Assembly: GCA_029260215.1 (NCBI GenBank)
Contig: JAJDDQ010000004.1
Location: 1-64,000 of the forward strand
From: Phycisphaerae bacterium
Lineage (GTDB): Bacteria > Planctomycetota > Phycisphaerae > UBA1845
DNA: 64,000 bases
Direction: 5' to 3'
Position numbers and translations under genes: made by a program
Part shown: piece by piece, positions 1-64,000 of the stretch
Layout: the number at the start of each line of letters is the position of its first letter
How positions within the stretch are numbered: the stretch's first letter is position 1
The notes under the pieces: generated by a model
Databases searched by the model: none
What the model saw: only the letters and a program-made list of their open reading frames with translations
Told to the model about the DNA's origin: nothing

Positions 1-3000
1 CCTTCTTGACCTTGACGACGGCCTGCTGCGCACCGCCCGCAGCCAGCGCTTCGACTAGGTCCGCCGGGTTGCTTTCGACGGCCAACACCTGATCGACCTC
101 TGCGACGGTCAGGTTCGGATCGACCTCGAACGACTTGACGATCGTCTCGCCGCCGACCTCTTCCTCGAACACGACGTCGTTGAAGCGAAGCTGCACCGCC
201 TCGCCCGAGCCGCCGCCCGATGAAGCGGCCTGCTCCGTCCCGTCGGGGAAGTGCGTAACCTCCTGAACGCGGCGCGAGCCGTCGTAGTAATAGGCGAACG
301 TGCGAAATTGGCCGGGATACGAAGGGTCCGGCACATCCTTGCGAATCAGCCGCCCCAAGCCGTCGTACACGAACCGAACGAGCGTATCGCCGAGGTCATC
401 AAGCCCGCACTGGCCTTGGCCGCAGTCGAATTGAATGTCACCGTTGTCTTCGGTGACGATGATTGGGCCGAGTGCGTTGATCTGGATCAGCCGGTTGAAG
501 GCGTCGTATTGGTAGAAGCGCTCCCCGTCCGCGGCGAGGTTCCCGACGCGGTCGTAGACGTAGTATTGGAGCGAGTCGTCGTCGCGGACCGAGTCGATCT
601 GGTTGGCTCGATCGACGCTGTGGTGAACGTGAAGTTCTTCGCCGACTTTGACGACCCCGTCGCCGTCGAGGTCCAGCGTGATGGTGACGCTGTCGTTGTC
701 CGACCCGCCAGCCCAATTGCCCAGGTCGTCGTACTGCCAGTCGATCATCACCGGCGGAGGAAGGTCCAGCAGACCCTGATCGGCCGCATCCAACGCGCCC
801 AACTTGGCCGACACGAGTTGACCCAAACCGTCATACGAATACAGGTACGAGCGGTCGTTGTCATGCTCCACCCCGCCGAAAGCCGCTTGCGTCACCCGCG
901 CACGCGTGCGATTCCCCGCCACATCGTAGCCGTAACGATAGCGATGCACCGTTTGGCCGCCGGTGTCCTCGAAATGCAAATCCGCCACGCGACCGAAGCG
1001 ATCCAAGCCGGTGTAGCCGTTCCCGCCGGCTGCCGACCAAGTGATGTCGTTGCCGAATTGTGTTGAAACGCGCCGTTCCAAGCCTGCGTAATCGTAAATC
1101 GCAACCGCGTCGTAATGATTAACGGAGATGGACGTTATACGGCTTAAGACATCATCGAGACCGCCAGAACTGTATCCGTATCCAAACGCGACCTGCGTCG
1201 CCCCAGGCCCCTGCCGCCGCGCGGGATAGGTGATGCTGTCAAGCCGATTGTGATAGGCCGACGCCCAATCGCCCGCCGACCAAAGATATTCGATGAACGG
1301 CGTGGTTTCATCAACCAGCGTGCCGTGTCCCTGCCATTCTCTTTCCAGATTTCCAAAGTCGTCATATTCAAACTTATCCTGTGTGACAAGCCGGCTCATC
1401 CCGCTCGGCGTCTTGCCGAAAGCGGTCACGGATTCCAATTCACCGGTGGTGCGGTACGCGAAATCGATTTCGACGATGCGATCTTGCGGGGCTGATATAT
1501 ATTCCGGCGAAAAGACGGCGCTATCATCAATGTCCGTTCCAACGAGGCGCCCAAGGCTGTCGTATTGATAGTTTGTGATGATCCCACGCGCATCGGTTCG
1601 CGACGCGATGGCGCCGTCGAAATAGTAGGTAAACCCAATTGTCCGCGAAGTGTCAGCCTCTCCTGTTTCGGGTTGTGGGAACCGTACTTCGCGAATCCAC
1701 CCGTTGTTGACGGTGATGACCGCGCCGTTGGAATCGACGACGTCCGCGCCGTAAATGAGTTCGGTATCTTGCGTGTTGCCCGCCGTAGCCGAACTGGAAA
1801 CGTCGACCACCGCCCGAATCTTGGCCAGTCTGCCGAAGTCGTCGTATTCACGAATCGTCTTCCGTCGCCCTGAATCGCCTACATTCGTTGCGTTTTCGTA
1901 GGTAAGCGTAAGCCGGCCCAGCGCGTCGTACTCGTAGTGAGTCTGCGAAGTATCCGGATGCACAACGCGGCTTTGTCGGCCTGCGTTGTCATAATCGTAA
2001 CACGTGGTCAGCCCGTTCGGGTGTAAGGCGTCGTTGCACGATCCAAGCACTCCGTTCAAATCGTAGAATGCCGGCGATTCCGGCGGGTTGGCCAGGTCCC
2101 ATTCGGGGGGTGGCGCACCATTGACGAATTGGTTCGCGTTGGAATTTGTACCAAAATCAACCGAAGCCGCCAAACGGCCCGATTTGTCGTACCACGAGTA
2201 GCTGTAGGTGACGATCGCGTTGTCCATGACCAACGGAACATCGCTGATGGCAGCGTCGTGCCTTCGTTCAAAACGCGTAACAGCCACCGGCCGATCGTAC
2301 GCGTCGTATTTGGTTTTGACGCAGGAAATCTCCACATCGGTGTTTCCGTTGACGTTGGCAGCGATGGATCTGGCGACGATCTGCCGCCCCTTGGCGTCGT
2401 AAACGTATCGCTGAACCGGGGCATTCGGCGCGCGCACCTCCACCGGCCTGTCTCGATGATCGTAATACGTGAATGTCGACGTGTAGCTGCTCCCGTCGAG
2501 TACGCCGACGTCGTAACGCCGCGCTTCTTCAACTTGGCCGCGAGCGTTGTAGATGTTTTCCGCCAGTGAGATCGGCCTTGCCGCCTCCGCCAATAGCAGC
2601 CTGACAAGGTCGCTCGGAATGGCACTGTTCGGATCGAGTTGCGACGGATCAAGCCCAATGCCGGCGGGCGCCGCCCCTCCGTATTCCGCGGTGAAGCGAA
2701 CCCGGTCGAGATTGTCCAGCCACATGCGCGTTTGGCGAAGGAGAATACCCAACTCGTCGTGCTGCTCGACAATCACATTGCGCATGCGCCAGTCGTAACG
2801 GCGCCGCTCGATCCAACCGATGGCGTTTTCATTGTTGTCGCCGGCGTTTTCCTCGAAATACTGATTGTTCGGCCTGTCTCGATAACGGCGCGTCTCGATG
2901 AGCCGATCTGCGTCGGTTTGGCATTGTCCATAGGTTCGCTTTTCGACGAGGACCATGTTGTCGTGTGTTTCCGCGTCGCTCTCGTCCACCAAGCCGGGAA

Positions 3001-6000
3001 CGCCCCACGCCTCGTGCGTGTCTCTCGTTCCGCGAAAAGTCCGCAGCAGTCGCCCCTTGTCGTCATACATGTGTCGGGTGACCGAGCCGTCCGGCTCCTG
3101 GTTTCGCGCGACCTGTCCGCTGTAGCTGTAGCTCGTTCGTGCGTTGGCCATCCCGGCCGACGGAACCTCAGTAACGGTTTCCCCCCAAGAGATTCCTGTG
3201 ATATTGCCGTTCGAGTCGTAGGTAAGCGTGGCGGCACGGATATCTTCCGTGTCCGATTCAAGGTTGTGCGGAGGTGGATCGCTGGCGGTCAACATTACTT
3301 CCTTGGCCCACAGTATCAGGCCATTCTGGCTGAACACCACGCGCACAGGTGTATCCGTAATGAACGCACCGTCGATACGACGCACGTCCTTGTACATCCA
3401 CTGCGTGAGGCTGTTTGTTTCCTCGTCGAGTACGAATTCGTTAATGTCTTCGCGAAAGTCGGGATACACCGTGCGTACCAATCCGTAAGTGGGATGGTAG
3501 TAATTCTCGTTCCGGAGATTCAGCGCTTCGCTCAGCTCGGGGTCCGTACTGGATCGTTCGGCGTTCGAGTCAGGCGGATCGGGATCATCGATAACCTCGC
3601 GAATTGGGTTGCCATGCGAGTCAGATTCAAAGCTGTCGTAGAAAAACTCATAAGCCTCACCACTGCTGTTGACACTCCCCAGCCCCCGCACGAGCGTATT
3701 ACCTGCCCCGCCGTAGCGCGTGTACTCCACGGACTCGAAGTCACCGCCTTCGGCCATTCGGGGCGTCGCAGGCTTTGATACGGTCTTGCTACGGAGAGGT
3801 TGGCCAGCGATCAGCGGCACAGGTTCTCCAGTCCAGGCATTCTCGGGGCAACCCCAACCTCCGGCGCCAAATCCTGTATTTGCAAAATCATATTGATAAT
3901 TGGTTTCATTACCGGAGCTATCCAAGTTCGTGACAGGCTCGGGAAATACAACGTCACGAGTGATCAGCTCAGACCGGCAGGGTAATCCGTGTTCGATACG
4001 GCGCAGAAAACGCACGTCCGTAAGATCACAACCCGTCCCCGCCAACTCACCGCTCTTGACACCGATACCGACGAGCGGCCCCAACCTGCACTCCACCCCC
4101 GAACTCACCCCGCAACACGGCGTCTGACCAGGGGCTGCAGTCAACTGATTTTCGTAAACAAAGACATGTACCATCCCGTCCGTCGATTGGTCTCCGAACT
4201 GATTTGCACATGGATCGACTAGGCCGTCCGGATCAAGCTGCGCAAGCCCGAGGGCGTCCCAACCTTTGGATCCCAATTCGATCACTTTCCCGTTGCCCCA
4301 GGGATCGTACTTGGCAACTTCGCCGAAACCTTGTTGCGCGATCAACACACCGTTGTCGTCGTCCTCGAAAGACCACGTGCGATCACGCAAGACGAACCCG
4401 GCAGCATTCATCTCCACCACCCGCCGCGATTTCAAGCCGCTTATTGCGTTCAACGGATTGGGCTGGTAGAGCTCTTGGCCGTTGGCGGATTGCTCAGTCA
4501 ATTCGTCGACAATGGTGATCCAAAAAGGGTCGGTTGGGGCGGGTTGTACCCACCCTGACTCATTCTCACCCACTCCACTTGGGTCACGATACCAATATCG
4601 GAATGGATAGTGATACAGTGCCGGATCCTTGTCGTGCCCTACCGCCAGCGCTCCGCCCGACGCGCCTGGTGTCCTGTTCGACTGATAATAGAATCCACCG
4701 TAAACTCGGTACGCGCCGTTTTGACCACTGCCCGCTCGTCGATCGACAAATGTCTCAACACCACCTTGCCGAATCTCGAATGTGTATCCGTTCACAAAAT
4801 CAACATCAAGGTTCGCGGCAGTGGTTGCCAATTGAAATGCCAAACTATCTGTACGGGGCTGAAGAGATCCGTAATTCTGAGTCAAGTATCCAATCCTGGG
4901 CCTGAACTGCATATCTGCCAAGTCGCGAAATTGATCGGGCCGTATAGCGAGATCGCAATGGCCGGATCCTTCAGTGTCTTCGACCGCCTGGCATTCGGTC
5001 GAACCCGTGCCAAACTCAATGCACGGAAGGCATTCCATGAATTCCGGATCAAGAAAATAGACTTCGGTCGAGTCGCCGAGGGTGAGCAGGCTGTTGACGC
5101 CGTCATCGATACCGGCCATTCCATTGGCTTTCAGAATAATCTGGACAGTTTCTTGATCGTAAACGGACTTGATGACAATCCTGTTGGAATACAAATGGGA
5201 CTGCGCTGTCAAGTCGGTCGAACAATCATCGCCGGGACACACTGGTCCTACCTGATAGCGGTACAGGCTCGACTCCGAAATATCCACGTCTTTATCAAGA
5301 TTGCGCCGCGTAGTGGTTGCCTTCAATAAGTGCCACGAGTCAAACGGATCCTGCGTACCCACATCGCTATACGTCATCGGCACAACGTTCTCGTCCGCGT
5401 ACAGATATTGAGTCCGAATGAGCCAACCGGATGGCAATGGCGGATCGATTCCGCTGGATGCGGTGTCGGTCGGATCTATCGCGTCGTAATCGTCGAACGA
5501 TTCCACAGTTCGAAAGATATCGCGATCGACAGTTAAACATATATTGGGTATTTCAACATCGCCTTCATAAACATGTATCGAGTGCAGTGCGTTCTGGTGC
5601 GAATAGCTGTATCCCGGATCGCCACCGCCCTCGTCCTCCCAAAAACCTCTATGTGTATACGCCAGCGTCCACACAACTTCGCCGACGCGATTCCCGTCCA
5701 CCGGGGCGGACCGAAGCCGGGCGGTCTTGAGTTGCCCAGTCTCCAGGCAATTTTCACACACCTCCGCACCGCCGCAAGCGTCTCCCCATCCATCTGGATC
5801 ACAGGTAGTGGTATACTGCTCGCAGTATTCGAATTCGATCGAGTTGCCGTTTCGATCTTCGATTCGATGCACGAGACCGTAGTGAGGTACGCCGCGTTGA
5901 TAGTTGCGTGCGGAATCTCCGCCACTGCAACCGTCGCCGAAATCCTCTCCCCGCAGTTGTGGATCTTGACAATAGTCATTCTCCGATTGGCCGTTACACT

Positions 6001-9000
6001 CGAGATCGGGTTGTGAACAGAATGGTTCATGCGAAACAGAGCCTTCTGTAGTCGGCGAAAGGGAGACAACTCCGTCGTAGTTGGGCCAGAACGTGTACTT
6101 GACACCGCCGGAATAGAGCCAAACATAGAATTCGGAAGGCCGCGATGCCCAACTCCCATCTGCATTCAACGTGCCATTGTGATCCAACGTGGCGTCGAAC
6201 CACGGCGGCGACAAATAAGCTCCGACATTGACGTCGAACACGAAGGGAATCGCTCGGTGTGCGTCTGGGATGAAATAGCATCTCCGCGCGGACTCGCTCT
6301 TTTTATAGTTAATATGAGGGAAATAGCCATCGATCAGCAGGATCGGGTTTTCGCTCATCATCCAGTTCAAACCGTTCCAATCCCACATTGCCCCAGGTTG
6401 GGTCGGCTGGTTATCAACGCTGTGATCGGCCAGATTCTCCGTGTAGGTTCGCACATGACGAAAAACAGCGCCACCGAATGGTAATGCGAAATCGGTTTCC
6501 TGGATCAACGGGCGGGCCGTAATCAGATCGACAACGCCGTTAAGCGTGGGACGCTCCGGGCGTGAGAGAAAAGGCGAAACGTGTTGTGCGTCGCTGGGTA
6601 GAAGCGGTGAAGGACTTGACTCGACACGATTCGAGATGGGAGGAAAATCGCCCGGCCCAAAGGCGTCGTCCAAACTCAGATTCAGGAGCATCGAAAGCTT
6701 GCTTAGGTCACCGACGGTAAACTCGATCCAGTCGAAGGGCCGAGTACAAAACGATCCCGGGAATTCGTAGGCGCCGAGATCGGGCGTGCAACCGTCATAT
6801 CCGACACGTGGATGCCCATCAAAATCAGTTTCCGGAAGCGAGATCGCGTCCGTGCCCTTGTTTTCGCAGGAAGTGTCATATTGCAAATGAAGATCGCCGA
6901 AGTCATTTTGCCAATAATCCGGGGGGCGCACGAAACGAGGATCTTCCATAACATTGGTGCTATCTCCGAAGGGGAATCCGGGTATGGCGTCGTATTCGAC
7001 GCAGCTGTGCGTGATCGACACCAGCGAATTCAATCCGGGCACGATATGGAACTGTTGTTCCTCCAACTCGCCTTCGTCAGCACGATTCGCCCAGCCAATT
7101 GAATTGACGATTGTTGCGTCCCTGCCGTCCGGAAGTTCCGCATAGAGGCCGCCTCCCGCCGAGAACGAAGGGACCATATCCGCTGCGAGATTACGTACTA
7201 TTGTGCAATGCGTTAATGAGAGTGCGTCACGAGAATAGACTCCGCCCCCGCTCTGCGAGCCTGAGGTGTTTCCGGCCAAAATGGTGTTTTCCATCGCTAG
7301 ACCTCCTCCTCGCTCAAAGTAAAGACCACCCCCGAATCCTCCTCTATTCAGCGAGAACTCACAGCGGGTGATGTCGAGTTCCAAGTCCCCATTTGCAAAG
7401 AGCCCGCCACCCGACGGGCCGAGGGCAGTGGCAAGGTTGCTCCTATAGTTACATCGCTGCAAGGCGACGTTGCTTCCAGGCAGGTCAAGAAACATTCCGC
7501 CACCTTGGCTGGCTTCGTTTTGGATGAATGATGTATTGGTCAGACTGAGCGAGTCAACCGGTGGGTCGGGCTGTTCGAAATAGGCCCCGCCACCGGACGC
7601 ACTTGCGACGTTCTGAACGAAGCGGCAATTCGCAATCGTTGGATTACCGCTGGCCCACAGGCCTCCTCCCGAGTTGTCCGGCGATTGCAAACCGTTGGCA
7701 GCGCCACCCGTCACCGTGAAGCCATCGAGGATCGCCGACGAATCCAAACCGACGCCTTTGACAACGTGAAACGTAACGCCAGCGCCATCCAACACGGCCT
7801 CGCATTCTTCAAGTCTGCGCTGACTCAAATAGGACTCTCCGCCGCAAAAACCGCCGTACATCGCAACTTCGTTGCGCAATTCGAACGAATCGCCCGGAGT
7901 GGGAGATGAGCCCGAAACCGGCACATACGTGCCGCGAGCCACCCATATCTCGTCACTTGGTTCTGCGATGTCGAGGGCGCTCCCCAGCAAATCGAACGCA
8001 TCATTCCAACCCGTCCCGAGGCCACCGCTTGAAGCATCACCGTCGACATACATGATTCGCTTGACCTCATATGCACCCATGTCAACAACATCGCGCAAGA
8101 CACGCGGCCCACCAGCGTAGTCAATCCCACTACCCGGAGTAAACGCGGTGTTATCTCCGGCATTGACGCACGGCGAAACCTGCGACACACGCACGTCGCC
8201 CGGCGGCGCGCGAAACATTGGGTCGTCCCCGATACAGGTCGTGCAGAAGCCAGCACCATATTGAATGCAACTGTGGCTGAATACGTCCACGCCGGCCACC
8301 TGCGCATCTTGGGATTCGAGCCAGCCTAGACCAAAGATTTGGTGCCGATTGCGCCAGACAATACTGTTCGTTAGTAATACATAGCTTGATTGCAAAGCGA
8401 CAACGCCGCCGCCACCACCGTATTCGTAATGAGCGGTGTTTTCAGTCAACGTGCAATTCACGAGGCTTGAATCGCCACCGGCCAGGAACATTCCGCCGCC
8501 GTATCCGTAGCCGATATCCTCAGCTTCATTACCTGTGAATATACAATTGGTGAAACTCGTGTCGAATTCGGAATAGACTCCTCCGCCACGATGGGCGCAC
8601 TTGTTGTCGCGAAACGCGCAACGCCTAAGATCGATGGATGAGGGTGACACGCTTAGAAGAGCAATGGCTCCGCCGTCCGTAAGGGACTCGTTCCGTTCGA
8701 ACGCACATTGGTCCATCAAGCCGGTGCCATTGGTGCGGGCCACCGCGCCGCCGAGCGTTGATTGGTTTCGATCAAAGCGGCAGCGTGCCAGTTTCAAATC
8801 ACCTTGTTCGTGGTAGATCGCGCCACCGGCACCACCTACGGCCTCGTTTCGCTTGAACAAGGAATCATCGATGGCCACAGCATCGTTCTCGGATGCGTGG
8901 ATAGCGCCGCCATGATTCTGAGCGATGTTATTCTCAAATCGGCACGAATCGATAGCCGCATCTGCGGCGATGTGCAGGGCACCGCCGTCGACAGCGCTGT

Positions 9001-9685
9001 TGTGGCGAAAGCGACAATTATGCAAACCAAAGCCCGTGCCATCCGCTCGCACCCCCCCGCCTTTGCGGTGCATATCGTCCACCCCGTCAGCCGTTCCGTG
9101 TTCAACACTGAATCCGTCGAGCACCACATTGTTTCCTGCGATTACGACGTGATACGCATTACTCGCATCGGTATCTTCACATCCGTTATTCGGGTTCCCG
9201 TTGGCCAGATCTCCACAGAGAGTCGTTCGCCAAAGTGTGGGATTGCGCTCGCTCGATTCGGACTCATCTCCGCGAAACCCGCCGTAGACGCGGACGCCAT
9301 CGGGAATCGCAAACGTGCACTCGCGATTCGTGCCAGTGCAAGGCCGGTAGACCCCGCGGGAAACCCATATCTCATCACCACTTTGGGCAACGCCCAGCGC
9401 CGACTGCAGGTCCGCGAAGGCGGTCGCCCAACTGGTACCGCCTCCACCGCTGATACGGTCGCGATCCACATGGATGGGTACCAAGGGATCCGCGACCAAA
9501 GCTGAACTCAAGAAAAGACTGATAACAACTGCCCACTTCAGGAGATAGCTTGGAATCGGACACGAGCCAATGTCAACCAGTCGCAGGATTGCATTCTTCG
9601 CTGCTGAAACTCCGCAAGGCCGCCCCGTGCTCCCGCCACAGGATCCAAGATGGTAGAGAGCTTCTGTCAAGGTCTCGTTCGTCAT
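1..9685 (-). CDS. Giant RHS/YD-repeat protein with two N-terminal beta-helix modules (3' end outside window)
   Basis: A single minus-strand frame stays open from the ATG at 9685 (GAGGA about ten bases upstream) to the left edge, at least 3228 codons, with no stop seen. A hydrophobic segment at residues 50-65 (KWAVVISLFLSSALV) looks like an export signal, although 49 residues precede it, so the start could be later. Two similar beta-helix modules follow, about residues 71-535 and 542-972. Each opens with a YVD...GDEIWVARGTY-type segment, continues with short GGG(V/L)Y/NC.F..N repeats, and closes with a GAYE motif. From about residue 1045 (motif LIQETDFALPFGGA) the RHS region begins, and YD repeats such as YVYDAKGR and YEYDALGR run to about residue 3130. 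An Ala/Glu/Val-rich stretch then leads out of the window. RHS proteins are large secreted or surface shells that often carry a variable C-terminal toxin; here that end is not visible, so toxin function is only a possibility. Confidence 0.9.
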   Translation of the reverse strand, partial: MTNETLTEALYHLGSCGGSTGRPCGVSAAKNAILRLVDIGSCPIPSYLLKWAVVISLFLSSALVADPLVPIHVDRDRISGGGGTSWATAFADLQSALGVAQSGDEIWVSRGVYRPCTGTNRECTFAIPDGVRVYGGFRGDESESSERNPTLWRTTLCGDLANGNPNNGCEDTDASNAYHVVIAGNNVVLDGFSVEHGTADGVDDMHRKGGGVRADGTGFGLHNCRFRHNSAVDGGALHIAADAAIDSCRFENNIAQNHGGAIHASENDAVAIDDSLFKRNEAVGGAGGAIYHEQGDLKLARCRFDRNQSTLGGAVARTNGTGLMDQCAFERNESLTDGGAIALLSVSPSSIDLRRCAFRDNKCAHRGGGVYSEFDTSFTNCIFTGNEAEDIGYGYGGGMFLAGGDSSLVNCTLTENTAHYEYGGGGGVVALQSSYVLLTNSIVWRNRHQIFGLGWLESQDAQVAGVDVFSHSCIQYGAGFCTTCIGDDPMFRAPPGDVRVSQVSPCVNAGDNTAFTPGSGIDYAGGPRVLRDVVDMGAYEVKRIMYVDGDASSGGLGTGWNDAFDLLGSALDIAEPSDEIWVARGTYVPVSGSSPTPGDSFELRNEVAMYGGFCGGESYLSQRRLEECEAVLDGAGVTFHVVKGVGLDSSAILDGFTVTGGAANGLQSPDNSGGGLWASGNPTIANCRFVQNVASASGGGAYFEQPDPPVDSLSLTNTSFIQNEASQGGGMFLDLPGSNVALQRCNYRSNLATALGPSGGGLFANGDLELDITRCEFSLNRGGFGGGLYFERGGGLAMENTILAGNTSGSQSGGGVYSRDALSLTHCTIVRNLAADMVPSFSAGGGLYAELPDGRDATIVNSIGWANRADEGELEEQQFHIVPGLNSLVSITHSCVEYDAIPGFPFGDSTNVMEDPRFVRPPDYWQNDFGDLHLQYDTSCENKGTDAISLPETDFDGHPRVGYDGCTPDLGAYEFPGSFCTRPFDWIEFTVGDLSKLSMLLNLSLDDAFGPGDFPPISNRVESSPSPLLPSDAQHVSPFLSRPERPTLNGVVDLITARPLIQETDFALPFGGAVFRHVRTYTENLADHSVDNQPTQPGAMWDWNGLNWMMSENPILLIDGYFPHINYKKSESARRCYFIPDAHRAIPFVFDVNVGAYLSPPWFDATLDHNGTLNADGSWASRPSEFYVWLYSGGVKYTFWPNYDGVVSLSPTTEGSVSHEPFCSQPDLECNGQSENDYCQDPQLRGEDFGDGCSGGDSARNYQRGVPHYGLVHRIEDRNGNSIEFEYCEQYTTTCDPDGWGDACGGAEVCENCLETGQLKTARLRSAPVDGNRVGEVVWTLAYTHRGFWEDEGGGDPGYSYSHQNALHSIHVYEGDVEIPNICLTVDRDIFRTVESFDDYDAIDPTDTASSGIDPPLPSGWLIRTQYLYADENVVPMTYSDVGTQDPFDSWHLLKATTTRRNLDKDVDISESSLYRYQVGPVCPGDDCSTDLTAQSHLYSNRIVIKSVYDQETVQIILKANGMAGIDDGVNSLLTLGDSTEVYFLDPEFMECLPCIEFGTGSTECQAVEDTEGSGHCDLAIRPDQFRDLADMQFRPRIGYLTQNYGSLQPRTDSLAFQLATTAANLDVDFVNGYTFEIRQGGVETFVDRRAGSGQNGAYRVYGGFYYQSNRTPGASGGALAVGHDKDPALYHYPFRYWYRDPSGVGENESGWVQPAPTDPFWITIVDELTEQSANGQELYQPNPLNAISGLKSRRVVEMNAAGFVLRDRTWSFEDDDNGVLIAQQGFGEVAKYDPWGNGKVIELGSKGWDALGLAQLDPDGLVDPCANQFGDQSTDGMVHVFVYENQLTAAPGQTPCCGVSSGVECRLGPLVGIGVKSGELAGTGCDLTDVRFLRRIEHGLPCRSELITRDVVFPEPVTNLDSSGNETNYQYDFANTGFGAGGWGCPENAWTGEPVPLIAGQPLRSKTVSKPATPRMAEGGDFESVEYTRYGGAGNTLVRGLGSVNSSGEAYEFFYDSFESDSHGNPIREVIDDPDPPDSNAERSSTDPELSEALNLRNENYYHPTYGLVRTVYPDFREDINEFVLDEETNSLTQWMYKDVRRIDGAFITDTPVRVVFSQNGLILWAKEVMLTASDPPPHNLESDTEDIRAATLTYDSNGNITGISWGETVTEVPSAGMANARTSYSYSGQVARNQEPDGSVTRHMYDDKGRLLRTFRGTRDTHEAWGVPGLVDESDAETHDNMVLVEKRTYGQCQTDADRLIETRRYRDRPNNQYFEENAGDNNENAIGWIERRRYDWRMRNVIVEQHDELGILLRQTRMWLDNLDRVRFTAEYGGAAPAGIGLDPSQLDPNSAIPSDLVRLLLAEAARPISLAENIYNARGQVEEARRYDVGVLDGSSYTSTFTYYDHRDRPVEVRAPNAPVQRYVYDAKGRQIVARSIAANVNGNTDVEISCVKTKYDAYDRPVAVTRFERRHDAAISDVPLVMDNAIVTYSYSWYDKSGRLAASVDFGTNSNANQFVNGAPPPEWDLANPPESPAFYDLNGVLGSCNDALHPNGLTTCYDYDNAGRQSRVVHPDTSQTHYEYDALGRLTLTYENATNVGDSGRRKTIREYDDFGRLAKIRAVVDVSSSATAGNTQDTELIYGADVVDSNGAVITVNNGWIREVRFPQPETGEADTSRTIGFTYYFDGAIASRTDARGIITNYQYDSLGRLVGTDIDDSAVFSPEYISAPQDRIVEIDFAYRTTGELESVTAFGKTPSGMSRLVTQDKFEYDDFGNLEREWQGHGTLVDETTPFIEYLWSAGDWASAYHNRLDSITYPARRQGPGATQVAFGYGYSSGGLDDVLSRITSISVNHYDAVAIYDYAGLERRVSTQFGNDITWSAAGGNGYTGLDRFGRVADLHFEDTGGQTVHRYRYGYDVAGNRTRARVTQAAFGGVEHDNDRSYLYSYDGLGQLVSAKLGALDAADQGLLDLPPPVMIDWQYDDLGNWAGGSDNDSVTITLDLDGDGVVKVGEELHVHHSVDRANQIDSVRDDDSLQYYVYDRVGNLAADGERFYQYDAFNRLIQINALGPIIVTEDNGDIQFDCGQGQCGLDDLGDTLVRFVYDGLGRLIRKDVPDPSYPGQFRTFAYYYDGSRRVQEVTHFPDGTEQAASSGGGSGEAVQLRFNDVVFEEEVGGETIVKSFEVDPNLTVAEVDQVLAVESNPADLVEALAAGGAQQAVVKVKK

Positions 9686-9819
9686 TTTGATGGTCCTCGC
9701 CTCTCTCGGGCTTGTCGATCAAGACTCGAATTCGATTCGCGCTGATTTTGAAATCCTGCGCCCGACCCAATCGGGATCACATATCAGACCCTAGATGCGC
9801 GCGTATCTTTGGCAGGTTG

Positions 9820-10473
9820 CTAAAGAACTACGAACGCCATTTGCGAGACAATATGGATGCTCATATTCGACTGTCGGAGCCACGCCCTATCCGCTTTTCT
9901 AGATGGTTGCTCAATTGCGAGAAACGAATCTCGTGCGGGCCGCGACGATGCTTCGTAGACACCTTGGGCAAACACAGCAGGACCATGACGGGCATTATTC
10001 TCCGAGAATGTACGCGTATGCCTAATAGTTGCTCCGCCAAACGGCAACTCGAAATCGGTTTCCTGCAACAAGGGTTGTGCTGTGACCAAATCTATGACGC
10101 CTTGGTGCGTCGGACGTTCCGCGTGCGGACTCGGTCCTCCGAAATGTCTCGCTTCCTTGGATACAAGAGGCAATGAATTCTTGGAGGAACCGAGACTGCG
10201 CGGCGAAAAATCACCGGGACCGAACGGACCGTACAAGGCCACATTGAGTTTTCCGTGCTGAGTCGCGGACGCGACGCCTGGAAAGCCCCAGCATTTCGAC
10301 TCATATTCCAACTGACTGCAACTCTCCCCGTCGGGGACAACCCATTCGCCGATCTCGTGGTGAACGTTAGCAAGATCTGTGCATGGATCCTGGGCCATCA
10401 AGGCATCGCTTGAAAGGAACGACGAGACGATCAGAATACATGCGAAGGGAAAACAGCTTCGGTGCGAATTCAT
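9820..10473 (-). pseudogene. Truncated paralogue of the RHS protein leader region
   Basis: This 217-codon frame starts with a clear signal peptide (hydrophobic residues about 9-26, then ALMAQD). Residues about 80-165 align by eye with residues about 1010-1090 of the giant RHS protein just downstream: both have FGPGDF, then ERPT, then a shared block of the type DL.TA.PL.QETDF, then LPFGGA and RT..EN. Similarity fades soon after, and the frame ends without a single YD repeat. It is best read as the 5' remnant of a second RHS gene that lost its body, or as a partial duplication. A short secreted protein in its own right is less likely. It lies 134 bases upstream of the giant gene on the same strand, so it may still be transcribed into it. 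Confidence 0.7.
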
Positions 10474-10856
10474 GTTAGGATTCTTTGGATAGAGACTGCG
10501 GATACCGGGAATCCATGCGGAAGACTTCGCTTCCTGAGCAACAGAGTACTATGCCACGCCGATCCTAGCGTTCGTATCATCTCGAGACAAGAGTTTTTCG
10601 CCTGGGCCGTTTCGTTTTTGATCAATTGTGACACACGGCGTATTTCGTGACATTCCGCTCAACTCCCAAAACCCGGAATCGTACAGACCGAAAGTACGAG
10701 GATATGAATAGTTGAGAAACGTGCACTCGATGGAAGTCCTTACGACACAACACGTTGGTGTGCGCAGGCCGTGTCTTCACCTACTTGGCCGTCCGCCTCC
10801 TCGCGCTGGTCTGGACGTGAACGGAGCTTGCCGCCGAAACGCACCGTTATGTCCAC

Positions 10857-11279
10857 CGTCGTTCGACTCTTCGGCGCTGCGGCTTCACCTCCGAACGGTA
10901 TCAAAGCCGGATCGACCGGTTGAACCGTCGAGTCGGTCAAATGGCCGCGAAAGAACATGACGACGCCGACGCCCGGCGCCTGACCGAGCGTCTGCGCCGC
11001 TATGACGAATACCTCTTCACGTTTTTGGATTATTCCTTCGTGACGGCGGACAATAACTTTGGCGAACGACAGATTCGCCCGGCGGTCATTCTGCGGAAAA
11101 ACAGCCAGTCCAATCGTAGCGACCGGGGCGCCGCCACGCAGGCCGTCCTCATGAGCGCGTACCGCACCCTACGCCTTCGAGGCCTGAATCCCACACGAAC
11201 CATCGTCCACGCCATGAAAAACTACCTCACCACCGGCCAACTCCCCCGATTACCCCGACGCGACATTGCAGACGGCTGA
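10857..11279 (+). pseudogene. IS66-family transposase, C-terminal remnant
   Basis: The frame reads out the end of an IS66-type TnpC: an ERYQSRIDRL segment, then KEHDDADARRL..RLRR, then the signature ADNNFGERQIRPAV near 11050-11090, then a NRSDRGAATQAVLMS...R.LNP block and a final .NYLTTGQLP. Intact IS66 transposases are around 450-550 residues. Only the last 140 or so are recognisable here, and the same frame is closed by a TGA at 10713. No tnpA/tnpB partners and no element ends were seen. This is a decayed insertion, part of the evidence that 9.8-16 kb is a recombination-prone island. Confidence 0.85.
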
Positions 11280-11585
11280 TCTCGTACCATCACCGCTATA
11301 GCCGCGCGGCCTGAGCAACTTCGCGCACGTGAGCATGCGAGTTCTCGAATTCCGCCTGCCTGCCTGCCTGCACGCCTGCACGCCTCCACCTCGATTCCAC
11401 GAGTTGCACACGGTTAAGGCCCGATTCACCGGGCAAGTCGTCGCACGAACGTCCGACGAAGTCACTCATCCTGCGAGATCGAAAATCAAAAATGCGCGGG
11501 ATGACGTGTTTGACAGGGACACCTCGCTGTCCGCGTCCGAAGCGGTTATTATGTACTAAATTAGGAGCGGATAACCGTAAGCCTC
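11280..11585. other. Intergenic stretch, no gene supported
   Basis: This stretch separates the IS66 remnant from a small reading frame. It holds a short low-complexity run of CCTG/CACG units near 11355-11390 and otherwise nothing I can assign. It may include the unrecognised right end of the decayed IS66 copy. Confidence 0.4.
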
Positions 11586-11771
11586 ATGGTGCGAAAACAG
11601 AAAACACGCAAAAAGAATGCCGTTTTGGAATACCGGCGCCTCCGTTCGGAGGAACTCTCCCGGAAGATCGAAGAACGCCGCGCTGCGGGTGATATCCGTT
11701 CAGCCATCGACATGGCTCTAGGGCGCAAAAATAATTGCCAAGAGTTACAAAAAATTGCCACGATGCGATAG
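11586..11771 (+). CDS. Small basic hypothetical protein
   Basis: A 61-codon frame with a very basic N-terminus (MVRKQKTRKKN) and a charged helical middle (EELSRKIEERRAAG). The nearest purine-rich site (AGGAG at 11562) is about 20 bases before the ATG, too far for a typical ribosome binding site. An overlapping minus-strand frame reading out of 12004 is also open, and its first 45 residues look protein-like, so which strand is coding is unresolved. I do not recognise a family. The setting between two transposase-derived segments suggests cargo or a gene fragment. Confidence 0.35.
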   Translation: MVRKQKTRKKNAVLEYRRLRSEELSRKIEERRAAGDIRSAIDMALGRKNNCQELQKIATMR

Positions 11772-12142
11772 GCGGGGATTGCCTGGTCCCGTCGAGGCGG
11801 GATCAATGAAGGTGGTCGGGGAGTGTTGCCCCACCGACGCGAAAGCGGGGCGGAGCTTGCAGTCGCTTGGTCTGGTACGCCGATCAGGCGCAGCTGTGTT
11901 GAGTTAGTATCCGGTTCGGCATGCGTCGCAAGCACGGGCAAATATGAAATCAGGACGTCCGTCTTTGTCTGTTCAAGCAATCGGATCGCCTCGCGCATGG
12001 CCACGTCGTGATTCAGTTCATCGGTGTCCGAGGCGGACCGGCGGACCGGCGGGGCGACGACACTTGATTGGGAAGTGTCGCCCGATCAATCAGCCCCACC
12101 GGCTCGCCGCCGGAGTTCGTTGCGTCTCCCGTTGAACGGCGT
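11772..12142. other. Gap with GC-rich stem-loop, possible minus-strand gene fragment
   Basis: On the minus strand a stretch from about 12030 down to 11870 reads DELNHDVAMREAIRLLE and onward without stops and looks like a fragment of a real protein, but the remainder degenerates and no family is recognisable. A perfect 8-bp stem (12058-12065 with 12073-12080, 7-base loop) is present without a following T-run. A short GGACCGGC direct repeat sits at 12034-12052. Confidence 0.3.
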
Positions 12143-12508
12143 TCAAACATCGTTTGACCCCTGTTCAAGCGGCACGTGAACGCCGTCGCCGAAGATGATT
12201 CCAGCGTGGCCTTCTTTGTCCACGATGATTGAGAATTTCGCTTTTTCGTCGCCCTCGGGGGCATGCACGAACACGCCAGCCCGCCCCTGTCCGTCGATGA
12301 GCGCGTTGATGCCCAGTCTCCCGCCCGCGTGCTTCATTTGTGCGCCGGTCGTTCCTGAACCACTTACCGACAGGGATAGTCGAACCTCTCCGAAACAATC
12401 CAATAGGCTAAGCGCAACTTGGTCATCGGCGACGCCGAGAATCGCTCGCAGGTTGCCTTCGTCGTCGCGCAAAACGAGTTTGTTCACTTCGAGTCGGTCA
12501 ACTTCCAT
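12143..12508 (-). CDS. Hypothetical protein with repeated RDDEGN/DKEGH beta-strand units
   Basis: The 121-residue product starts MEVDRLEVNKLVLRD and consists of short repeated units of the type L.L.D..G..R..L, with LRDDEGNLRAIL, DCFGEVRLSL, DGQGRAGVFV and DKEGHAGIIFG spaced about 20-25 residues apart, which suggests a small all-beta repeat fold. There is no signal peptide or membrane segment. It is the last gene of a four-gene minus-strand operon, and its start overlaps the preceding gene by 11 bases, implying coupled translation. Similar Asp-Gly beta repeats occur in many uncharacterised bacterial proteins; no function can be assigned. Confidence 0.7.
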   Translation of the reverse strand: MEVDRLEVNKLVLRDDEGNLRAILGVADDQVALSLLDCFGEVRLSLSVSGSGTTGAQMKHAGGRLGINALIDGQGRAGVFVHAPEGDEKAKFSIIVDKEGHAGIIFGDGVHVPLEQGSNDV

Positions 12509-12884
12509 AGCGGTCCACCAATCCGGCCCATCCGCTTGCCATGCCCGTGTTGTTCGTTTCGTTCCGTTTTTGCAACGACGATTGAATCGACCGGCGCGAA
12601 CACGTCATGCGATGCTCGCGCAGGATGCTCTTGATGCCTGCGTCAGCCTGCGTTCTACGAATGATGGCCGAATGGCTGGACGCTGGATCGGCGGCGCGAA
12701 TCTGCCCGTAGAGACGCATGATTTTGATGCGGGCGAATGCCCGTTCAACCGACCGCTCGGGCACCGCTCCGAAGCCCTCCGCGTCCACAGCGAGCATGAG
12801 AACGAGCAGCAACCGCGATCGGTCCAGCCGATCTACAAGGTCGTGCATCGTGGCCCAGTGGGCGCGGGTGAGTTCGTCCGTCAC
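12498..12884 (-). CDS. Hypothetical protein, third gene of overlapping operon
   Basis: A 128-residue product with a helical, Leu-rich first half (MHDLVDRLDRSRLLLVLMLA) and a basic, low-complexity last third (after about residue 85). The ATG overlaps the stop of the upstream gene as ATGA, and the 3' end overlaps the downstream gene by 11 bases. The C-terminal third looks less protein-like than the first half, so a recent frameshift cannot be excluded. No family recognised and no export signal. Confidence 0.6.
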   Translation of the reverse strand: MTDELTRAHWATMHDLVDRLDRSRLLLVLMLAVDAEGFGAVPERSVERAFARIKIMRLYGQIRAADPASSHSAIIRRTQADAGIKSILREHRMTCSRRSIQSSLQKRNETNNTGMASGWAGLVDRYGS

Positions 12885-13150
12885 TGATCTTCCACCAATA
12901 TCAGGCCCTCGGTGATGTCCTGCGGATCGTAATCAAGGCGCTGCACCATCGGATCGCACACAATGTCCTCTTCTGAGTAGTTGCAAACGAACGGTAGAAC
13001 GGTATCGATCAAACTTCGTGTGCAGCACTTCCCGACTTGGTACTTGATCTCTTCAATAATCGCCGCTCGCTCCGGGCAATCGATCGCGTGTTCAATCCAG
13101 TACTCGCGTTTTATCATGAACGTCGCGGTTTTCTTGGTTTTCGTGGCCAT
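12881..13150 (-). CDS. Small acidic hypothetical protein, second gene of overlapping operon
   Basis: The 89-residue product begins with a Lys/Thr-rich segment (MATKTKKTATFMIKREYW) followed by an acidic soluble domain containing four cysteines (one after DCPER, two in KCCTRS, one in FVCNYS, with a fifth in VCDPM). The clustered cysteines could bind metal, but the spacing fits no zinc-finger pattern I know. It overlaps the upstream gene by one base (TAATG) and the downstream gene by four (ATGA), so the three are almost certainly translated from one message. Confidence 0.65.
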   Translation of the reverse strand: MATKTKKTATFMIKREYWIEHAIDCPERAAIIEEIKYQVGKCCTRSLIDTVLPFVCNYSEEDIVCDPMVQRLDYDPQDITEGLILVEDQ

Positions 13151-13707
13151 TACGCAACCCTCCTCGCGTCTTCGATTCGATGCTCAATTTGCTTTGCACC
13201 TTCGAGGCCGTGCAGCACACGCGACGCGCGGCAGAGCATGTCTGCCGTTATCGCGTCGATCGATTTTCGGGACTTTTGGAAGACGTGAATGGACAGCCGC
13301 AAAGCATTGGTGGCTGCACGCAGCCCACCGCATTCCGGCATGTTCGCCAGTGCGTAAAGCCGGCCTCTTGCGTCGGCGGACAAGCGCACTTTGGATTTCG
13401 CGAACACGTTCTTAATGTCGTCCACGCTGAACAGTGGCTCTCCCGCAAGGCGCTCGATGTTGTTCTTCTGCTCTTCCAGCACCGCCTTCTTTGTTTCGAC
13501 GTCTCGCCTGTTGTCGGCATCGCTCTTGAATTGTGCGGCAAAGCCGACCACGACCCCGAGTATCACGACCGGGAGGAACCATCGGCCCGGCCGTGTCAAT
13601 TGGCGCCGGCCGTCGAGGCGCACCGTCGTGAATTCAAACAACCATGACCCTGCTAGCGCAATGCCGGTAGACATCAGCCATGCCGCGTATTTGAGTATGT
13701 CTGCCAT
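13150..13707 (-). CDS. Two-helix membrane protein with coiled coil, first gene of overlapping operon
   Basis: The 185-residue product has two hydrophobic helices, about residues 5-27 (WLMSTGIALAGSWLF) and 43-60 (FLPVVILGVVVGFAAQF). A charged coiled-coil-like segment (about 62-92, DVETKKAVLEEQKNNIERL) and a soluble C-terminal domain of roughly 90 residues follow. A GGAG site five bases before the ATG supports this start. It heads an operon of four genes that overlap end to end. Two membrane helices plus a soluble tail recall anchoring subunits of membrane-associated complexes, but I recognise no family and make no functional claim. Confidence 0.7.
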   Translation of the reverse strand: MADILKYAAWLMSTGIALAGSWLFEFTTVRLDGRRQLTRPGRWFLPVVILGVVVGFAAQFKSDADNRRDVETKKAVLEEQKNNIERLAGEPLFSVDDIKNVFAKSKVRLSADARGRLYALANMPECGGLRAATNALRLSIHVFQKSRKSIDAITADMLCRASRVLHGLEGAKQIEHRIEDARRVA

Positions 13708-13719
13708 AACTCCATATCG

Positions 13720-13869
13720 CTACCGCTCGTAGCCGTCCTTGTCACGCTCGTGTTCGCGCTTCCTTGACTCTTTACGTTCACGCATTCGGCGCTTGAATTC
13801 CTCGGCCTTTTTCACTTTGTCGTCCGAATCGCGTAGTGTCCAAAAACTCGAACGCGCAGGGATTAATCG
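13720..13869 (-). other. Highly charged coding remnant between toxin and operon
   Basis: Directly after the stop codon of the PIN toxin the same frame continues without a stop for about 49 codons, through SSFWTLRDSDDK and a densely charged KRRMRERKESRKREHERDK tail, to a TAG at 13720. No ATG lies at its beginning; GTG or an internal ATG would give only 21-31 residues. It looks like the C-terminus of a gene whose 5' part has been lost, or a small basic protein with an unusual start. It ends 12 bases before the four-gene operon. Confidence 0.4.
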
Positions 13870-13872
13870 CCC

Positions 13873-14292
13873 TTACTCGTTGTCGTCCGCGATGAGTTCA
13901 ACGCCGATTCGTCTTGCCGCGAGTTGCAGATTTTGGTCGAGGGTCCACAGCGGGGCGGACATCGTGACCGCCAATTCAAGATAGGCCGCATCGTAGGATG
14001 ACAATTGATGCGGACGGGCAAACAATGCGAGTTGATCCAACGTGCGGCGCACCGGCTCAGAGCTAATCTCGATATCCAGTGCTTCAAGGATGTGCAGAAA
14101 CCGTGAGCCCAGGGCTGGCGTGATTTTCTTTCGGCGTTCCTTGACCAACACGGCATTGACCAACTCCAACCGCCAAAGTGGCGGAGCTGTCAACGTCAGC
14201 GATTCAATCCGTTCCTCGATTGCGGGTGACTGACCGCCCTCCTCAAGGAGCCATACCAGCGTTACGCTGGCATCAATGATCGCCCTACTCAT
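13873..14292 (-). CDS. PIN-domain ribonuclease toxin, VapC family
   Basis: A 139-residue protein with the PIN-domain layout: Asp7 in IIDASV at the N-terminus, Glu43 in LWRLELVNAVL, Asp101 in SSYDAAYLELA and Asp119 in TLDQNL. These acidic residues form the metal-binding nuclease site in VapC-type toxins, which cut tRNA or other RNA. All four are present, so the enzyme is probably active. The ATG overlaps the stop of an upstream frame as ATGA, the usual antitoxin-toxin arrangement. However, only about the last 14 codons of that antitoxin remain before the IS256-family element begins. Confidence 0.88.
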   Translation of the reverse strand: MSRAIIDASVTLVWLLEEGGQSPAIEERIESLTLTAPPLWRLELVNAVLVKERRKKITPALGSRFLHILEALDIEISSEPVRRTLDQLALFARPHQLSSYDAAYLELAVTMSAPLWTLDQNLQLAARRIGVELIADDNE

Positions 14293-14335
14293 TCTCCGAG
14301 GTAGTCTGGAATCTTGTGGAAATTGATCGAAAAGT
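14289..14335 (-). pseudogene. Antitoxin (VapB-type) 3' remnant cut by IS256-family element
   Basis: In the frame that overlaps the vapC start as ATGA, the residues read INFHKIPDYLGE and stop. This is the position and spacing of a VapB antitoxin tail. Moving upstream on the minus strand, the reading reaches the outer end of the insertion element at 14336 after about 14 codons. No antitoxin-like sequence was found on the far side of the element (15716 onward), so this was not a simple insertion into an otherwise intact gene; a deletion must also be involved. The assignment rests on position only. Confidence 0.5.
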
Positions 14336-15715
14336 GGGGCATCCTCCGGGTTGTTGACAAGACCCTTTTTACTGGAGGAGCCCGATGGCTACGGAACACG
14401 GAACGAAGAAGAATGTCAAGCGGAGCGATAAGGAAGATGCCATGGAGGGTGGCGCGGTGGCGGCGGACCAACTGGAAGCCCTGGCACGGCTTGGGGGCGC
14501 GGGAGATGCTCATGACCGCGCTCCACGAAGAGGTCGAGGCCTACCTGGGCCGCGGACGCTACCAACGCTCAGGCACCGCGGCCCGGTGCGGGGACGGCGA
14601 AACGGCTGAGACGGGTCATCCCTACCGCGGCTATCGCAACGGAACGTCGCCGCGGCGGCTGAAACTGGGCAGCGGGACGGTTCAACTGAAAGTGCCCCGC
14701 GTGCGTGATGTCCCGCCCGAGCAGGATCCCTACGAATCGAAGATCATTGGCAAGTATCAGCGTCGCAGCGATACCATCGACGAGACCTTCATGAATCTGT
14801 TCATCGAAGGACTGGCCACACGCGACTTCGAGCCGTCGCTGCGACTGCTTCTCGGCGAGCAGGCTGCACTGTCGCCAAGCACGATCAGCCGGATGACGCA
14901 GAAGTTCAAGGCTGAGTACGCGGCATTCGATCAGCAGGATCTGAGCGAGCGGAAGTACTTCCATATCTGGTCCGACGGCATTTACCTGAAAGCCGGTCTG
15001 GGCAAGGAGAAGGCGTGCCTGATGGCTCTGATCGGTGCGGACACGGAAGGCAAGAAGCACCTCATTGCGTTGCGTGAGGGGCATCGTGAGAGCGCCGACA
15101 GTTGGAGTGCCTTGCTGAAAGACTGTCGCCGGCGCGGGCTGAATCAACCAGCGTGCTGGATCGCCGATGGCGCCCTGGGCTTGTGGGCGGCGGTGAACGA
15201 GCACAGTCCGGATTCCAAACAGCAGCGTTGCACGAATCACAAAACGATGAATGTGATCGATAAGTTGCCGAATTCGGAACAGCCCGAAGCCATCAAACGT
15301 CTGCGTGCCATTTGGCAGTCGGACAGTGAAGTTGCAGCACGAGAGCTGGCGACGAAGCTGGTCGCAGACTTCGGCACGGCGGGCTACGACCGGGCGGCGG
15401 CGTGTCTGGAAGATGATCTGGACCGTTGTCTGACGTTCTATGCCTTCTCGGAGCCGCACTGGTCGCACTTACGCACATCGAACGTGGTGGAATCTCCGTT
15501 CGCGGGCGTGCGATTGCGAACGAACCCAGCCAAGCGATTCAAGAAGACCAAGAGCGGCGTGTGCATGGTGCACCAGGTGTTGGTCCGGCTGTCACAGAAT
15601 TGGCGTCGTCTCAAGTCGGCTCAGCTGTGCAGCCAAGTCCAACTCCCGGGGGCCACGGCCGCGTCCCCCAAAGCGGAGTGACGGAAACGAAACCGATGAA
15701 CTCACAGGATGCCCC
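14336..15715 (+). mobile_element. IS256-family insertion sequence
   Basis: The element is bounded by inverted ends beginning GGGGCATCCT: left end at 14336, right end reading inward from 15715. They share 10 identical bases and then diverge. Inside lies one transposase of the mutator/IS256 type. IS256 elements usually duplicate 8-9 bp of target, but the flanks (CGAAAAGT on the left, GAATCGAG on the right) are unrelated. This points to a rearrangement after insertion or to a composite event. Confidence 0.8.
14385..15681 (+). pseudogene. IS256-family transposase with a one-base frameshift
   Basis: The natural start is the ATG at 14385, preceded by GGAGGAG, and gives MATEHGTKKNVKRSDKED... up to LEALARLG. 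The conserved body (GAREMLMTALHEEVEAYLG onward) is in the next frame. The join falls in the GGGGG run at 14493-14497, where one G fewer would restore a single frame. The body carries the expected DDE landmarks: Asp in HIWSDGIYLK, Asp in WIADGALGLW, the C..H block QRCTNHKTMN and Glu in NVVESPFAGVR. An open frame from 14314 also covers the body but begins with unrelated residues. The element is either dead, or relies on slippage at the G run as some insertion sequences do. Confidence 0.8.
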
Positions 15716-16138
15716 GAATCGAGTTTACACAAGACTTGCAACTACCTCACACTTGAACACACTGCAATTGACGAACCTCGCAAATAGGCTTGCTCGCAGA
15801 TGAGACCTCCGGCTTCTTATCCTGGTTGAAACGATATCGCCGATTTCGCATGCCAAACTCCTCGACACTCTAATGCCCCACTGCGCAGCCATCATACCAA
15901 ACGCCGACCGGCGAACCTCATGTTTCCTCAACCGCAACCGATTTGAATGCTGCACGTTTCTGATCTTGCTTGGGCGACAAGCCTCCTTCAGATACAATGG
16001 GACGCAGGAATCGGCAACGCCGCCTCAGGGAGCGACCGATGCCGCGGCACGAATTGGGGTGTCTTTTTCGCAAGCGGCAGCCATCCCGATGGCTGCCAGA
16101 CATCGCCGATGGGCTTGACCAAAGGGGAGAGGTATTTC
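15716..16138. other. Intergenic region after the insertion sequence
   Basis: No gene is supported here. The short minus-strand frame reading out of 15997 lacks protein character and a ribosome binding site. The 5' leader of the downstream secreted propeller gene lies at the right end, including GGGGAGAGG at 16124-16132. Confidence 0.45.
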
Positions 16139-17128
16139 ATGACGCACGCAATCGTTATTCGGACCGCTATCGTCATCGCCTTGCTGGGAGCGTTGGCCCC
16201 GGCCCGGGGGATCGTCTACGTCAGCAGCCACAACAACAACGAAGTCCTGAGGTTCGACGCGACGACGGGCATGTTCATCGACACCTTCATCACGGCTGCC
16301 GACAACGGCGGACTGAGTCAGCCGCATGGTATCCTCGAGCGCTGCGACGACGTGCTCGTTGCGGGGATGGCCAACAACGCGATTCTGCGTTTCGATCGCA
16401 CCACTGGGCAATTTCTCGATACCTTCGCGGACGCAGCATCCGGGCTGAATGGCCCTGTGTATCTCTTTCCTCGCTCCGACGGATTGTTGTACGTATCGAA
16501 TCAGGGCGGCGACGAGATTCTCCGGTTCAACAGCGACGGCACGCTGCAAGATGTTTTCGTAACGGCTGGAAGCGGCGGATTGGACGGACCCAGCGGCTTC
16601 GCGTTCGGCCCCGACGGACGCTTGTATGTGGCAAGTCGGTTCAGCGCCAACGTCTTGGCGTACGACGGCATGACCGGCGCGTTCGACGAAGTCATCGCCG
16701 ATTCATCTGACGGCCTCGGCGTTGGCACAACGTTCGGCTTGAATATCGGTAGCAACGACGATCTCTACGTCGCGTCGAACAACGCTGTCTTTCGGTACGA
16801 TTTTGACACCAGCGCCGTCATCGCGACTATCCCGCTCGGGTTTCCCATCGGCATCGAACGAAGCCCCACCGGCGAAATCCTTGTAGCATCCGGGAACAAC
16901 CTGCGCACGATCGACCTTTCGGACAATTCACTGTCCGCGCCGATTCTGGCCGGCGGCACCGTCAACCTGTTGAACTTTTTTCACTTTGACGGCGCGAACA
17001 GTCCCAAAGCGTGCAACCCGTCGCCCGTGCCAGCCGCTTCGGAATGGGGTGTTCTGGTGACCGCGCTGCTGCTGCTGATTTCGGGGACGATCATCTGCCA
17101 CCGTCGCGTCACGCACGCGAAAGCGTGA
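16139..17128 (+). CDS. Secreted beta-propeller protein with SEWG-type C-terminal sorting tail
   Basis: The ATG at 16139 has a GGGGAGAGG ribosome binding site; frames extending further upstream have none. The 329-residue product opens with a signal peptide (residues 4-23) and then repeats of about 45-50 residues such as GIVYVSSHNNNEVLRFD, LLYVSNQGGDEILRFN and RLYVASRFSANVLAYD, each followed by DG or TG turns. This is an NHL/SMP-30-like propeller. The last 35 residues contain PAASEWGVL, a hydrophobic helix and a basic end, a layout like IPTL-CTERM and PEP-CTERM signals that are cleaved by exosortase-type enzymes. A structural or binding role at the cell surface is likely; the ligand is unknown. 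Confidence 0.85.
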   Translation: MTHAIVIRTAIVIALLGALAPARGIVYVSSHNNNEVLRFDATTGMFIDTFITAADNGGLSQPHGILERCDDVLVAGMANNAILRFDRTTGQFLDTFADAASGLNGPVYLFPRSDGLLYVSNQGGDEILRFNSDGTLQDVFVTAGSGGLDGPSGFAFGPDGRLYVASRFSANVLAYDGMTGAFDEVIADSSDGLGVGTTFGLNIGSNDDLYVASNNAVFRYDFDTSAVIATIPLGFPIGIERSPTGEILVASGNNLRTIDLSDNSLSAPILAGGTVNLLNFFHFDGANSPKACNPSPVPAASEWGVLVTALLLLISGTIICHRRVTHAKA

Positions 17129-17189
17129 ATAATCGACTTCAGCCTTGGTCTTGACCGCTGGATCGGCTCGAACGCTCGAACCACTTTTC

Positions 17190-17217
17190 TTGCCGTAAGT
17201 CCGGCCTCCGCTATAGT
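17190..17217 (+). promoter_or_regulatory. Promoter of tRNA-Ser
   Basis: TTGCCG (17190-17195) and TATAGT (17212-17217) are separated by 16 bases, a good match to a primary sigma factor promoter. Transcription would start near 17224, about 30 bases before the tRNA. Confidence 0.6.
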
Positions 17218-17253
17218 GGTGTGTTCCGATCGCGCCAACGTCGCGATCGCCAG

Positions 17254-17340
17254 GGAGCGGTGTCCGAGTGGCTGAAGGGTCCGCATTGGAAATGCGGTGT
17301 ACGGGGAACCGTACCGGGGGTTCGAATCCCCCCCGCTCCG
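17254..17340 (+). tRNA. tRNA-Ser (anticodon GGA)
   Basis: The acceptor stem GGAGCGG (17254-17260) pairs with CCGCTCC (17333-17339), followed by discriminator G. The anticodon arm GCATTGGAAATGC carries GGA, which reads UCC/UCU serine codons. A long variable arm (TACGG...CCGTA) and a T-loop GGTTCGAATCC are present, as expected for a class II tRNA. CCA is not encoded. A primary-type promoter lies just upstream. Confidence 0.95.
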
Positions 17341-17560
17341 TTTACAAGTCCGAATACGCGGTCTTGCCCGAAAGCGACCCGTGCCAGTCGGCTCAACCGC
17401 AGAAAGGCCGATTGCAAGAATCTCATTACTGCTTGAATCCTACAATTCGCTTCGATATGATCGTCTCCTGAAGGCCTATCATCTGAAGCGTGCCGGTCGA
17501 ATCATCGCCATCGGACAAGCACGTTCTTAGTTTCTGGCCGTAAATCACGGATTGAAACCA

Positions 17561-19147
17561 ATGTACGACCAAATTCGTCACGGCACCTTTTGCTTCGTCG
17601 TCGCAAGCACTATTTCGATGGCGGTCGCCTCGGGACCGGTTCCCATTATTTCCGAGGCGCTCTCGTGCGGTCAACAAGGGCAGGCCGGCGGACTGGCCAA
17701 CGGAATAGAATTGCAGCGGTTCGACCTCGACCTGTCGGTGTTTCCGGATGCCCTCTGCAACGATGGGTCCACTGCGGTGTTTTACTTCCGGCCGTTCTCT
17801 GGTCCGGCCAATCGTGATCGGTGGCTCTTTCAACTTCAGGGTGGCGGCGGGTGCGGGTCCGGCGAACGCTGCGCCCAGCGCTGGTGCATGATCGACACGG
17901 CATTCAGCTTGGTGGGGATGACCTCCACCGTCGCGCCGGCGGTGGCTATTAACGGCAAGGGCATCACAGATCGCAGACCAGCCAATCCGTTTGGTAATTG
18001 GAATCACGTATTCATCAAGTACTGTAGTTCAGATTCGTGGAGAGGAGTGTCGCGTGATGTCATCCTGCAAACCGACATCGAAGGGCCGCTTGTCGATTAC
18101 CGGATCCACTTTCTGGGCAATCGTATCATAGATGCCGTGCTGGACACGCTTCGGCGCGATGGCGTGTCTGCATCCGTGTATACACAGGGACCGACGCCCG
18201 TACCCATGCCCGATCTCGACAATGCAACGCACGTGATTCTTGCCGGCGCGTCGGCAGGCGGCAGCGGAGTCATTCAGAACGCCGATCGTGTCGGCGACTA
18301 TCTTCACGCGAATAACACAGCCTGCGCCGGCGATGAATGTCCTTTGGTGTTTCGCGTTTTGATCGATTCCTCCTTCGCGCCAAGTCTGGAAGACCTCGAT
18401 ATCACAACCTCGACATTTTGCACCGATTTCAAAATTTGCGATTGGCAGGCGCTGCTCGCATTCGGCACTGCGGCCCACGATCCCAATATCGATCAAAGTT
18501 GTTTTGAATGGCATCAAACCAATGCTCCCGGGACCGAGTGGCAGTGTGACGACGCCGGCCACGTCATTCGACATCACGTGACCACACCGATGTTTGTTAG
18601 AATGGGACAAAAAGACTCGCTGGTCTCATCCAACTTCATCAACACCGGTTACTCGGTACCGGGAAAGGGATCGCTCGATCTCCCTCTATTCATGGAGATT
18701 GTTCGCGATGAGTGTGCCAGTCTCGTGAACATTCAGGCGACGGCCCACGAGGGTGCGACTATTCCTGTTCTTCCCGGCGTTTTTTCGCCCAGGTGCCCGA
18801 AACATGAGACGCTGCGCAGCTCACCCGATACGTACAACGCCGTCATAAACGACGGGCCGACAAACCTGGCGATGTTTAATGTCTTCACCAATTGGATCAA
18901 CGGTTCGCAACCCAGCGTATTGATTACGCCCGACGGTGGTAGTGACTTCTGTCCCGGGTTCCTCCCGGCGGATTGCAATTTCGACGATTTAGTCGATTTG
19001 GATGACTTTATCGGATTCCAGAATTGTGCAACCGGTCCTGCCGAAGTGATCTCGCCCAACTGCGTCTGTTACGACATTGACACCAGCCAGACCGTCGACA
19101 TGATTGATTTCTCCGCGCTGCAACAAAACTTCACCGGAACACCGTAG
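17561..19147 (+). CDS. Secreted Notum/pectinacetylesterase-like hydrolase with dockerin-like tail
   Basis: A 528-residue product from the ATG at 17561 (a TTG three codons upstream is possible) begins with a signal peptide ending near ASG. The body resembles the pectinacetylesterase/NOTUM carboxylesterase family: an oxyanion segment FQLQGGGGCGSG, the nucleophile motif GASAGGSG with Ser231, an Asp269 in IDSSF and His415 in RCPKHE form a plausible triad. Many cysteines suggest disulfides. The last 60 residues carry two Asp-rich loops (NFDDLVDLDDFIGF and IDTSQTVDMIDF) typical of planctomycete dockerin-like modules. In this family the substrates are acetylated pectin or, in animals, palmitoleoylated Wnt. 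Removal of acetyl groups from polysaccharide is the likely role here, by inference. Confidence 0.85.
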   Translation: MYDQIRHGTFCFVVASTISMAVASGPVPIISEALSCGQQGQAGGLANGIELQRFDLDLSVFPDALCNDGSTAVFYFRPFSGPANRDRWLFQLQGGGGCGSGERCAQRWCMIDTAFSLVGMTSTVAPAVAINGKGITDRRPANPFGNWNHVFIKYCSSDSWRGVSRDVILQTDIEGPLVDYRIHFLGNRIIDAVLDTLRRDGVSASVYTQGPTPVPMPDLDNATHVILAGASAGGSGVIQNADRVGDYLHANNTACAGDECPLVFRVLIDSSFAPSLEDLDITTSTFCTDFKICDWQALLAFGTAAHDPNIDQSCFEWHQTNAPGTEWQCDDAGHVIRHHVTTPMFVRMGQKDSLVSSNFINTGYSVPGKGSLDLPLFMEIVRDECASLVNIQATAHEGATIPVLPGVFSPRCPKHETLRSSPDTYNAVINDGPTNLAMFNVFTNWINGSQPSVLITPDGGSDFCPGFLPADCNFDDLVDLDDFIGFQNCATGPAEVISPNCVCYDIDTSQTVDMIDFSALQQNFTGTP

Positions 19148-19242
19148 CAGCATGTTGCTTGCGGTCGATCGCCCGCTCCGAGTAGAATTTCCGACGAGCG
19201 TTCGCCCAACGCGGACCCCCGACGCCAAAGGAGGAACAAGGC

Positions 19243-19512
19243 ATGTCCGAGCCGGAACCATCGTCAGCGACAGATTCACCCGATCCACTAGAGTTGAAGA
19301 GGGCCATGAAAGCGTTCAAGAAGCGTCTCAAGCTTTCCCGCCTCGACGACGAATCGAGGCTTGGTGTCGGCTCGATGACGGGCGGTAACGCTTCGGGCAT
19401 TATGGCGATCACACCGCCCAATCAGTATCCGCAGGCCATCTGGGACGAACTCGTCAAAAAGGGCAAGCTCAACTACACAGGCCACGGGCTCTACGAGTTG
19501 GTAAAAACGTAA
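19243..19512 (+). CDS. Small conserved-looking hypothetical protein
   Basis: An 89-residue product with a strong ribosome binding site (AAAGGAGGAACAAGGC before the ATG). After an acidic N-terminus it has a basic helix (KAFKKRLKLSRLDDESRLG), a Gly-rich turn (GSMTGGNASGI) and a C-terminal segment containing PNQYPQAIWDELVKKGKL. I believe similar short proteins occur in other planctomycetes, but I cannot verify that here and know no function. It is cytosolic, with no signal peptide. Confidence 0.7.
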   Translation: MSEPEPSSATDSPDPLELKRAMKAFKKRLKLSRLDDESRLGVGSMTGGNASGIMAITPPNQYPQAIWDELVKKGKLNYTGHGLYELVKT

Positions 19513-19620
19513 CGCCGACCGAGCAGCCCACGACAAGTCGTGGACCGACGCCCGGATCAACAGCGCTCATGCACATCCAGCGGCGATCCACGCGCGTTCG
19601 AAGTACCGATTCACACGGGC

Positions 19621-20199
19621 TTAGTCGGTAAAGCTCAGTTGGAATTCGGCGAAGTCCCGAAAATCCACAGCGTTGTCTCCGTCAAAATCAAAGGCCTGAC
19701 ACTGGGCTGGGACGGCACCACCGCCGGGCCCGGTCTCACAATCGAGAAACGCGTCGAAGTCCAGCAGGTCAACATCGCCGTCGCCGTCACCGTCACCCGG
19801 AACCGCCACCGCTTCGATGGTGAGATTGGCATTGCTGATGTCCAAATAGTCCGTTGCGGAGTTGTCCATTCGGACACGAACGCGAACCTGCGTGGACGGA
19901 GCGTCGGGGATTGTCCAATTGAAGGTATGGACGCTGTTGACCGCGCCGCTGCCGGCTGGGAGGTTTTGGGCGATGTTGATCCAAGGCCCTCCTGCTCCGG
20001 TTGTGGAATACCAAAGATCCCAGTTCTGGAGATTGTGGGATATCTGAATGCGCCACGTGATTGTGAATTGTGACCCAACCTGAAGAACCTCTCCGCCGTT
20101 GGGATCGTCAAGAATGACATGCCCCTCAGAGGGCGCGGCAAGGACAAAGAGTACGCCAATGGTTGTCACAATATTCATGCAAAATGATTGGAGTCGCAT
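19621..20199 (-). CDS. Small secreted protein with Kre9/KNH-like and dockerin-like domains
   Basis: The 192-residue product has a signal peptide (residues 8-26). A domain starting ILDDPNGGEVLQVGSQFTI and continuing through ITWRI, NWDLWYST and GGPW follows. This pattern is seen in the Ser/Thr-rich GPI-anchored (Kre9/KNH-like) family of beta-sandwich wall proteins. The C-terminal 60 residues are a dockerin-like pair of EF loops (DGDGDGDVDLLDFDAF and FDFDGDNAVDFRDFAEF). It is probably an accessory surface or wall protein. It points towards the dnaK gene and ends 94 bases from the next plus-strand gene's stop. Confidence 0.8.
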   Translation of the reverse strand: MRLQSFCMNIVTTIGVLFVLAAPSEGHVILDDPNGGEVLQVGSQFTITWRIQISHNLQNWDLWYSTTGAGGPWINIAQNLPAGSGAVNSVHTFNWTIPDAPSTQVRVRVRMDNSATDYLDISNANLTIEAVAVPGDGDGDGDVDLLDFDAFLDCETGPGGGAVPAQCQAFDFDGDNAVDFRDFAEFQLSFTD

Positions 20200-20606
20200 G
20201 ACGCTGCCTTTCGTATTGAATCGGTTATGCCCTGTCTAGCCCGATGGGGTTTGATCGATCACGGGAGAGTCCGTCCGAAGGTTACGGCAACCCGTAAATC
20301 GCCCTGGCACCCTTACGACGCCCAAACTCCACGCTCGGACGCGCACCCCGCACGCCCCTGTTCGCACGCCATTATAACCACGCCGGGAGCCGTCGCACAA
20401 GCATTCTCAAGAATGAGATTGGCAAAAGGGGGCCGGAATTCCTTTGAAAAACCCTGTCCGGGGGTGAGAGAGCGTATAAAAAGCCTTATCAGAGCCGCGA
20501 CCGTGAGGGAGCGGTCCGCTTTGCCCCGGGAAATCACTCCTCCGTGCCCCCGCGTTGGTCGCGATCAGAGGCGAGGCCCGGAGGAGAACCTTCTTGAACA
20601 CCCCTC
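20200..20606. other. Intergenic region downstream of dnaK
   Basis: The promoter of the small secreted gene must lie near 20200-20300 on the minus strand, but I see no convincing boxes. The remainder holds short open stretches on both strands with no ribosome binding sites and no recognisable protein. Confidence 0.4.
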
Positions 20607-20644
20607 AAAGAAAAACTGCTGGAACGGACCTCGATCCGCTCCAG
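20607..20644 (-). terminator. Rho-independent terminator of dnaK
   Basis: On the minus strand a 10-bp stem (20635-20644 with 20619-20628, one G-U pair, six-base loop) is followed by CAG and then TTTTTCTTT. It begins 45 bases after the dnaK stop. Confidence 0.8.
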
Positions 20645-20688
20645 CCGTTTCGTGTTCTTGCTCTGGCCGCCAGCAACCGCAGCTGCTG

Positions 20689-22620
20689 CTACTTGGCGTC
20701 TTTGACCTCAAACTCGGCGTCGATGACGTCATCACCCGCTCCGCCCGAGCCGCCGCCCTCCGCCGCACCATCCGGCGCGCCAGCCTGACCGGCTTCAGCC
20801 TCTTTGGCTGCCTGCTCGTAGATGACCTTGCCGATGGCCTGCGATGCCTGCATGACGTTTTCGATGGCCTTTTGAATCGCGTCAGCGTCGTCATTCTTGA
20901 CCACGTCGCGAACATTGGAAAGCGCCGACTCGACCTGGCCTCTTTCCTCAGCCGAAACCTTCTCGCCGTGCTCTTTCAGCACGTTCTCGGTTTCGTAAAT
21001 GACCTGATCCGCACGGTTGCGGGCCTCAACAAGAACGCGAAGCTTGCGATCGTCTTCCGCGTTGGCCTCCGCCTCGTTCTTCATCCGCTCGATGTCCTTC
21101 TCATCCAGGCCGGACGAGTCTTTGATCTCGATGCGGTTTTCCTTGCCGGTAACCTTGTCACGCGCGGTAACATTGAGAATACCGTTGGCATCGATGTCGA
21201 ACGTCACCTCGACCTGCGGTGTGCCCCGGCGTGCCGGCGGAATCCCGGTGAGGTTGAACCGCCCGAGTGAACGATTCGCGGACGCCATTTCGCGCTCACC
21301 CTGCATCACGTGAATGGTCACCTCCGGCTGATTGTCGGCTGCGGTGCTGAACACTTCCGACTTGCTCGTCGGAATGGTCGTGTTGCGTTCGATGAGCTTG
21401 GTCATCACCCCGCCCAGCGTTTCAACCCCCAGCGAAAGCGGTGTCACGTCCAGCAGAACGACATCACTCTTCTCGCCCGCGAGGATCGCACCCTGAATCG
21501 CCGCTCCGACCGCGACAACCTCGTCCGGATTGATGCTCTTGTTCGGCTCGATGCCGAAGATGTCTTTAACAAGCTGCTGAACCGACGGGATACGCGTCGA
21601 ACCGCCGACCACGAGCACCGTGTCCACCTTACCGTTGAATGTTTTCTGCTTCTTCTGAGCATCCGCCAATGCGGTCATGACCGGCTTGCGACAGCGCTCC
21701 GTCAGGTCGCGCGTGATCTGCTCGAATTTGCTGCGCGTGACCGTCATCTGCAAATGCTTAGGCCCACTCTGGTCGGCGGTGATGAATGGCAGATTGATCG
21801 TTGTCTCGATGGCCGTCGAAAGTTCGCACTTGGCCTTCTCGCATGCTTCCTTCAAGCGCTGGAGCGCCATCGGGTCTTTGCGAAGATCGATGCCCTCCTT
21901 CTTGCGGAACTCCTCCGCCGCGAAGTCGATCAGCTCTTCGTCGTAGTCGTCTCCGCCAAGGTGGCCGTCGCCGTTGCTGGACAACACCTCGTACACGCCC
22001 TCGGAGTCGATATCGAGGATCGAAAAATCGAACGTGCCGCCGCCAAGATCGAACACGGCGATGTGTTGCGACTTGGTACCGTCAAGACCGTACGCAAGCG
22101 CCGCCGCCGTCGGTTCGTTGATGATGCGCTCCACCTTCAAGCCGGCAATCTCGCCTGCGTCCTTGGTGGCTTTACGCTGCGAATCGTTGAAGTAGGCCGG
22201 CACGGTGATGACCGCGCGGTCCACCTTCTCGCCGAGGTAATCCTCAGCCGTCTTCTTGAGATCCTGGAGGATCATCGCACTGATTTCCGGCGGCGTGTAG
22301 TCCTTGCCACGGGCGTGGACTTTTACGAGATCGCTCGGGCCGCCGACGACCTTGTACGGGACAATTTTCTCTTCGTCCGCCACTTCGTCGTGACGCCGTC
22401 CCATGAATCGCTTGATGCTGTAAACCGTGTTGGTCGGATTGGTGACCTGCTGATGCCGTGCGATCTGGCCCACAAGCCGCTCATTCTTGTCTGTAAACGC
22501 CACGACAGACGGCGTCAGCCGCGATCCCTGAGCGTTGGTCAGCACCTTAGGCTGGTCGCCTTCCATGACGCTGACCACGGAGTTTGTCGTGCCGAGATCG
22601 ATTCCGATGATTTTTCCCAT
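20689..22620 (-). CDS. dnaK: Chaperone DnaK (Hsp70)
   Basis: At 643 residues this is full length. The N-terminal ATPase domain starts [15 protein letters not shown] and contains [30 protein letters not shown] and [12 protein letters not shown]; the hydrophobic linker [18 protein letters not shown] follows near residue 390. The substrate-binding domain and helical lid end in a Gly-rich linker and the acidic tail [12 protein letters not shown]. DnaK binds exposed hydrophobic peptides in the cytosol and works with DnaJ and GrpE, neither of which is in this window. AGGAGG eight bases before the ATG supports the start. A terminator follows, so it appears monocistronic. No CIRCE element is present upstream. 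Confidence 0.98.
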
Positions 22621-22715
22621 GTTCAGTACCTCCTGCGGTTATCAAAGGCCACCGTTTGCGCACGACGGCCCGCTTGGGTAGCAAGCAATCCCGGTGCCGC
22701 GCAGCACGGCTGGCG

Positions 22716-22756
22716 AATTTATTTATAATCTATTTATTTACAAATAGTTACGTGTT
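22716..22756 (-). promoter_or_regulatory. AT-rich promoter region of dnaK
   Basis: In an otherwise GC-rich gap there is a 40-base AT-rich block in which the nonamer TAAATAAAT occurs twice (minus strand, 15 bases apart) around GATTATAAAT. It lies about 100-135 bases before the dnaK start. This is a likely promoter or operator, but the exact boxes are not clear. Confidence 0.45.
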
Positions 22757-22874
22757 TTCCGCGGCGGGCATGGCCGGTCGTCCGGCGTGATTCTGCCAAC
22801 ATGGCAGCGTAACAATGCGTCAATTCGGCGGTTTTTTGTTTCCCAAGACGCCTTGTGTCCGTACACTCTGCTTG

Positions 22875-23357
22875 ATGGCACTAGAGCCGTTTGAAACCGC
22901 TGCGTCCGAGGATTACCCTACCGTCGTCCAGCTTTCCGTCTTTCTGGACGATCGCGTGGGGCAGTTGCTGCGTATGACCCAGGCCTTCAGGGATACCGAT
23001 ATCCGCATCTGGGGGCTGATGGTGGTCAATTCCGTCGATTGTGCGATTGTGCGCATGATCGTGGACGATCCCGACGAAGCCTACGACATGCTTGTTTCGC
23101 ATCGATTTCCAGTCAAACAAACGGATGTCGTGGTCGTCCGCGTGCCGCACGGCAAACGGGCACTGCTCAACGTGTGGTCGGCTGTCCTGCGGGCGGAAAT
23201 CAACATCGATTACACCTACGCGCTCATGGGCCACGTGCGCGGCGCACCGACAATCGCGATTCACTCCGAAAGCCTTCAGATGGCCTGCGACACGCTGGTA
23301 CGACACAACTTCAGCGTCCTGAGCGTGAGTGACCTGCACGCCGAACGGAACGAATGA
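22875..23357 (+). CDS. Tandem ACT-domain protein
   Basis: Starting at ATG 22875 (an earlier ATG at 22815 would add 20 uncharacteristic residues), the 160-residue product has two ACT-like halves. The first contains VVQLSVFLDDRVGQLLRMTQAFRD and then DIRIWGLMVVNSVDCAIVRM; the second contains RALLNVWSAVLRAEINIDYTYALM. ACT domains bind amino acids or other small ligands and regulate enzymes; a stand-alone protein of this type is likely a sensor or regulator. It is divergent from dnaK and converges on the PQQ-propeller gene with five bases between the stops. Confidence 0.8.
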   Translation: MALEPFETAASEDYPTVVQLSVFLDDRVGQLLRMTQAFRDTDIRIWGLMVVNSVDCAIVRMIVDDPDEAYDMLVSHRFPVKQTDVVVVRVPHGKRALLNVWSAVLRAEINIDYTYALMGHVRGAPTIAIHSESLQMACDTLVRHNFSVLSVSDLHAERNE

Positions 23358-23362
23358 CCGGT

Positions 23363-24868
23363 TTACCCTGTCGCACGAAAATCGTAGCACAACAATCGCG
23401 GTGAAGACTTGGAAACGGTATCCGGGCGCGCCTGGAGAATGTAGAGCAACCCGCGCGAAATCACCGGCGGCGCGTAGGTCTCTTCCGCCGAGAATAACTT
23501 CGTTCGCGCTGCGACACGCACGCCGTCCGGTGACATGGCCAACCACAAGAGATCGCCACGCTCACCAAGACACAGGAAACGCCCGTCCGCCCAAAGCAGT
23601 GAGCTTCGCAACGGACTCATGGTCATGGTCTGTTTGCCACGGGACGTGTCGACCTGCTGCTTCCATTCGATCCGCTCGCGCCAGACGAGTCGCCCGGTGT
23701 CGGCTTTGAGGCACACAAATTCGATTTTCGACGCCTTCTCCCCATCGACACCGTAGAGGTAGCCGTCTCGATAAATCGGCGTCGCCCAATGCGCGCCCAG
23801 GTCTTTCGTTGTCCAGACGACCTCGTGCGAACCGTCCGGCTTCACATCGATCATCGCACCACCCGTGCCGTAGGAGGCCGTCACAAAAACACGATCGCCG
23901 ACGATTACCGGGGTGGCTGCATTGACCGAGTTGTATTTCCGGCTGCGCCAAGGAAATCGAAACCGAATCGAACCGTCGGACGGATCGACCGCGAGCAGCC
24001 CGCCGACCGGGGGCTTGCTGTCGCCGCCGGCAAACGCGAACACGTACCGCTTCCCATGCATGTCAGCCGCTACGGGTGACGCGTAACTGGGTGCCCAAAG
24101 ATCGCCGGCACCCCAAACCAATTTGCCATTGCGCTTGTCGAAGGCGGCCAGACAAGGCCCTTTGGGGGCACCGAGGTTGACGATCAACAGGTCGCCCTCG
24201 ATCAAGGGTGTCGAGCCGATACCGAAATACTCCTGCGGCACGTGGAACTCTTCCGAAAGTTGCCGCTGCCAAAGCAGGCAGCCGGTGCGCAAATCCAAGC
24301 AGCTCAATCGTCCTTCGACGCCATGCACATAGACGCGATCCTCGTCAATTATGGGACTGGAACGCGGGCCACCGTTAAAACCGAACCGGTCGCGGTAGTC
24401 CGTCTTGTATTCGTATCGCCAATAGCGACGTCCGGTTTCGGCGTGGAGGCAGTCCACGATTGCGCTGTCGCCTTCACGGTGAAACAGCACAAGCCGGTTG
24501 CCAACGACCGACGGCGATGCATACCCTTCGCCGATCGTCACTTCCCAGACGAGACGTGGCAATTGCGCGCCGAAGCTCTTGAGCAGATTCGTCTCTCTGC
24601 TTTGACCGTCCTGCCGAGGCCCCAAAAAGGTCGGCCAATCCTCCGTCACGGCTGACGGAGCGAGCGTCTTGGGCGGGGAATGGTACGAGAGATTGTCGTA
24701 AGCGACCGGCTTCGGCAGGGCGCCAACGGTGCATTTGTTCAACACGGGTGTGGCTGGATCGGCGAATTGGCTGTGTGATTCGGAATTGCCGGAGTCGTCA
24801 GCGAAGCAATTGAAACACGGTACGATCGCAGCCAGCAGAATCGCGCAGACGCGCGTGCGACTCAACAT
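23363..24868 (-). CDS. Secreted PQQ-like beta-propeller protein
   Basis: I choose the ATG at 24868 because it is followed at once by a signal peptide (RVCAILLAAIVPCFNCFA). A longer frame to 25051 contains another hydrophobic segment but no ribosome binding site. The 501-residue product has the repeating PQQ/WD pattern DW.TFLGP..DGQS, then IGEGYASPSVVGNRLVLFHR, CLHAETGRRYWRYEY, CLDLRTGCLLWQRQL, AFDKRNGKLVWG and LKADTGRLVWRER, about eight blades. Planctomycetes have many such outer-surface propellers. Without dehydrogenase residues it is more likely a binding or scaffold protein than an enzyme. This recalls BamB-like folds, but there is no lipobox. Confidence 0.85.
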   Translation of the reverse strand: MLSRTRVCAILLAAIVPCFNCFADDSGNSESHSQFADPATPVLNKCTVGALPKPVAYDNLSYHSPPKTLAPSAVTEDWPTFLGPRQDGQSRETNLLKSFGAQLPRLVWEVTIGEGYASPSVVGNRLVLFHREGDSAIVDCLHAETGRRYWRYEYKTDYRDRFGFNGGPRSSPIIDEDRVYVHGVEGRLSCLDLRTGCLLWQRQLSEEFHVPQEYFGIGSTPLIEGDLLIVNLGAPKGPCLAAFDKRNGKLVWGAGDLWAPSYASPVAADMHGKRYVFAFAGGDSKPPVGGLLAVDPSDGSIRFRFPWRSRKYNSVNAATPVIVGDRVFVTASYGTGGAMIDVKPDGSHEVVWTTKDLGAHWATPIYRDGYLYGVDGEKASKIEFVCLKADTGRLVWRERIEWKQQVDTSRGKQTMTMSPLRSSLLWADGRFLCLGERGDLLWLAMSPDGVRVAARTKLFSAEETYAPPVISRGLLYILQARPDTVSKSSPRLLCYDFRATG

Positions 24869-25103
24869 TCCGTGCGGGGCGATCGTTGATCTTGTTGTCT
24901 GGGTCATCATCAAACACAGTATCACAGCCGCCAGCGATAGCCAATACACATTGGGCCGGATTGCTCTGCGTGTGATCAACGCCGACCTTACCGGTTGGCT
25001 ACGCCTTGAAGCACACAAGGCACGAGGTGGGAAGAAATTGAAAACGCCCATCGCCCTGAATCAAGGCGACAGGCGTGTTTTTGAAATCTCGATCGCTACC
25101 GGT

Positions 25104-25886
25104 CTAGTTCAAGCGGCGACGAATCGCACCGATCATGCCGAAGCCAGCCATCGCCAACACCGCAGCCGCGGGAGCCGGAATGACGTTGAAATCGGTGATT
25201 GCACCGGAACCAGCGAAACTCACAGTCATCGACGTTACGGTGTTGATGTCGAAGCCAGCCATCTCGGTCACCGTCGCAAAGAGCGCCGGATTGTCGAAAC
25301 TTTGCTGTGCGGACGTTGTGTTGAAGAACAAAGTCTGGATGCCAAGGTGACCAGCGGCGATGTCACCAGTCCAACCGTCGGGAACCGTAAACGTTCTCGT
25401 CAGATTCGACACATCGCGCAAGGTGACCGTCAAGTTGCCGCCAGAATTAATGTCGATAACCGACGTTGAACGGATATGGGCCGGCGTCGCGAAATCGAGA
25501 CGAAACGCACCACCGATGTTGTCATTGCCGCCATTGTCGAAGATGCCGTCGGCGGGACTGAGGTCGTCGCCGAACGTCTGACCGGCTGGAAGCTGCCCGC
25601 CATCCCCGCGATCACCGTCTTCCTGGATGATGAACGCGTTTCCGCGATCCACCAGAAGGTCGAGGTCGTTTAGGGATGTGTTCGTTGCCACATCGGTATC
25701 GAACGCTGCCACACCCGCTCCCCCGAACAGGTAGGTGACCAACGCGCTGTTTGCACCGCTCTGAGTGAAAATCGTGTCGCCATCCAGGTTCTCGCCGTCG
25801 GCGAAGCTGCTCAGGTCCAGCAGACCGGCAGACGCGACGCTCGCGAGAGACATGACGACAGCGCCAACAAAAAAGTTCCGAAACAT
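25104..25886 (-). CDS. Secreted protein with PEP-CTERM-type sorting tail
   Basis: The 260-residue product starts after an AGGAG site, with signal peptide MFRNFFVGAVVMSLASVASA. The mature part is rich in Asp, Asn, Gly and Thr and lacks cysteine, as in PEP-CTERM extracellular matrix proteins. The C-terminus IPAPAAAVLAMAGFGMIGAIRRR has the Pro-x-Pro motif, a hydrophobic helix and an Arg cluster that define a PEP-CTERM-type anchor processed by an exosortase. No exosortase gene is in this window. Function of the body is unknown. Confidence 0.85.
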   Translation of the reverse strand: MFRNFFVGAVVMSLASVASAGLLDLSSFADGENLDGDTIFTQSGANSALVTYLFGGAGVAAFDTDVATNTSLNDLDLLVDRGNAFIIQEDGDRGDGGQLPAGQTFGDDLSPADGIFDNGGNDNIGGAFRLDFATPAHIRSTSVIDINSGGNLTVTLRDVSNLTRTFTVPDGWTGDIAAGHLGIQTLFFNTTSAQQSFDNPALFATVTEMAGFDINTVTSMTVSFAGSGAITDFNVIPAPAAAVLAMAGFGMIGAIRRRLN

Positions 25887-26114
25887 CGTTCTCGTTGCTC
25901 CTTAAATTTACAACACGCAAGTTGCTTGCGAATACAGAAGAGTTACCCCACCACTCCGGGACGGATACTATAGCTTTTCGCGCGGCGACGCAAGCATTTT
26001 CGCAGCCGAAGCGCGAATTTTTGGAGAGGAAAAACAGACAGAAACTAAAGCAGGGAAGTAAGTTACCGATTTACCGGTCGCGATTCGACGGCACGGCAGT
26101 TCCGGCCAACCGGC

Positions 26115-27047
26115 CTACGGGATATGCGGACTTTGGGCCAGGTCCGTTAACGCGAGAACAGAGCCGCCCGCCCAAAAAGGCTCGGTCACAACCACGCCTG
26201 CGACCAACGCCCAAATGAGGATGGTGCCAATAAAAGGGCGATCGTGAATGAATATCTCGGTAGGACCGGCGATCCGCCCCGATTGCACAAGCATCGCATA
26301 GCGAAAAACGCCGTAAATGACCATAGGAAGCGTGTACAACAGGTGGCGCTTCGGAAAGGCTGTGGGCGTGTCGGCGTCCATTGTGTAAAGCAGGAAAGTC
26401 ATAACGGCTATGCCGGCTGAAACACTTATGAGGTTATTCAGCAGCTCGGGCGTGTATCCGGTAAGGGTTTTCCGGAAGGAAGCCGCCTCACCCTTACCGG
26501 TGAAGGCGTCGATCTCGCATCGTCGCTTGCCGAAGCCCATGAACATGCACAGCGTAAAAGTGCAGACGATGAGCCAGGGGGACACATAGGCGTCCACAGC
26601 CTCAGCGCCCGCGACCGTGCGTATCACAAACCCGACGGCGATGATGATGACGTCCAGAATCATGCGTTTTTTGAGCGACAGGGAATAAGCCAGCACCAGC
26701 ACGAAATAACCCGCCACCAGGGCTGTCACGACGGGGTTCAGGAAAACGATGCACACGGTCAGGGAAACGGTAATCAGCAAGGCCGACCACGCGACGGCCC
26801 CTGCGGGGGAAACGTTACCGGCTGCGATGGGCCTGAATTTCTTGGTCGGGTGGAGGGCGTCCGCGTGGCGATCGATCAGGTCATTGATCGCGTAGCTGGC
26901 GCTGGCAGCCAGGCAAAACGCTCCAAAAACGTACGCACAGCGGATCATCGAGGCTGGATCGAGGCTCATCGCGAATACCGGACCCGCGAGAACCGCAAGG
27001 TTCTTGATCCATTGCCGAGGCCTCATCAATGCCACATAGTGTCTCAT
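26115..27047 (-). CDS. UbiA-family prenyltransferase, decaprenyl-phosphate phosphoribosyltransferase-like
   Basis: A 310-residue integral membrane protein with about eight or nine helices. The first Asp-rich motif reads ND..D...D..HP.K.FRPIAAG (residues 55-78), the version that characterises 5-phosphoribosyl-1-pyrophosphate:polyprenyl-phosphate transferases rather than ubiquinone or heme prenyltransferases. The second motif is degenerate, around KRRCEID. Such enzymes make polyprenyl-phosphoryl ribose, the precursor of arabinose or ribose donors for envelope glycans in mycobacteria. The gene is divergent from galE and a GT4 gene, which supports a role in surface polysaccharide. DprE1/DprE2 homologues are not in the window, so the downstream sugar is unknown. 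Confidence 0.8.
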   Translation of the reverse strand: MRHYVALMRPRQWIKNLAVLAGPVFAMSLDPASMIRCAYVFGAFCLAASASYAINDLIDRHADALHPTKKFRPIAAGNVSPAGAVAWSALLITVSLTVCIVFLNPVVTALVAGYFVLVLAYSLSLKKRMILDVIIIAVGFVIRTVAGAEAVDAYVSPWLIVCTFTLCMFMGFGKRRCEIDAFTGKGEAASFRKTLTGYTPELLNNLISVSAGIAVMTFLLYTMDADTPTAFPKRHLLYTLPMVIYGVFRYAMLVQSGRIAGPTEIFIHDRPFIGTILIWALVAGVVVTEPFWAGGSVLALTDLAQSPHIP

Positions 27048-27058
27048 GATTGCTTAGG

Positions 27059-27080
27059 GTCGGCTTGCGGATAAGCCGAC
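27059..27080. repeat. Short palindrome between divergent genes
   Basis: GTCGGCTT (27059-27066) and AAGCCGAC (27073-27080) form a perfect 8-bp stem with loop GCGGAT. It sits 11 bases before the UbiA-like start and 57 before galE. It could be a shared operator or a small dispersed palindrome; a T-run is absent. Confidence 0.5.
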
Positions 27081-27136
27081 TTCTACAAAATGGCGTCCGC
27101 AAAGCAACGACGCCGGTCGAAATCGAGGGAAACAGA

Positions 27137-28126
27137 ATGAAAATACTTGTTACCGGAGGAGCGGGCTACGTCGGCAGTCACAGTGTTCGCGGACTTTGCG
27201 ACGCGGGCCATGATGTCGTTGTGTTCGATAATCTTGTCGCCGGACACCGCGGCGCGGTTGATGAACGGGCTTCGTTCGTGGAGGGCGATCTCGGAGACGC
27301 TGAATTGGTCCGCTCGACGCTGGCCAACGGCGGGTTCGAGGGCGTCTTGCACTTCGCAGCATTTCTGGACGTAAACGAATCCGTACGCGACCCGCTCAAG
27401 TACTACGTCAACAATATCGTACACACCGTGCGGCTTCTGGAAGCGTTACGCGACGCGGGCGTGAAGCGTTTCGTATTCAGTTCGACCTGTGCGACGTACG
27501 GCGAACCGGAAACCTGTCCCATTCGCGAAGACATTCCGCAAGCCCCCATCAATCCGTACGGGCACACAAAACTGGCGATGGAGTTCGCCATGCGCGACTG
27601 CGCTCAAGCGTGGGGATTGGGCGGGACAGCCCTTCGATACTTCAACGCGGCTGGTGCTTCAGCGGACGCGAGGATCGGCGAGGATCACGATCCGGAGATA
27701 CACCTGATCCCAATCGTTCTGCAAGTCGCACTAGGCCAGCGCGAAAAAGTGTTCATCTTCGGAACGGACTATCCAACACCGGACGGCACGTGCATCCGGG
27801 ATTACATTCACGTCGAAGATTTGGCTGACGCCCACGTGCGGGCGATCGAATCGCAACCGCCGGGCGTCTTCCGCTTCTACAACGTGGGCACAGGCCAGGG
27901 CACGAGCGTGCGAGAGATCATCGACGGCGCGCGCGAGGTCACCGGGCATGCGATACCAGCCGACGAATCTCCGCGTCGCGCGGGCGACCCGCCGGCGCTC
28001 TATGCAGACCCGTCCAAGATCAAACGCGAGCTGGGCTGGTCTCCGAAGTACACGAACACTCAAGACGTAATCCGTACAGCCTGGGGCTGGCACGAAACGC
28101 ATCCGCAGGGTTACGCCGATCGGTAA
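27137..28126 (+). CDS. galE: UDP-glucose 4-epimerase
   Basis: The ATG at 27137 follows GAGGGA. The 329-residue product is a full-length extended SDR: NAD-binding ILVTGGAGYVGSH at the N-terminus, DNL for ribose contact, SSTCATYG with the catalytic Ser/Thr region, and YGHTK with the catalytic Tyr and Lys. The substrate loop LRYFNAAGA and the GT.YPTPDGTCIRDYIHV block mark it as GalE rather than a general sugar epimerase. It interconverts UDP-glucose and UDP-galactose for envelope glycan synthesis. The GT4 gene starts seven bases after its stop, so the two are one operon. Confidence 0.95.
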   Translation: MKILVTGGAGYVGSHSVRGLCDAGHDVVVFDNLVAGHRGAVDERASFVEGDLGDAELVRSTLANGGFEGVLHFAAFLDVNESVRDPLKYYVNNIVHTVRLLEALRDAGVKRFVFSSTCATYGEPETCPIREDIPQAPINPYGHTKLAMEFAMRDCAQAWGLGGTALRYFNAAGASADARIGEDHDPEIHLIPIVLQVALGQREKVFIFGTDYPTPDGTCIRDYIHVEDLADAHVRAIESQPPGVFRFYNVGTGQGTSVREIIDGAREVTGHAIPADESPRRAGDPPALYADPSKIKRELGWSPKYTNTQDVIRTAWGWHETHPQGYADR

Positions 28127-28132
28127 CAGGCC

Positions 28133-29407
28133 ATGACCGAAGAGACAACGTCAACGCAAGCGCCGAAGCGCAAGCCCATCGTCCAGCCGCCGACTGACTC
28201 GACCAAAGAGCGCATCGCCGTGCTCCTTCTGGTCAGCGATCTGGAGCACGGCGGGGCACAGCGGCAGGTTCTTCATCTCGCGCGAAACCTGGATCGCGAC
28301 AGGTTTTCCGTCGTGTTGTGTTCGTTGTCGACGGTTGTTCCACTGGTCGATGGTCTGGATGACATCGGCGTGGAGTTGATCGTCGTCGGGAAGCGCTGGC
28401 GATTCGACGTATCGGTCGTGACGCGCGTTATGAAGATCATTCGCGCGCGGAATTTTTCCGTCGTGCATGGTTTTCTGTTCGACGCCGAAATCGTCGCAAG
28501 GCTCGCGGGGTGGTGGCTGCGGAGCTTCGCGGTGGTCGGGAGCGAGCGCAACGCGGACTACAAAAGGCCTCTGCGACAGAAAGTGCTGCTGCGTGCGACG
28601 CGCAGCCTGTACGACGGAATCATCGCGAATTCCGAAGCGGGCCGGCGATTCACGATTGATACGCAGCAGGCTGACCCGGATCGGGTTTTTGTCGTTCCCA
28701 ACGGTGTGGACATGGAGCAATTCGTCCCCGGGGATCGACGCGCGGCACGCCAATCGCTCGGCATCGAAGGTGACGGGCCTATCGTCGGCATGGTGGCCAG
28801 CTTCAAACCGCAAAAGAATCACATGATGTTCCTGCGCATGGCCCAGCGGTTGGCGAAAGCGAACGAAAACGCTCGTTTCTTGTTTGCCGGGGGGCGATTG
28901 AAGGAAGACACCGGTGCACGAACCATCATCAAATCCGGGGCCGGCTATCACGGGGACGTGGACGGCTATCAGCGCTCCATCGGCGAGGCGATCGATGCGT
29001 TCGGCCTGCGTGAGAAATGCGTGATGCTGGGCGAACGGAAGGATGTGGTCAACGTGTACAACGCCTGCGATGTTACGGTCCTGACGTCGCATCACGAAGG
29101 CACACCGAACGTATTGCTGGAGTCGATGGCGTGCGCTGTTCCGGTCGTGGCGACCAATGTCGCGGACAACGCGCAGGTCGTTCCGAACGGGCAGGTGGGG
29201 TACATCGTCGAGCCGGATGACGATGAATCGATGGCTCGTCGCGTGTCGGCTCTCTTGGGCGACGACGATCTTCGATCATCGTTGGCAAAGGCCGCCCGAA
29301 TCCGGGTGCGCGAGCGATACGCGACATCCGCGTTGGCGCAAAACACCGCCAAGGTCTACACGGAACTGTTGAACAAACGTGTACGCCCCGCGCGTTCCCG
29401 GGGATAA
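28133..29407 (+). CDS. Glycosyltransferase family 4
   Basis: The 424-residue product begins with an unstructured 25-residue leader and then the GT-B fold: IAVLLLVSDLEHGGAQRQVLHLA at the donor-independent N-domain and VPNGVDMEQF, GMVASFKPQKNH and SHHEGTPNVLLESMA in the C-domain. The last includes the E..x7..E-type nucleotide-sugar site found in GT4 enzymes. It is a retaining glycosyltransferase acting at the cytoplasmic face of the membrane; donor and acceptor are not predictable. It follows galE by seven bases, suggesting that it uses a UDP-sugar made in the same operon. Confidence 0.9.
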   Translation: MTEETTSTQAPKRKPIVQPPTDSTKERIAVLLLVSDLEHGGAQRQVLHLARNLDRDRFSVVLCSLSTVVPLVDGLDDIGVELIVVGKRWRFDVSVVTRVMKIIRARNFSVVHGFLFDAEIVARLAGWWLRSFAVVGSERNADYKRPLRQKVLLRATRSLYDGIIANSEAGRRFTIDTQQADPDRVFVVPNGVDMEQFVPGDRRAARQSLGIEGDGPIVGMVASFKPQKNHMMFLRMAQRLAKANENARFLFAGGRLKEDTGARTIIKSGAGYHGDVDGYQRSIGEAIDAFGLREKCVMLGERKDVVNVYNACDVTVLTSHHEGTPNVLLESMACAVPVVATNVADNAQVVPNGQVGYIVEPDDDESMARRVSALLGDDDLRSSLAKAARIRVRERYATSALAQNTAKVYTELLNKRVRPARSRG

Positions 29408-29469
29408 CCAGGTCGCGCAGAACGCGTGACTACGACGATTGCAAAGCACGGAATCGCGACGGAATTCAG

Positions 29470-31602
29470 TCAGGCCAACCCCAGCAACCGCCCGCCCTGA
29501 TAAACAACCAGCGACGCGACGTAGGCCAGCACGGTCATGTAGGTGAACATAAACACAGGCCAACCCCAGTTGCCGGTCTCTTTCCGGACGACGGCGATGG
29601 TGGACATGCACTGGCAGGCGAGCACGTAAAAAACCATAAGCGACACGCCCACCAGCGGCGTAAAAACCTTGCGCCCGTCGGGCCACTTGGCGGAGGCGAC
29701 CTCCTCGCGAAGCGTTGCGGACTTCTCGTCAACCTCGTCCCCCACACCGTAGACCACGCCCATCGTCGCGATGAACACTTCGCGCGCGGCGAAACTCGAT
29801 GCCAACCCCACGCCAATCTTCCAGTCGAATCCCAACGGCTCAATAACCGGCTCGATGACTCGGCCTATGCGACCCATGTAACTCTGCCGCAACTGCACAC
29901 CGCTGCCCGCTTCAATGTCAGCCGCCGACGCTCTCGGGAAGTAGGCCAACGCCCACAACACCACGCTCATAGCCAGAATTATGGTGCCGGCTTCGGTCAG
30001 GAACACCCGGCTGCGACTCCACATTGATTGTATCGAAGGCCCCAATCGCGGCAGACGGTAAGGAGGCAGTTCGAGGATGAACGTCGGCGTCGGGCCTTTG
30101 AGAATCGTGCGTTTCAGCACCAGTGCGACCAGAAGCGCCGTCACCGTGCCCAGCAGGTACATCGCCATCATGATCCCGACCTTCAGCCAAGGATTCGCCC
30201 CGAAAACGGCGCTGATAATGATGATGTAAACGGGCAACCGAGCGGAGCAACTCATAAGCGGCGCGACGAGAATGGTCGTCAGCCGATCACGGCGATCCTC
30301 GATCGTGCGCGTAGCCATGATCGCGGGCACGGCGCACGCGAAACTGGACAGCATCGGAATGAAACTCTTGCCGTGCAGGCCCACGCGCGACATCAACCCG
30401 TCCATCACATACGCGACGCGGGCCATGTACCCGCTGTCCTCAAGCAGCGAAATGAACAGGAACAATATGCAAATCTGCGGGAAGAAAACGACGACATTGC
30501 CCACGCCCGCGATGACGCCGTCAACCAGCAGGTCGGACAAGATGCCCTGGCCGATGACAGTCGCGACGATCCCAGCCAGCTTCTGATTGATTAACCAATC
30601 AATGCCGTCCATCAGCGGTGTCGCCCAACTGAAGATGGCCGTCAGCATCAGGAACATCACGCCCGCAAAGGCAGCCACTCCCCAGACGCGATGCGTCAGC
30701 AGCCCGTCGATCCGTTCCGACGCGCCGGGCACATGCACCTCAGCCCGCGTGAACGCCCCGTCGAGCCACTGACCAATCCACGCATAGCGGCGCTCCGCCA
30801 GAACGGTAAGCGGCGAATTGTCAGCGTCGATGTGGTGTCGGCGATGGATCGCGCGAAGCCGCTCAGCATCATCGTCCGAAAGCTCAACGTGCGATGCGTC
30901 ATCCTTGACCAGCACAGAAGGTGAAAGGAGCAGCTTGGCGGCCAACGTCGCGTTGGAAGCGTTGGCCAACCCCTGCTCCATGACGAGTTCGCGAATGTCC
31001 GCCAGGGCGTCGTTCAATTCCTCGGGGACACCCAGCGGTGATGAATGACAGACCGCGGCACTCGGCAACGCGTCGAGAACCGAACACAGTTCGTCAATGC
31101 CCTCGCCGGAAGAAGCCACAGTGGCCACCACCGGCGCGCCCAGGCGGGCAGATAGCTCGGCTGTATCCAGGCGGTCGCCGCGCTTGCGCAGCACGTCAGC
31201 CATGTTGCACACCACCACAGTCGGCAAGCCGAGTTCGAGCAATTGCGTGGCGAGAAAGAGATTGCGCTCCAGATTGGAGGCGTCGATGATTACCACGAGC
31301 GCGTCGGGCCGCACTTCGTCGCGGTTCCATCCGAGCAATGTGTCGCGGGCGATACGCTGATCGAGACTCCGCGGCGTCAGGCTGTAGCAGCCGGGCAAAT
31401 CAAACAGGCGCACACCGTTTCGACCGCGAAGCGTGCCTTCGCTCCGGTCCACGGTAACGCCCGCATAATTCGCGACCTTGCGCCGTTGACCTGTCAGTCG
31501 GTTAAAGAGGGTGGTCTTGCCCGAGTTGGGGTTGCCAATCAGTGCGATTCGGCGGGGCGGCGCTGCCATGACAGGCAACGCGGCGTCGGTCCTTCGTATC
31601 AC
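29470..31602 (-). CDS. feoB: Ferrous iron transporter FeoB
   Basis: A 710-residue protein. The GTPase domain shows G1 GNPNSGKT (about residues 23-30), G3 DLPGCY and G4 NMAD; the helical GDI domain follows; and the membrane domain has two Gate segments containing conserved LSSFACAVPAIMATR and PLMSCSARLPVYI. FeoB imports Fe2+ across the inner membrane, with GTP binding gating the channel. The likely start is the GTG at 31602, whose GTGA overlaps the feoA stop; an ATG eleven codons later is an alternative. It is the last gene of the feoAB operon and converges on the GT4 gene. Confidence 0.96.
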   Translation of the reverse strand: MIRRTDAALPVMAAPPRRIALIGNPNSGKTTLFNRLTGQRRKVANYAGVTVDRSEGTLRGRNGVRLFDLPGCYSLTPRSLDQRIARDTLLGWNRDEVRPDALVVIIDASNLERNLFLATQLLELGLPTVVVCNMADVLRKRGDRLDTAELSARLGAPVVATVASSGEGIDELCSVLDALPSAAVCHSSPLGVPEELNDALADIRELVMEQGLANASNATLAAKLLLSPSVLVKDDASHVELSDDDAERLRAIHRRHHIDADNSPLTVLAERRYAWIGQWLDGAFTRAEVHVPGASERIDGLLTHRVWGVAAFAGVMFLMLTAIFSWATPLMDGIDWLINQKLAGIVATVIGQGILSDLLVDGVIAGVGNVVVFFPQICILFLFISLLEDSGYMARVAYVMDGLMSRVGLHGKSFIPMLSSFACAVPAIMATRTIEDRRDRLTTILVAPLMSCSARLPVYIIIISAVFGANPWLKVGIMMAMYLLGTVTALLVALVLKRTILKGPTPTFILELPPYRLPRLGPSIQSMWSRSRVFLTEAGTIILAMSVVLWALAYFPRASAADIEAGSGVQLRQSYMGRIGRVIEPVIEPLGFDWKIGVGLASSFAAREVFIATMGVVYGVGDEVDEKSATLREEVASAKWPDGRKVFTPLVGVSLMVFYVLACQCMSTIAVVRKETGNWGWPVFMFTYMTVLAYVASLVVYQGGRLLGLA

Positions 31603-31886
31603 GTAGCCAAGCCCTGTGCGGGGGACGGCAGAACGCGAATCGTGCTGGCTTCGCTGCGTCGAAGACTCAAGCGATAACCGCGCACGCTCACCTCAATCGG
31701 GTCGCCCAAAGGAGCCGTGCCGGAAACCGTAACACGCGCACCGTTCGTAAGCCCCATCTCAGCCAGAAACTGGCCACAGCCGTTACGCGCCGCGACATTT
31801 TCAATGGTTCCGCAGCAGCCGACTTCGAGTTGATCGAGTGTCAAAATCCGGTCACCGGAGTTCTCAGCGGCGTTCATCTTCGTCAT
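31599..31886 (-). CDS. feoA: FeoA-type iron transport accessory protein
   Basis: I place the start at the ATG at 31886, which has AGGAAAAG upstream; the frame is open further but without initiation signals. The 95-residue SH3-like protein has the FeoA pattern: LTLDQLEVGCCGTIENV, FLAEMGLTNGARVTV, APLGDPIEVSVRGYRLSLRRSEA. FeoA is a small cytosolic partner that binds and stimulates FeoB. Its stop overlaps the feoB start. The region upstream has a good promoter and a Fur-box-like palindrome, so iron-dependent repression is likely. Confidence 0.93.
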   Translation of the reverse strand: MTKMNAAENSGDRILTLDQLEVGCCGTIENVAARNGCGQFLAEMGLTNGARVTVSGTAPLGDPIEVSVRGYRLSLRRSEASTIRVLPSPAQGLAT

Positions 31887-32042
31887 GGGCTTTTCCTGGT
31901 ATTCGATCGCGACCCCATCGGGCCGATACAACATCCGTTTCGGACCACATTCACCAGCTACCGCGCTTCTGTTTCGGCGCGTCCGCATGCCGGCAACCCA
32001 GCACGCACGCACCGGGCATGGCACGTCACAACGCATGGCTTG

Positions 32043-32070
32043 ATTATCCTGTTTTTCGGCCCGGGGTCAA
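32043..32070 (-). promoter_or_regulatory. feoAB promoter
   Basis: On the minus strand TTGACC (32065-32070) and GATAAT (32043-32048) are separated by 16 bases, each five of six to consensus. Transcription would start near 32035, giving a leader of about 150 bases before feoA. Confidence 0.65.
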
Positions 32071-32076
32071 GGGAAG

Positions 32077-32093
32077 TTGCGACTCAGTCGCAA
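32077..32093. promoter_or_regulatory. Fur-like operator palindrome upstream of feoAB
   Basis: TTGCGACT-C-AGTCGCAA is a perfect inverted repeat with a one-base centre, the 7-1-7 geometry of Fur-family boxes, six bases upstream of the -35 box of the feoAB promoter. Identification as a Fur site is inference from position and symmetry; the core bases differ from the classical GATAAT box. Confidence 0.6.
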
Positions 32094-32168
32094 TTAAGAC
32101 CCCCCAAAAGGCGCACCGGGAGCGCGAAATCACTGTAAACCTAGCTGATAAGCATGGTTAGGACGATA

Positions 32169-32498
32169 TTATTGAATCGGGAGGCCGGTGGCTTTGTCAA
32201 CCTCGGGTGGATTGGCGATCAGCCGCTCTTTCATCAGGCGCCCGACCTTGAACTTGACCGTGCGTTTGGACGGAACCATGACTTTTTCCATGGTCTTGGG
32301 GTTTTGAGCTTTGCGGGCAGCACGGACGCGACTTTCAAAGACACCGAAGTCCCTGAATTCCAAACGATTACCGTTTCCGAGTTCGGACATGATCTCATCC
32401 AGAAAAGTCTGGATAATCCGTTTGACCAGCACACGCTTGCAGTCGGTGTTGTCGGCGATGCGGTCGATCAGTTCCTTCTTGGTAATCGTCGTGCTCAT
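32169..32498 (-). CDS. HU/IHF-family DNA-binding protein
   Basis: The 109-residue product begins TTITKKELIDRIAD and has the HU fold: helix-rich first 45 residues, then RLEFRDFGVFESRVR.AR.AQNPKT at the start of the DNA-clasping arm and VPSKRTVKFKVGRLMKERL at its end. The arm carries Pro near the tip, as needed for DNA intercalation. It is a nucleoid-associated protein that bends DNA. The C-terminal extension after the last helix (about 15 residues) is slightly longer than usual. Its own promoter is visible upstream, and the feo promoter lies just after its stop. Confidence 0.93.
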   Translation of the reverse strand: MSTTITKKELIDRIADNTDCKRVLVKRIIQTFLDEIMSELGNGNRLEFRDFGVFESRVRAARKAQNPKTMEKVMVPSKRTVKFKVGRLMKERLIANPPEVDKATGLPIQ

Positions 32499-32590
32499 TG
32501 CAGTCCCCAGTTGTCCCGCCCGCGTACCATCGCGGGGTCAAAAACGCGGTCCGGCGATGGACCCGCTGCCGCCCTCGCAGCGCGCAAGTC

Positions 32591-32619
32591 ATACTAATAC
32601 AAAGAGTTTCGTCAATCAA
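32591..32619 (-). promoter_or_regulatory. Candidate promoter of the HU gene
   Basis: Minus strand TTGATT (32614-32619) and TAGTAT (32591-32596) are 17 bases apart, in an AT-rich patch about 95 bases before the start codon. TTGACG at 32610-32615 gives an overlapping alternative. Confidence 0.45.
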
Positions 32620-32661
32620 GATGGAAGCGATCAATTGACGCGGGGGCGATTTCGACCGGGA

Positions 32662-32997
32662 TTATCGTACGATCGTTCCGCGCCGACGGGTTGTGAAATT
32701 GCGCGTGAAATTGTTGTTGAAACCGGAATTCTGACCCTGATAGTCCCGGAATCGCTCCGTATAGGTAATTTCCTCGCGGATTCTCTGCCCGGACTCAATC
32801 GACGGCCAATCTGAACGCGGAGCCATCTCGTTTGCCGCGAATGATCCTGCGTAACGGTCAAAAATGAGGTTCGACTGCATTTTTCGGCCGTTTTCCCAAC
32901 CGTTGAAGCCGGTCGACGCACAGCCGCCGATGGCTACGAGCGTTAGCAGGAGCACCGATGCGATGCGGCGGGTATTGGTTTGTGTGCGATGTGTCAT
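32662..32997 (-). CDS. Small lipoprotein
   Basis: A 111-residue product with basic N-terminus, hydrophobic segment (SVLLLTLVAIG) and lipobox AIGGCAS, so Cys26 should be lipidated and the protein anchored to a membrane. The mature part has no recognisable domain; it is polar, with DRYAGSFAANEMAPRSDWP and an Asn/Arg-rich end (NNNFTRNFTTRRR). It stands alone between the HU gene and the divergent aminopeptidase gene. Confidence 0.75.
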   Translation of the reverse strand: MTHRTQTNTRRIASVLLLTLVAIGGCASTGFNGWENGRKMQSNLIFDRYAGSFAANEMAPRSDWPSIESGQRIREEITYTERFRDYQGQNSGFNNNFTRNFTTRRRGTIVR

Positions 32998-33270
32998 CTT
33001 CCTTTCCCTCCTTGGACTGTAGCCATCACTATCCGTGCCGTCTCCGGTCGGAGGCCTCCAGCGCGCGCGGCGATAGTGTGTGGGGAGTCGTCAATGCGTA
33101 AAGGTGCGGGCGTTGTGCCGCATGTAACGATTGACGGGACGGTATTGATTGCATGAATGGGGCGCAATTGGGCATCATCGCGTCTCGATCCGGCCTCATT
33201 GCAGGTCCGGTAATCGACGCTTAGCATGAGGTGTTTGACCGATCAATTCCAAACTCAGAGGGAGCAATCT

Positions 33271-34710
33271 GTGCGGTTCAATTTATCCACCCCGGCGCGG
33301 TTGCCGCAGCGCGGGCATCTGTTCGTTCCATGTTTTTCCGGTCCTGTACGCGGTGTTCGCTGCGGCGTTGACTTGTCGGGCGAGCGCGCGACGTCGACCG
33401 TCGGCGAGCGCTCGCCGCTGCCCAAAGGAAAGTCCGGGTACGATGGCGTGCATTTGTTGTCATGTGGTGCGCTCGATTCCTGTGAGGCTGAAGAACTCAG
33501 ACGGGTGGGCGGAAAGATCGGATCGTTCCTGGCAGATCGCACTGTAGGCACAGCCATAATCGATGCGACCGACGTGATCGAAGCGCTCGGGGAGGACGGG
33601 CTGGCTGCCTTGACGGAAGGGGCAGCCCTTGGTCATTTTCGATTCAATCGCCACAAGACCAAGAGCGTCAGAATTCCCGACGCGAAAGTCACGCTCGTTG
33701 TGGGGAAGACCGGCAAGAGCCTCACCGACGCTGTTCGCAGGACCAACCGGATTTGCGATGCGACGAATTATGCGCGAGCGCTCGGGCACGAGCCGGCCAA
33801 CATCATCGACCCGGTTTCGCTGGCTGCGCAGGCTCGTTCGCTGGCCAAGGCGACAGGTTTGAAATGTACCATCGTTGACGATCGGCGGATGAAGACATTG
33901 AAGATGGGTGCGTTTCTGGCCGTCGGGCAAGCCAGCGTGAAGCTGCCGCGATTGATCGTGCTGGAACACAACATGAAAGCGGCGGGCAAGCCGATCGTGC
34001 TCATCGGAAAAGCCATCACCTTCGACACTGGCGGCTACTCTCTGAAGGACAAGAACGGCATCGTCGGGATGAAGTACGACAAGTGCGGCGGGATGGCGGT
34101 CATGGGTGCGATGAAGGCCGTCGCGGAGATGAAACTCAAAAGACCCGTCGTCGGACTCATCGCAGCCGCAGAGAACATGATCGCCGGCAACGCATACAGG
34201 CCTAACGATATTATTACGAGCATGTCGGGGCAGACGATCGAGATCATCAGCACCGACGCTGAAGGCCGACTGGTGCTGGCGGACTCGATAACCTACGCAC
34301 AGAAGTTTTACAAGCCGAAGGTGATGATTGATCTGGCCACGCTGACCGGCGGCGTCGTGATTTCACTGGGCAAGGTCTACGGCGGATTGTTCTGCAACAA
34401 CGACGGCTTGCGCGATGCGTTGCTCGCTTCCGGCGCGCGGACGTACGAACGTCTTTGGCCTATGCCGATCGACGACGATTATTTCGCGTTGCTGCGTTCG
34501 GACGACTGTGATTTCAAGAACTCGGGCAACCGCGAAGGGCACGCAAGTCAGGGGGCGGTGTTCCTGAAGCAGTTCGTAGATGCCAAAATCCCCTGGGCAC
34601 ATCTCGACATCGCTGGCGTAGCTGACCTCGACAAAGCCGGCCCTTACTGCCCCGTCGGCGGCACGGGGTTTGGTGTGCGGTTGCTGTGTGATTATCTGCA
34701 ACGCGCGTGA
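33271..34710 (+). CDS. pepA: Leucyl aminopeptidase, M17 family
   Basis: I choose the GTG at 33271 because of AGAGGGAG seven bases before it; an ATG 15 codons upstream is possible. The 479-residue product has the M17 catalytic C-domain: first metal/lysine block IGKAITFDTGGYSLK, then MKYDKCGGMAVMGAM, the ENM....A.RP.DI segment and the signature STDAEGRLVLAD with metal-binding Asp and Glu, where Ser replaces the usual Asn. The N-domain is poorly conserved, as is normal. The enzyme removes N-terminal residues from peptides in the cytosol using two metal ions, as a hexamer. Confidence 0.93.
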   Translation: MRFNLSTPARLPQRGHLFVPCFSGPVRGVRCGVDLSGERATSTVGERSPLPKGKSGYDGVHLLSCGALDSCEAEELRRVGGKIGSFLADRTVGTAIIDATDVIEALGEDGLAALTEGAALGHFRFNRHKTKSVRIPDAKVTLVVGKTGKSLTDAVRRTNRICDATNYARALGHEPANIIDPVSLAAQARSLAKATGLKCTIVDDRRMKTLKMGAFLAVGQASVKLPRLIVLEHNMKAAGKPIVLIGKAITFDTGGYSLKDKNGIVGMKYDKCGGMAVMGAMKAVAEMKLKRPVVGLIAAAENMIAGNAYRPNDIITSMSGQTIEIISTDAEGRLVLADSITYAQKFYKPKVMIDLATLTGGVVISLGKVYGGLFCNNDGLRDALLASGARTYERLWPMPIDDDYFALLRSDDCDFKNSGNREGHASQGAVFLKQFVDAKIPWAHLDIAGVADLDKAGPYCPVGGTGFGVRLLCDYLQRA

Positions 34711-34917
34711 GTTGGGGGTCCGTAACACTATAGGAAACAACTGCCCCGAAACGCTTTAACGTCGCGAACTTTGGCCTTCGTGACAAGATGTCGAAATCCG
34801 ATTGCTCTCGACTCTGTGGTGGCCCACGGTTTGGCGAACACGGGGCGATGCTGGGATAATCCCGACGAAAGGAGTGTCGCGGTATTCTGAGCGCGGAAAG
34901 GCAACGCGATTGATCCT

Positions 34918-36288
34918 ATGACGAAAACTACCGTTGGGCTTCCCTGCCCGAGTTGCGGATATGATCTTCGAGGGTTGGCGAGTGGCCGCTGCCCGGAATG
35001 TGGCGGGGCGTTTTGTATTGAAGACCTGGAACCGGAACAGCCCGGCCTCGTGCTTGAGCAATGGGCTGATGCGGCGCGTACCTTCGGCAAGAAGGTGACG
35101 CTTCCCTTTGCCATCGCGTTCTCGCCCAGAAAGGCGTTTCAACGACGCTGCCGCCTTGAGGCCACCTTGACCACATCATCTTCGCGGATTCTCCTCTCGT
35201 TCCTGGTGTCGTATCTTCTCCTGATGGTCGCCAGCGTTGCCACTCGCTACACGCTGGACAAAGTCCAGGGTCTGCAATTGAATGTCGGCTGGTACTGGAA
35301 CCCAACCTCAGTTGTCCGTTTCGGTTCTGCGGTTCTTTTGCCGGTCCATCTTCCGATAGCATGGGCACAGTGCCTTGTCGTGACACTCATCGGCGTCGTT
35401 CTTGGCGGACGGGGACTATCGGCGAGCAGAATCATCCGGCTTGCAACATGGCTTCTCCCGTTCGCCTTGCTGGCAGGTTTGTTCACAATTCTCTACGCGC
35501 CCGCCTTGGCGATGGCTAGTCACCCTGTTGCTGTCTCTCAATGGAGCCGGGTGGGCATGCGACTTCAATTCATGATCTTCGAGTTAGGCCCGCGTGGCCA
35601 CGATCTTGTGCTGGGATTGGCCGGCGGGTTCGCTGTTGGAACAGTAATGCAAAGACGACGATGGCTGATTACGATGGTGTCGGCGGCGGTGTTGGTCGCT
35701 TCCTTTCCAGTTTGCATGTATGTTCAACGGGCATTCTCGTATTTCATCTACGAACCCGTCCGCGCGATGGCCGTTGGCCCACGGCCTCTGCATATGTTTG
35801 GTCCGACGCTTCTGAGCGGGCCGACGTTTGCGGTGGGCGGCGTGGAACCGGCGTTGGCTGGGACATGGACGATTCGTTACGACGGAGAGGAGCAAGCATC
35901 TGCCGAATTGACCTTTGACGAAACCGGCGCACTTGTTTCCTGGAGAGTCAAAGAAGATTCAACGGTGAATTTCACGGAGTTCGTAGCCGACGGCGCGAAC
36001 CACGAAGCAGTCGTGCCGGAGGAAATGGCTGATACACTCCTAATGTCGTATCGAGTACTGAGCGGCAGCAAGCGAGAGCTTGACCATATCAGCATGAACC
36101 TGCGATTGGAGCTTTCGTACGAACGGCAACAGGGTGAAGACTTCTTCGTGTATTTGGGCAGCGTAGTTGAAGAGTCATTCGTGGGTGTGTTCGACGCGGA
36201 CGACAACAGCATAGCGGGAACGAACACTTGGGTGCGAAATAGCCAGGGAGTCAATATCGAGCCTGGGCAGACCGAGAGATCCTTGTGA
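34918..36288 (+). CDS. Planctomycete zinc-ribbon membrane protein
   Basis: The 456-residue product opens with a zinc ribbon CPSCGYDLRGLASGRCPECG, a lead segment common in planctomycete membrane proteins. Five or six hydrophobic helices follow between about residues 95 and 270 (for example LLSFLVSYLLLMVASVA and LVVTLIGVVLGG). A C-terminal extracytoplasmic domain of about 150 residues (ALAGTWTIRYDGEEQASAEL onward) looks like a beta-rich sensing or binding domain. It may be a membrane sensor, but no family of known function is recognisable. It stands alone on the plus strand after pepA. Confidence 0.75.
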   Translation: MTKTTVGLPCPSCGYDLRGLASGRCPECGGAFCIEDLEPEQPGLVLEQWADAARTFGKKVTLPFAIAFSPRKAFQRRCRLEATLTTSSSRILLSFLVSYLLLMVASVATRYTLDKVQGLQLNVGWYWNPTSVVRFGSAVLLPVHLPIAWAQCLVVTLIGVVLGGRGLSASRIIRLATWLLPFALLAGLFTILYAPALAMASHPVAVSQWSRVGMRLQFMIFELGPRGHDLVLGLAGGFAVGTVMQRRRWLITMVSAAVLVASFPVCMYVQRAFSYFIYEPVRAMAVGPRPLHMFGPTLLSGPTFAVGGVEPALAGTWTIRYDGEEQASAELTFDETGALVSWRVKEDSTVNFTEFVADGANHEAVVPEEMADTLLMSYRVLSGSKRELDHISMNLRLELSYERQQGEDFFVYLGSVVEESFVGVFDADDNSIAGTNTWVRNSQGVNIEPGQTERSL

Positions 36289-36436
36289 TGAAACGAGCCG
36301 TACGCCCCAGCGACCACGAAGGGCCATAGTTCTGGTCAATGCGAACCCAGCGTCCGCGAGCCACGTCGCACCGGTGCCCGACGGTTGGAACGAATTCAAT
36401 GCGGGCGTCGCGGTTTGCGGTTATGATGCTGGGGGA

Positions 36437-36464
36437 ATCCGCGCGGACTGAAGTCAGCGGCTCG
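36437..36464. repeat. Dispersed hairpin repeat, copy 1
   Basis: The segment TCCGCGCGGACTGAAGTCAG and following CGGCTCG is an imperfect stem-loop; a near copy in the opposite orientation lies at 51975-52003. It occupies the 300-base gap before the PilZ gene. Confidence 0.6.
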
Positions 36465-36588
36465 CTACGCCTGTGTTGAAACGGCTTCGGATAGGTCCCC
36501 GTTTCGTTCCCTGGCAACGTCCTCGTTTCATCTGCCGGCTTCGGTCAGCGGGGGAGCAGGACGTCGAGCGCTCCTCCCGCGAACAGGG

Positions 36589-36975
36589 CTACTGTCCCAT
36601 CGCCTCTGCCAACTCCAAGCCGACAAAATACCCGCCTTTGGTCGGTGTGCAGTGTCGCACGACGCCTTGGCCGTGGTAGGTGGCTTCGGGTTGGTGAATC
36701 GCGATCGGCAGCGATGTACCGACCTCAAGCGAGCGCTCGCACACCACGCCCAGCCCGTTCTCGTTGAGGTTTTCGCACGTGGCGTAAATCTCGTACTCGT
36801 CACCGATCGCATCGCGCACCCAAAACTGCACTGTCCCCGGGAATGGCCAGCGCTGCTGTTTGCGGCGTTCCGCACCCCGGCGGTCGGTGCGGGCGTCCCG
36901 GTTCGCTTCGATCAGGCGCTGAATCGACTCGGCGTTCAGAGCAACGAATTCCTTGTCTTCAACTTCCGTACTCAT
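36589..36975 (-). CDS. PilZ-domain protein (c-di-GMP binding)
   Basis: The start at 36975 has GGGG upstream; a longer frame runs into repeat DNA and is rejected. The 128-residue product has an N-terminal helix (NAESIQRLIEANRDARTD) and a single PilZ domain: the Arg-rich loop RRKQQRW and the strand motif CENLNENGLGV, corresponding to the RxxxR and (D/N)xSxxG ligand motifs, with Asn in place of Ser. It probably binds cyclic di-GMP and regulates motility or polysaccharide export. It is on the minus strand after a composite repeat. Confidence 0.85.
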   Translation of the reverse strand: MSTEVEDKEFVALNAESIQRLIEANRDARTDRRGAERRKQQRWPFPGTVQFWVRDAIGDEYEIYATCENLNENGLGVVCERSLEVGTSLPIAIHQPEATYHGQGVVRHCTPTKGGYFVGLELAEAMGQ

Positions 36976-37029
36976 CGTAAGCCCCTGTTTGATGTGCCTT
37001 GCGATTCTCCCAAGTACTCCAACACGTCC

Positions 37030-37140
37030 CAATTGACGAGCCGGGCGGCATGGCTGGGCGCGGTGCAGCCATGAGTACACTTTTGACGCAACATGCCCGC
37101 CTGCGAGGCGGGCATGCCACCCAACGAATGACGCGTGTCA
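37030..37140. repeat. Composite palindromic repeat, copy E
   Basis: Begins GGGCGGCATG, has a central hairpin ATGCCCGCC...GGCGGGCAT (about 37093-37116) and ends CATGCCACCCAACGAATGAC. The outer parts match copy D (39769-39884) and the flank of copy A (44777-44883). Confidence 0.65.
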
Positions 37141-37334
37141 ACGCATCGGGACGCGAACGCAACCCGCATGCGGAGGCCACGTCGCTTCAACCTACAATTC
37201 AGGATTCAGGAGTCAAAATCGAAAAACCGGAACGGAGAGAATTCGACGGACAGGTCCGAAACCACGACCGTCGATATCGGGAAACGGCGGCGATATGTTC
37301 GCGATTGATTGCGTGTGGCGAGAGTTATCGACCG

Positions 37335-38174
37335 TCAGGATTGATCGTACTGCGCGGCGAAGTTCTGAAAGAACTCCGCGTCCGAATCGGCACAACGGTC
37401 GCCGATAAGCTTCCGGGCGTCCGCACCGAATGCGATGCGTTGAAACGGCGGGCCGTCCAGACCAGCCGCGATCATGCCGTCGACCACTTCCGCCGGATCC
37501 TGTCGCTCCGGCATCATACTGAGTGCGACGTCGGTCCAGTGCTTCGCGACGGGGTGATAAGGCTGGCCCTCGCTTTCGAGATTCGCGGATCGAACAGCCG
37601 AGCGCTTCGCGAAGTCCGTCTCGAACGCACCCGGCTCGATCAGCACGACACGAATACCAAACGATCGCGTTTCCAAATGCAGCGATTCGCTCATAGCCTC
37701 CACCGCCCATTTCGTCGCGCTGTAAAATCCCGAGCGCGGAAACGCAACCCGCCCGGCGACGCTGCTGAGGTTCATGATCACACCGCTCCGCCGCTCGCGC
37801 ATGTGTGGAAGAATTGCCTGTGTCACACGGGCGAGTCCCAGAACGTTCGTTTCGAACATCCGGCGAATCTCGTCAACGTCGCCCTCTTCCTGCGTCGAGA
37901 AGTAGCCGTAGCCTGCGTTGTTGATCAGAACGTCGATCGCCCCGAACCGTTCCACCGACCGCTCGGTCGCTTCGCGAATTTGATGGCCGATCGTGACATC
38001 CAACGGAAGGGTCAAGAGCTGCTCTGGGTCGGGCGCCTTCAAATCCGCCAGCGCGTCCACCCTCCGGGCCGTCGCGATGACACGATGCCCTTGGTCCAGC
38101 AGTTCCTGTGCGACAAGCCTGCCAAAACCCGTGGAGCAACCCGTGATGAACCAGACTTTGCTCAGCGCAAACAC
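37335..38174 (-). CDS. Short-chain dehydrogenase/reductase
   Basis: A 279-residue classical SDR: cofactor motif TGCSTGFG, then NNAGYGYF, catalytic Ser in NLSSVAG and YSATK with catalytic Tyr and Lys. The Arg residues after the first beta strand (TARRVDAL) suggest NADP preference. The C-terminal region after EPGAFETDF resembles the subgroup often annotated as oxidoreductase or retinol-dehydrogenase-like; the substrate is unknown. It starts 20 bases after the NifU-domain gene stop on the same strand, so they may be co-transcribed. Confidence 0.9.
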   Translation of the reverse strand: MFALSKVWFITGCSTGFGRLVAQELLDQGHRVIATARRVDALADLKAPDPEQLLTLPLDVTIGHQIREATERSVERFGAIDVLINNAGYGYFSTQEEGDVDEIRRMFETNVLGLARVTQAILPHMRERRSGVIMNLSSVAGRVAFPRSGFYSATKWAVEAMSESLHLETRSFGIRVVLIEPGAFETDFAKRSAVRSANLESEGQPYHPVAKHWTDVALSMMPERQDPAEVVDGMIAAGLDGPPFQRIAFGADARKLIGDRCADSDAEFFQNFAAQYDQS

Positions 38175-38194
38175 TCCGTGAAATCAGGAAGGAA

Positions 38195-38446
38195 TTACGA
38201 GCACACAACCGAGGTCACTTCGGGAATCTGCTGTTTCAGATTACGCTCGATCCCCATTGTCAGCGTCATGCTGTTGGACGGGCAGCCGATGCACGCTCCG
38301 AGGAACTGAAGCTGCACTTGGCCGCAGGTCGAGACGTTCAGCAATTTGATGTCCCCGCCGTCCTGCTGAAGGGCCGGGCGAATCATCTCCAAAACGCGCG
38401 CCACGCGATCGGTCAGTGCCTTGTCTGTCGTAACATGTTTGGTCAT
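38195..38446 (-). CDS. NifU C-terminal domain protein (Fe-S carrier)
   Basis: An 83-residue stand-alone NifU-type domain. The signature RPALQQDGGDIKLL is followed by LQFLGACIGCPSNSMTL, whose CxxC cysteines bridge a 4Fe-4S cluster in a dimer. Such proteins (Nfu type) carry clusters to target enzymes in the cytosol. The length is normal for the stand-alone form. Upstream gene of a likely pair with the SDR gene. Confidence 0.93.
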   Translation of the reverse strand: MTKHVTTDKALTDRVARVLEMIRPALQQDGGDIKLLNVSTCGQVQLQFLGACIGCPSNSMTLTMGIERNLKQQIPEVTSVVCS

Positions 38447-38706
38447 ATGCCGATCCTGCCGCGTCAGCCGAGCGCAACCCCTGTCGCCAGTGTGGATTGT
38501 AGCTTTTTTCCCGCCGTTGGCAAAATCTGACGACTCAGAATGCGATCAGTGGATACGCTCGCCGGACGCCGACGACCGAGCCTTCACCTTGACAGGCCAC
38601 CCAGCCGTTGGGTACCGTCCTCCTCCAGCGTACGCTGTATGCGTCGGCCGACCCAGGCGATCGGCCAATTGAACCTTAGGATGACAACCCCCTAGAGACC
38701 CCACCC

Positions 38707-39747
38707 TTGAACACTAAGCACTGCTTTCGTTCGATTTACGTGCTCGTCCTGCCGGTATTGTACTTGTCCGCGCCGGCTGTCGGCCAAATCATCGACCACC
38801 CCGCTATGGACGAATTGTGCGTCCGCGCGCCGGCTGGGGCCAACGATCAACGCACGGTCGATGATTGGATCGACTCCCAAATACAATTGCTCCTGAACGC
38901 GGAAGACCTGCGCTCCGCCCGAGCGGACTTCACGAGCATGCTCGATCGGTTGTGCCTCGGCACAGACACCACGCAGGGCTTTCGCACGCTGTTCCGTGCC
39001 AGACTCGGAATCGCGGTGGAAGCCCAGTTGCAACCCGACACGCAAACCCCCAAACCCGTCGCCGAAGCCCTGGTTCGAGCACTCGTTCACACCAACGACA
39101 AGCAGACGTCCCCGGGGTTGCTCGCGGCGTTGAGCTACCCCGATGCGGATGTTCGGTACCTCGGCGCCCACGGCCTGTCACGAATCAAGGCGACGTTCGA
39201 TTCCACGGAGTTCCGCAACATCGTGCAACGCCTCGGCCAAGTCGGTGCCAACGAAACCAACGGCGTCGTCATCGAACGCATCTACCGCGCCCTCGCCGTG
39301 CCAAGCCCGTCAGCCGACGTGCTGGACGCGGTTTCGGTCATCCTGACCGCACGTGTCGATCGCTACCGCAAGGGAACACCCCTGGACGATCACGCGGAGA
39401 CTGCTGTTTGCACGTACCTCAGCGGCGTCAACATTCCCGACGCTCAGGGTCAGAAAATCGTCCGGCCATTGGCGACGTTGTTGCGTCTCGATGTCGAACG
39501 CTATGCCGACGGTGCCGCGATCGGCGAAGCAAAGGAAGCACTTGAAATTCGCGTCGATGCTTGCGAATCGTTTCTCGAACGCATCACGGGCGTCGGCCCC
39601 ACCGAGACCATACGAGCCGCGATGCAGCAGGCTCAACCGGGGTTCGATTCCGCTATGAAAATCGCACTGCTGGAATGGGTCGGTTCCGCCGGTACAGCCG
39701 GTGCGCTCGGCGCGTCTCCCTGGAACGTACCCGCCGGCGCGCCGTAA
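38707..39747 (+). CDS. Secreted helical-repeat hypothetical protein
   Basis: The only usable start is TTG at 38707, since a stop lies in frame at 38677. The 346-residue product has a signal peptide (SIYVLVLPVLYLSAPAVG) and then helical repeats with the flavour of HEAT repeats, for example LLAALSYPDADVRYLGAHGL. Other regions are Ala/Leu/Arg rich without a recognised domain. It is probably a periplasmic or outer-surface scaffold protein. A composite repeat follows its stop. Confidence 0.65.
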   Translation: MNTKHCFRSIYVLVLPVLYLSAPAVGQIIDHPAMDELCVRAPAGANDQRTVDDWIDSQIQLLLNAEDLRSARADFTSMLDRLCLGTDTTQGFRTLFRARLGIAVEAQLQPDTQTPKPVAEALVRALVHTNDKQTSPGLLAALSYPDADVRYLGAHGLSRIKATFDSTEFRNIVQRLGQVGANETNGVVIERIYRALAVPSPSADVLDAVSVILTARVDRYRKGTPLDDHAETAVCTYLSGVNIPDAQGQKIVRPLATLLRLDVERYADGAAIGEAKEALEIRVDACESFLERITGVGPTETIRAAMQQAQPGFDSAMKIALLEWVGSAGTAGALGASPWNVPAGAP

Positions 39748-39768
39748 CGAGGATAACAGCCCGCACGA

Positions 39769-39884
39769 CTCGATCGATGAGTTGGGCGGCACGGTCTGGC
39801 GTAGCCAGGCCGTGGGATACCTGTAGCGACCACGGCCTTCCGGCTACGCCGGCAGACCGTGCCACCCACCGAGTGGCGCACGTC
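39769..39884. repeat. Composite palindromic repeat, copy D
   Basis: The outer arms GGGCGGCACGGTCTG and CAGACCGTGCCACCC pair with each other, and two inner hairpins built on GGCGTAGCC and GGCTACGCC lie between them. The right flank GAGTGGCGCACGTC resembles that of copy E. Confidence 0.7.
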
Positions 39885-39910
39885 AAAAGTCCCAACGCTC
39901 GTTACCGCAA

Positions 39911-42900
39911 TCACCGCACCCGATCGGTATTCACGGGCGACCGCCGAATCACGATCGGCTTGCTCTCATATTCGTCCACGGATATGCAGAAGCGGCGAAG
40001 CTCGTCGTATTCGTCACGCGGGATGCGCAGTGCGTCGATCGTCAGCGTCCGGCGGATCACGAGTGCATCGCGTTCCCGTTCAATCGTCGTTCGATAGCTC
40101 ATCCAGGGCTTCTCGATGGACAGCGACTCCGGCGCGGAGGCGATTTCAAACCCCTCCGGAACCCGAATCGTCTCGTCAAGCCGTTGAACCTGCGTGGTCG
40201 CAATCCAAACGTCATAGTAGCGAACTTCTCGCGGGGCGTACTGCATCGTCAGTTGGAACGGGCGCTTGAAGCGCAGCGACAGCTCGTCCCCGTCAGCCGT
40301 CGCGTAGCTCGAACAACCGAACTGCATGTCGATGGCAACGTTGCGATCACGATCCTCGATACCGGAGAATGACGCATCCTTCAAAACGCTGCCAGCCACG
40401 ATCCCGTTCAGAACCTGCGTCAACCTCTCCGACCTCTGCCCTGGCTGCTTGAACGCGCCGCGAAGTGCAGCCGCCGTTTGACCCGTAGCCGTCCATGTTG
40501 ACGCAACGTCGGCTGACCCGTCCGGACGCAAAGCTACATCGAGATCGAACGCGTTGATCGTGTTCGTCGCCGGCGCACGCGGCGTGCGCATGAGCGCCAT
40601 GTGCCCATCATCGTCCCACACCATGGCCGTCACATCCTGATCGGACCACGGCAGCGTGTCCAAGCCGTGTTCGAGGGCTGTCCCATCCACCCATAGCGGC
40701 TCATCGATGCCCTCGCCCTCGGGGACGTACACAATCGCATGGTTGCATTGATTGGACGGAATCTCCTCCACGAGTTGCCCCGCGTCGCGCGTGCGCAAAG
40801 TCGCGTATTGTGCATCGACACCGATCGCATCGAGCATAGTTATGAGCAGCGTGGCTTTGTCCTTGCAATCTCCCCACTGATTGTGCAGAACATTGCCCGC
40901 CTTGTTCGGCTTGTACCCGAAGATGCCGCCCCGAAGAATCTTGTACTGAATATCCTGTGCGACGAAGTTGGCCAACGCGCGAATCTTGTCCTGCGTGTTC
41001 GTCTTGCCTTCCGTCAGCGTCTGCACCTTCACCAGAAGGTCGTGATCCGGCTCGAACTGCTCCTTGATAAGCGAATGCTCCCACTGCGCGATCGTATCCC
41101 AATCCTGAATCGTGCTGACGCGAACCTGAGCAGCCAATTCCATCCCCGGCGGGGCGTTCGGCTCCGGCTCAAGCGGCGACACATCGTGCGCCTCCCAGAC
41201 ATGCACCACTCGCTGCTCGAACGATTCGCTTCGGTAGTCAACCTCACCCCGTTTCCAGTGATTGACCGGCTTGGACGCCGGCGTCAGCAGAATCCAACGC
41301 GACAACAACACCGGGTCCGGCGATTGAAAGAAAAATATCTCGCTGTATTCCCGGCTCATCCAATCGTTAGCTGGCGCGTACCCGACGAACACATAGTCGA
41401 TCACCGCGCCCGGCTGAAGCTGGGAGAAGTGAATCTCGCGATCACTGATCGACGTAGCCTCCACCTCCGAGCCGTCGCTTTGTATCACCACAGCCCGCTC
41501 CACGCGGTTCGCCCCCGGCGGCAGCGCAACGCGCGTCCACTGATCCCGGCCGGAATCGTCGAGAATTTTGATCATCTCGTGAACACGCGATGTCGTACTG
41601 CCGTCCTCCATCAACTGTGTGATCGACTCGTCGAGCAGAACGACCGAGTCGCTGCGCGGATACGTTTCTGGCGTTACGTCACGCGCCAGCAAGGCAGCCA
41701 CATCTTCGTCACCCAACGCATAATGCGTAAACGCAGCCACATCCTCCGGCTCAAGAAATTCGACGTACTCGCGAAGCCAGCGATTGTCCGGTTCAAAACG
41801 CAACGCCTCCCGGAAGGCTTCGATCGCGGCATCGTCCCTGCCCATACGCTGATAAATAACGCCAAGCTGATGGTGAATCGAAGGGTCTTCCGGACAAGTG
41901 TGCAACGCGTCTTTGCACACGAAGATCGCTTCCTCGTAACGCTCCAGACCGGTCAGCAAACGCGATCGTTTCAATCGAAGCCCCACATTCAACGGGTCGA
42001 TGTCCTGAATCATGTCGTAGATCGACAGTGCATCCTCGTAACGCTCTTCCGTGACAGCCCGTGTCAACGACTCGCGCATGGCGAAAGCGCCCGCGTAATC
42101 CAGCGTGAGAATGTGCTCAATCAACGGCTTCAAACGATCGAAATACCCGCGCGCACCGCACATCCGCGCATACACCACAGCCGCCCGCAAATCCGTCGGC
42201 CGCGAGTCGTAGAGCTTCTGACCACGGCGAAAAGCCAGCTCCTCCCAACCCTGATCGCGAAAATGATCCAGCCACTGGTAGTCCAGCTCGCGCCAGCCAG
42301 GCCTGATCGCTTCGATCGATTCCAGAACCTCCTGCTCCTTCCTGAACAGCCTGCGTTGATTGTAAAAACGCGCAATCATCATCTGTGCGATGAGATTGTT
42401 TTCATCAAGCTCGACCGCACGCTTCAACTCCGCCAACGCTTTGTCGGCTTTGTCGTCCTGAAGGTACGCCCGCGCCAACAACCGATGATGGTCCGAGCAT
42501 CGCCCATTCAAATTCGCCAGCTTTTCGAACGATTTGCTCGCCTCGCTGTTCAAACCCGCCGCCTGCTGAGCCAAACCGAGGTAGTACCACGCATCCTCGT
42601 TCCCCGCGTCCACATCGCGCAACGCAGCAAAGTGGTCCATCATCGATGTCGCATACGCGAACGACGGCGCCACACCCGAAACCTCATTCGGCGTCGCGTG
42701 CGCCGTTCGGGAATACGTCACATCCGTCAGCGGCACGCCGGCTGTATCCGTCAGCCGAACAGCCAATCGCCACGCGCCCGTCTCAACGCCGACCTTGACC
42801 AGCAGCTTGTTCCACCCCTCGCGAAGCTCGACCGGAACCGTAAACTGATCCGGTGCGAAGCGCCGCTCCAGATCGCTCGCATAAGCCAGCCGATCGTTGA

Positions 42901-43771
42901 ACCAGACCTTGACCGTCTCCTTCACACCCACACGCAGCGTCGCGGGCTTCGCGCTTGGCGAATGAACGAATACCGCCGCATAAGCGAGTACCTGCTCGCG
43001 CGGATATTGAACCGCCGCGAAATCCACCTCGCCGCGAAACGTCAGCGAATTCAGCGCCCGCCAACCCACCATTCGGTCGCGACCGGAATAGCTTTTTGTG
43101 AAATCGACCTCTTCCTCAGGATCGTAAGCCGTGCCGTATCCCGCGTGCCGTTCGTTCGCGAAAGGACCAATCACCATCCACGAGTCGATCGTCCCCAGCG
43201 CTCGATACGCCCGGGCAGCCTCGTCGATCCGCCCTCGCGAAAGATCATGGTCCGCCAGAATGCGCGACGCGATTGTTCTGCACGGTGCGCTGGGGTGATC
43301 CTTCGCCACATCGCGGATGCGCTTTATCGTTCGCGCAATTGCGTCGCTGGTGTTGGCCAAACTAGCCACCGCCGACAGGTACAACGGCACCTCAGGGCGA
43401 TCGTCGTCCAACAGCGTCAGCCAATGATCGAGCGTCTCATCTTCACGCCCACTCAGGAACTTCAGACGCCCGGTCAACTCGCATGCTTTGAAATGATCCG
43501 GCCTCATCTCGCACGCGCGCTCAGCCGCCGCCAACGCGCCCGCCGAATCCTCCCCGTAGCGATACAGAAGCCAACCCAATTCCGACAACAGGTCCGGGTT
43601 CGCCTGCCCGGAGGAGGTCAGCCCGCGCAGAACTTCGATACGCTTGGCTGACTGATCGTATGGCATCGAATTACGCAGCGGCTCACCGGATGCCAAAGAG
43701 ACATCGCCAAACATCCACGCACAAGTTGCAAGCACGAAAACACCGGCCTGCCGGTTACGCTTAATTTTCAC
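39911..43771 (-). CDS. Secreted TPR - DUF3857 - transglutaminase-like protein
   Basis: The 1286-residue product has a signal peptide (FVLATCAWMFGDVSLASG). Helical TPR-like repeats occupy about residues 40-200. A beta domain with AVFVHSPSAKPATLRVG and KVWFNDRLAY follows (about 200-360), then further TPRs with classic spacing (DEDAWYYLGLAQQAAGLNSEA, PSIHHQLGVIYQRMGRDDAA) to about 690. DUF3857 (about 700-850) leads into a transglutaminase-like domain with Cys969 in WGDCKDKA, His1011 in CNHAIVYV and Asp1029 in WVDGT, a complete triad. A beta-rich tail closes the protein. The combination is known from Bacteroidetes and Planctomycetes secreted proteins; the triad may cleave or crosslink peptides, substrate unknown. 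Confidence 0.9.
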   Translation of the reverse strand: MKIKRNRQAGVFVLATCAWMFGDVSLASGEPLRNSMPYDQSAKRIEVLRGLTSSGQANPDLLSELGWLLYRYGEDSAGALAAAERACEMRPDHFKACELTGRLKFLSGREDETLDHWLTLLDDDRPEVPLYLSAVASLANTSDAIARTIKRIRDVAKDHPSAPCRTIASRILADHDLSRGRIDEAARAYRALGTIDSWMVIGPFANERHAGYGTAYDPEEEVDFTKSYSGRDRMVGWRALNSLTFRGEVDFAAVQYPREQVLAYAAVFVHSPSAKPATLRVGVKETVKVWFNDRLAYASDLERRFAPDQFTVPVELREGWNKLLVKVGVETGAWRLAVRLTDTAGVPLTDVTYSRTAHATPNEVSGVAPSFAYATSMMDHFAALRDVDAGNEDAWYYLGLAQQAAGLNSEASKSFEKLANLNGRCSDHHRLLARAYLQDDKADKALAELKRAVELDENNLIAQMMIARFYNQRRLFRKEQEVLESIEAIRPGWRELDYQWLDHFRDQGWEELAFRRGQKLYDSRPTDLRAAVVYARMCGARGYFDRLKPLIEHILTLDYAGAFAMRESLTRAVTEERYEDALSIYDMIQDIDPLNVGLRLKRSRLLTGLERYEEAIFVCKDALHTCPEDPSIHHQLGVIYQRMGRDDAAIEAFREALRFEPDNRWLREYVEFLEPEDVAAFTHYALGDEDVAALLARDVTPETYPRSDSVVLLDESITQLMEDGSTTSRVHEMIKILDDSGRDQWTRVALPPGANRVERAVVIQSDGSEVEATSISDREIHFSQLQPGAVIDYVFVGYAPANDWMSREYSEIFFFQSPDPVLLSRWILLTPASKPVNHWKRGEVDYRSESFEQRVVHVWEAHDVSPLEPEPNAPPGMELAAQVRVSTIQDWDTIAQWEHSLIKEQFEPDHDLLVKVQTLTEGKTNTQDKIRALANFVAQDIQYKILRGGIFGYKPNKAGNVLHNQWGDCKDKATLLITMLDAIGVDAQYATLRTRDAGQLVEEIPSNQCNHAIVYVPEGEGIDEPLWVDGTALEHGLDTLPWSDQDVTAMVWDDDGHMALMRTPRAPATNTINAFDLDVALRPDGSADVASTWTATGQTAAALRGAFKQPGQRSERLTQVLNGIVAGSVLKDASFSGIEDRDRNVAIDMQFGCSSYATADGDELSLRFKRPFQLTMQYAPREVRYYDVWIATTQVQRLDETIRVPEGFEIASAPESLSIEKPWMSYRTTIERERDALVIRRTLTIDALRIPRDEYDELRRFCISVDEYESKPIVIRRSPVNTDRVR

Positions 43772-43821
43772 CTAGTCACCCTTCCAGGTAGATGAACCGC
43801 GACGATCACGCTTGAACGCCG

Positions 43822-44769
43822 TCAGATTCGGCTTATGTGGCATGGATTGTTACGTGTGAACCGTTCGATCCGTTCGGCATACGAGCGAATAGCCTCATGA
43901 ATTCTCTCGTCGGACACATCCCCGCCCGATTGGAGATCGACCAGCGGGCCGTAAACCTCGAATTCATAATGGAATCCTGGGCGGCTGCGCACGAACGCTT
44001 GAACCGTCACCGCCCCCGCTCTGTTCGCCATATCCAAAGGCCCGCGAAGCACGGGCCGTTTCTGCCCGAACAACTCAACGTCAACCGTCTTGTGTTGCAA
44101 ACTGTGCGTGCGCGAAGTGTCCATGGCGCTGACCAGCAGGTTCGGGTTGCGAAGCCATCGCAGAATCTGACGCGGGAAAACGTCATTGTGAAAGTACCGC
44201 ACCCTCGCCCAGGGCTTGAGTGCGAGCTTGCTCTGCATGTAGCGGCGAATCGCACCTTCGTTAGGCTCACGCACGCCGCCGACGCTGTAACCCTGTGCCT
44301 GCAGGCAGACCAACGCCACATGATGCGAGCCGTGGTGCGACATCGCGATGTACACGCCTCGGCCCGTAGACAAAGCGTCGTCGAGCAACTCTCGATTGAT
44401 GATGCGAAATCGCTTCGAAATTTCTTCCCGCCGGAAATGATCAAAGACAAGATAGAACATCTTGTCCGTACGCATGCGCACGAAATACCGAAGCGTCGCC
44501 TCCCGGACAGCCCCTTTCGCCTGATCGGGGCCAAGGTACTTCATCATCGCCGCCGAAAATCGACGACGGCGGCGACGGTTGATCGCCCACTCCACAGTCG
44601 CGAACGCCCTGCCAAGTTGGTACAACCCGCCGAGTCCGAAAATGCGCGCGAACCACCGCAACACAAATCGCGTCGTCCCGAACGAGACTCGCTCCCACAC
44701 GGAAACGTGCGGCAGCGAAACCTCCTCGCGACTCACCTCGTCAGTTCGTTGAGTGTCTTCCCGCAGCAT
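43822..44769 (-). CDS. LpxL/HtrB-family lysophospholipid acyltransferase
   Basis: I start at the ATG at 44769; a GTG three codons earlier lies in the edge of a repeat. The 315-residue product has an N-terminal membrane-associated segment and the acyltransferase core: AMSHHGSHHVALV supplies the catalytic His in the position of HxxxxE/D, followed by GGVREPNEG and the SAMDTSRTH region. Enzymes of this family add secondary acyl chains to lipid A or make phosphatidylinositol mannoside-type lipids at the inner membrane. The acidic partner of the HxxxxD motif is replaced by His, which is unusual. Confidence 0.8.
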   Translation of the reverse strand: MLREDTQRTDEVSREEVSLPHVSVWERVSFGTTRFVLRWFARIFGLGGLYQLGRAFATVEWAINRRRRRRFSAAMMKYLGPDQAKGAVREATLRYFVRMRTDKMFYLVFDHFRREEISKRFRIINRELLDDALSTGRGVYIAMSHHGSHHVALVCLQAQGYSVGGVREPNEGAIRRYMQSKLALKPWARVRYFHNDVFPRQILRWLRNPNLLVSAMDTSRTHSLQHKTVDVELFGQKRPVLRGPLDMANRAGAVTVQAFVRSRPGFHYEFEVYGPLVDLQSGGDVSDERIHEAIRSYAERIERFTRNNPCHISRI

Positions 44770-44776
44770 CGCCAAC

Positions 44777-44883
44777 ACACGTCACCCGATGGGTTGGGTG
44801 CCCCACGGCTTTAGCCGTGCGGAAGTCGGATCCAAGGGCCTTTCAACTTCCCCACCTCTGAAGAGGTGGGGCACACCCAACCG
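44777..44883. repeat. Composite palindromic repeat, copy A
   Basis: Left arm GATGGGTTGGGTGCC, hairpin CACGGCTTTAGCCGTG (44804-44819), a spacer of about 30 bases, second hairpin CCCCACCTCTGAAGAGGTGG and following (44850-44871), right arm GGCACACCCAACC. It is collinear with the reverse complement of copy B at 60544-60647. Confidence 0.85.
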
Positions 44884-44905
44884 TTGCTTCAGGGTTGAAA
44901 ATGCC

Positions 44906-45430
44906 CTAGCCCTCTTTCCGAGGAAACTTCTTGTCCAGCTTCTTGTTCCACGCTTCAACGCTCTTGCTCTGCGATTCCAGCAGCGAAGCCGCGTCACCCT
45001 CGATCGACACCGACGCCATCTTGTCGCCCGAGCGGATTGCGTCGATCACCTTCTGCTCAGACACCACACGCCCGAACACCGTGTGCTTCCCATCAAGCCA
45101 GGGGGTGGCCACATGCGTAATAAAAAACTGGCTGCCGTTGGTCCCAGGCCCCGCGTTGGCCATCGACAGAACGCCCGGGCCGTCGTGCGTACGCTCGCTG
45201 CAGCACTCGTCTTCAAATTGATACCCAGGCCCACCCGAACCGCTGCCGGTCGGGTCGCCGCCCTGAACCATAAAGTCCTCAATAACGCGATGAAACGTCA
45301 ACCCGTCGTAGTATCCCCGTTGAGCCAGGTTCACGAAGTTGGCCACCGTCTTGGGTGCCTCCCCCGCAAAAAGCTCCACGCGAATCTCGCCCCGTTCAGT
45401 CTGAATGAGTGTAATCAGTTCCGATGACAT
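44906..45430 (-). CDS. Cyclophilin-type peptidyl-prolyl isomerase
   Basis: A 174-residue cytosolic cyclophilin (no signal peptide). The domain runs from [16 protein letters not shown] through [19 protein letters not shown], with catalytic Arg in FHRVI, to [18 protein letters not shown] and [12 protein letters not shown]. It catalyses cis-trans isomerisation of X-Pro bonds during folding. The C-terminal 25 residues are a Lys/Ser-rich extension beyond the domain. It lies downstream of infA on the same strand with 158 bases between. Confidence 0.95.
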
Positions 45431-45588
45431 GATGTCCTCCGGTGTTGGCCTATGGTGGTCAATCCTGTGTGTCCCACAATCTCACGCATATGCGACGAAC
45501 CGGAAGCGTACGCCGACCACGCCACGCTGACAACCGGCGCACGAACCCGCACGACGATCATTTCGTTCCAATTCCAGCCGCCCGCCGA

Positions 45589-45819
45589 CTAACGCTTGCG
45601 ATAGGTGATCCGACCTCGGGCGAGGTCGTAGGGAGAGAGAATGACAGTCACTTCGTCGCCCGGAAGGATGCGAATGTAGTACTTGCGCATCTTCCCGGCA
45701 ATCGTACACAGAACTTCGTGCGTCGTGTCTTCGCCGATGCTCGCTTTTACTTTGAACATCGCGTTCGGCAACGCTTTGATCACGACTCCCTGAACCTCGA
45801 TGGTGTCCGCTTTGGCCAC
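45589..45819 (-). CDS. infA: Translation initiation factor IF-1
   Basis: A 76-residue single S1/OB-fold protein starting [24 protein letters not shown] and ending [12 protein letters not shown], with [18 protein letters not shown] in the middle. All are IF-1 hallmarks, and the length is typical (about 72). IF-1 binds the ribosomal A site on the 30S subunit during initiation. One oddity is [16 protein letters not shown] where most IF-1 have NGHE.LA.ISGK. Confidence 0.97.
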
Positions 45820-45978
45820 TAGTGTTCAACTGCCTCCGAAACAATCCGCAGGGCACGCACGCGATGCAGAAATCCCGCAAAGGGCGAATCCCCCAAACCT
45901 CGAATCGTACGGACACCCACACCACAGGTCAACGCCGCCAATCCGCCGTAACCCATACCAAGGCGGTTCCCGTTGCGC

Positions 45979-47865
45979 TCAACTCCCGGAAATCCGCCGC
46001 TCCACACGCTCCGAATCCACAGGCACCGGCGACGGCATGACTTTCGGGCGGCGACCGAATAACAACATAAACACGACCAGCTCCGCCGCCCCCGCCGCCA
46101 AACCCTGCCACGCAGGCCTCTGCTGCTGCATGCACAAAAACGCACCGCCAACCGCCGCAATCGCAGCCAGCAGGGCGTAAGGCAACTGTGTCCACACGTG
46201 CTCCTCCACCCGGCAATTCGACGCCACCGCCGATAAAACGGTCGTGTCGCTGATCGGCGAGCAATGGTCCCCAAAAATCGCACCAGCCAACACCGCACCC
46301 ACAGACGCGTAAAACAACGCCTCAGCCTCACCAGCCGGAAGGTTGACCGCCAGCTTCGCCGCGATTTCCACCACAGGAGCCGTCAAAATACCCATCGTCG
46401 CCCACGACGTGCCCGTCGCGAACGAAACACCGGCTGCACACAGAAAAATGCTGATCGGCAACCACACCGCCATCGGCAGCCCGAACGGGGCAAACCCGGA
46501 CTCCAGAATCCGCTCCTTGAGCACCTGCCCAAGCTGTAAATCCTGCGAAACCCGCGACAACCCCCACGCCAGCGTCAGAATCACGATCGCCGGGAACATC
46601 TTGCCCATCCCATCCAACGCCCCGTCGAACCCCACCCGGACCGAACACGCCCGCGCAAGGACCGACAACACCGAAGCCACCACAAGGCACGACAACGCAC
46701 CATAAAGGATCGAAATGTACGAATCCGTGTTCTTCACGACGTTCTGCAGCGTCGGTTCCAAATCGCCAAGCCTGCTCCACCCGGTCAAAACCAACACGCC
46801 AACCGTCACCGTAACCAGCACCAGAATCGGAATCGCCGCCAGCCACGGCGACACCACCGGCGCACGCTCCTCAACCCCATCCGCCGCAGCGTCCACGTCC
46901 GGATGGGCGGTGCTCAAAGCCCGCGACTCAGCCCGCAACATCGGCCCAAAGTCGCGCCGTGTCAGCGCGATCACAACCACCAGCCAAAGCGCCAAAATAG
47001 GGTAAAACCGGTACGGAATCGTCGCTATAAAAACATCCATATTGCTCGATTCAGCCAGAAACGCCGGCATCCCGTCCGCCGCCGCCGCATCGAGACCCGT
47101 CTGAATGTAGTCCAGCTCCGCTCCCAGCCACGTTCCGATCAGAGCGATCGACGCGATCGGAGCCGCTGTCGAATCCACGATGTACGAAAGCTTCGCCCGC
47201 GAAATCTTCAGCCGATCGAACATGGGCCTCATCGTCGGGCCGACGATCATCGAATTCGCGTAATCGTCGAAAAACACGATCATCCCCGCGAACCACGCGC
47301 ACAACTGCCCCCGCCGTCCCGTTGTGGCGAACCGCGACAGCGAATCGACCATCGCCCGCGTCCCGCCGCTGACCGTCATCACACCGACAGCCCCGCCGAT
47401 AATCAACGTAAAAAACACGACGTGCAGCTTTTCGACGTCGGCCATCGTCTTGATGATGTAATGCTCCGTCGCCAGCCGGATGCCCTCGAACAGTTCCCCT
47501 CCGCCGAGGCGTAATTCCGGCGCACGACACGGCACCAGCATGTAGGCTCCGATAACAACACCGATAAACAACGCGGGAACCGCCTGACGCATCGCAATCG
47601 CCAGCACAATCGCCACCACCGCCGGCATCAAAACCCACAGGCCGTACGTTTTCGGATCGCGCGCCGTCGCACCGGACGTCGACGATGCGGGAGCGACCCC
47701 GGCGTTGTTCGCCACCGTCTCGGCAGGCGTTTCCCCCATCGGTGCGTCCTGTCCAAACGCCGACGACATCAGTGGTCCGAATAAAACGGTGGCCAACAGT
47801 CCCGCCAGCAGCGCGTACCGGAGGGCTTGTCCGCGTTTGCCCGAAATGTCAAAGTTCATTCTCAT
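45979..47865 (-). CDS. NhaC-family Na+/H+ antiporter
   Basis: I place the start at the ATG at 47865 (a second ATG is two codons later); the 25 codons further upstream lack signals. The 628-residue product has an N-terminal signal-like helix and a Ser/Ala/Pro-rich linker, followed by about 12 membrane helices. The conserved NhaC segments are present: FFDDYANSMIVGPTMRPMFD with acidic residues in the membrane, SYIVDSTAAPIASIALIGTWLG and the late motif GAIFGDHCSPISDTTVLSA. It exchanges Na+ for H+ at the inner membrane. It is divergent from the MFS gene. Confidence 0.93.
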   Translation of the reverse strand: MRMNFDISGKRGQALRYALLAGLLATVLFGPLMSSAFGQDAPMGETPAETVANNAGVAPASSTSGATARDPKTYGLWVLMPAVVAIVLAIAMRQAVPALFIGVVIGAYMLVPCRAPELRLGGGELFEGIRLATEHYIIKTMADVEKLHVVFFTLIIGGAVGVMTVSGGTRAMVDSLSRFATTGRRGQLCAWFAGMIVFFDDYANSMIVGPTMRPMFDRLKISRAKLSYIVDSTAAPIASIALIGTWLGAELDYIQTGLDAAAADGMPAFLAESSNMDVFIATIPYRFYPILALWLVVVIALTRRDFGPMLRAESRALSTAHPDVDAAADGVEERAPVVSPWLAAIPILVLVTVTVGVLVLTGWSRLGDLEPTLQNVVKNTDSYISILYGALSCLVVASVLSVLARACSVRVGFDGALDGMGKMFPAIVILTLAWGLSRVSQDLQLGQVLKERILESGFAPFGLPMAVWLPISIFLCAAGVSFATGTSWATMGILTAPVVEIAAKLAVNLPAGEAEALFYASVGAVLAGAIFGDHCSPISDTTVLSAVASNCRVEEHVWTQLPYALLAAIAAVGGAFLCMQQQRPAWQGLAAGAAELVVFMLLFGRRPKVMPSPVPVDSERVERRISGS

Positions 47866-48011
47866 GGGCGACAAGCCTAAGTCCCGCACGATTCCAGCGT
47901 CAAACCTTTTCCTGTCGGACTTTGCAATCCCCGCGTCCACGGTTGCAGCCGCCGGGGGTCTTGGCTAACGTGCGACACCCCCCGGAGGCGTGCAAAAGGA
48001 GACCCGGTTCG

Positions 48012-49346
48012 TTGGATTTTTTCGGCATTCGAAGCCTGCCCTATCTCACGCGCAGAAACTACTACTTCGAGTTCAAGCACCTCATGCTCTGGGGCATGCT
48101 CGCGAGCCTGATCGAGGGCAACGCCGCCGCCATCATCCTCGTCAAGACCTTCGGCGGCTCCGATTACCTCGTGGCAGCCGCCAGCGCCACGCCCATCGGC
48201 GCACTAGTTTTCAGTTCGATTTGGGGCACGCTGTGCGTGGGCAGGCCCAAGCTCCGCCTCACCACGATTTTCGCCGCACTCTGCACGCTCTGCGTCGCCA
48301 CCGTCTGCCTGACGCCCATGACAACGGGCGGCGGGGTTTTGTTCGTCGTGCAGATGGCCGCCGCTCAGATATTCCTGTCCGGTGTGGTCACGGTGCGCTC
48401 CGCACTCTGGAAACACAACTACCCAGCCGAGTGTCGCGGTATGATTGCCGCGAGACTTCAGGGCGTGCGACTGTTCATCGGCGTCTGTTTCCTGTTCTCA
48501 GTCTCGACACTGTTCGACTATGACGCGGACCTCTACCGATACCTCTATCCGACGACCGCCGTCTTCGGACTGTTGGCCATTGTGATTCTGCGCAATATGC
48601 ACGTACGCCACGAGCGCTCCGAACTCGCCCGACAGCAAGACCCGAACGACAGGGAGGCTGCACGCGCCGTCACAGTGCGGCAGGCATTTTCACCCGTCTT
48701 TCTGTTTCGCGGCATTGTGGATGTGTTGCGTCGCAACCCGCGTTTCGCACGGTACATGCTCGTGCAGATGGCTTTCGGTATGTCCGTGCAACTGACCCTG
48801 CCCGTGCTCGTGCAGATCGTCAGCCGAACAGCGGACCGCTACATCGTTACCGCGCTGCTCATCGATATCATTCCCAAGCTGCTCATGTTCGCAAGCCTGC
48901 GACGGTGGGGGCCTTTCTTCGATCGCGTCGGCGTGAATCGTTTTCGCGTCTTCACAGGCCTGTGCGCGTCGTTGGCTATCCTCTTCGGCATGATCGCCAC
49001 GTGCATGATCGTCTACGCCGATTCGCCCGAATCGCACATGGTCACAATCGCACTTGTCCTGTTCGGTCTGCGCGGGGTTTTTCACGGTATGCATCAGGGC
49101 GGCGGCTCACTCGCCTGGAACCTCGGACACCTCCACTATGCGGAGCGACACGACGCCGAGCAATACATGGCCGTCCACCAGACCTTCACCGGCCTGCGCG
49201 GTTTGATTACGCCGTTTCTGGGCATGGCTCTTTGGCAGTGCATCAGTTGGGGCGTATTCGCAGTCTCTTTGGCATTATGTCTGACCGCCGTTTACGGTTT
49301 CCACAGATTGGCTGAATCCGAAACCCCCGGCCGCAAGCCCGTGTGA
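48012..49346 (+). CDS. MFS-type membrane transporter
   Basis: The TTG at 48012 is preferred because AAAAGGAGA lies about ten bases before it; the open frame upstream overlaps the antiporter gene on the other strand. The 444-residue product has 12 predicted helices with short polar loops, for example EGNAAAIILVKTFGGSDYLVAAAS and MTTGGGVLFVVQMAAAQIFLSG. A central basic loop (HVRHERSELARQQDPNDREA) separates the two halves, the usual MFS layout. Substrate unknown. Confidence 0.8.
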   Translation: MDFFGIRSLPYLTRRNYYFEFKHLMLWGMLASLIEGNAAAIILVKTFGGSDYLVAAASATPIGALVFSSIWGTLCVGRPKLRLTTIFAALCTLCVATVCLTPMTTGGGVLFVVQMAAAQIFLSGVVTVRSALWKHNYPAECRGMIAARLQGVRLFIGVCFLFSVSTLFDYDADLYRYLYPTTAVFGLLAIVILRNMHVRHERSELARQQDPNDREAARAVTVRQAFSPVFLFRGIVDVLRRNPRFARYMLVQMAFGMSVQLTLPVLVQIVSRTADRYIVTALLIDIIPKLLMFASLRRWGPFFDRVGVNRFRVFTGLCASLAILFGMIATCMIVYADSPESHMVTIALVLFGLRGVFHGMHQGGGSLAWNLGHLHYAERHDAEQYMAVHQTFTGLRGLITPFLGMALWQCISWGVFAVSLALCLTAVYGFHRLAESETPGRKPV

Positions 49347-49446
49347 AGAATCGCGACAGACAATCAAGTCAGATTATATTCACCAATTCCGAATGTGGGG
49401 CACCGCTCGGAACCGCGACACCGAGCACGACCGACGAGGAATTCGA

Positions 49447-49505
49447 ATGGTTCCTGGATTCGACTTCCCCACGGCTAAAGTCGTGGGGCACCCAATCTGT
49501 CAATT
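49447..49505. repeat. Composite palindromic repeat, half copy C
   Basis: Contains the hairpin CCCCACGGCTAAAGTCGTGG and following (49467-49488) and GGCACCCAATCTG. It matches only the right half of copy B, including the preceding GGATTCGACTTCCCC and following TCAATTGA. Confidence 0.8.
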
Positions 49506-49548
49506 GAGTCGTGACAATGCACTTCGTCTCTTCGCGACTCGTCCCGGT

Positions 49549-50868
49549 CTACACCACCAGCGTGATCGGGTTTTCCAGGTATCCGAACAGTTCCTTGCAG
49601 AACCGGGCAGACTGAGCACCGTCGGCTGCGCGATGGTCGAAGGACATGCTGATGGGCATGACTCTGCGGATGACGATCTCGCCGTCGCGGACGACGGGCG
49701 TTTCCTTCGCTTGACCCAGACCGAGAATCGCGACCTCGGGGTAGTTGATGATCGGCGTGCTGAACGTGCCGCCCAACGCACCCACATTGGTAATGGTGAA
49801 CGTGCCGCCGCGCAGGTCGTCGATGGCGAAATTACCGCTGCGGGCGTTTTCCGCGATCTTCGAGAGTGATCCGCCGATCGCGCCCACACCCAGATTCTCC
49901 GCACCGCGAATGTTGGGGACCACCAGCCCCCGCTGCGTATCCACCGCGATGCCGATGTTGTGGTATTCCTTGTAGGTAATCGAGCCAGCTTCGACGTCGA
50001 TGGCAGCGTTGAAAATGGGGTGGTTGCGCAGTGCGTTGCTGACAGCCTTGATGATGAACGCCATCGCAGTGATCCGCCGTTGCCCGCCGTAGGCCAGGCT
50101 ATACTGCTTGCGCATGCGTTCGAGTTCGGTGACGTCCACGGTGTCGATGTGCGTCACGTGGACAGCCGTCGAGTAGGACAGCGTCATTTGTTTGGCGATG
50201 GTTTTGCGAATCTGCGTCATGGGGGCGACGCGGACCGAACCCCACTTGTCCGAACCCGGCTCACCCGGAGGCGGAGCAGCCGCGGTCAGCGGAACCGGCG
50301 GCGGGGCGGCTGACGGTGCGGGCTGAGCGGGGGCAGCCGGTGCGTAATGCGGTGCCGATGCGGGGCCTCGAGCGCTGCCGTTGGCGGCTGCGTGGACGTC
50401 GTCCTTGGTAACGCGCCCGCCCGGACCGCTGCCGGGGATGGAATCGATATCAACGCCCATCTCGCGTGCGAGTTTGCGGACGGCTGGGGCAGCAGGTGCG
50501 GTCGTTTTGCGTGCTGTCGCGCCACTGCCCGATCCACCCGCGTGGGCGGCGACGGGGGCCGCCGCTTCGACCTTGGCAGCCGCCGGAGCGGAGGCTTTTT
50601 TCTTTTCGGTTTTGGCGGGGGCGGCTTTGTTTTCGCCCTCGAAGGAGATCATCACATCGCCGACGTTGACCGTCTGCCCGACCTTCACGTGGACTTCGGT
50701 CACAGGCCCTTCGTACGGCGACGGGATTTCGACGGCGGCTTTGTCCGTCTCGACCTCGAACAGGCCTTGATCCTCGGCGACGTTTTCTCCCTTTTTGACC
50801 AGCACCTGTATGACCTGGGCTTCGGTAATGCCTTCACCGAGGTCCGGTAGACGAAATTCGCGTGCCAT
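49549..50868 (-). CDS. pdhC: 2-oxo acid dehydrogenase E2 component (dihydrolipoamide acyltransferase)
   Basis: Start at ATG 50868 with GGAGG upstream. The 439-residue product has one lipoyl domain (Lys43 in VETDKAAVEI), an Ala/Pro-rich linker, a peripheral subunit-binding domain (VRKLAREMGVDI...GRVTKDDV) and a second long Pro/Ala linker. The catalytic domain has the conserved HRxxDG site (His412 in SFDHRAADGAQ). It transfers acyl groups from lipoate to CoA. The E1 genes lie upstream in the same operon; E3 is elsewhere. Whether the complex acts on pyruvate or branched-chain oxoacids cannot be settled, but E1alpha looks closest to pyruvate enzymes of Gram-positives. Confidence 0.93.
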   Translation of the reverse strand: MAREFRLPDLGEGITEAQVIQVLVKKGENVAEDQGLFEVETDKAAVEIPSPYEGPVTEVHVKVGQTVNVGDVMISFEGENKAAPAKTEKKKASAPAAAKVEAAAPVAAHAGGSGSGATARKTTAPAAPAVRKLAREMGVDIDSIPGSGPGGRVTKDDVHAAANGSARGPASAPHYAPAAPAQPAPSAAPPPVPLTAAAPPPGEPGSDKWGSVRVAPMTQIRKTIAKQMTLSYSTAVHVTHIDTVDVTELERMRKQYSLAYGGQRRITAMAFIIKAVSNALRNHPIFNAAIDVEAGSITYKEYHNIGIAVDTQRGLVVPNIRGAENLGVGAIGGSLSKIAENARSGNFAIDDLRGGTFTITNVGALGGTFSTPIINYPEVAILGLGQAKETPVVRDGEIVIRRVMPISMSFDHRAADGAQSARFCKELFGYLENPITLVV

Positions 50869-50927
50869 CCGTACAGCCTCCGCCGTTGCAATGTCCAATG
50901 TTGTTTACGGCGCGATGTGCGCCCGCG

Positions 50928-51908
50928 TCACACTTCCAGCGTCTCGCGCACCGCCGTTTTGATCCGGTCCGCGTTTGGCAGAAACGCCTGCTCCCGAGCA
51001 AAGTACGGGAAGTGTACGTCGTACCCGGTGATTCGTCTAACCGGTGCCTCCAGGTGGAAAAAACAGGTCTCCACAAGACGGGCTGTGACTTCCGCACCCA
51101 CGCCGCACGTTCGCGGGCCTTCATGCACCACGACGGCCCGCCCGGTCTTGGCGACCGAATTGGTGAGGCACTCGGTATCGATCGGCGAGACCGTCAGCAG
51201 ATCGATCACCTCGATGGAGGTTCCCTGCTCGTCGGCCAAGTCGTCAACCGCTTCGAGCACGGGCCTCATCATCGCACCGTAGGAAATAATCGTGATATCG
51301 CTTCCCTCGCGAACGACCTGGGCTTTGCCGATGGGCATGGTCTCGGGTTCGTCCGGCACTTCCTCCTTGAACGCGCGGTAGCTGGCTTTGGGCTCGAAGA
51401 AGATGACGGGGTCGGGGTGGCGAATGGATTCGAGGAGCAATGCCCGGGCGTTACGCGGCGAGGAGCAGATGACCATCTTCAGACCCGGATTGTGCGCGTA
51501 CAGCGCTTCGCGACTCTCGCTGTGGTGCTCGATAGCGCGAATACCCCCGCCGAAGGGCATGCGAATGACCATCGACATCCGGTATCTGCCCCGCGTGCGG
51601 TTGTGGAAACGCGACACGTGCCCTTCGATCTGGTGATAGGCTTGGTACGCGAAACCGGAAAATTGCATCTCGCAAACCGGCTTCATACCGTAAAGCGACA
51701 TGCCGACGGCTGTCCCGACGATGGCCCCTTCGGCGAGCGGTGTGTCGATGATGCGATTCTTGCCGAAATCCATGAGCAGGTTCTCCGTAACGCGGAAAAC
51801 GCCCTCATCCTGCCCCACGTCCTCGCCCATGATGACGACGTTGTCGTCCTCGCTCAACGCTTCGTGCATCGCGAGGTTCAGGGCTTTGACCATGTTCATC
51901 TGTGCCAT
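50928..51908 (-). CDS. pdhB: 2-oxo acid dehydrogenase E1 beta subunit
   Basis: The 326-residue product begins MAQMNMVKALNLAMHEALSEDDNVVIMGEDVG, the classical E1beta start, and continues with the potassium and thiamine-pyrophosphate pyrimidine-binding region (ENLLMDFGKNRIIDTPLAEGAIVGTAVGMS) and the transketolase C-domain (SIEVIDLLTVSPIDTE). It forms an alpha2beta2 heterotetramer with E1alpha and carries out oxidative decarboxylation with lipoate reduction. It lies between E1alpha (102-base gap with a repeat) and E2 (59-base gap). Confidence 0.95.
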   Translation of the reverse strand: MAQMNMVKALNLAMHEALSEDDNVVIMGEDVGQDEGVFRVTENLLMDFGKNRIIDTPLAEGAIVGTAVGMSLYGMKPVCEMQFSGFAYQAYHQIEGHVSRFHNRTRGRYRMSMVIRMPFGGGIRAIEHHSESREALYAHNPGLKMVICSSPRNARALLLESIRHPDPVIFFEPKASYRAFKEEVPDEPETMPIGKAQVVREGSDITIISYGAMMRPVLEAVDDLADEQGTSIEVIDLLTVSPIDTECLTNSVAKTGRAVVVHEGPRTCGVGAEVTARLVETCFFHLEAPVRRITGYDVHFPYFAREQAFLPNADRIKTAVRETLEV

Positions 51909-51974
51909 CGAGTCTCTCAGCTATGTGTCGTGACCCGCCCGTGCGTGGCGAATCGAATTCTCTAACTCATCTTA

Positions 51975-52003
51975 CGAGCCGCGGACTTCAGCCCGCGCGG
52001 ACG
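51975..52003. repeat. Dispersed hairpin repeat, copy 2
   Basis: The segment GAGCCGCGGACTTCAGCCCG and following CGCGGACG is the near reverse complement of 36437-36464. It lies within the gap between the E1alpha and E1beta genes. Confidence 0.6.
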
Positions 52004-52010
52004 CTGCGTA

Positions 52011-53234
52011 TCAGTGGCCGCTGGAAACGCCTTCGCGTTCCAAAGCCAGGTCGAATTCCCGAGCCTGTGTTTTCAGTTCTTCCGTCATCTCGACATAGGT
52101 GTAGGGGAAGCAGTCGCGCGGATCGACATCGCGGCTGGCTTCGTATTTTTCTATGCCCGCTTTGATGGTCGTTTTGATATCCGTGCGTACTTGTTCGTCC
52201 ATCCCGTCGTCCAAAATGCCCTTCGAGCGAAGATAGGCATCGAATCGGATCAGCGGATCGCGTTTTTCCCACTTCTTGACCTCGGCTTCGCTGCGGTACT
52301 TTTTAGGGTCGTCAGCCGTTGTGTGCATGGCGAGGCGATAGGTGACACACTCTATCAGCGTCGGGCCGCCGCCCTTGCGCGCCTTGGCAATCGCTTCGAC
52401 CGTGGCTGTGTGAACCGCCAACACGTCGTTGCCGTCCACCTGAATCCCGTCGATCCCGTATCCGCCGGCCTTTTGCGCGAGAGTCTTGGCTCGGGTCTGC
52501 ATCGTACGCGGGTGCGAGATTGCCCATTGGTTGTTGGTGATGACGAAGATGGCCGGCAGGTCAAAAACCCCGGCGAACGTCAACGCTTCGTGGAAATCGC
52601 CTTCGCTGGTCCCCCCGTCGCCGACGAAACCCAGCGCGACGTGGTCCGTTTTCTTGAGCTTCATCGCCCAAGCCAACCCCGCGACGTGCGGTATCTGAGA
52701 CGCGACGGGGACCGCGATGGGCGTGTCGTTGACCCGTTCCGGGACCGCGCAGCCTTCTTCATACCCGCCCCAGAACTGCATCAGCTTGTCCACAGGCCAG
52801 CCGCGATGGAAGCACGCCCCCGGCTCGCGGAAGGATTGCACCATCCAGTCGCCGGGCTTCAAGGCGAAACTCGTGCCGATCTGCACAGCCTCCTGACCCC
52901 GGACGGGCGCGTAGGTTCCGATGCGTCCCTGACGCTGTAGTGCAAGCATGCGCTCGTCGAAAAGCCGCGTAAACAGCATCAGCCGATGGAGGCTCAGCAG
53001 GGTGTCGCCGTTGAGCTTCGGGTCGTGTGCTGCGTCGATATTCCCCTTTTCGTCGAGGATTTGGAGGTATTCGAGTTTGTGTTCAACCTTGATGGTTTTT
53101 CGGGGCACGTCGCTAATCCTGTCGCGATTGAGTTTCCGTACAACCAGCCGCCCCGAGCCGATTTCACCGGGCCTCGCCGGAGCTTGGGCGCTTTTCGTGG
53201 TCCCGACAGGACGGTCGTCCCGAATCGGATACAT
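52011..53234 (-). CDS. pdhA: 2-oxo acid dehydrogenase E1 alpha subunit
   Basis: From ATG 53234 the product is 407 residues; a GTG at 53108 with AGGA upstream would remove an atypical 42-residue leader and may be the true start. The thiamine-pyrophosphate motif GDGGTSEGDFHEA...FVITNN is intact, and YRLAMHTTADDPKKYR matches the phosphorylation-loop region. The early segment YLQILDEKGNID...RQGRIGTYAPVRGQEA resembles Gram-positive PdhA. It decarboxylates the 2-oxo acid with its beta partner. It is the first gene of the E1alpha-E1beta-E2 operon. Confidence 0.93.
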   Translation of the reverse strand: MYPIRDDRPVGTTKSAQAPARPGEIGSGRLVVRKLNRDRISDVPRKTIKVEHKLEYLQILDEKGNIDAAHDPKLNGDTLLSLHRLMLFTRLFDERMLALQRQGRIGTYAPVRGQEAVQIGTSFALKPGDWMVQSFREPGACFHRGWPVDKLMQFWGGYEEGCAVPERVNDTPIAVPVASQIPHVAGLAWAMKLKKTDHVALGFVGDGGTSEGDFHEALTFAGVFDLPAIFVITNNQWAISHPRTMQTRAKTLAQKAGGYGIDGIQVDGNDVLAVHTATVEAIAKARKGGGPTLIECVTYRLAMHTTADDPKKYRSEAEVKKWEKRDPLIRFDAYLRSKGILDDGMDEQVRTDIKTTIKAGIEKYEASRDVDPRDCFPYTYVEMTEELKTQAREFDLALEREGVSSGH

Positions 53235-53673
53235 ACACGAGCGTAAAACTTAGGCTGGAACGCTTCCCGCGTCCAGATGGACGCATCCCGATTCGACGAA
53301 ACGGAAGCCTCCGCTTTACGGCCTCCTTATGCCGCGAAACGACGTAATCACTTTGTTGAAAACATCTTAGATCGGCTCCGATCAGAAACCAGCAGATCGA
53401 GAATCTACATCCCTTGATCGGAATCGCCCCACGCCCAACAACTGGTCTGTCAAAGTTGCTTGGCGACGGCGTAACCGGATGAAAGCTCCGGAGCGTGTCG
53501 ACGAGAATAACGAGCGATCCGGCTGGCGCGGCCCGAGTAGTCCACGTCAGCCGGATCGATGTTCGTGCATGGTCGCGTCGCCCGAGAGCACCGGCTTTTG
53601 CGCAACTTATGCGTGCGGCGTATTCGTTTGCCTGACGACATGCGACGGTACGGGCACGCAGGATTGCGCACTT
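53235..53673. other. Intergenic region upstream of the dehydrogenase operon
   Basis: It must hold the operon promoter near 53240-53330 and the 3' end of the secreted-protein transcript. No clear boxes, terminator or gene were found. Short minus-strand frames here have no initiation signal. Confidence 0.4.
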
Positions 53674-55896
53674 CTAATCGCACACGGTCGAATGCGGGCA
53701 ACTGCTCAAGCTGTTCAATTCCGTCGCTCCCGTCCAATTGGCAAGGTATTGAGTGCGATCTACATCATCCACATCTCCATCGCAGTCCCAATCAGTCAGA
53801 GCATCGTAGGCAGCGTCCGGTGTCGTCTTGCGTTCACAAGTGCACCATGCGTCTTCGAATCGATCTCGATTGGAAGTCGTGTCGCCGTCATTGCCTGCTG
53901 TAGCTCCGTCAAAATCACCGAAGAGCCTGGCAACCAGCTTGATTGGCGTGTAGTCCGTATTGTCGAGGTTCAAAATTTCACCGCAATCCGATCCGGTGCA
54001 GTTAAGATCCACAGTCCCGGTGTAATAGATGTTGAACACAGTACCGGCTGCATGGATAAGCGGCGTGGCGACGTACAGTATCGCATCCTTCTCGACAAAG
54101 ATATCGATGGCGTAAACGGACTCCTGCGATTGCCAGGTTTTACCTTGGCCCACTTCCACTCCGTAATTCGGGTGCTGATCCGTAATTGTCGTGGAATCGG
54201 ACGCGCCGGCATCGAGAATACGAAGCTCACCCCATCGCTTGACGCAGGGCGAATCCGTAAAAAGCGGATCGTCGTCACTGAGTTCGTAGTCCGGGCCGAT
54301 CGCCTCCATGTGTCCGCCGATGTTGGCGCCGTTTTGAATCTTCAGTTGAACGCCCTCGACCTCGAAGGCCAAACTGGACCAGACACCGCTTCCGTTGATG
54401 CTGGTCAATGCTGTTTCAGCCGTGACGTAACCGCCGGTAGTGGATGGCGAATTGATCTGGATGGTCAATTCCGCCAACGAATCCACCTGCTTAATCGGGC
54501 CTTCGATCCATATTCCGTTCAACGCTCCGCTATGCTGATACGTGTTGTTCGTGCCGTCGTAGCTGATTTCCGATCCCGCCCCCTCATGCCAGCCTTCTCG
54601 GCTGATCGCGACCAGGGAGTCGCCCTTGAACTCCATGTCCCACTCGGGGTGGTCGTCTGAACTGTGCGACAAAGCCGAGTTGTAACCCAGGTAGCCCGTC
54701 CGCACCGTGCCACCGTCAAGCTCAAGCAGCGACGGATTAAAAGCCTGATCGGAATCGACATCCACACCCCAGCTGGACGTGCCCCCGTCACTGCGAACCC
54801 TCCAGATGCCGCCGCTGTCGGTGCCCGCACAATTCGTGCAGAAGTTACCAATATCCAGGCCGATGTCCAACAAAGCCACTACCCGCGAGTCGTCCGCGAG
54901 AATCCATTCGCCCCCGTGTATGTCGCCCTGACCCTCGAAATAACTGTCGTTGTACATATCCCAAAACGCCTGTTCCGTCCGCCCATGCACAATCATGCGT
55001 GAATCATCACGCATTTCGACAAGGCTGGCTATTGTGTCGTAACGGGCTACGTAGTGTCCTCCGCCAAAACCCGCGGCGTTGCTGACAATCAGCTCGGCGT
55101 CCTTTGTTAAGGACATTGTGCTGTGTGTCGCGGTCGGATCTCCCATCGATCCAACGGTGACCTGCGCTCCCCCGCTCGCGAGACCTCTAGCGCCTACGGA
55201 CAGGTTCGTGTCGTAGAAATCTCCGTGAACCTTGACCGTGCCGGAGTTTCCAATGTCCCAGCCGGTGTAGGGAGAGGCGTTTCCGGTCACGTCGCCGGCC
55301 ACATCGATGTTCGATCCATCCCGGACAGACAGTGTCGTCGTACCCATGTCGCCGTCCACGTCCATGGACACGTTGTCGCGTAGATCGAAATCCGAGTCAG
55401 CCACATCTCCAGTCGCGTTGATCCTGGCCCAATCGCCGTTGTTGTTGCGTGCTGCAACGATATCGATGCCGGTGATGTTCCCGCCGACCAGGACTTCCGT
55501 CTCGTTGCCGCTGGCCCCATCCTTCACGCGAATCAGATAATCCTGGGTTCCGGTGACCTTGGAGAGATTCCCATCGACGGTCAGCGTTTGCTGGGCGTCC
55601 AGCAGGATGAACCGATCGTTCGGGCTGTCGCCGTCACCGGTGAACGCATCGCAACGCTCGTCGCTGTCCACCTGAATCCGCGCCAACTCCGCGTCGTCCT
55701 GCAACCCCGTGTCGCCGTCGACAGGGAAGTCGTTGAGAAACCCTCCGAACCAATTGTCCTCTTGAGATGCATCGTTGTCCCATTGGCCGTCCGATGACCC
55801 CTTCCACGTATAATCCGTCGCGTATGCCACACCCATGAACCCGGCGAGCGTCGCCGAGAAAGCCAGTAGAATCGTGAAGATTCGGTTGGATTGCAT
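53674..55896 (-). CDS. Large secreted beta-repeat protein with dockerin-like tail
   Basis: The 740-residue product follows AAGGA and a signal peptide (IFTILLAFSATLAGFMGVAYA). The mature region starts DYTWKGSSDGQWDNDASQEDNW, a pattern typical of autotransporter-associated and pectate-lyase-like beta-helix repeats, and continues through many VDGN/VGGN/ATGDV short units to about residue 340 and beyond. Polar Asp/Asn-rich loops continue throughout. The last 80 residues have Asp-rich loops (FGDFDGATAGNDGD and DWDCDGDVDDVDRTQYL) in a dockerin-like pair. It is an extracellular adhesin-like or matrix protein; the binding target is unknown. Confidence 0.82.
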   Translation of the reverse strand: MQSNRIFTILLAFSATLAGFMGVAYATDYTWKGSSDGQWDNDASQEDNWFGGFLNDFPVDGDTGLQDDAELARIQVDSDERCDAFTGDGDSPNDRFILLDAQQTLTVDGNLSKVTGTQDYLIRVKDGASGNETEVLVGGNITGIDIVAARNNNGDWARINATGDVADSDFDLRDNVSMDVDGDMGTTTLSVRDGSNIDVAGDVTGNASPYTGWDIGNSGTVKVHGDFYDTNLSVGARGLASGGAQVTVGSMGDPTATHSTMSLTKDAELIVSNAAGFGGGHYVARYDTIASLVEMRDDSRMIVHGRTEQAFWDMYNDSYFEGQGDIHGGEWILADDSRVVALLDIGLDIGNFCTNCAGTDSGGIWRVRSDGGTSSWGVDVDSDQAFNPSLLELDGGTVRTGYLGYNSALSHSSDDHPEWDMEFKGDSLVAISREGWHEGAGSEISYDGTNNTYQHSGALNGIWIEGPIKQVDSLAELTIQINSPSTTGGYVTAETALTSINGSGVWSSLAFEVEGVQLKIQNGANIGGHMEAIGPDYELSDDDPLFTDSPCVKRWGELRILDAGASDSTTITDQHPNYGVEVGQGKTWQSQESVYAIDIFVEKDAILYVATPLIHAAGTVFNIYYTGTVDLNCTGSDCGEILNLDNTDYTPIKLVARLFGDFDGATAGNDGDTTSNRDRFEDAWCTCERKTTPDAAYDALTDWDCDGDVDDVDRTQYLANWTGATELNSLSSCPHSTVCD

Positions 55897-56124
55897 GATA
55901 CATTCCTTCTAAGATGTAAAAAGTTTCCTGCGACGCAACACGCGCCGTAGGTTGCCGGGCGGGCGGGGGTACGTCAGCAAACGAGTCACCCGCCCGCCCA
56001 ACTCTTGTCTCATCGCGCGCCGTTTCAGCGCGCACCGATCAAGTCTCGTTGAGCGATTCCGATAACAAATGTGCTCAGGCGAGCAAGGTCCACCACCTCC
56101 AATCACAAGGGCAAGAATCGGTAG

Positions 56125-57384
56125 TTATTGAGACGGCGTGACAAGGGTTTGAAACGCCGCAAAGTCGCGGAAATCGATGTCGCCGTCGTCATCGAGGTCG
56201 AAAACATCAAGGCAAACCGGCGGTGTCTGCGTTCCGCACGCCTCGTTGCTCAGACAATTCAGCATGGATTCAAAGTCGAATCGATCGATACGGCCATCCC
56301 CTGTGAAGTCTCCGGGGGTCCGAGTTCGCCACATCAACCAAATGTCAAGTTCGGGGAAGTCGCCCATTTCGAGCACAACCTCGCCGATATCATTGATATT
56401 CCCGCCACCCATATTTTGTTCTTCGGAATTTGTCAGTTGATGCGTCGTCTCTCCGCGGACGACGAATGGCGACCAAAACACTCCATTCCATGATGCGTAG
56501 AGTATCTCAGCGACATTGCTCAACGCCGGTCCGCTCGCATCTTCAGTAGTGTTCGGAATCCAGGCGGTTATTCCATCTTGCCAAAGTTTGATCCCACCTT
56601 CGTCATGCCAGCCGACCAAGCCGTCGTTGGTGATTGCGCAACCCTGCGGTTGATTCGTGCCGTCGGTAATTTCATGTGTCACGCTACCGATCGAGCACAT
56701 AATCGTCGAACGCCACGACGGTTCGGCCTTGAAATCGTAGGCGATCCAGGCAAAATCCTCGTTCGCATTCATCCGTACGCAGGTGTTCGTAACACCGTTG
56801 TTCGTGATCTGCGTAACCACTCCATCGCGATATTGAACGAGTTGGGCGGTCTCACCATCGGGCCTGCGCGACCACATGATGACCTCGCTGTTGGTGATGT
56901 CGGCCCTGAAATCCTGGTCGTCGTTGTCGGTAAGCTGTTCGATCACGCCATCGCGATAACGAAATATCTCCGAGTCGTCACCATTGAAAGCGGGCAGCCT
57001 GTGCCAAACAATCGTCCCGTTATCGTTTATCCTGCCCCCTTGGTCCTGAAAATTGTCGAACGTAAGTCGTCGCAGTTTGCCGTTGTCGTAGAGGAAGATT
57101 TCTTCACGTGCGCTGTCCGGCATTCGCTTGGAAAACACGATCTGGCCAACATTGTTCATGGCTACGTGTTCGTCGAGTTCGGGGTCGTCGGTGATCTTCA
57201 CAAGCTCCCACCCCGGCGGGGGGCCTTGGATAATCGCACGCCCCGGCCCTTCGGCGCGCAGCCCGGCAGACGACAAAATCGCGATTAAAGTGAGAATGCA
57301 CGCTTGTGCAGCGCGCAGCAAGCCGCCAAACAGCGGCTGAACGCGGACGAATCGACAACGCTCTAAATCATTGAAACCAGCCAT
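56125..57384 (-). CDS. Secreted propeller-like protein with dockerin-like tail
   Basis: The 419-residue product has an export segment (about residues 24-44: LRAAQACILTLIAILSSAGLR). Repeats of about 50 residues of the type EIFLYDNGKLRRLT.....GG.INDNGTIVWHR, EIFRYRDGVIEQLT and LVQYRDGVVTQIT follow, a TolB/WD-like propeller. The C-terminus carries the dockerin-like pair (FTGDGRIDRFDFESML and FDLDDDGDIDFRDFAAF). The start codon is 38 bases after an 11.6-copy 7-bp tandem repeat, so expression or reading of the 5' region may vary. Confidence 0.85.
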   Translation of the reverse strand: MAGFNDLERCRFVRVQPLFGGLLRAAQACILTLIAILSSAGLRAEGPGRAIIQGPPPGWELVKITDDPELDEHVAMNNVGQIVFSKRMPDSAREEIFLYDNGKLRRLTFDNFQDQGGRINDNGTIVWHRLPAFNGDDSEIFRYRDGVIEQLTDNDDQDFRADITNSEVIMWSRRPDGETAQLVQYRDGVVTQITNNGVTNTCVRMNANEDFAWIAYDFKAEPSWRSTIMCSIGSVTHEITDGTNQPQGCAITNDGLVGWHDEGGIKLWQDGITAWIPNTTEDASGPALSNVAEILYASWNGVFWSPFVVRGETTHQLTNSEEQNMGGGNINDIGEVVLEMGDFPELDIWLMWRTRTPGDFTGDGRIDRFDFESMLNCLSNEACGTQTPPVCLDVFDLDDDGDIDFRDFAAFQTLVTPSQ

Positions 57385-57421
57385 AATCCAACCCCCGTTC
57401 CCGCTCGGCGCTTGCCAAGCA

Positions 57422-57502
57422 TGCTGAATGCTGAATGCTGAATGCTGAATGCTGAATGCTGAATGCTGAATGCTGAATGCTGAATGCTGAATGCTGAATG
57501 CT
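57422..57502. repeat. 7-bp tandem repeat (TGCTGAA), 11.6 copies
   Basis: TGCTGAA is repeated 11 times without error from 57422 to 57498, then TGCT. It lies 38 bases upstream of the start of the secreted propeller gene on the minus strand, in its leader or promoter. The unit is not a multiple of three, so copy-number change by slippage would alter spacing and any upstream frame. Confidence 0.95.
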
Positions 57503-57650
57503 CCCGGCCCTACCGATGGTCAGTATAGCCCGACGGGGCAGTCGTGTCAATCGTTTTGTTCGCCGCGTTCGGCACAATCGCTCAATTGAGCAGAACGAAG
57601 GGGATAGCGTTCAGGCGTGGCGGGTTGCGTGCGTCCGAAAAGGCATTGAA

Positions 57651-58508
57651 TCATTCGTAATTCGGTGATTGGCCCCAGCGCAGTTTGGTGACCAGTCCGT
57701 GCCATTTCGGGTGAGACGGGTTTCTTACCAGTTCCAGTTTGGAATCCGACTGCTCGATCAATACGCGGTCGTCGGCCTTCAATGCTGCATTGATCTGGCC
57801 GTCGACGAGCAGTGTCGTGCCTTCATTGGCCTGCGAAATGCCGATCTCGATGCGGGCCATGTGCTCCACGACGAGGGGTCGGTGTGTCAGAGAGTGCGGC
57901 GACAACGGGGTCAGTGCGATGCCCATGACGGCTCCCTGCATGATCGGCCCGCCCGCAGCCAGGTTGTATGCGGTGGACCCCACCGGTGTGCAGACGATCA
58001 TTCCGTCGCCGGGCATTGTGGTCAGGTGGACATTGTTGATTTTGACTTCCAGTTCGATCATACGAAACGGGGCACCAGCCACCACCACGCAGTCATTGAC
58101 GGCTAAACTTTCGAAACGAACCGTCCCACTTCGCTCAATGCGACACTCCAGAATCATTCGCTCACTGATGAGGTCGCCATTGGCGATGATATCGTCGAAG
58201 TGTGCTTCCAGTTCTGCCACAGTGAATTCCGCCAGGAACCCGAGTTTTCCGAAATTGACGCCGATCAATGGCACCTGTGTATGGCCCAGCGAGCGGCAGA
58301 CAGCCAGGATGGTGCCGTCGCCGCCGAGCACAACGACAAAGTCAGCATTGTGGGTGAGTGCTTCCGAGGCATCGTGACCCAGCCCCTGGCCTACGAGTGT
58401 GCAACGCGCAGCAACGAACTCGCAGACATGGTCGAGGGCGGCTTTGACGCCGGGCTTATCCGGGTTGCCCAGAACAAATACTCGTTTGTCTCCGGATTCG
58501 GAGGCCAT
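57651..58508 (-). CDS. nadK: NAD kinase
   Basis: A 285-residue protein with the NAD kinase signatures: FVVVLGGDGTILAVCR (GGDG, ATP/NAD binding), LIGVNFGKLGFLAEF and VCTPVGSTAYNLAAGGPIM, plus LTPLSPHSLTHRPLVV in the C-domain. It phosphorylates NAD+ to NADP+ in the cytosol. It lies 11 bases after the dxs stop, the third gene of a polyprenyl synthase - dxs - nadK group; NADPH is needed in the isoprenoid pathway, which fits. Confidence 0.96.
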   Translation of the reverse strand: MASESGDKRVFVLGNPDKPGVKAALDHVCEFVAARCTLVGQGLGHDASEALTHNADFVVVLGGDGTILAVCRSLGHTQVPLIGVNFGKLGFLAEFTVAELEAHFDDIIANGDLISERMILECRIERSGTVRFESLAVNDCVVVAGAPFRMIELEVKINNVHLTTMPGDGMIVCTPVGSTAYNLAAGGPIMQGAVMGIALTPLSPHSLTHRPLVVEHMARIEIGISQANEGTTLLVDGQINAALKADDRVLIEQSDSKLELVRNPSHPKWHGLVTKLRWGQSPNYE

Positions 58509-58519
58509 TTATTCGCCTG

Positions 58520-60466
58520 TCAGGTCGAAAGAGCACGGTTTGTGTCGAACGCCGGAGTCCTTGTCGAGGCTGCGTGCTTGCCCGAGGCAATGTCGTCGCC
58601 GTGGACCAGTTTGTGAACGGCGGCTGCGATGCCGGCAGCGTCGATACCGATCTCAGCCAACTGCCCGTTGCGGGAGCCGTGGGCGATGAATCGATCGTCG
58701 GGCAGCCCGAGGCGTGCGAATCGTTGAACGGGCAACCCCATTTCCGTTGCGGTCTCCAGAACGGCAGACCCGAACCCGCCGGAGACGGAGTGATCCTCGA
58801 CGGTGATGACGGGGCGGCCTCCACGGAAGGCTTCGCGCACCATGTCGCGGTCGATCGGCTTGGCGAAGCGGGCATTGACGACGCCGACGCTCAGTCGATC
58901 AATCGCCAGTATTTCAGACGCCTGTGTCGCGGTCAGAGCGCACACACCGTAGGCGAGAATGGTAGCGTCCTCGCCCGAGCGCAGTCGCCTGGATACGCCG
59001 AGTTCAAAAGGATCGCAATCGGGTGTCGGTTCGGGCACGGTGTCGCGCGGGTAACGAATCGCACAGGCCGACAGAAGCTTCAAGCCAAATCGTATCGATT
59101 CGACCAGTTCGGGTTCGTCCATCGGTGCCATCAACACCATGTTGGGCATCCCGCGAAGGTAGGCGATATCGAGGAAGCCGTGGTGGACAGCCCCGTCGCC
59201 TCCGACCACGCCCGCTCGGTCGATGCAGAACATGACGGGGTGCCCCTGAAGCGAGACTTCCTGAAAAACCTGATCCATCGCACGTTGCAGGAATGTGGAG
59301 TAGATCGCACAGACGGGCCTCGCGCCGCACTTGGCCATCCCGGCTGCGATGTCCACCGTGCAGCTTTCCGCGATGCCGATGTCGCGACATCGATCGGGAA
59401 ATCGCTCCGCAAACTTGTCCAGACCCGTGCCGTCGGGCATGCCGGCTGTCATGGCGTAGACGGTTTCGTTCGTTTCGGCTTCGTCGATGAGCGCGTCGAC
59501 GAACGCGCGCGTCCAGCTTTTGCCGGACCCGGACTGAAGCGTGACTTTGCCATCTTGAACCACGAACGGCTTGGTGGCGTGAAACCGCTCAGGCTCCTTG
59601 AGTGCCCAGGCAGCCCCTTTGCCCTTTTCCGTGTGGACGTGCAGAACAACTGGGCGTTGCACATCCTTGAGCGCGTTCAGTGTGTCGACGAGATGCGGGA
59701 TGTCGTGACCGTCGATAGGCCCGACGTAGAGCAATCCCATCTGCTCGAAAATCTGGTGCGGGCTGACGGTGGCTTTGATGCCCTCTTTGAGATGGTCGAG
59801 CGTATCGAACAGGGCACTCCCGACGAGTGGCAACTTGGGGATGACGGTTTTGGCGCGTTGCTTGATTTCGTCGTAGATCGGGCTGGCGCGAAACTTGGCC
59901 AACTGCTCCGCCACGCCGCCTTGACTGATGCCGATGCCCCAGCGATTGTCGTTGAGAATGATGAGTAGCTGGCGCTTGAGCGTGCCGGCTTGGTTGAGTC
60001 CCTCGAATGCCACGCCGTTTACAATGCTCGCGTCGCCGACGACAGCCACCACGCGCGAATCGCGTTTCATCATTTCGTCGCCTCGGGCCATGCCGATGGC
60101 GGTCGCGATTGCGGTTCCGGCGTGCCCGACGTTGAACAGGTCGTACTCGCTCTCGTCGATCGAGGGGAACCCGCTCAGCCCGCCGGCTTGGCGGATGGTG
60201 TCCATGCGTGCGTTTCGCCCGGTGAGTATTTTGTGCGGGTAGCACTGGTGGCCGACGTCCCATAACAGGCGGTCGGTGAGGAAGTCGAAGCAATAATGCA
60301 GGCCGACGGTGAGGTCCGCCACGCCGAGATTGCTCGCAAAGTGTCCGCCCTTGCGCCCGACGACATCGATGATTCGGTCGCGAATCTCCTGCGCGACGTC
60401 GGGCAATTGGCCGACGCTCAAGGCTTTAAGGTCTTTGGGCGAGTTTATTTTGTTGAGCAACCCCAT
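58520..60466 (-). CDS. dxs: 1-deoxy-D-xylulose-5-phosphate synthase
   Basis: At 648 residues this is normal length. The N-terminal domain contains GGHFASNLGVADLTVGLHY and LLWDVGHQCYPHKILTGR. The Mg/thiamine-pyrophosphate motif reads VGDASIVNGVAFEGLNQ, where the usual GDG is GDA. The catalytic Glu is in GIAESCTVDIAAGMA, and DRAGVVGGDGAVHHG follows. DXS condenses pyruvate with glyceraldehyde 3-phosphate, the first step of the MEP isoprenoid route. It is the second gene in the group with the polyprenyl synthase, from which it is separated by a 205-base gap carrying a composite repeat. Confidence 0.96.
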   Translation of the reverse strand: MGLLNKINSPKDLKALSVGQLPDVAQEIRDRIIDVVGRKGGHFASNLGVADLTVGLHYCFDFLTDRLLWDVGHQCYPHKILTGRNARMDTIRQAGGLSGFPSIDESEYDLFNVGHAGTAIATAIGMARGDEMMKRDSRVVAVVGDASIVNGVAFEGLNQAGTLKRQLLIILNDNRWGIGISQGGVAEQLAKFRASPIYDEIKQRAKTVIPKLPLVGSALFDTLDHLKEGIKATVSPHQIFEQMGLLYVGPIDGHDIPHLVDTLNALKDVQRPVVLHVHTEKGKGAAWALKEPERFHATKPFVVQDGKVTLQSGSGKSWTRAFVDALIDEAETNETVYAMTAGMPDGTGLDKFAERFPDRCRDIGIAESCTVDIAAGMAKCGARPVCAIYSTFLQRAMDQVFQEVSLQGHPVMFCIDRAGVVGGDGAVHHGFLDIAYLRGMPNMVLMAPMDEPELVESIRFGLKLLSACAIRYPRDTVPEPTPDCDPFELGVSRRLRSGEDATILAYGVCALTATQASEILAIDRLSVGVVNARFAKPIDRDMVREAFRGGRPVITVEDHSVSGGFGSAVLETATEMGLPVQRFARLGLPDDRFIAHGSRNGQLAEIGIDAAGIAAAVHKLVHGDDIASGKHAASTRTPAFDTNRALST

Positions 60467-60543
60467 CCGAAATCGACTCCAGTCGTCGCAGTTCGCGACG
60501 ATTCTTGATGGCCTACATTTTTAGTGCATCGCCAAGCTTGAAA

Positions 60544-60647
60544 CGATGGATGGGTGGCCCACCTCTTCAGAGGTGGGGGAGTCGAATAGCCCCTCGGATT
60601 CGACTCCCCCACGGCTAAAGCCGTGGGGCACCCAACCCATCCATTGA
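60544..60647. repeat. Composite palindromic repeat, copy B
   Basis: Reads GGATGGGTGGCCCACC..., with hairpins on CCACCTCTTCAGAGGTGG and CCCCACGGCTAAAGCCGTGG, a spacer whose own arms GAGTCGAAT/ATTCGACTC pair, and GGCACCCAACCCATCC at the right. In reverse complement it aligns over the full length with copy A. It sits between the polyprenyl synthase stop and the dxs start in the same transcription direction. Confidence 0.88.
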
Positions 60648-60671
60648 TCCGCGACCTCACATGCCACGAGC

Positions 60672-61568
60672 CTAATGTTGACGCTCCAGCACAAACACCG
60701 CAAGGGTACGCAAATCATCCGCTTCCGAGCCGAAATTGCCCAGAGCGGTGATTGCGTCGTCCGCGTAAGCCCGTGCCAGGCTGCGACTTTTGTCGAGTCC
60801 AACGGCTGACGGCAGCGTCTGCTTGCCTGCGGCCGCGTCTTTGCCGACTTTTTTGCCCATTCGTTCGACCGTCGCGGTTACGTCCAGTATATCGTCGACC
60901 GCCTGGAAACTTCGCCCCAAATTCCGGCCAAAGCTGCCCAAGGATTCAAGCTGAGACTGATCGCAGTCCGCCGCCAGCCCTCCGAGAAGACAGGCTGTCT
61001 CGATCAAAACAGCGGTTTTTCGGAGGTGGATCGCGTCGGTCAGTTCCCGCGAAGGCGGCCGACCGACGGAAGTGATATCGAGCACCTGCCCCCCTATCAT
61101 GCCGGCCCACCCCGTGCCGCGTGCCAGTTGAATGACCCCCTCCACCGTGCGTTGCTCGGTCTTGGCAGCCAGCTCGAACGCGAGCGACAACAGCGCGTCA
61201 CCAGCCAGGATGGCCATCGCCTCGCCGAATTGCTTGTGTGCGGTCGGGCGACCTCGACGCAGGTCGTCGTCGTCCATCGCGGGCAGATCGTCATGCACGA
61301 GTGAGAAGGTATGCACACACTCGATGGCCGCTGCGGCTGGAAAGGCGTGCTCGGCGTCGCCTCCGCAAATTTCACAACAACGCGTAACGAGGAAAGGCCT
61401 GATTCGCTTCCCGCCTCCGAGCGCGGCGTAACGCATGGCTTCGATCAGCTCTGCCGGCGCGTCGGGTTGATCGTCGAACACCCCGGCGAAACGCTCATCG
61501 AATTCGCAGGACCAATCGGCGAGATGTTGCTCGAATAGGGTGATATTCAAAGTTTGGGCGCGTTCCAT
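60672..61568 (-). CDS. ispA: Short/medium-chain polyprenyl diphosphate synthase
   Basis: A 298-residue all-helical prenyl transferase. The first Asp-rich motif is DDLPAMDDDDLRRGRPT and the second is FQAVDDILDVTAT. The residues before the first motif (CVHTFSLVHDDLP) and GGKRIRPFLV identify it as farnesyl/geranylgeranyl diphosphate synthase type. It elongates DMAPP with IPP in the cytosol. It is the first gene of the isoprenoid group; product length is inferred, not shown. Confidence 0.93.
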   Translation of the reverse strand: MERAQTLNITLFEQHLADWSCEFDERFAGVFDDQPDAPAELIEAMRYAALGGGKRIRPFLVTRCCEICGGDAEHAFPAAAAIECVHTFSLVHDDLPAMDDDDLRRGRPTAHKQFGEAMAILAGDALLSLAFELAAKTEQRTVEGVIQLARGTGWAGMIGGQVLDITSVGRPPSRELTDAIHLRKTAVLIETACLLGGLAADCDQSQLESLGSFGRNLGRSFQAVDDILDVTATVERMGKKVGKDAAAGKQTLPSAVGLDKSRSLARAYADDAITALGNFGSEADDLRTLAVFVLERQH

Positions 61569-61803
61569 GTGGGACGTCGCGGAAGGCTAACCGTTCATTT
61601 CACAGGCTGCAACCATAGCTGCGCAAGTTCACGGGCTGCGGGTACATCCCAAAACGGGTGGCCATTCGCAGTGCAGGGTCACGGTCTAACGGTGCAGTCG
61701 GTAGGCCGTAGGCGTTGCGGAATGCCTCGGCCTGACCGCGCCAAACCATGCCACCCGAAATGGGATGCGCCCATCGGAAGACCGGAAACGCCTTCGCGCG
61801 TCT

Positions 61804-63759
<1,956 letters not shown>

Positions 63760-63934
63760 GGTCTGCCTCCTTCGTACGGGTCAATTCGTGTGCCAGCCCA
63801 AGTGTAGCAAGAACGCCAAACCCATCAAGACGGCGACAGGGATGCACGGGTTCAGCGTGAACCGGACCATCCACCCATTGAAACGAGCGTAACTCTTCCG
63901 CCAAGTGCAATGTGAAGCCATGATCTGCCCCATA

Positions 63935-63968
63935 TTGCAAATAGGAAACAATGTTTTCCTATTTGCAA
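63935..63968. repeat. 34-bp near-perfect palindrome near the right edge
   Basis: TTGCAAATAGGAAA (63935-63948) and TTTCCTATTTGCAA (63955-63968) form a 14-bp perfect stem with a six-base loop. It lies about 175 bases upstream of acsA; no T-run of terminator type follows on either strand. It could be an operator for acsA or for a gene outside the window. Confidence 0.7.
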
Positions 63969-64000
63969 GGGGGAAAAAGACTGTTCCTTGTCGCAATGAA

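Follow-up and report, generated by a model that had tools for sequence, protein, structure and literature searches.

Here, we propose that four overlapping genes at positions 12143-13707 of a 64,000-nucleotide stretch of Phycisphaerae DNA (hereafter the window) are very probably what remains of the left end of a compact Mu-like transposable element. The proposal is based on a sister copy in the same genome, where the block forms one arm of an element with exact ends, and on related elements in other genomes. We draw a distinction between the four genes, which are an ordinary remnant, and the element they came from, which is unusual: from four decayed genes the trail leads to Mu-like elements of 9.3 kb with exact boundaries, and some of these carry capsid and protease genes, without a packaging motor.

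An overlapping operon of coding genes

All four genes are present on the minus strand. The first encodes a chimeric protein of 185 aa (13150-13707), the second a small acidic protein of 89 aa (12881-13150), the third a protein of 128 aa identified below by profile matches (12498-12884), and the fourth an Asp/Gly-repeat protein of 121 aa (12143-12508). Successive genes overlap by 1, 4 and 11 bases, and the sequence-only reading, which had seen a genuine operon of overlapping genes in mobile, accessory DNA, was correct in this respect.

Between the window and its sister copy on contig C73, dN/dS is 0.073 for the 121-aa protein (95% identical), 0.27 for the 128-aa protein and 0.18 for the 89-aa protein, with a synonymous excess in each (Fisher p = 5e-11, 2e-5 and 2e-5, respectively). 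Because the overlaps are kept in the C73 copy and the substitutions are biased towards synonymous changes, the last three genes are real and coding, beyond what chance reading frames would give. A fifth small gene (about 43 aa, '..DVLISYLPVLATHA..', about 11870-11998, minus strand) belongs to the same block: it has homologs in the corresponding blocks of genomes G020 (77 aa) and G025 (65 aa), with which it has an LIxLxPVxxxHA motif in common. A mutation has removed its stop codon from the window copy; in C73 the codon is intact.

The sister copy and the origin of the chimera

Searches of Pfam, NCBIfam and PHROGs with the window proteins themselves returned nothing usable for the four genes, and it is C73 that shows their origin, where window positions 11717-13440 align at 90% identity. 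The order there is a 694-aa MuA transposase (DDE_2; PHROG 310 transposase, E 5e-51), a 383-aa MuB ATPase (AAA_22; tblastn to phage Mu B, E 4e-11; PHROG 296 "DNA transposition protein", E 1.5e-38), and then the genes for 89, 128 and 121 aa, which overlap as they do in the window. The C73 element also encodes a Mu protease I (Mu-like_Pro, E 1.2e-41) and a tape-measure-like open reading frame, and has no capsid gene.

The last ~98 residues of the window's 185-aa protein (13150-13443, minus strand) are 93% identical to the end of the C73 MuB and represent the 3' end of a truncated gene. Homology to C73 breaks off at the fusion point, about 13443, which indicates that a deletion or similar rearrangement made the chimera. 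The remaining 86 aa (13444-13707, minus strand), a foreign two-helix membrane segment, have no relative in 198 genomes of the class or in a plasmid collection. What had been called a two-helix membrane protein is therefore a foreign N-terminus joined by deletion, in frame, to the tail of MuB. The earlier view that none of the four products is recognisable stands for the 89- and 121-aa proteins and falls for the other two, one ending in the MuB C-terminus and the other resembling a MuA DNA-binding domain.

The original operon was thus MuA-MuB-89aa-128aa-121aa-(43aa), reading toward a left end at 11717. With the deletion went MuA, most of MuB and the remainder of the element, and the MuB tail became attached to the start of an unrelated membrane protein. 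All that survives in the window is the left ~1.7 kb (11717-13443), and this copy is no longer able to transpose on its own. Divergence between the two copies is mosaic, with 3.3% mismatches in 13443-13021 and 12.3% in 13020-12143 (p 2e-8), suggesting past recombination or gene conversion between them.

Element ends and target duplications

Homology between the copies ends at window position 11717 and C73 position 18863, at the terminus TCTAGGGCGC. In the window this left end (11717-11765, plus strand) includes two AATTGCC repeats, at 11733 and 11753, and at the right end of the C73 element inverted AATTGCC copies lie near 28100, as inverted AATTGCCAAA sites. The repeats are presumptive MuA-binding sites.

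The C73 element occupies 18863-28122 (9,260 bp) and is flanked by a 5-bp target duplication, GCCAA. When its flanks are joined without the element, a host reading frame is restored and a continuous protein runs through '..ALPTAWLWHRDRQPPANHCQSCGYNLTG..'. These exact ends and the restored host frame identify the operon as that arm of a Mu-like element which runs to its left end. A relative in G009 (locus L019, 5515-14787) measures 9,273 bp, is flanked by the duplication ATCAT and has an empty site in a sister species. In the C73 copy and this relative, insertion has thus involved units of 9.26-9.27 kb and duplicated 5 bp of target.

In the window, the 5' part of an open reading frame (start at 11586; 11586-11716, plus strand) runs up to the element's left end and was presumably a host gene interrupted by the insertion. 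The last five bases before 11717, ATGGC, are the presumptive target duplication; the right end of the element has been lost, probably together with the other half of the interrupted frame.

Some compact elements lie just upstream of regulator genes. The G009 element (ending at 14787 of L019) is ~119 bp before an ArsR-methyltransferase gene, and the L016 element is near the same ArsR gene; an element in genome G252 (contig C62, L061/L091) is ~139 bp before a TetR gene; and the L018 and L024 elements, in two genera, are upstream of lexA. A preference for target sites upstream of regulator genes is possible.

The 128-aa protein and the other small genes

A profile of the 128-aa protein and its G025 and G020 homologs, which are located downstream of MuB in those genomes, matches the N-termini of MuA in five loci (L025, L059, L060, L061 and L019). 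The 128-aa protein matches the PHROG 310 (MuA) profile at positions 96-181 (E 7e-4), and profile-profile comparison with MuA by hhalign gives E 9.5e-7 over 80 columns. We take the matched part of MuA to be the I-beta/I-gamma region, which in phage Mu recognises the element ends. C73 and G025 are the two elements in which an intact MuA accompanies a separate 128-aa gene, and in both MuA is without a GxxGLxDRRG-like stretch that six MuA proteins from elements lacking the gene have kept; the association of a shorter MuA with a stand-alone gene covers these two elements.

Given this profile homology, the 128-aa protein is best read as a putative detached MuA-type DNA-binding domain. Its AlphaFold model has a mean pLDDT of 66.7 and is confident only for residues ~50-105; fold comparison with this low-confidence model listed nothing above Z 3.1 and no MuA domain. 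PDB sequence searches with the profile gave no match, and the phage collection gave no convincing one. Several low-scoring profile matches (e.g. L034-L036 and L038-L042) were dropped, as stops broke them up or they proved unrelated.

The 89-aa protein has a homolog at the same position in G020 (E 4e-6) and none was found in G025, where a 101-aa gene in the same place proved not to be homologous and was rejected. The 121-aa protein has no relative in viral contigs, and its PDB sequence search was also empty. It is close to identical only in the two copies of this genome, with weak cousins elsewhere (22-44% identity), and is probably accessory cargo.

In an intact element, MuA would pair the ends and join them to target DNA, while MuB would capture the target and activate MuA. 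The 89- and 43-aa proteins may act as small early regulators. For the 128-aa protein, a suggestion that we hold at close to even, if on the lower side, is that it would bind the AATTGCC end repeats and adjust transposition, either as an aid to MuA or as its competitor. An end-binding domain of MuA encoded as a protein in its own right would give DDE transposition a regulatory part of a new kind.

A probable class of compact elements

Relatives in the same family have a recurring layout, in which capsid T, DUF2190 and often RHH genes on one strand face Xre, protease I, MuA and MuB. Related elements are found at G252:C62 (14,153 bp, with a portal gene), G025:C93, G016:C10, G030:C38, G030:C2 (with a portal gene) and G006:C140, and remnants with a homolog of the 128-aa protein at G020:C19 and G014:C13; some of the compact elements run off contig ends, details of their order vary, and not all are complete. 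No terminase was found in the compact elements examined, the terminases of those genomes being located elsewhere. The C73 and G009 elements lack portal, terminase and tail genes, except for the tape-measure-like frame in C73, and the G252:C62 element has a portal and no terminase. C73, G009, G025, G252:C62, G016 and other elements all encode their own means of moving together with only part of a virion gene set.

The compact relatives are likely to be Mu-type satellites and may be parasites of the machinery of other viruses, with helper dependence inferred from the missing terminase and tail genes. More tentatively, and as a fuller account that we consider possible but less likely than not, 9-14 kb Mu-type satellites would be widespread in Phycisphaerales, the window fragment being one. 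They would supply their own MuA and MuB, protease-scaffold, capsid, head-decoration and often tape-measure proteins, and a helper would lend the packaging motor and tail, with the detached DNA-binding domain helping to control transposition. The tape-measure, capsid, protease-scaffold and head-decoration genes would then be the parts that set particle size. The helper in this account could be either the complete Mu-like phages of the family or a conserved, vertically inherited, Mu-derived (gene-transfer-agent-like) host cluster, described below. Genome G252 holds both a compact element and a complete-looking Mu-like phage (C7:22001-80000; L060, L092 and L093) with terminase, portal, capsid and tail genes, MuA and MuB.

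Alternative explanations

In light of the flanking DNA, might the four genes be a working operon of the host, or of a defence system, with products that assemble into one complex at the membrane, as the sequence-only reading supposed? The overlaps are conserved and purifying selection acts between the two copies, and the neighbourhood is of a suitable kind: Pfam and NCBIfam identify an IS66 piece (10920-11279) and an IS256 element (14314-15681) on either side of the block and a weak PIN match at 13873-14292. The IS remnants and PIN match of the proposed island setting are there, on mobile accessory DNA, but nothing ties the block to defence, since these neighbours are located beyond the left end of the element and beyond the junction that the deletion left, and neither database detects a defence-type domain in the block. 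As to whether the gene order travels with mobile elements and defence genes, the order is partly shared elsewhere, and the relatives are inside transposable elements. With the first gene a MuB fragment fused to an unrelated segment, there is no basis for a membrane-attached complex, and the C73 copy sits within a transposable element with exact ends and a target-site duplication. A membrane or defence operon is strongly disfavoured, and we consider it very improbable. As for the PIN-domain gene itself, no adjacent antitoxin was seen, and the IS256 transposase frame begins 22 bp beyond it; the IS256 insertion may have removed an antitoxin partner.

Another explanation, to which we assign a substantial minority of our belief, accepts the Mu origin and denies the compact class: the window and C73 copies would be what is left of ordinary Mu-like prophages of ~30-40 kb after separate deletions had taken out their packaging and tail genes. 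The same family does contain complete Mu-like phages that have a terminase (G252:C7, G012:C16 and G025:C200), the window copy is clearly deleted, and C73 lacks the capsid gene present in other compact elements. However, the C73 and G009 elements have intact ends and 5-bp duplications and are almost the same length (9,260 and 9,273 bp), yet their MuB proteins are only ~29% identical; the same divergent layout without terminase is seen in several genera; and in two of the compact elements purifying selection is seen on MuA and MuB (0.12 and 0.10). A narrower doubt concerns the 128-aa protein, which could act in repressing the element's transcription and not in transposition. This is a credible minority view, as MuA-type DNA-binding domains can serve either role, the protein is a small HTH-type product within the early operon, and in Mu itself the repressor and the transposase use related DNA-binding domains. 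Against it, the match is to the end-binding region of MuA, not to the operator-binding N-terminal part, and the elements already have separate RHH and Xre regulators.

A Mu-related virion cluster in the hosts

Beyond the elements, a T-type capsid gene is present in most genomes of the order among those searched. A terminase in the same orientation precedes it by 2.8-4.8 kb in 33 genomes, a count that includes a few complete phages. Neither MuA nor MuB accompanied the cluster (terminase-portal-protease-DUF2190-capsid-connector) at the nine loci examined, one of which had its terminase end off-contig, and this conserved Mu-related virion cluster is near-universal in families f1, f5 and f8. One example is G000:C47:152032-157325 (L103), with equivalents in about 33 genomes, many of which also have tail-like genes. 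The cluster is a candidate domesticated prophage or gene transfer agent.

Capsids of the elements are 48-64% identical to a core-cluster capsid, and that of a complete phage is 29% identical. That the element capsids are nearer to the core cluster suggests, speculatively, that the elements and the host cluster may share machinery or ancestry. A capsid tree did not resolve element and core capsids as separate clades.

Comparison with known systems

Preferring the reading of the window genes as a remnant of a compact Mu-like element, how does such an element compare with what is known? A description of compact Mu-like elements with capsid and protease and no packaging motor was not found in the open-access papers searched, nor was one of a Mu-related transfer agent in this group. 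With phage Mu, the elements have in common the MuA DDE transposase, the MuB AAA ATPase, the Mu protease I (in the C73 element) and the 5-bp target duplication, and C73's relatives add a Mu-type major head protein T and a DUF2190-type head protein. They differ in being about 9.3 kb rather than ~37 kb, in having a MuA-MuB arm that reaches one end with small extra genes after MuB, and in having, among the elements examined, neither a terminase nor any tail gene other than one for a tape-measure-like protein.

Capsid-forming PICIs are phage satellites with capsid homologs. In SaPIbov5, Ccm is homologous to the capsid protein of the helper and redirects the size and shape of the capsid (PMC8569155). 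The compact elements resemble these satellites in being small and mobile and in pairing a capsid homolog with an incomplete virion gene set, but they move by MuA and MuB, the compact relatives also encode protease and tape-measure-like proteins, and their satellite status is read here from their genes. If they are satellites, a transposition-based branch would be added to the phage satellites.

With a head and packaging cluster related to Mu so nearly universal in the order, a gene-transfer-agent hypothesis for Planctomycetota would become directly testable. As with gene transfer agents such as RcGTA, the f1, f5 and f8 host genomes carry a conserved terminase-portal-protease-DUF2190-capsid-connector cluster without MuA or MuB; unlike them, the host cluster is known from gene content and is related to Mu-like phages.

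Follow-up and report, generated by a model that had tools for sequence, protein, structure and literature searches.

A perfect tandem array of a 7-bp unit lies between the predicted promoter and the start codon of a gene for a secreted-looking, dockerin-like protein in a Phycisphaerae bacterium, and we propose, with moderate confidence and from sequence evidence, that it is a variable-number repeat of the 5' leader, in which slippage or unequal exchange changes the number of copies and so tunes the gene in small steps. Comparable arrays precede several other members of the same gene family and were absent from the other leaders sampled in this genome. The arrangement suggests a built-in tuner of expression, similar to those of some adhesin genes of pathogens.

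The array, its promoter and its genes

Within the 64,000-nt stretch of DNA that was analysed (the window), Tandem Repeats Finder placed the array at 57421–57502 (period 7, 11.7 copies, 100% matches, 82 bp) with a score of 164, the second-ranked array scoring 54. An earlier sequence-only reading had described this repeat of TGCTGAA units, and its existence is confirmed; the repeat does not begin at 57384, as was stated there, since that position is the A of the ATG, and while the array does lie just before the ATG, the distance is 36 nt (57385–57420) and not 38, a trivial difference. Chance is excluded as the source of 82 bases of perfect 7-bp periodicity. A scan for perfect runs with periods of 5–12, covering 464 kb (the window together with 20 segments of 20 kb from the same genome), detected no other 7-bp array of three or more copies, and no 9-bp array of that copy number.

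The array and its gene are read on the reverse strand, where the order is TTGACA, 17 nt, TATACT, 19 nt, the array (AGCATTC in the coding direction), 36 nt and ATG. The predicted −35 (57545–57550) and −10 (57522–57527) hexamers together match 11 of 12 consensus positions, a level that four sites reach in 400 kb of the genome, counting both strands, with 16 sites reaching 10. Since the predicted promoter ends 19 nt (57503–57521) before the array, the array should lie within the 5' leader and would be transcribed if the prediction is right, with a start near 57515 on the assumption of 7 nt after the −10 hexamer. An equivalent arrangement precedes the arrays of two related genes of this genome, C33 and C64, and of one in genome G015. 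The 36 nt remaining before the start codon are G-rich and without a clear GGAGG, unlike the leaders of C33, C64 and a further relative, C31, which keep GGAGG between the array and the ATG. A family-like promoter (two mismatches to the pattern) was also seen, without a repeat, before an unrelated secreted-looking ORF (L315; G000:C47:25184-25213).

The sequence-only reading had suggested that changes in copy number would alter promoter spacing or leader structure. The first of these can be set aside: all of the predicted promoter is located upstream of the array, and its spacer consists of 17 unique nucleotides, so that copy-number change cannot alter the distance between the −35 and −10 elements. 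Phase variation by translational frame-shifting was also rejected, as the gene's frame has its first start codon only after the array, and so was leader-peptide attenuation of the pil1 type, since no terminator-like site was found ahead of the gene and, by eye, no ATG, GTG or TTG occurs from the expected transcription start to the array.

The gene behind the array (gene A, 56125–57384, reverse strand) is an open frame of 419 aa with an N-terminus that is hydrophobic by eye and a C-terminal, dockerin-type match of 22.8 bits, just below the Pfam cut-off of 22.9, in keeping with the earlier description of a slippage-type repeat preceding a gene of this kind. A single-sequence structure model of its product had a mean pLDDT of 38, and no relative of solved structure was found at E up to 0.01. 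Gene B (53674–55896, same strand), for a secreted-looking protein of 740 aa, is probably the second gene of the unit; NCBIfam provided no family for either protein, and Pfam none for that of gene B. Of 17 other family members that were examined, nine have a relative of gene B in their locus, so that the leader may control a unit of two genes for secreted proteins. A NAD kinase gene lies upstream of the array, on the same strand as gene A.

Recurrence of arrays in the gene family

Gene A belongs to a family of dockerin-like genes with 11 full-length members in its own genome, four of which (the window gene, C33, C64 and C82) carry perfect heptamer arrays in their leaders. Two of the four share one unit, one differs by a single base, and one is unrelated: besides the 11.7 copies of AGCATTC in the window, C33 has 11.3 copies of the same unit in another register (GCATTCA), C64, the first of two tandem genes, has 6.9 copies of CATTCAT, and C82 has 10.6 copies of CCGCAGC. 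C31 has two copies, one of them imperfect, and C73 has three imperfect copies of CTTTCGA. The leaders of C39, C38, both C23 genes and the second C64 gene lack a 7-bp array, C38 having an 8-bp repeat of three copies further upstream. Three copies of TGCTGAA are found at two places in the genome, both of them family leaders.

Such arrays were not seen ahead of the other genes sampled. Among 278 genes predicted by an ORF heuristic in a 400-kb sample of the same genome, all with a checkable upstream region, none had a perfect array of period 7 or 9 in the 250 bp ahead of it, and two had a 5- or 6-bp array. For periods 7 and 9, four of 11 family members against none of 278 other genes gives a Fisher p of 1.2e-6, and three of 10 against none of 278, leaving out the window gene that prompted the study, a p of about 3e-5, to be read with the proviso that arrays sharing a homologous leader are not independent. 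Tandem Repeats Finder (periods 4–12, score of at least 50) gave 11 arrays in 57.7 kb of family leaders and five in 400 kb of control sequence.

Family members were present in 19 of 100 genomes, the present one included (94 matches, E up to 1e-15), and 91 of the 94 leaders were scanned, several of them truncated where the contig stops. Five leaders (the four above and the one in G015) had perfect arrays of 2.9 or more copies with period 7, and four had such arrays with period 9, all with the unit CAGTTCACG and all from G029 and G040, two genomes of one genus, with 4.4, 6, 6.1 and 8 copies; the leaders with arrays of either period span three genera. A truncated family gene of G029 has a further leader with four copies of the 9-bp unit, leader L198 has a single copy at the corresponding spot, and in that genus all five places where the unit is found two or more times are family leaders. 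G040 also has a leader at a contig edge with four copies of AGTTC, and another (L192) in which a good promoter is followed by degenerate TTTCAGT heptamers. With no perfect 7- or 9-bp array in 82 of the 91 leaders, the family evidently does not require one. Many family genes lie less than 1 kb from contig ends (e.g., L164 and L165 of G000), and in G006 the contigs of L194 and L211 both stop 293 bp past the match, ending in one degenerate 7-bp repeat, so that downstream repeats probably break assemblies.

By leader homology, the arrays have at least three origins: one type shared by the window, C33, C64 and G015, a second in C82, and the 9-bp type. In local alignments restricted to the 60 nt that precede the array, the window leader scored 44 with C33, 38 with C64, 29 with C31 and 41 with G015, each above all of 300 shuffles, and its alignments with C73 and C82 were not above all shuffles. 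When the 105-nt promoter region was used as a BLAST query against the genome, the remaining leaders were not recovered (E up to 1), which indicates that similarity outside the array is modest.

It is possible, if somewhat on the unlikely side, that the array is a neutral product of slippage without effect on expression, the heptamers expanding readily in a leader that tolerates changes in length and may be destabilised by heavy transcription. Many bacterial genomes have more heptameric repeats than expected, with polymerase slippage a possible cause, according to the available part of one study (PMC4692102). TGCTGAA arrays are found in many phyla away from promoters. Four copies of TGCTGAA occur in at least 118 stretches, from Lentisphaerae, Verrucomicrobia, Pseudomonas, Shewanella, Moorena, Acidobacteria and others. 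Among the matches listed, promoters of 10 or more of 12 positions lay near one of 124 arrays on the window-like side, none of 124 on the other, and three of 1272 controls; at nine or better the counts were 11 of 124, six of 124 and 45 of 1272, a slight enrichment for the window-like side. The unit thus arises widely, and a special meaning of TGCTGAA was rejected, since it recurs across phyla without promoters; it is the position behind a strong predicted promoter that distinguishes the family of the window from other TGCTGAA arrays. What speaks against a neutral product is the concentration of arrays in a single family, and their separate origins, three or more, at one position.

Four copies of TGCTGAA were found in five of the 100 genomes, including the present one; in G015 the array lies in a family leader, and in G039, G046 and G053 short arrays lie within or adjoining unrelated ORFs. 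Two of these, L010 (G046) and L011 (G039), are inside long ORFs that by eye resemble carbamoyl-phosphate synthase and alanyl-tRNA synthetase, so that such repeats also enter conserved genes. Across phyla, arrays of 4 to 19 copies (L036–L153) often adjoin other heptamer arrays, for example of TTCATAA or GTCAACC, and one IMG/VR contig, 3300028840_003139 (39,965 bp), has four copies of TGCTGAA at eight places (L154, L155, L158 and L159 among them). A text search of the literature for the letters of the repeat found no paper.

Turnover, mosaic structure and possible action

The expectation of the sequence-only reading that such repeats change in copy number is supported by comparison of paralogs. 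Downstream of the array, C33 and C64 share 93% identity across 120 nt, and upstream of it 72% across 80 nt, and their arrays differ by about four units, with one base replaced in nearly all units. With six and four copies respectively, L218 and L301 show 91% identity on either side of the array. The related leaders C33, C64 and C31 form a series of 11.3, 6.9 and 2 copies, and the leaders with the 9-bp unit a series of 1, 4, 6 and 8. These differences between otherwise similar leaders, which are paralogs and not alleles, are, for the pairs C33/C64 and L218/L301, the trace that would be expected of slippage or unequal exchange, and we infer that copy number would also change within the species.

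Judged by its alignments, the window gene is a mosaic of a promoter and array of the C33/C64 kind and a coding region of the C73 kind. From the promoter to the array end its DNA matches C33 (88.6% over 140 nt, the match ending with the array), and from 126 nt inside the gene it matches C73 (81% over 560 nt), the protein of gene A being 26% identical to that of C33 and 69% to that of C73. The arrays might, then, mainly provide, or once have provided, short homology by which promoter–leader blocks are moved among distant members. However, this is a single clear mosaic, the DNA from the end of the array to nt 126 of gene A matches neither C33 nor C73, and homology outside the array is modest, as judged by the BLAST result above; we consider this explanation improbable.

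The reading of the array as a variable leader repeat is preferred. Slippage or unequal exchange would alter the number of copies, each step making the leader 7 nt longer or shorter with promoter and start codon unchanged, and leader length would shift the amount of mRNA or protein by small increments, in the manner of hmw1A, which has 7-bp repeats downstream of its promoter P2. This would be a habit of the family, several members bearing short tandem repeats at this place; since the units at the one leader position are unrelated, repetition and position seem to matter, and not the sequence of the unit.

Of the earlier suggestion that repeats might act on leader structure, a role of the leader is still an option, and an on/off structural switch found no support in folding computed on the predicted leaders with 0 to 20 copies. 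Predicted folding at the start codon of the window leader barely differs from 4 to 20 copies, and a folding switch was rejected because exposure of the start codon hardly varies from four copies on in either the window or the C33 leader. For L218, a leader with the 9-bp unit, exposure drops from 0.44–0.45 to 0.32–0.35 once there are two copies and is then flat, and in L238 it ranges from 0.32 to 0.44 with no trend. Predicted folding being flat from four copies on, a length-dependent effect on mRNA level or translation is favoured. Real leaders fold more weakly than leaders with letter-shuffled arrays; in comparison with arrays of permuted units, the fractions at least as weak were 0.33, 1.0, 0.28 and 0.07, and selection for weak structure was rejected because the arrays show no clear weakness relative to these. 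The lack of any sign of selection on the unit is also consistent with a neutral product of slippage.

That each unit binds an RNA- or DNA-binding protein, a role proposed for the TAACTGA heptamer of Beggiatoaceae in the available part of the source (PMC4679880), would suit identical serial units close to the expected transcript start, but a single genome has different units (AGCATTC, CATTCAT, CCGCAGC) and another genus has yet another (CAGTTCACG), and this makes it very improbable.

Known leader repeats and significance

Leader repeats of other bacteria are considered here as far as the available parts of the sources describe them. The 7-bp repeat (ATCTTTC) of Haemophilus influenzae hmw1A lies past a working promoter, in the 5' untranslated region, as the window array is predicted to, and is followed by a surface-protein gene that has a paralog; its copy number varies and sets expression, which is high at 14 copies and not detected at 20 to 24 (PMC8262952). 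There, the repeat extends over the −10 box of P2 (PMC8262952), whereas the window array begins 19 nt past the predicted −10 hexamer, and the gene A family has units and periods that differ among members, unlike hmw1A. The AGAT repeat of Moraxella catarrhalis uspA2 also occupies the 5' untranslated region ahead of a surface-protein gene, and its copy number varies with the strain and affects expression, but this is a 4-bp unit, and a single unit of a single gene (PMC4679880). TAACTGA heptamers of Beggiatoaceae, Cyanobacteria and Bacteroidetes are likewise intergenic and ahead of start codons, but form one unit throughout the genome, precede all kinds of genes and mostly replace the Shine-Dalgarno sequence (PMC4679880); a single genome-wide unit of this type was rejected here, as TGCTGAA is repeated three times at two places and other members use other units. 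The GCAGA repeat of Streptococcus gallolyticus pil1 is in the leader of an operon for a surface structure and works by means of a leader peptide and terminator (PMC3894217), neither of which was found at the window locus.

A wider picture, which we put forward tentatively and regard as rather doubtful, is that varied repeats have been gained repeatedly and independently as rheostats and that promoter–repeat blocks have been swapped, allowing lineages to vary their secreted dockerin proteins. In listings of open-licence papers on planctomycetes combined with phase variation or dockerin, no report of such leader repeats could be recognised. Most work on contingency loci concerns host-adapted pathogens. 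Leaders whose copy numbers run from 1 to 12 offer natural variants, ready for testing. If the proposed role is true, the arrays would represent a contingency system in environmental bacteria, for which random tuning of secreted proteins would also be of service, perhaps directed against phages or grazers.
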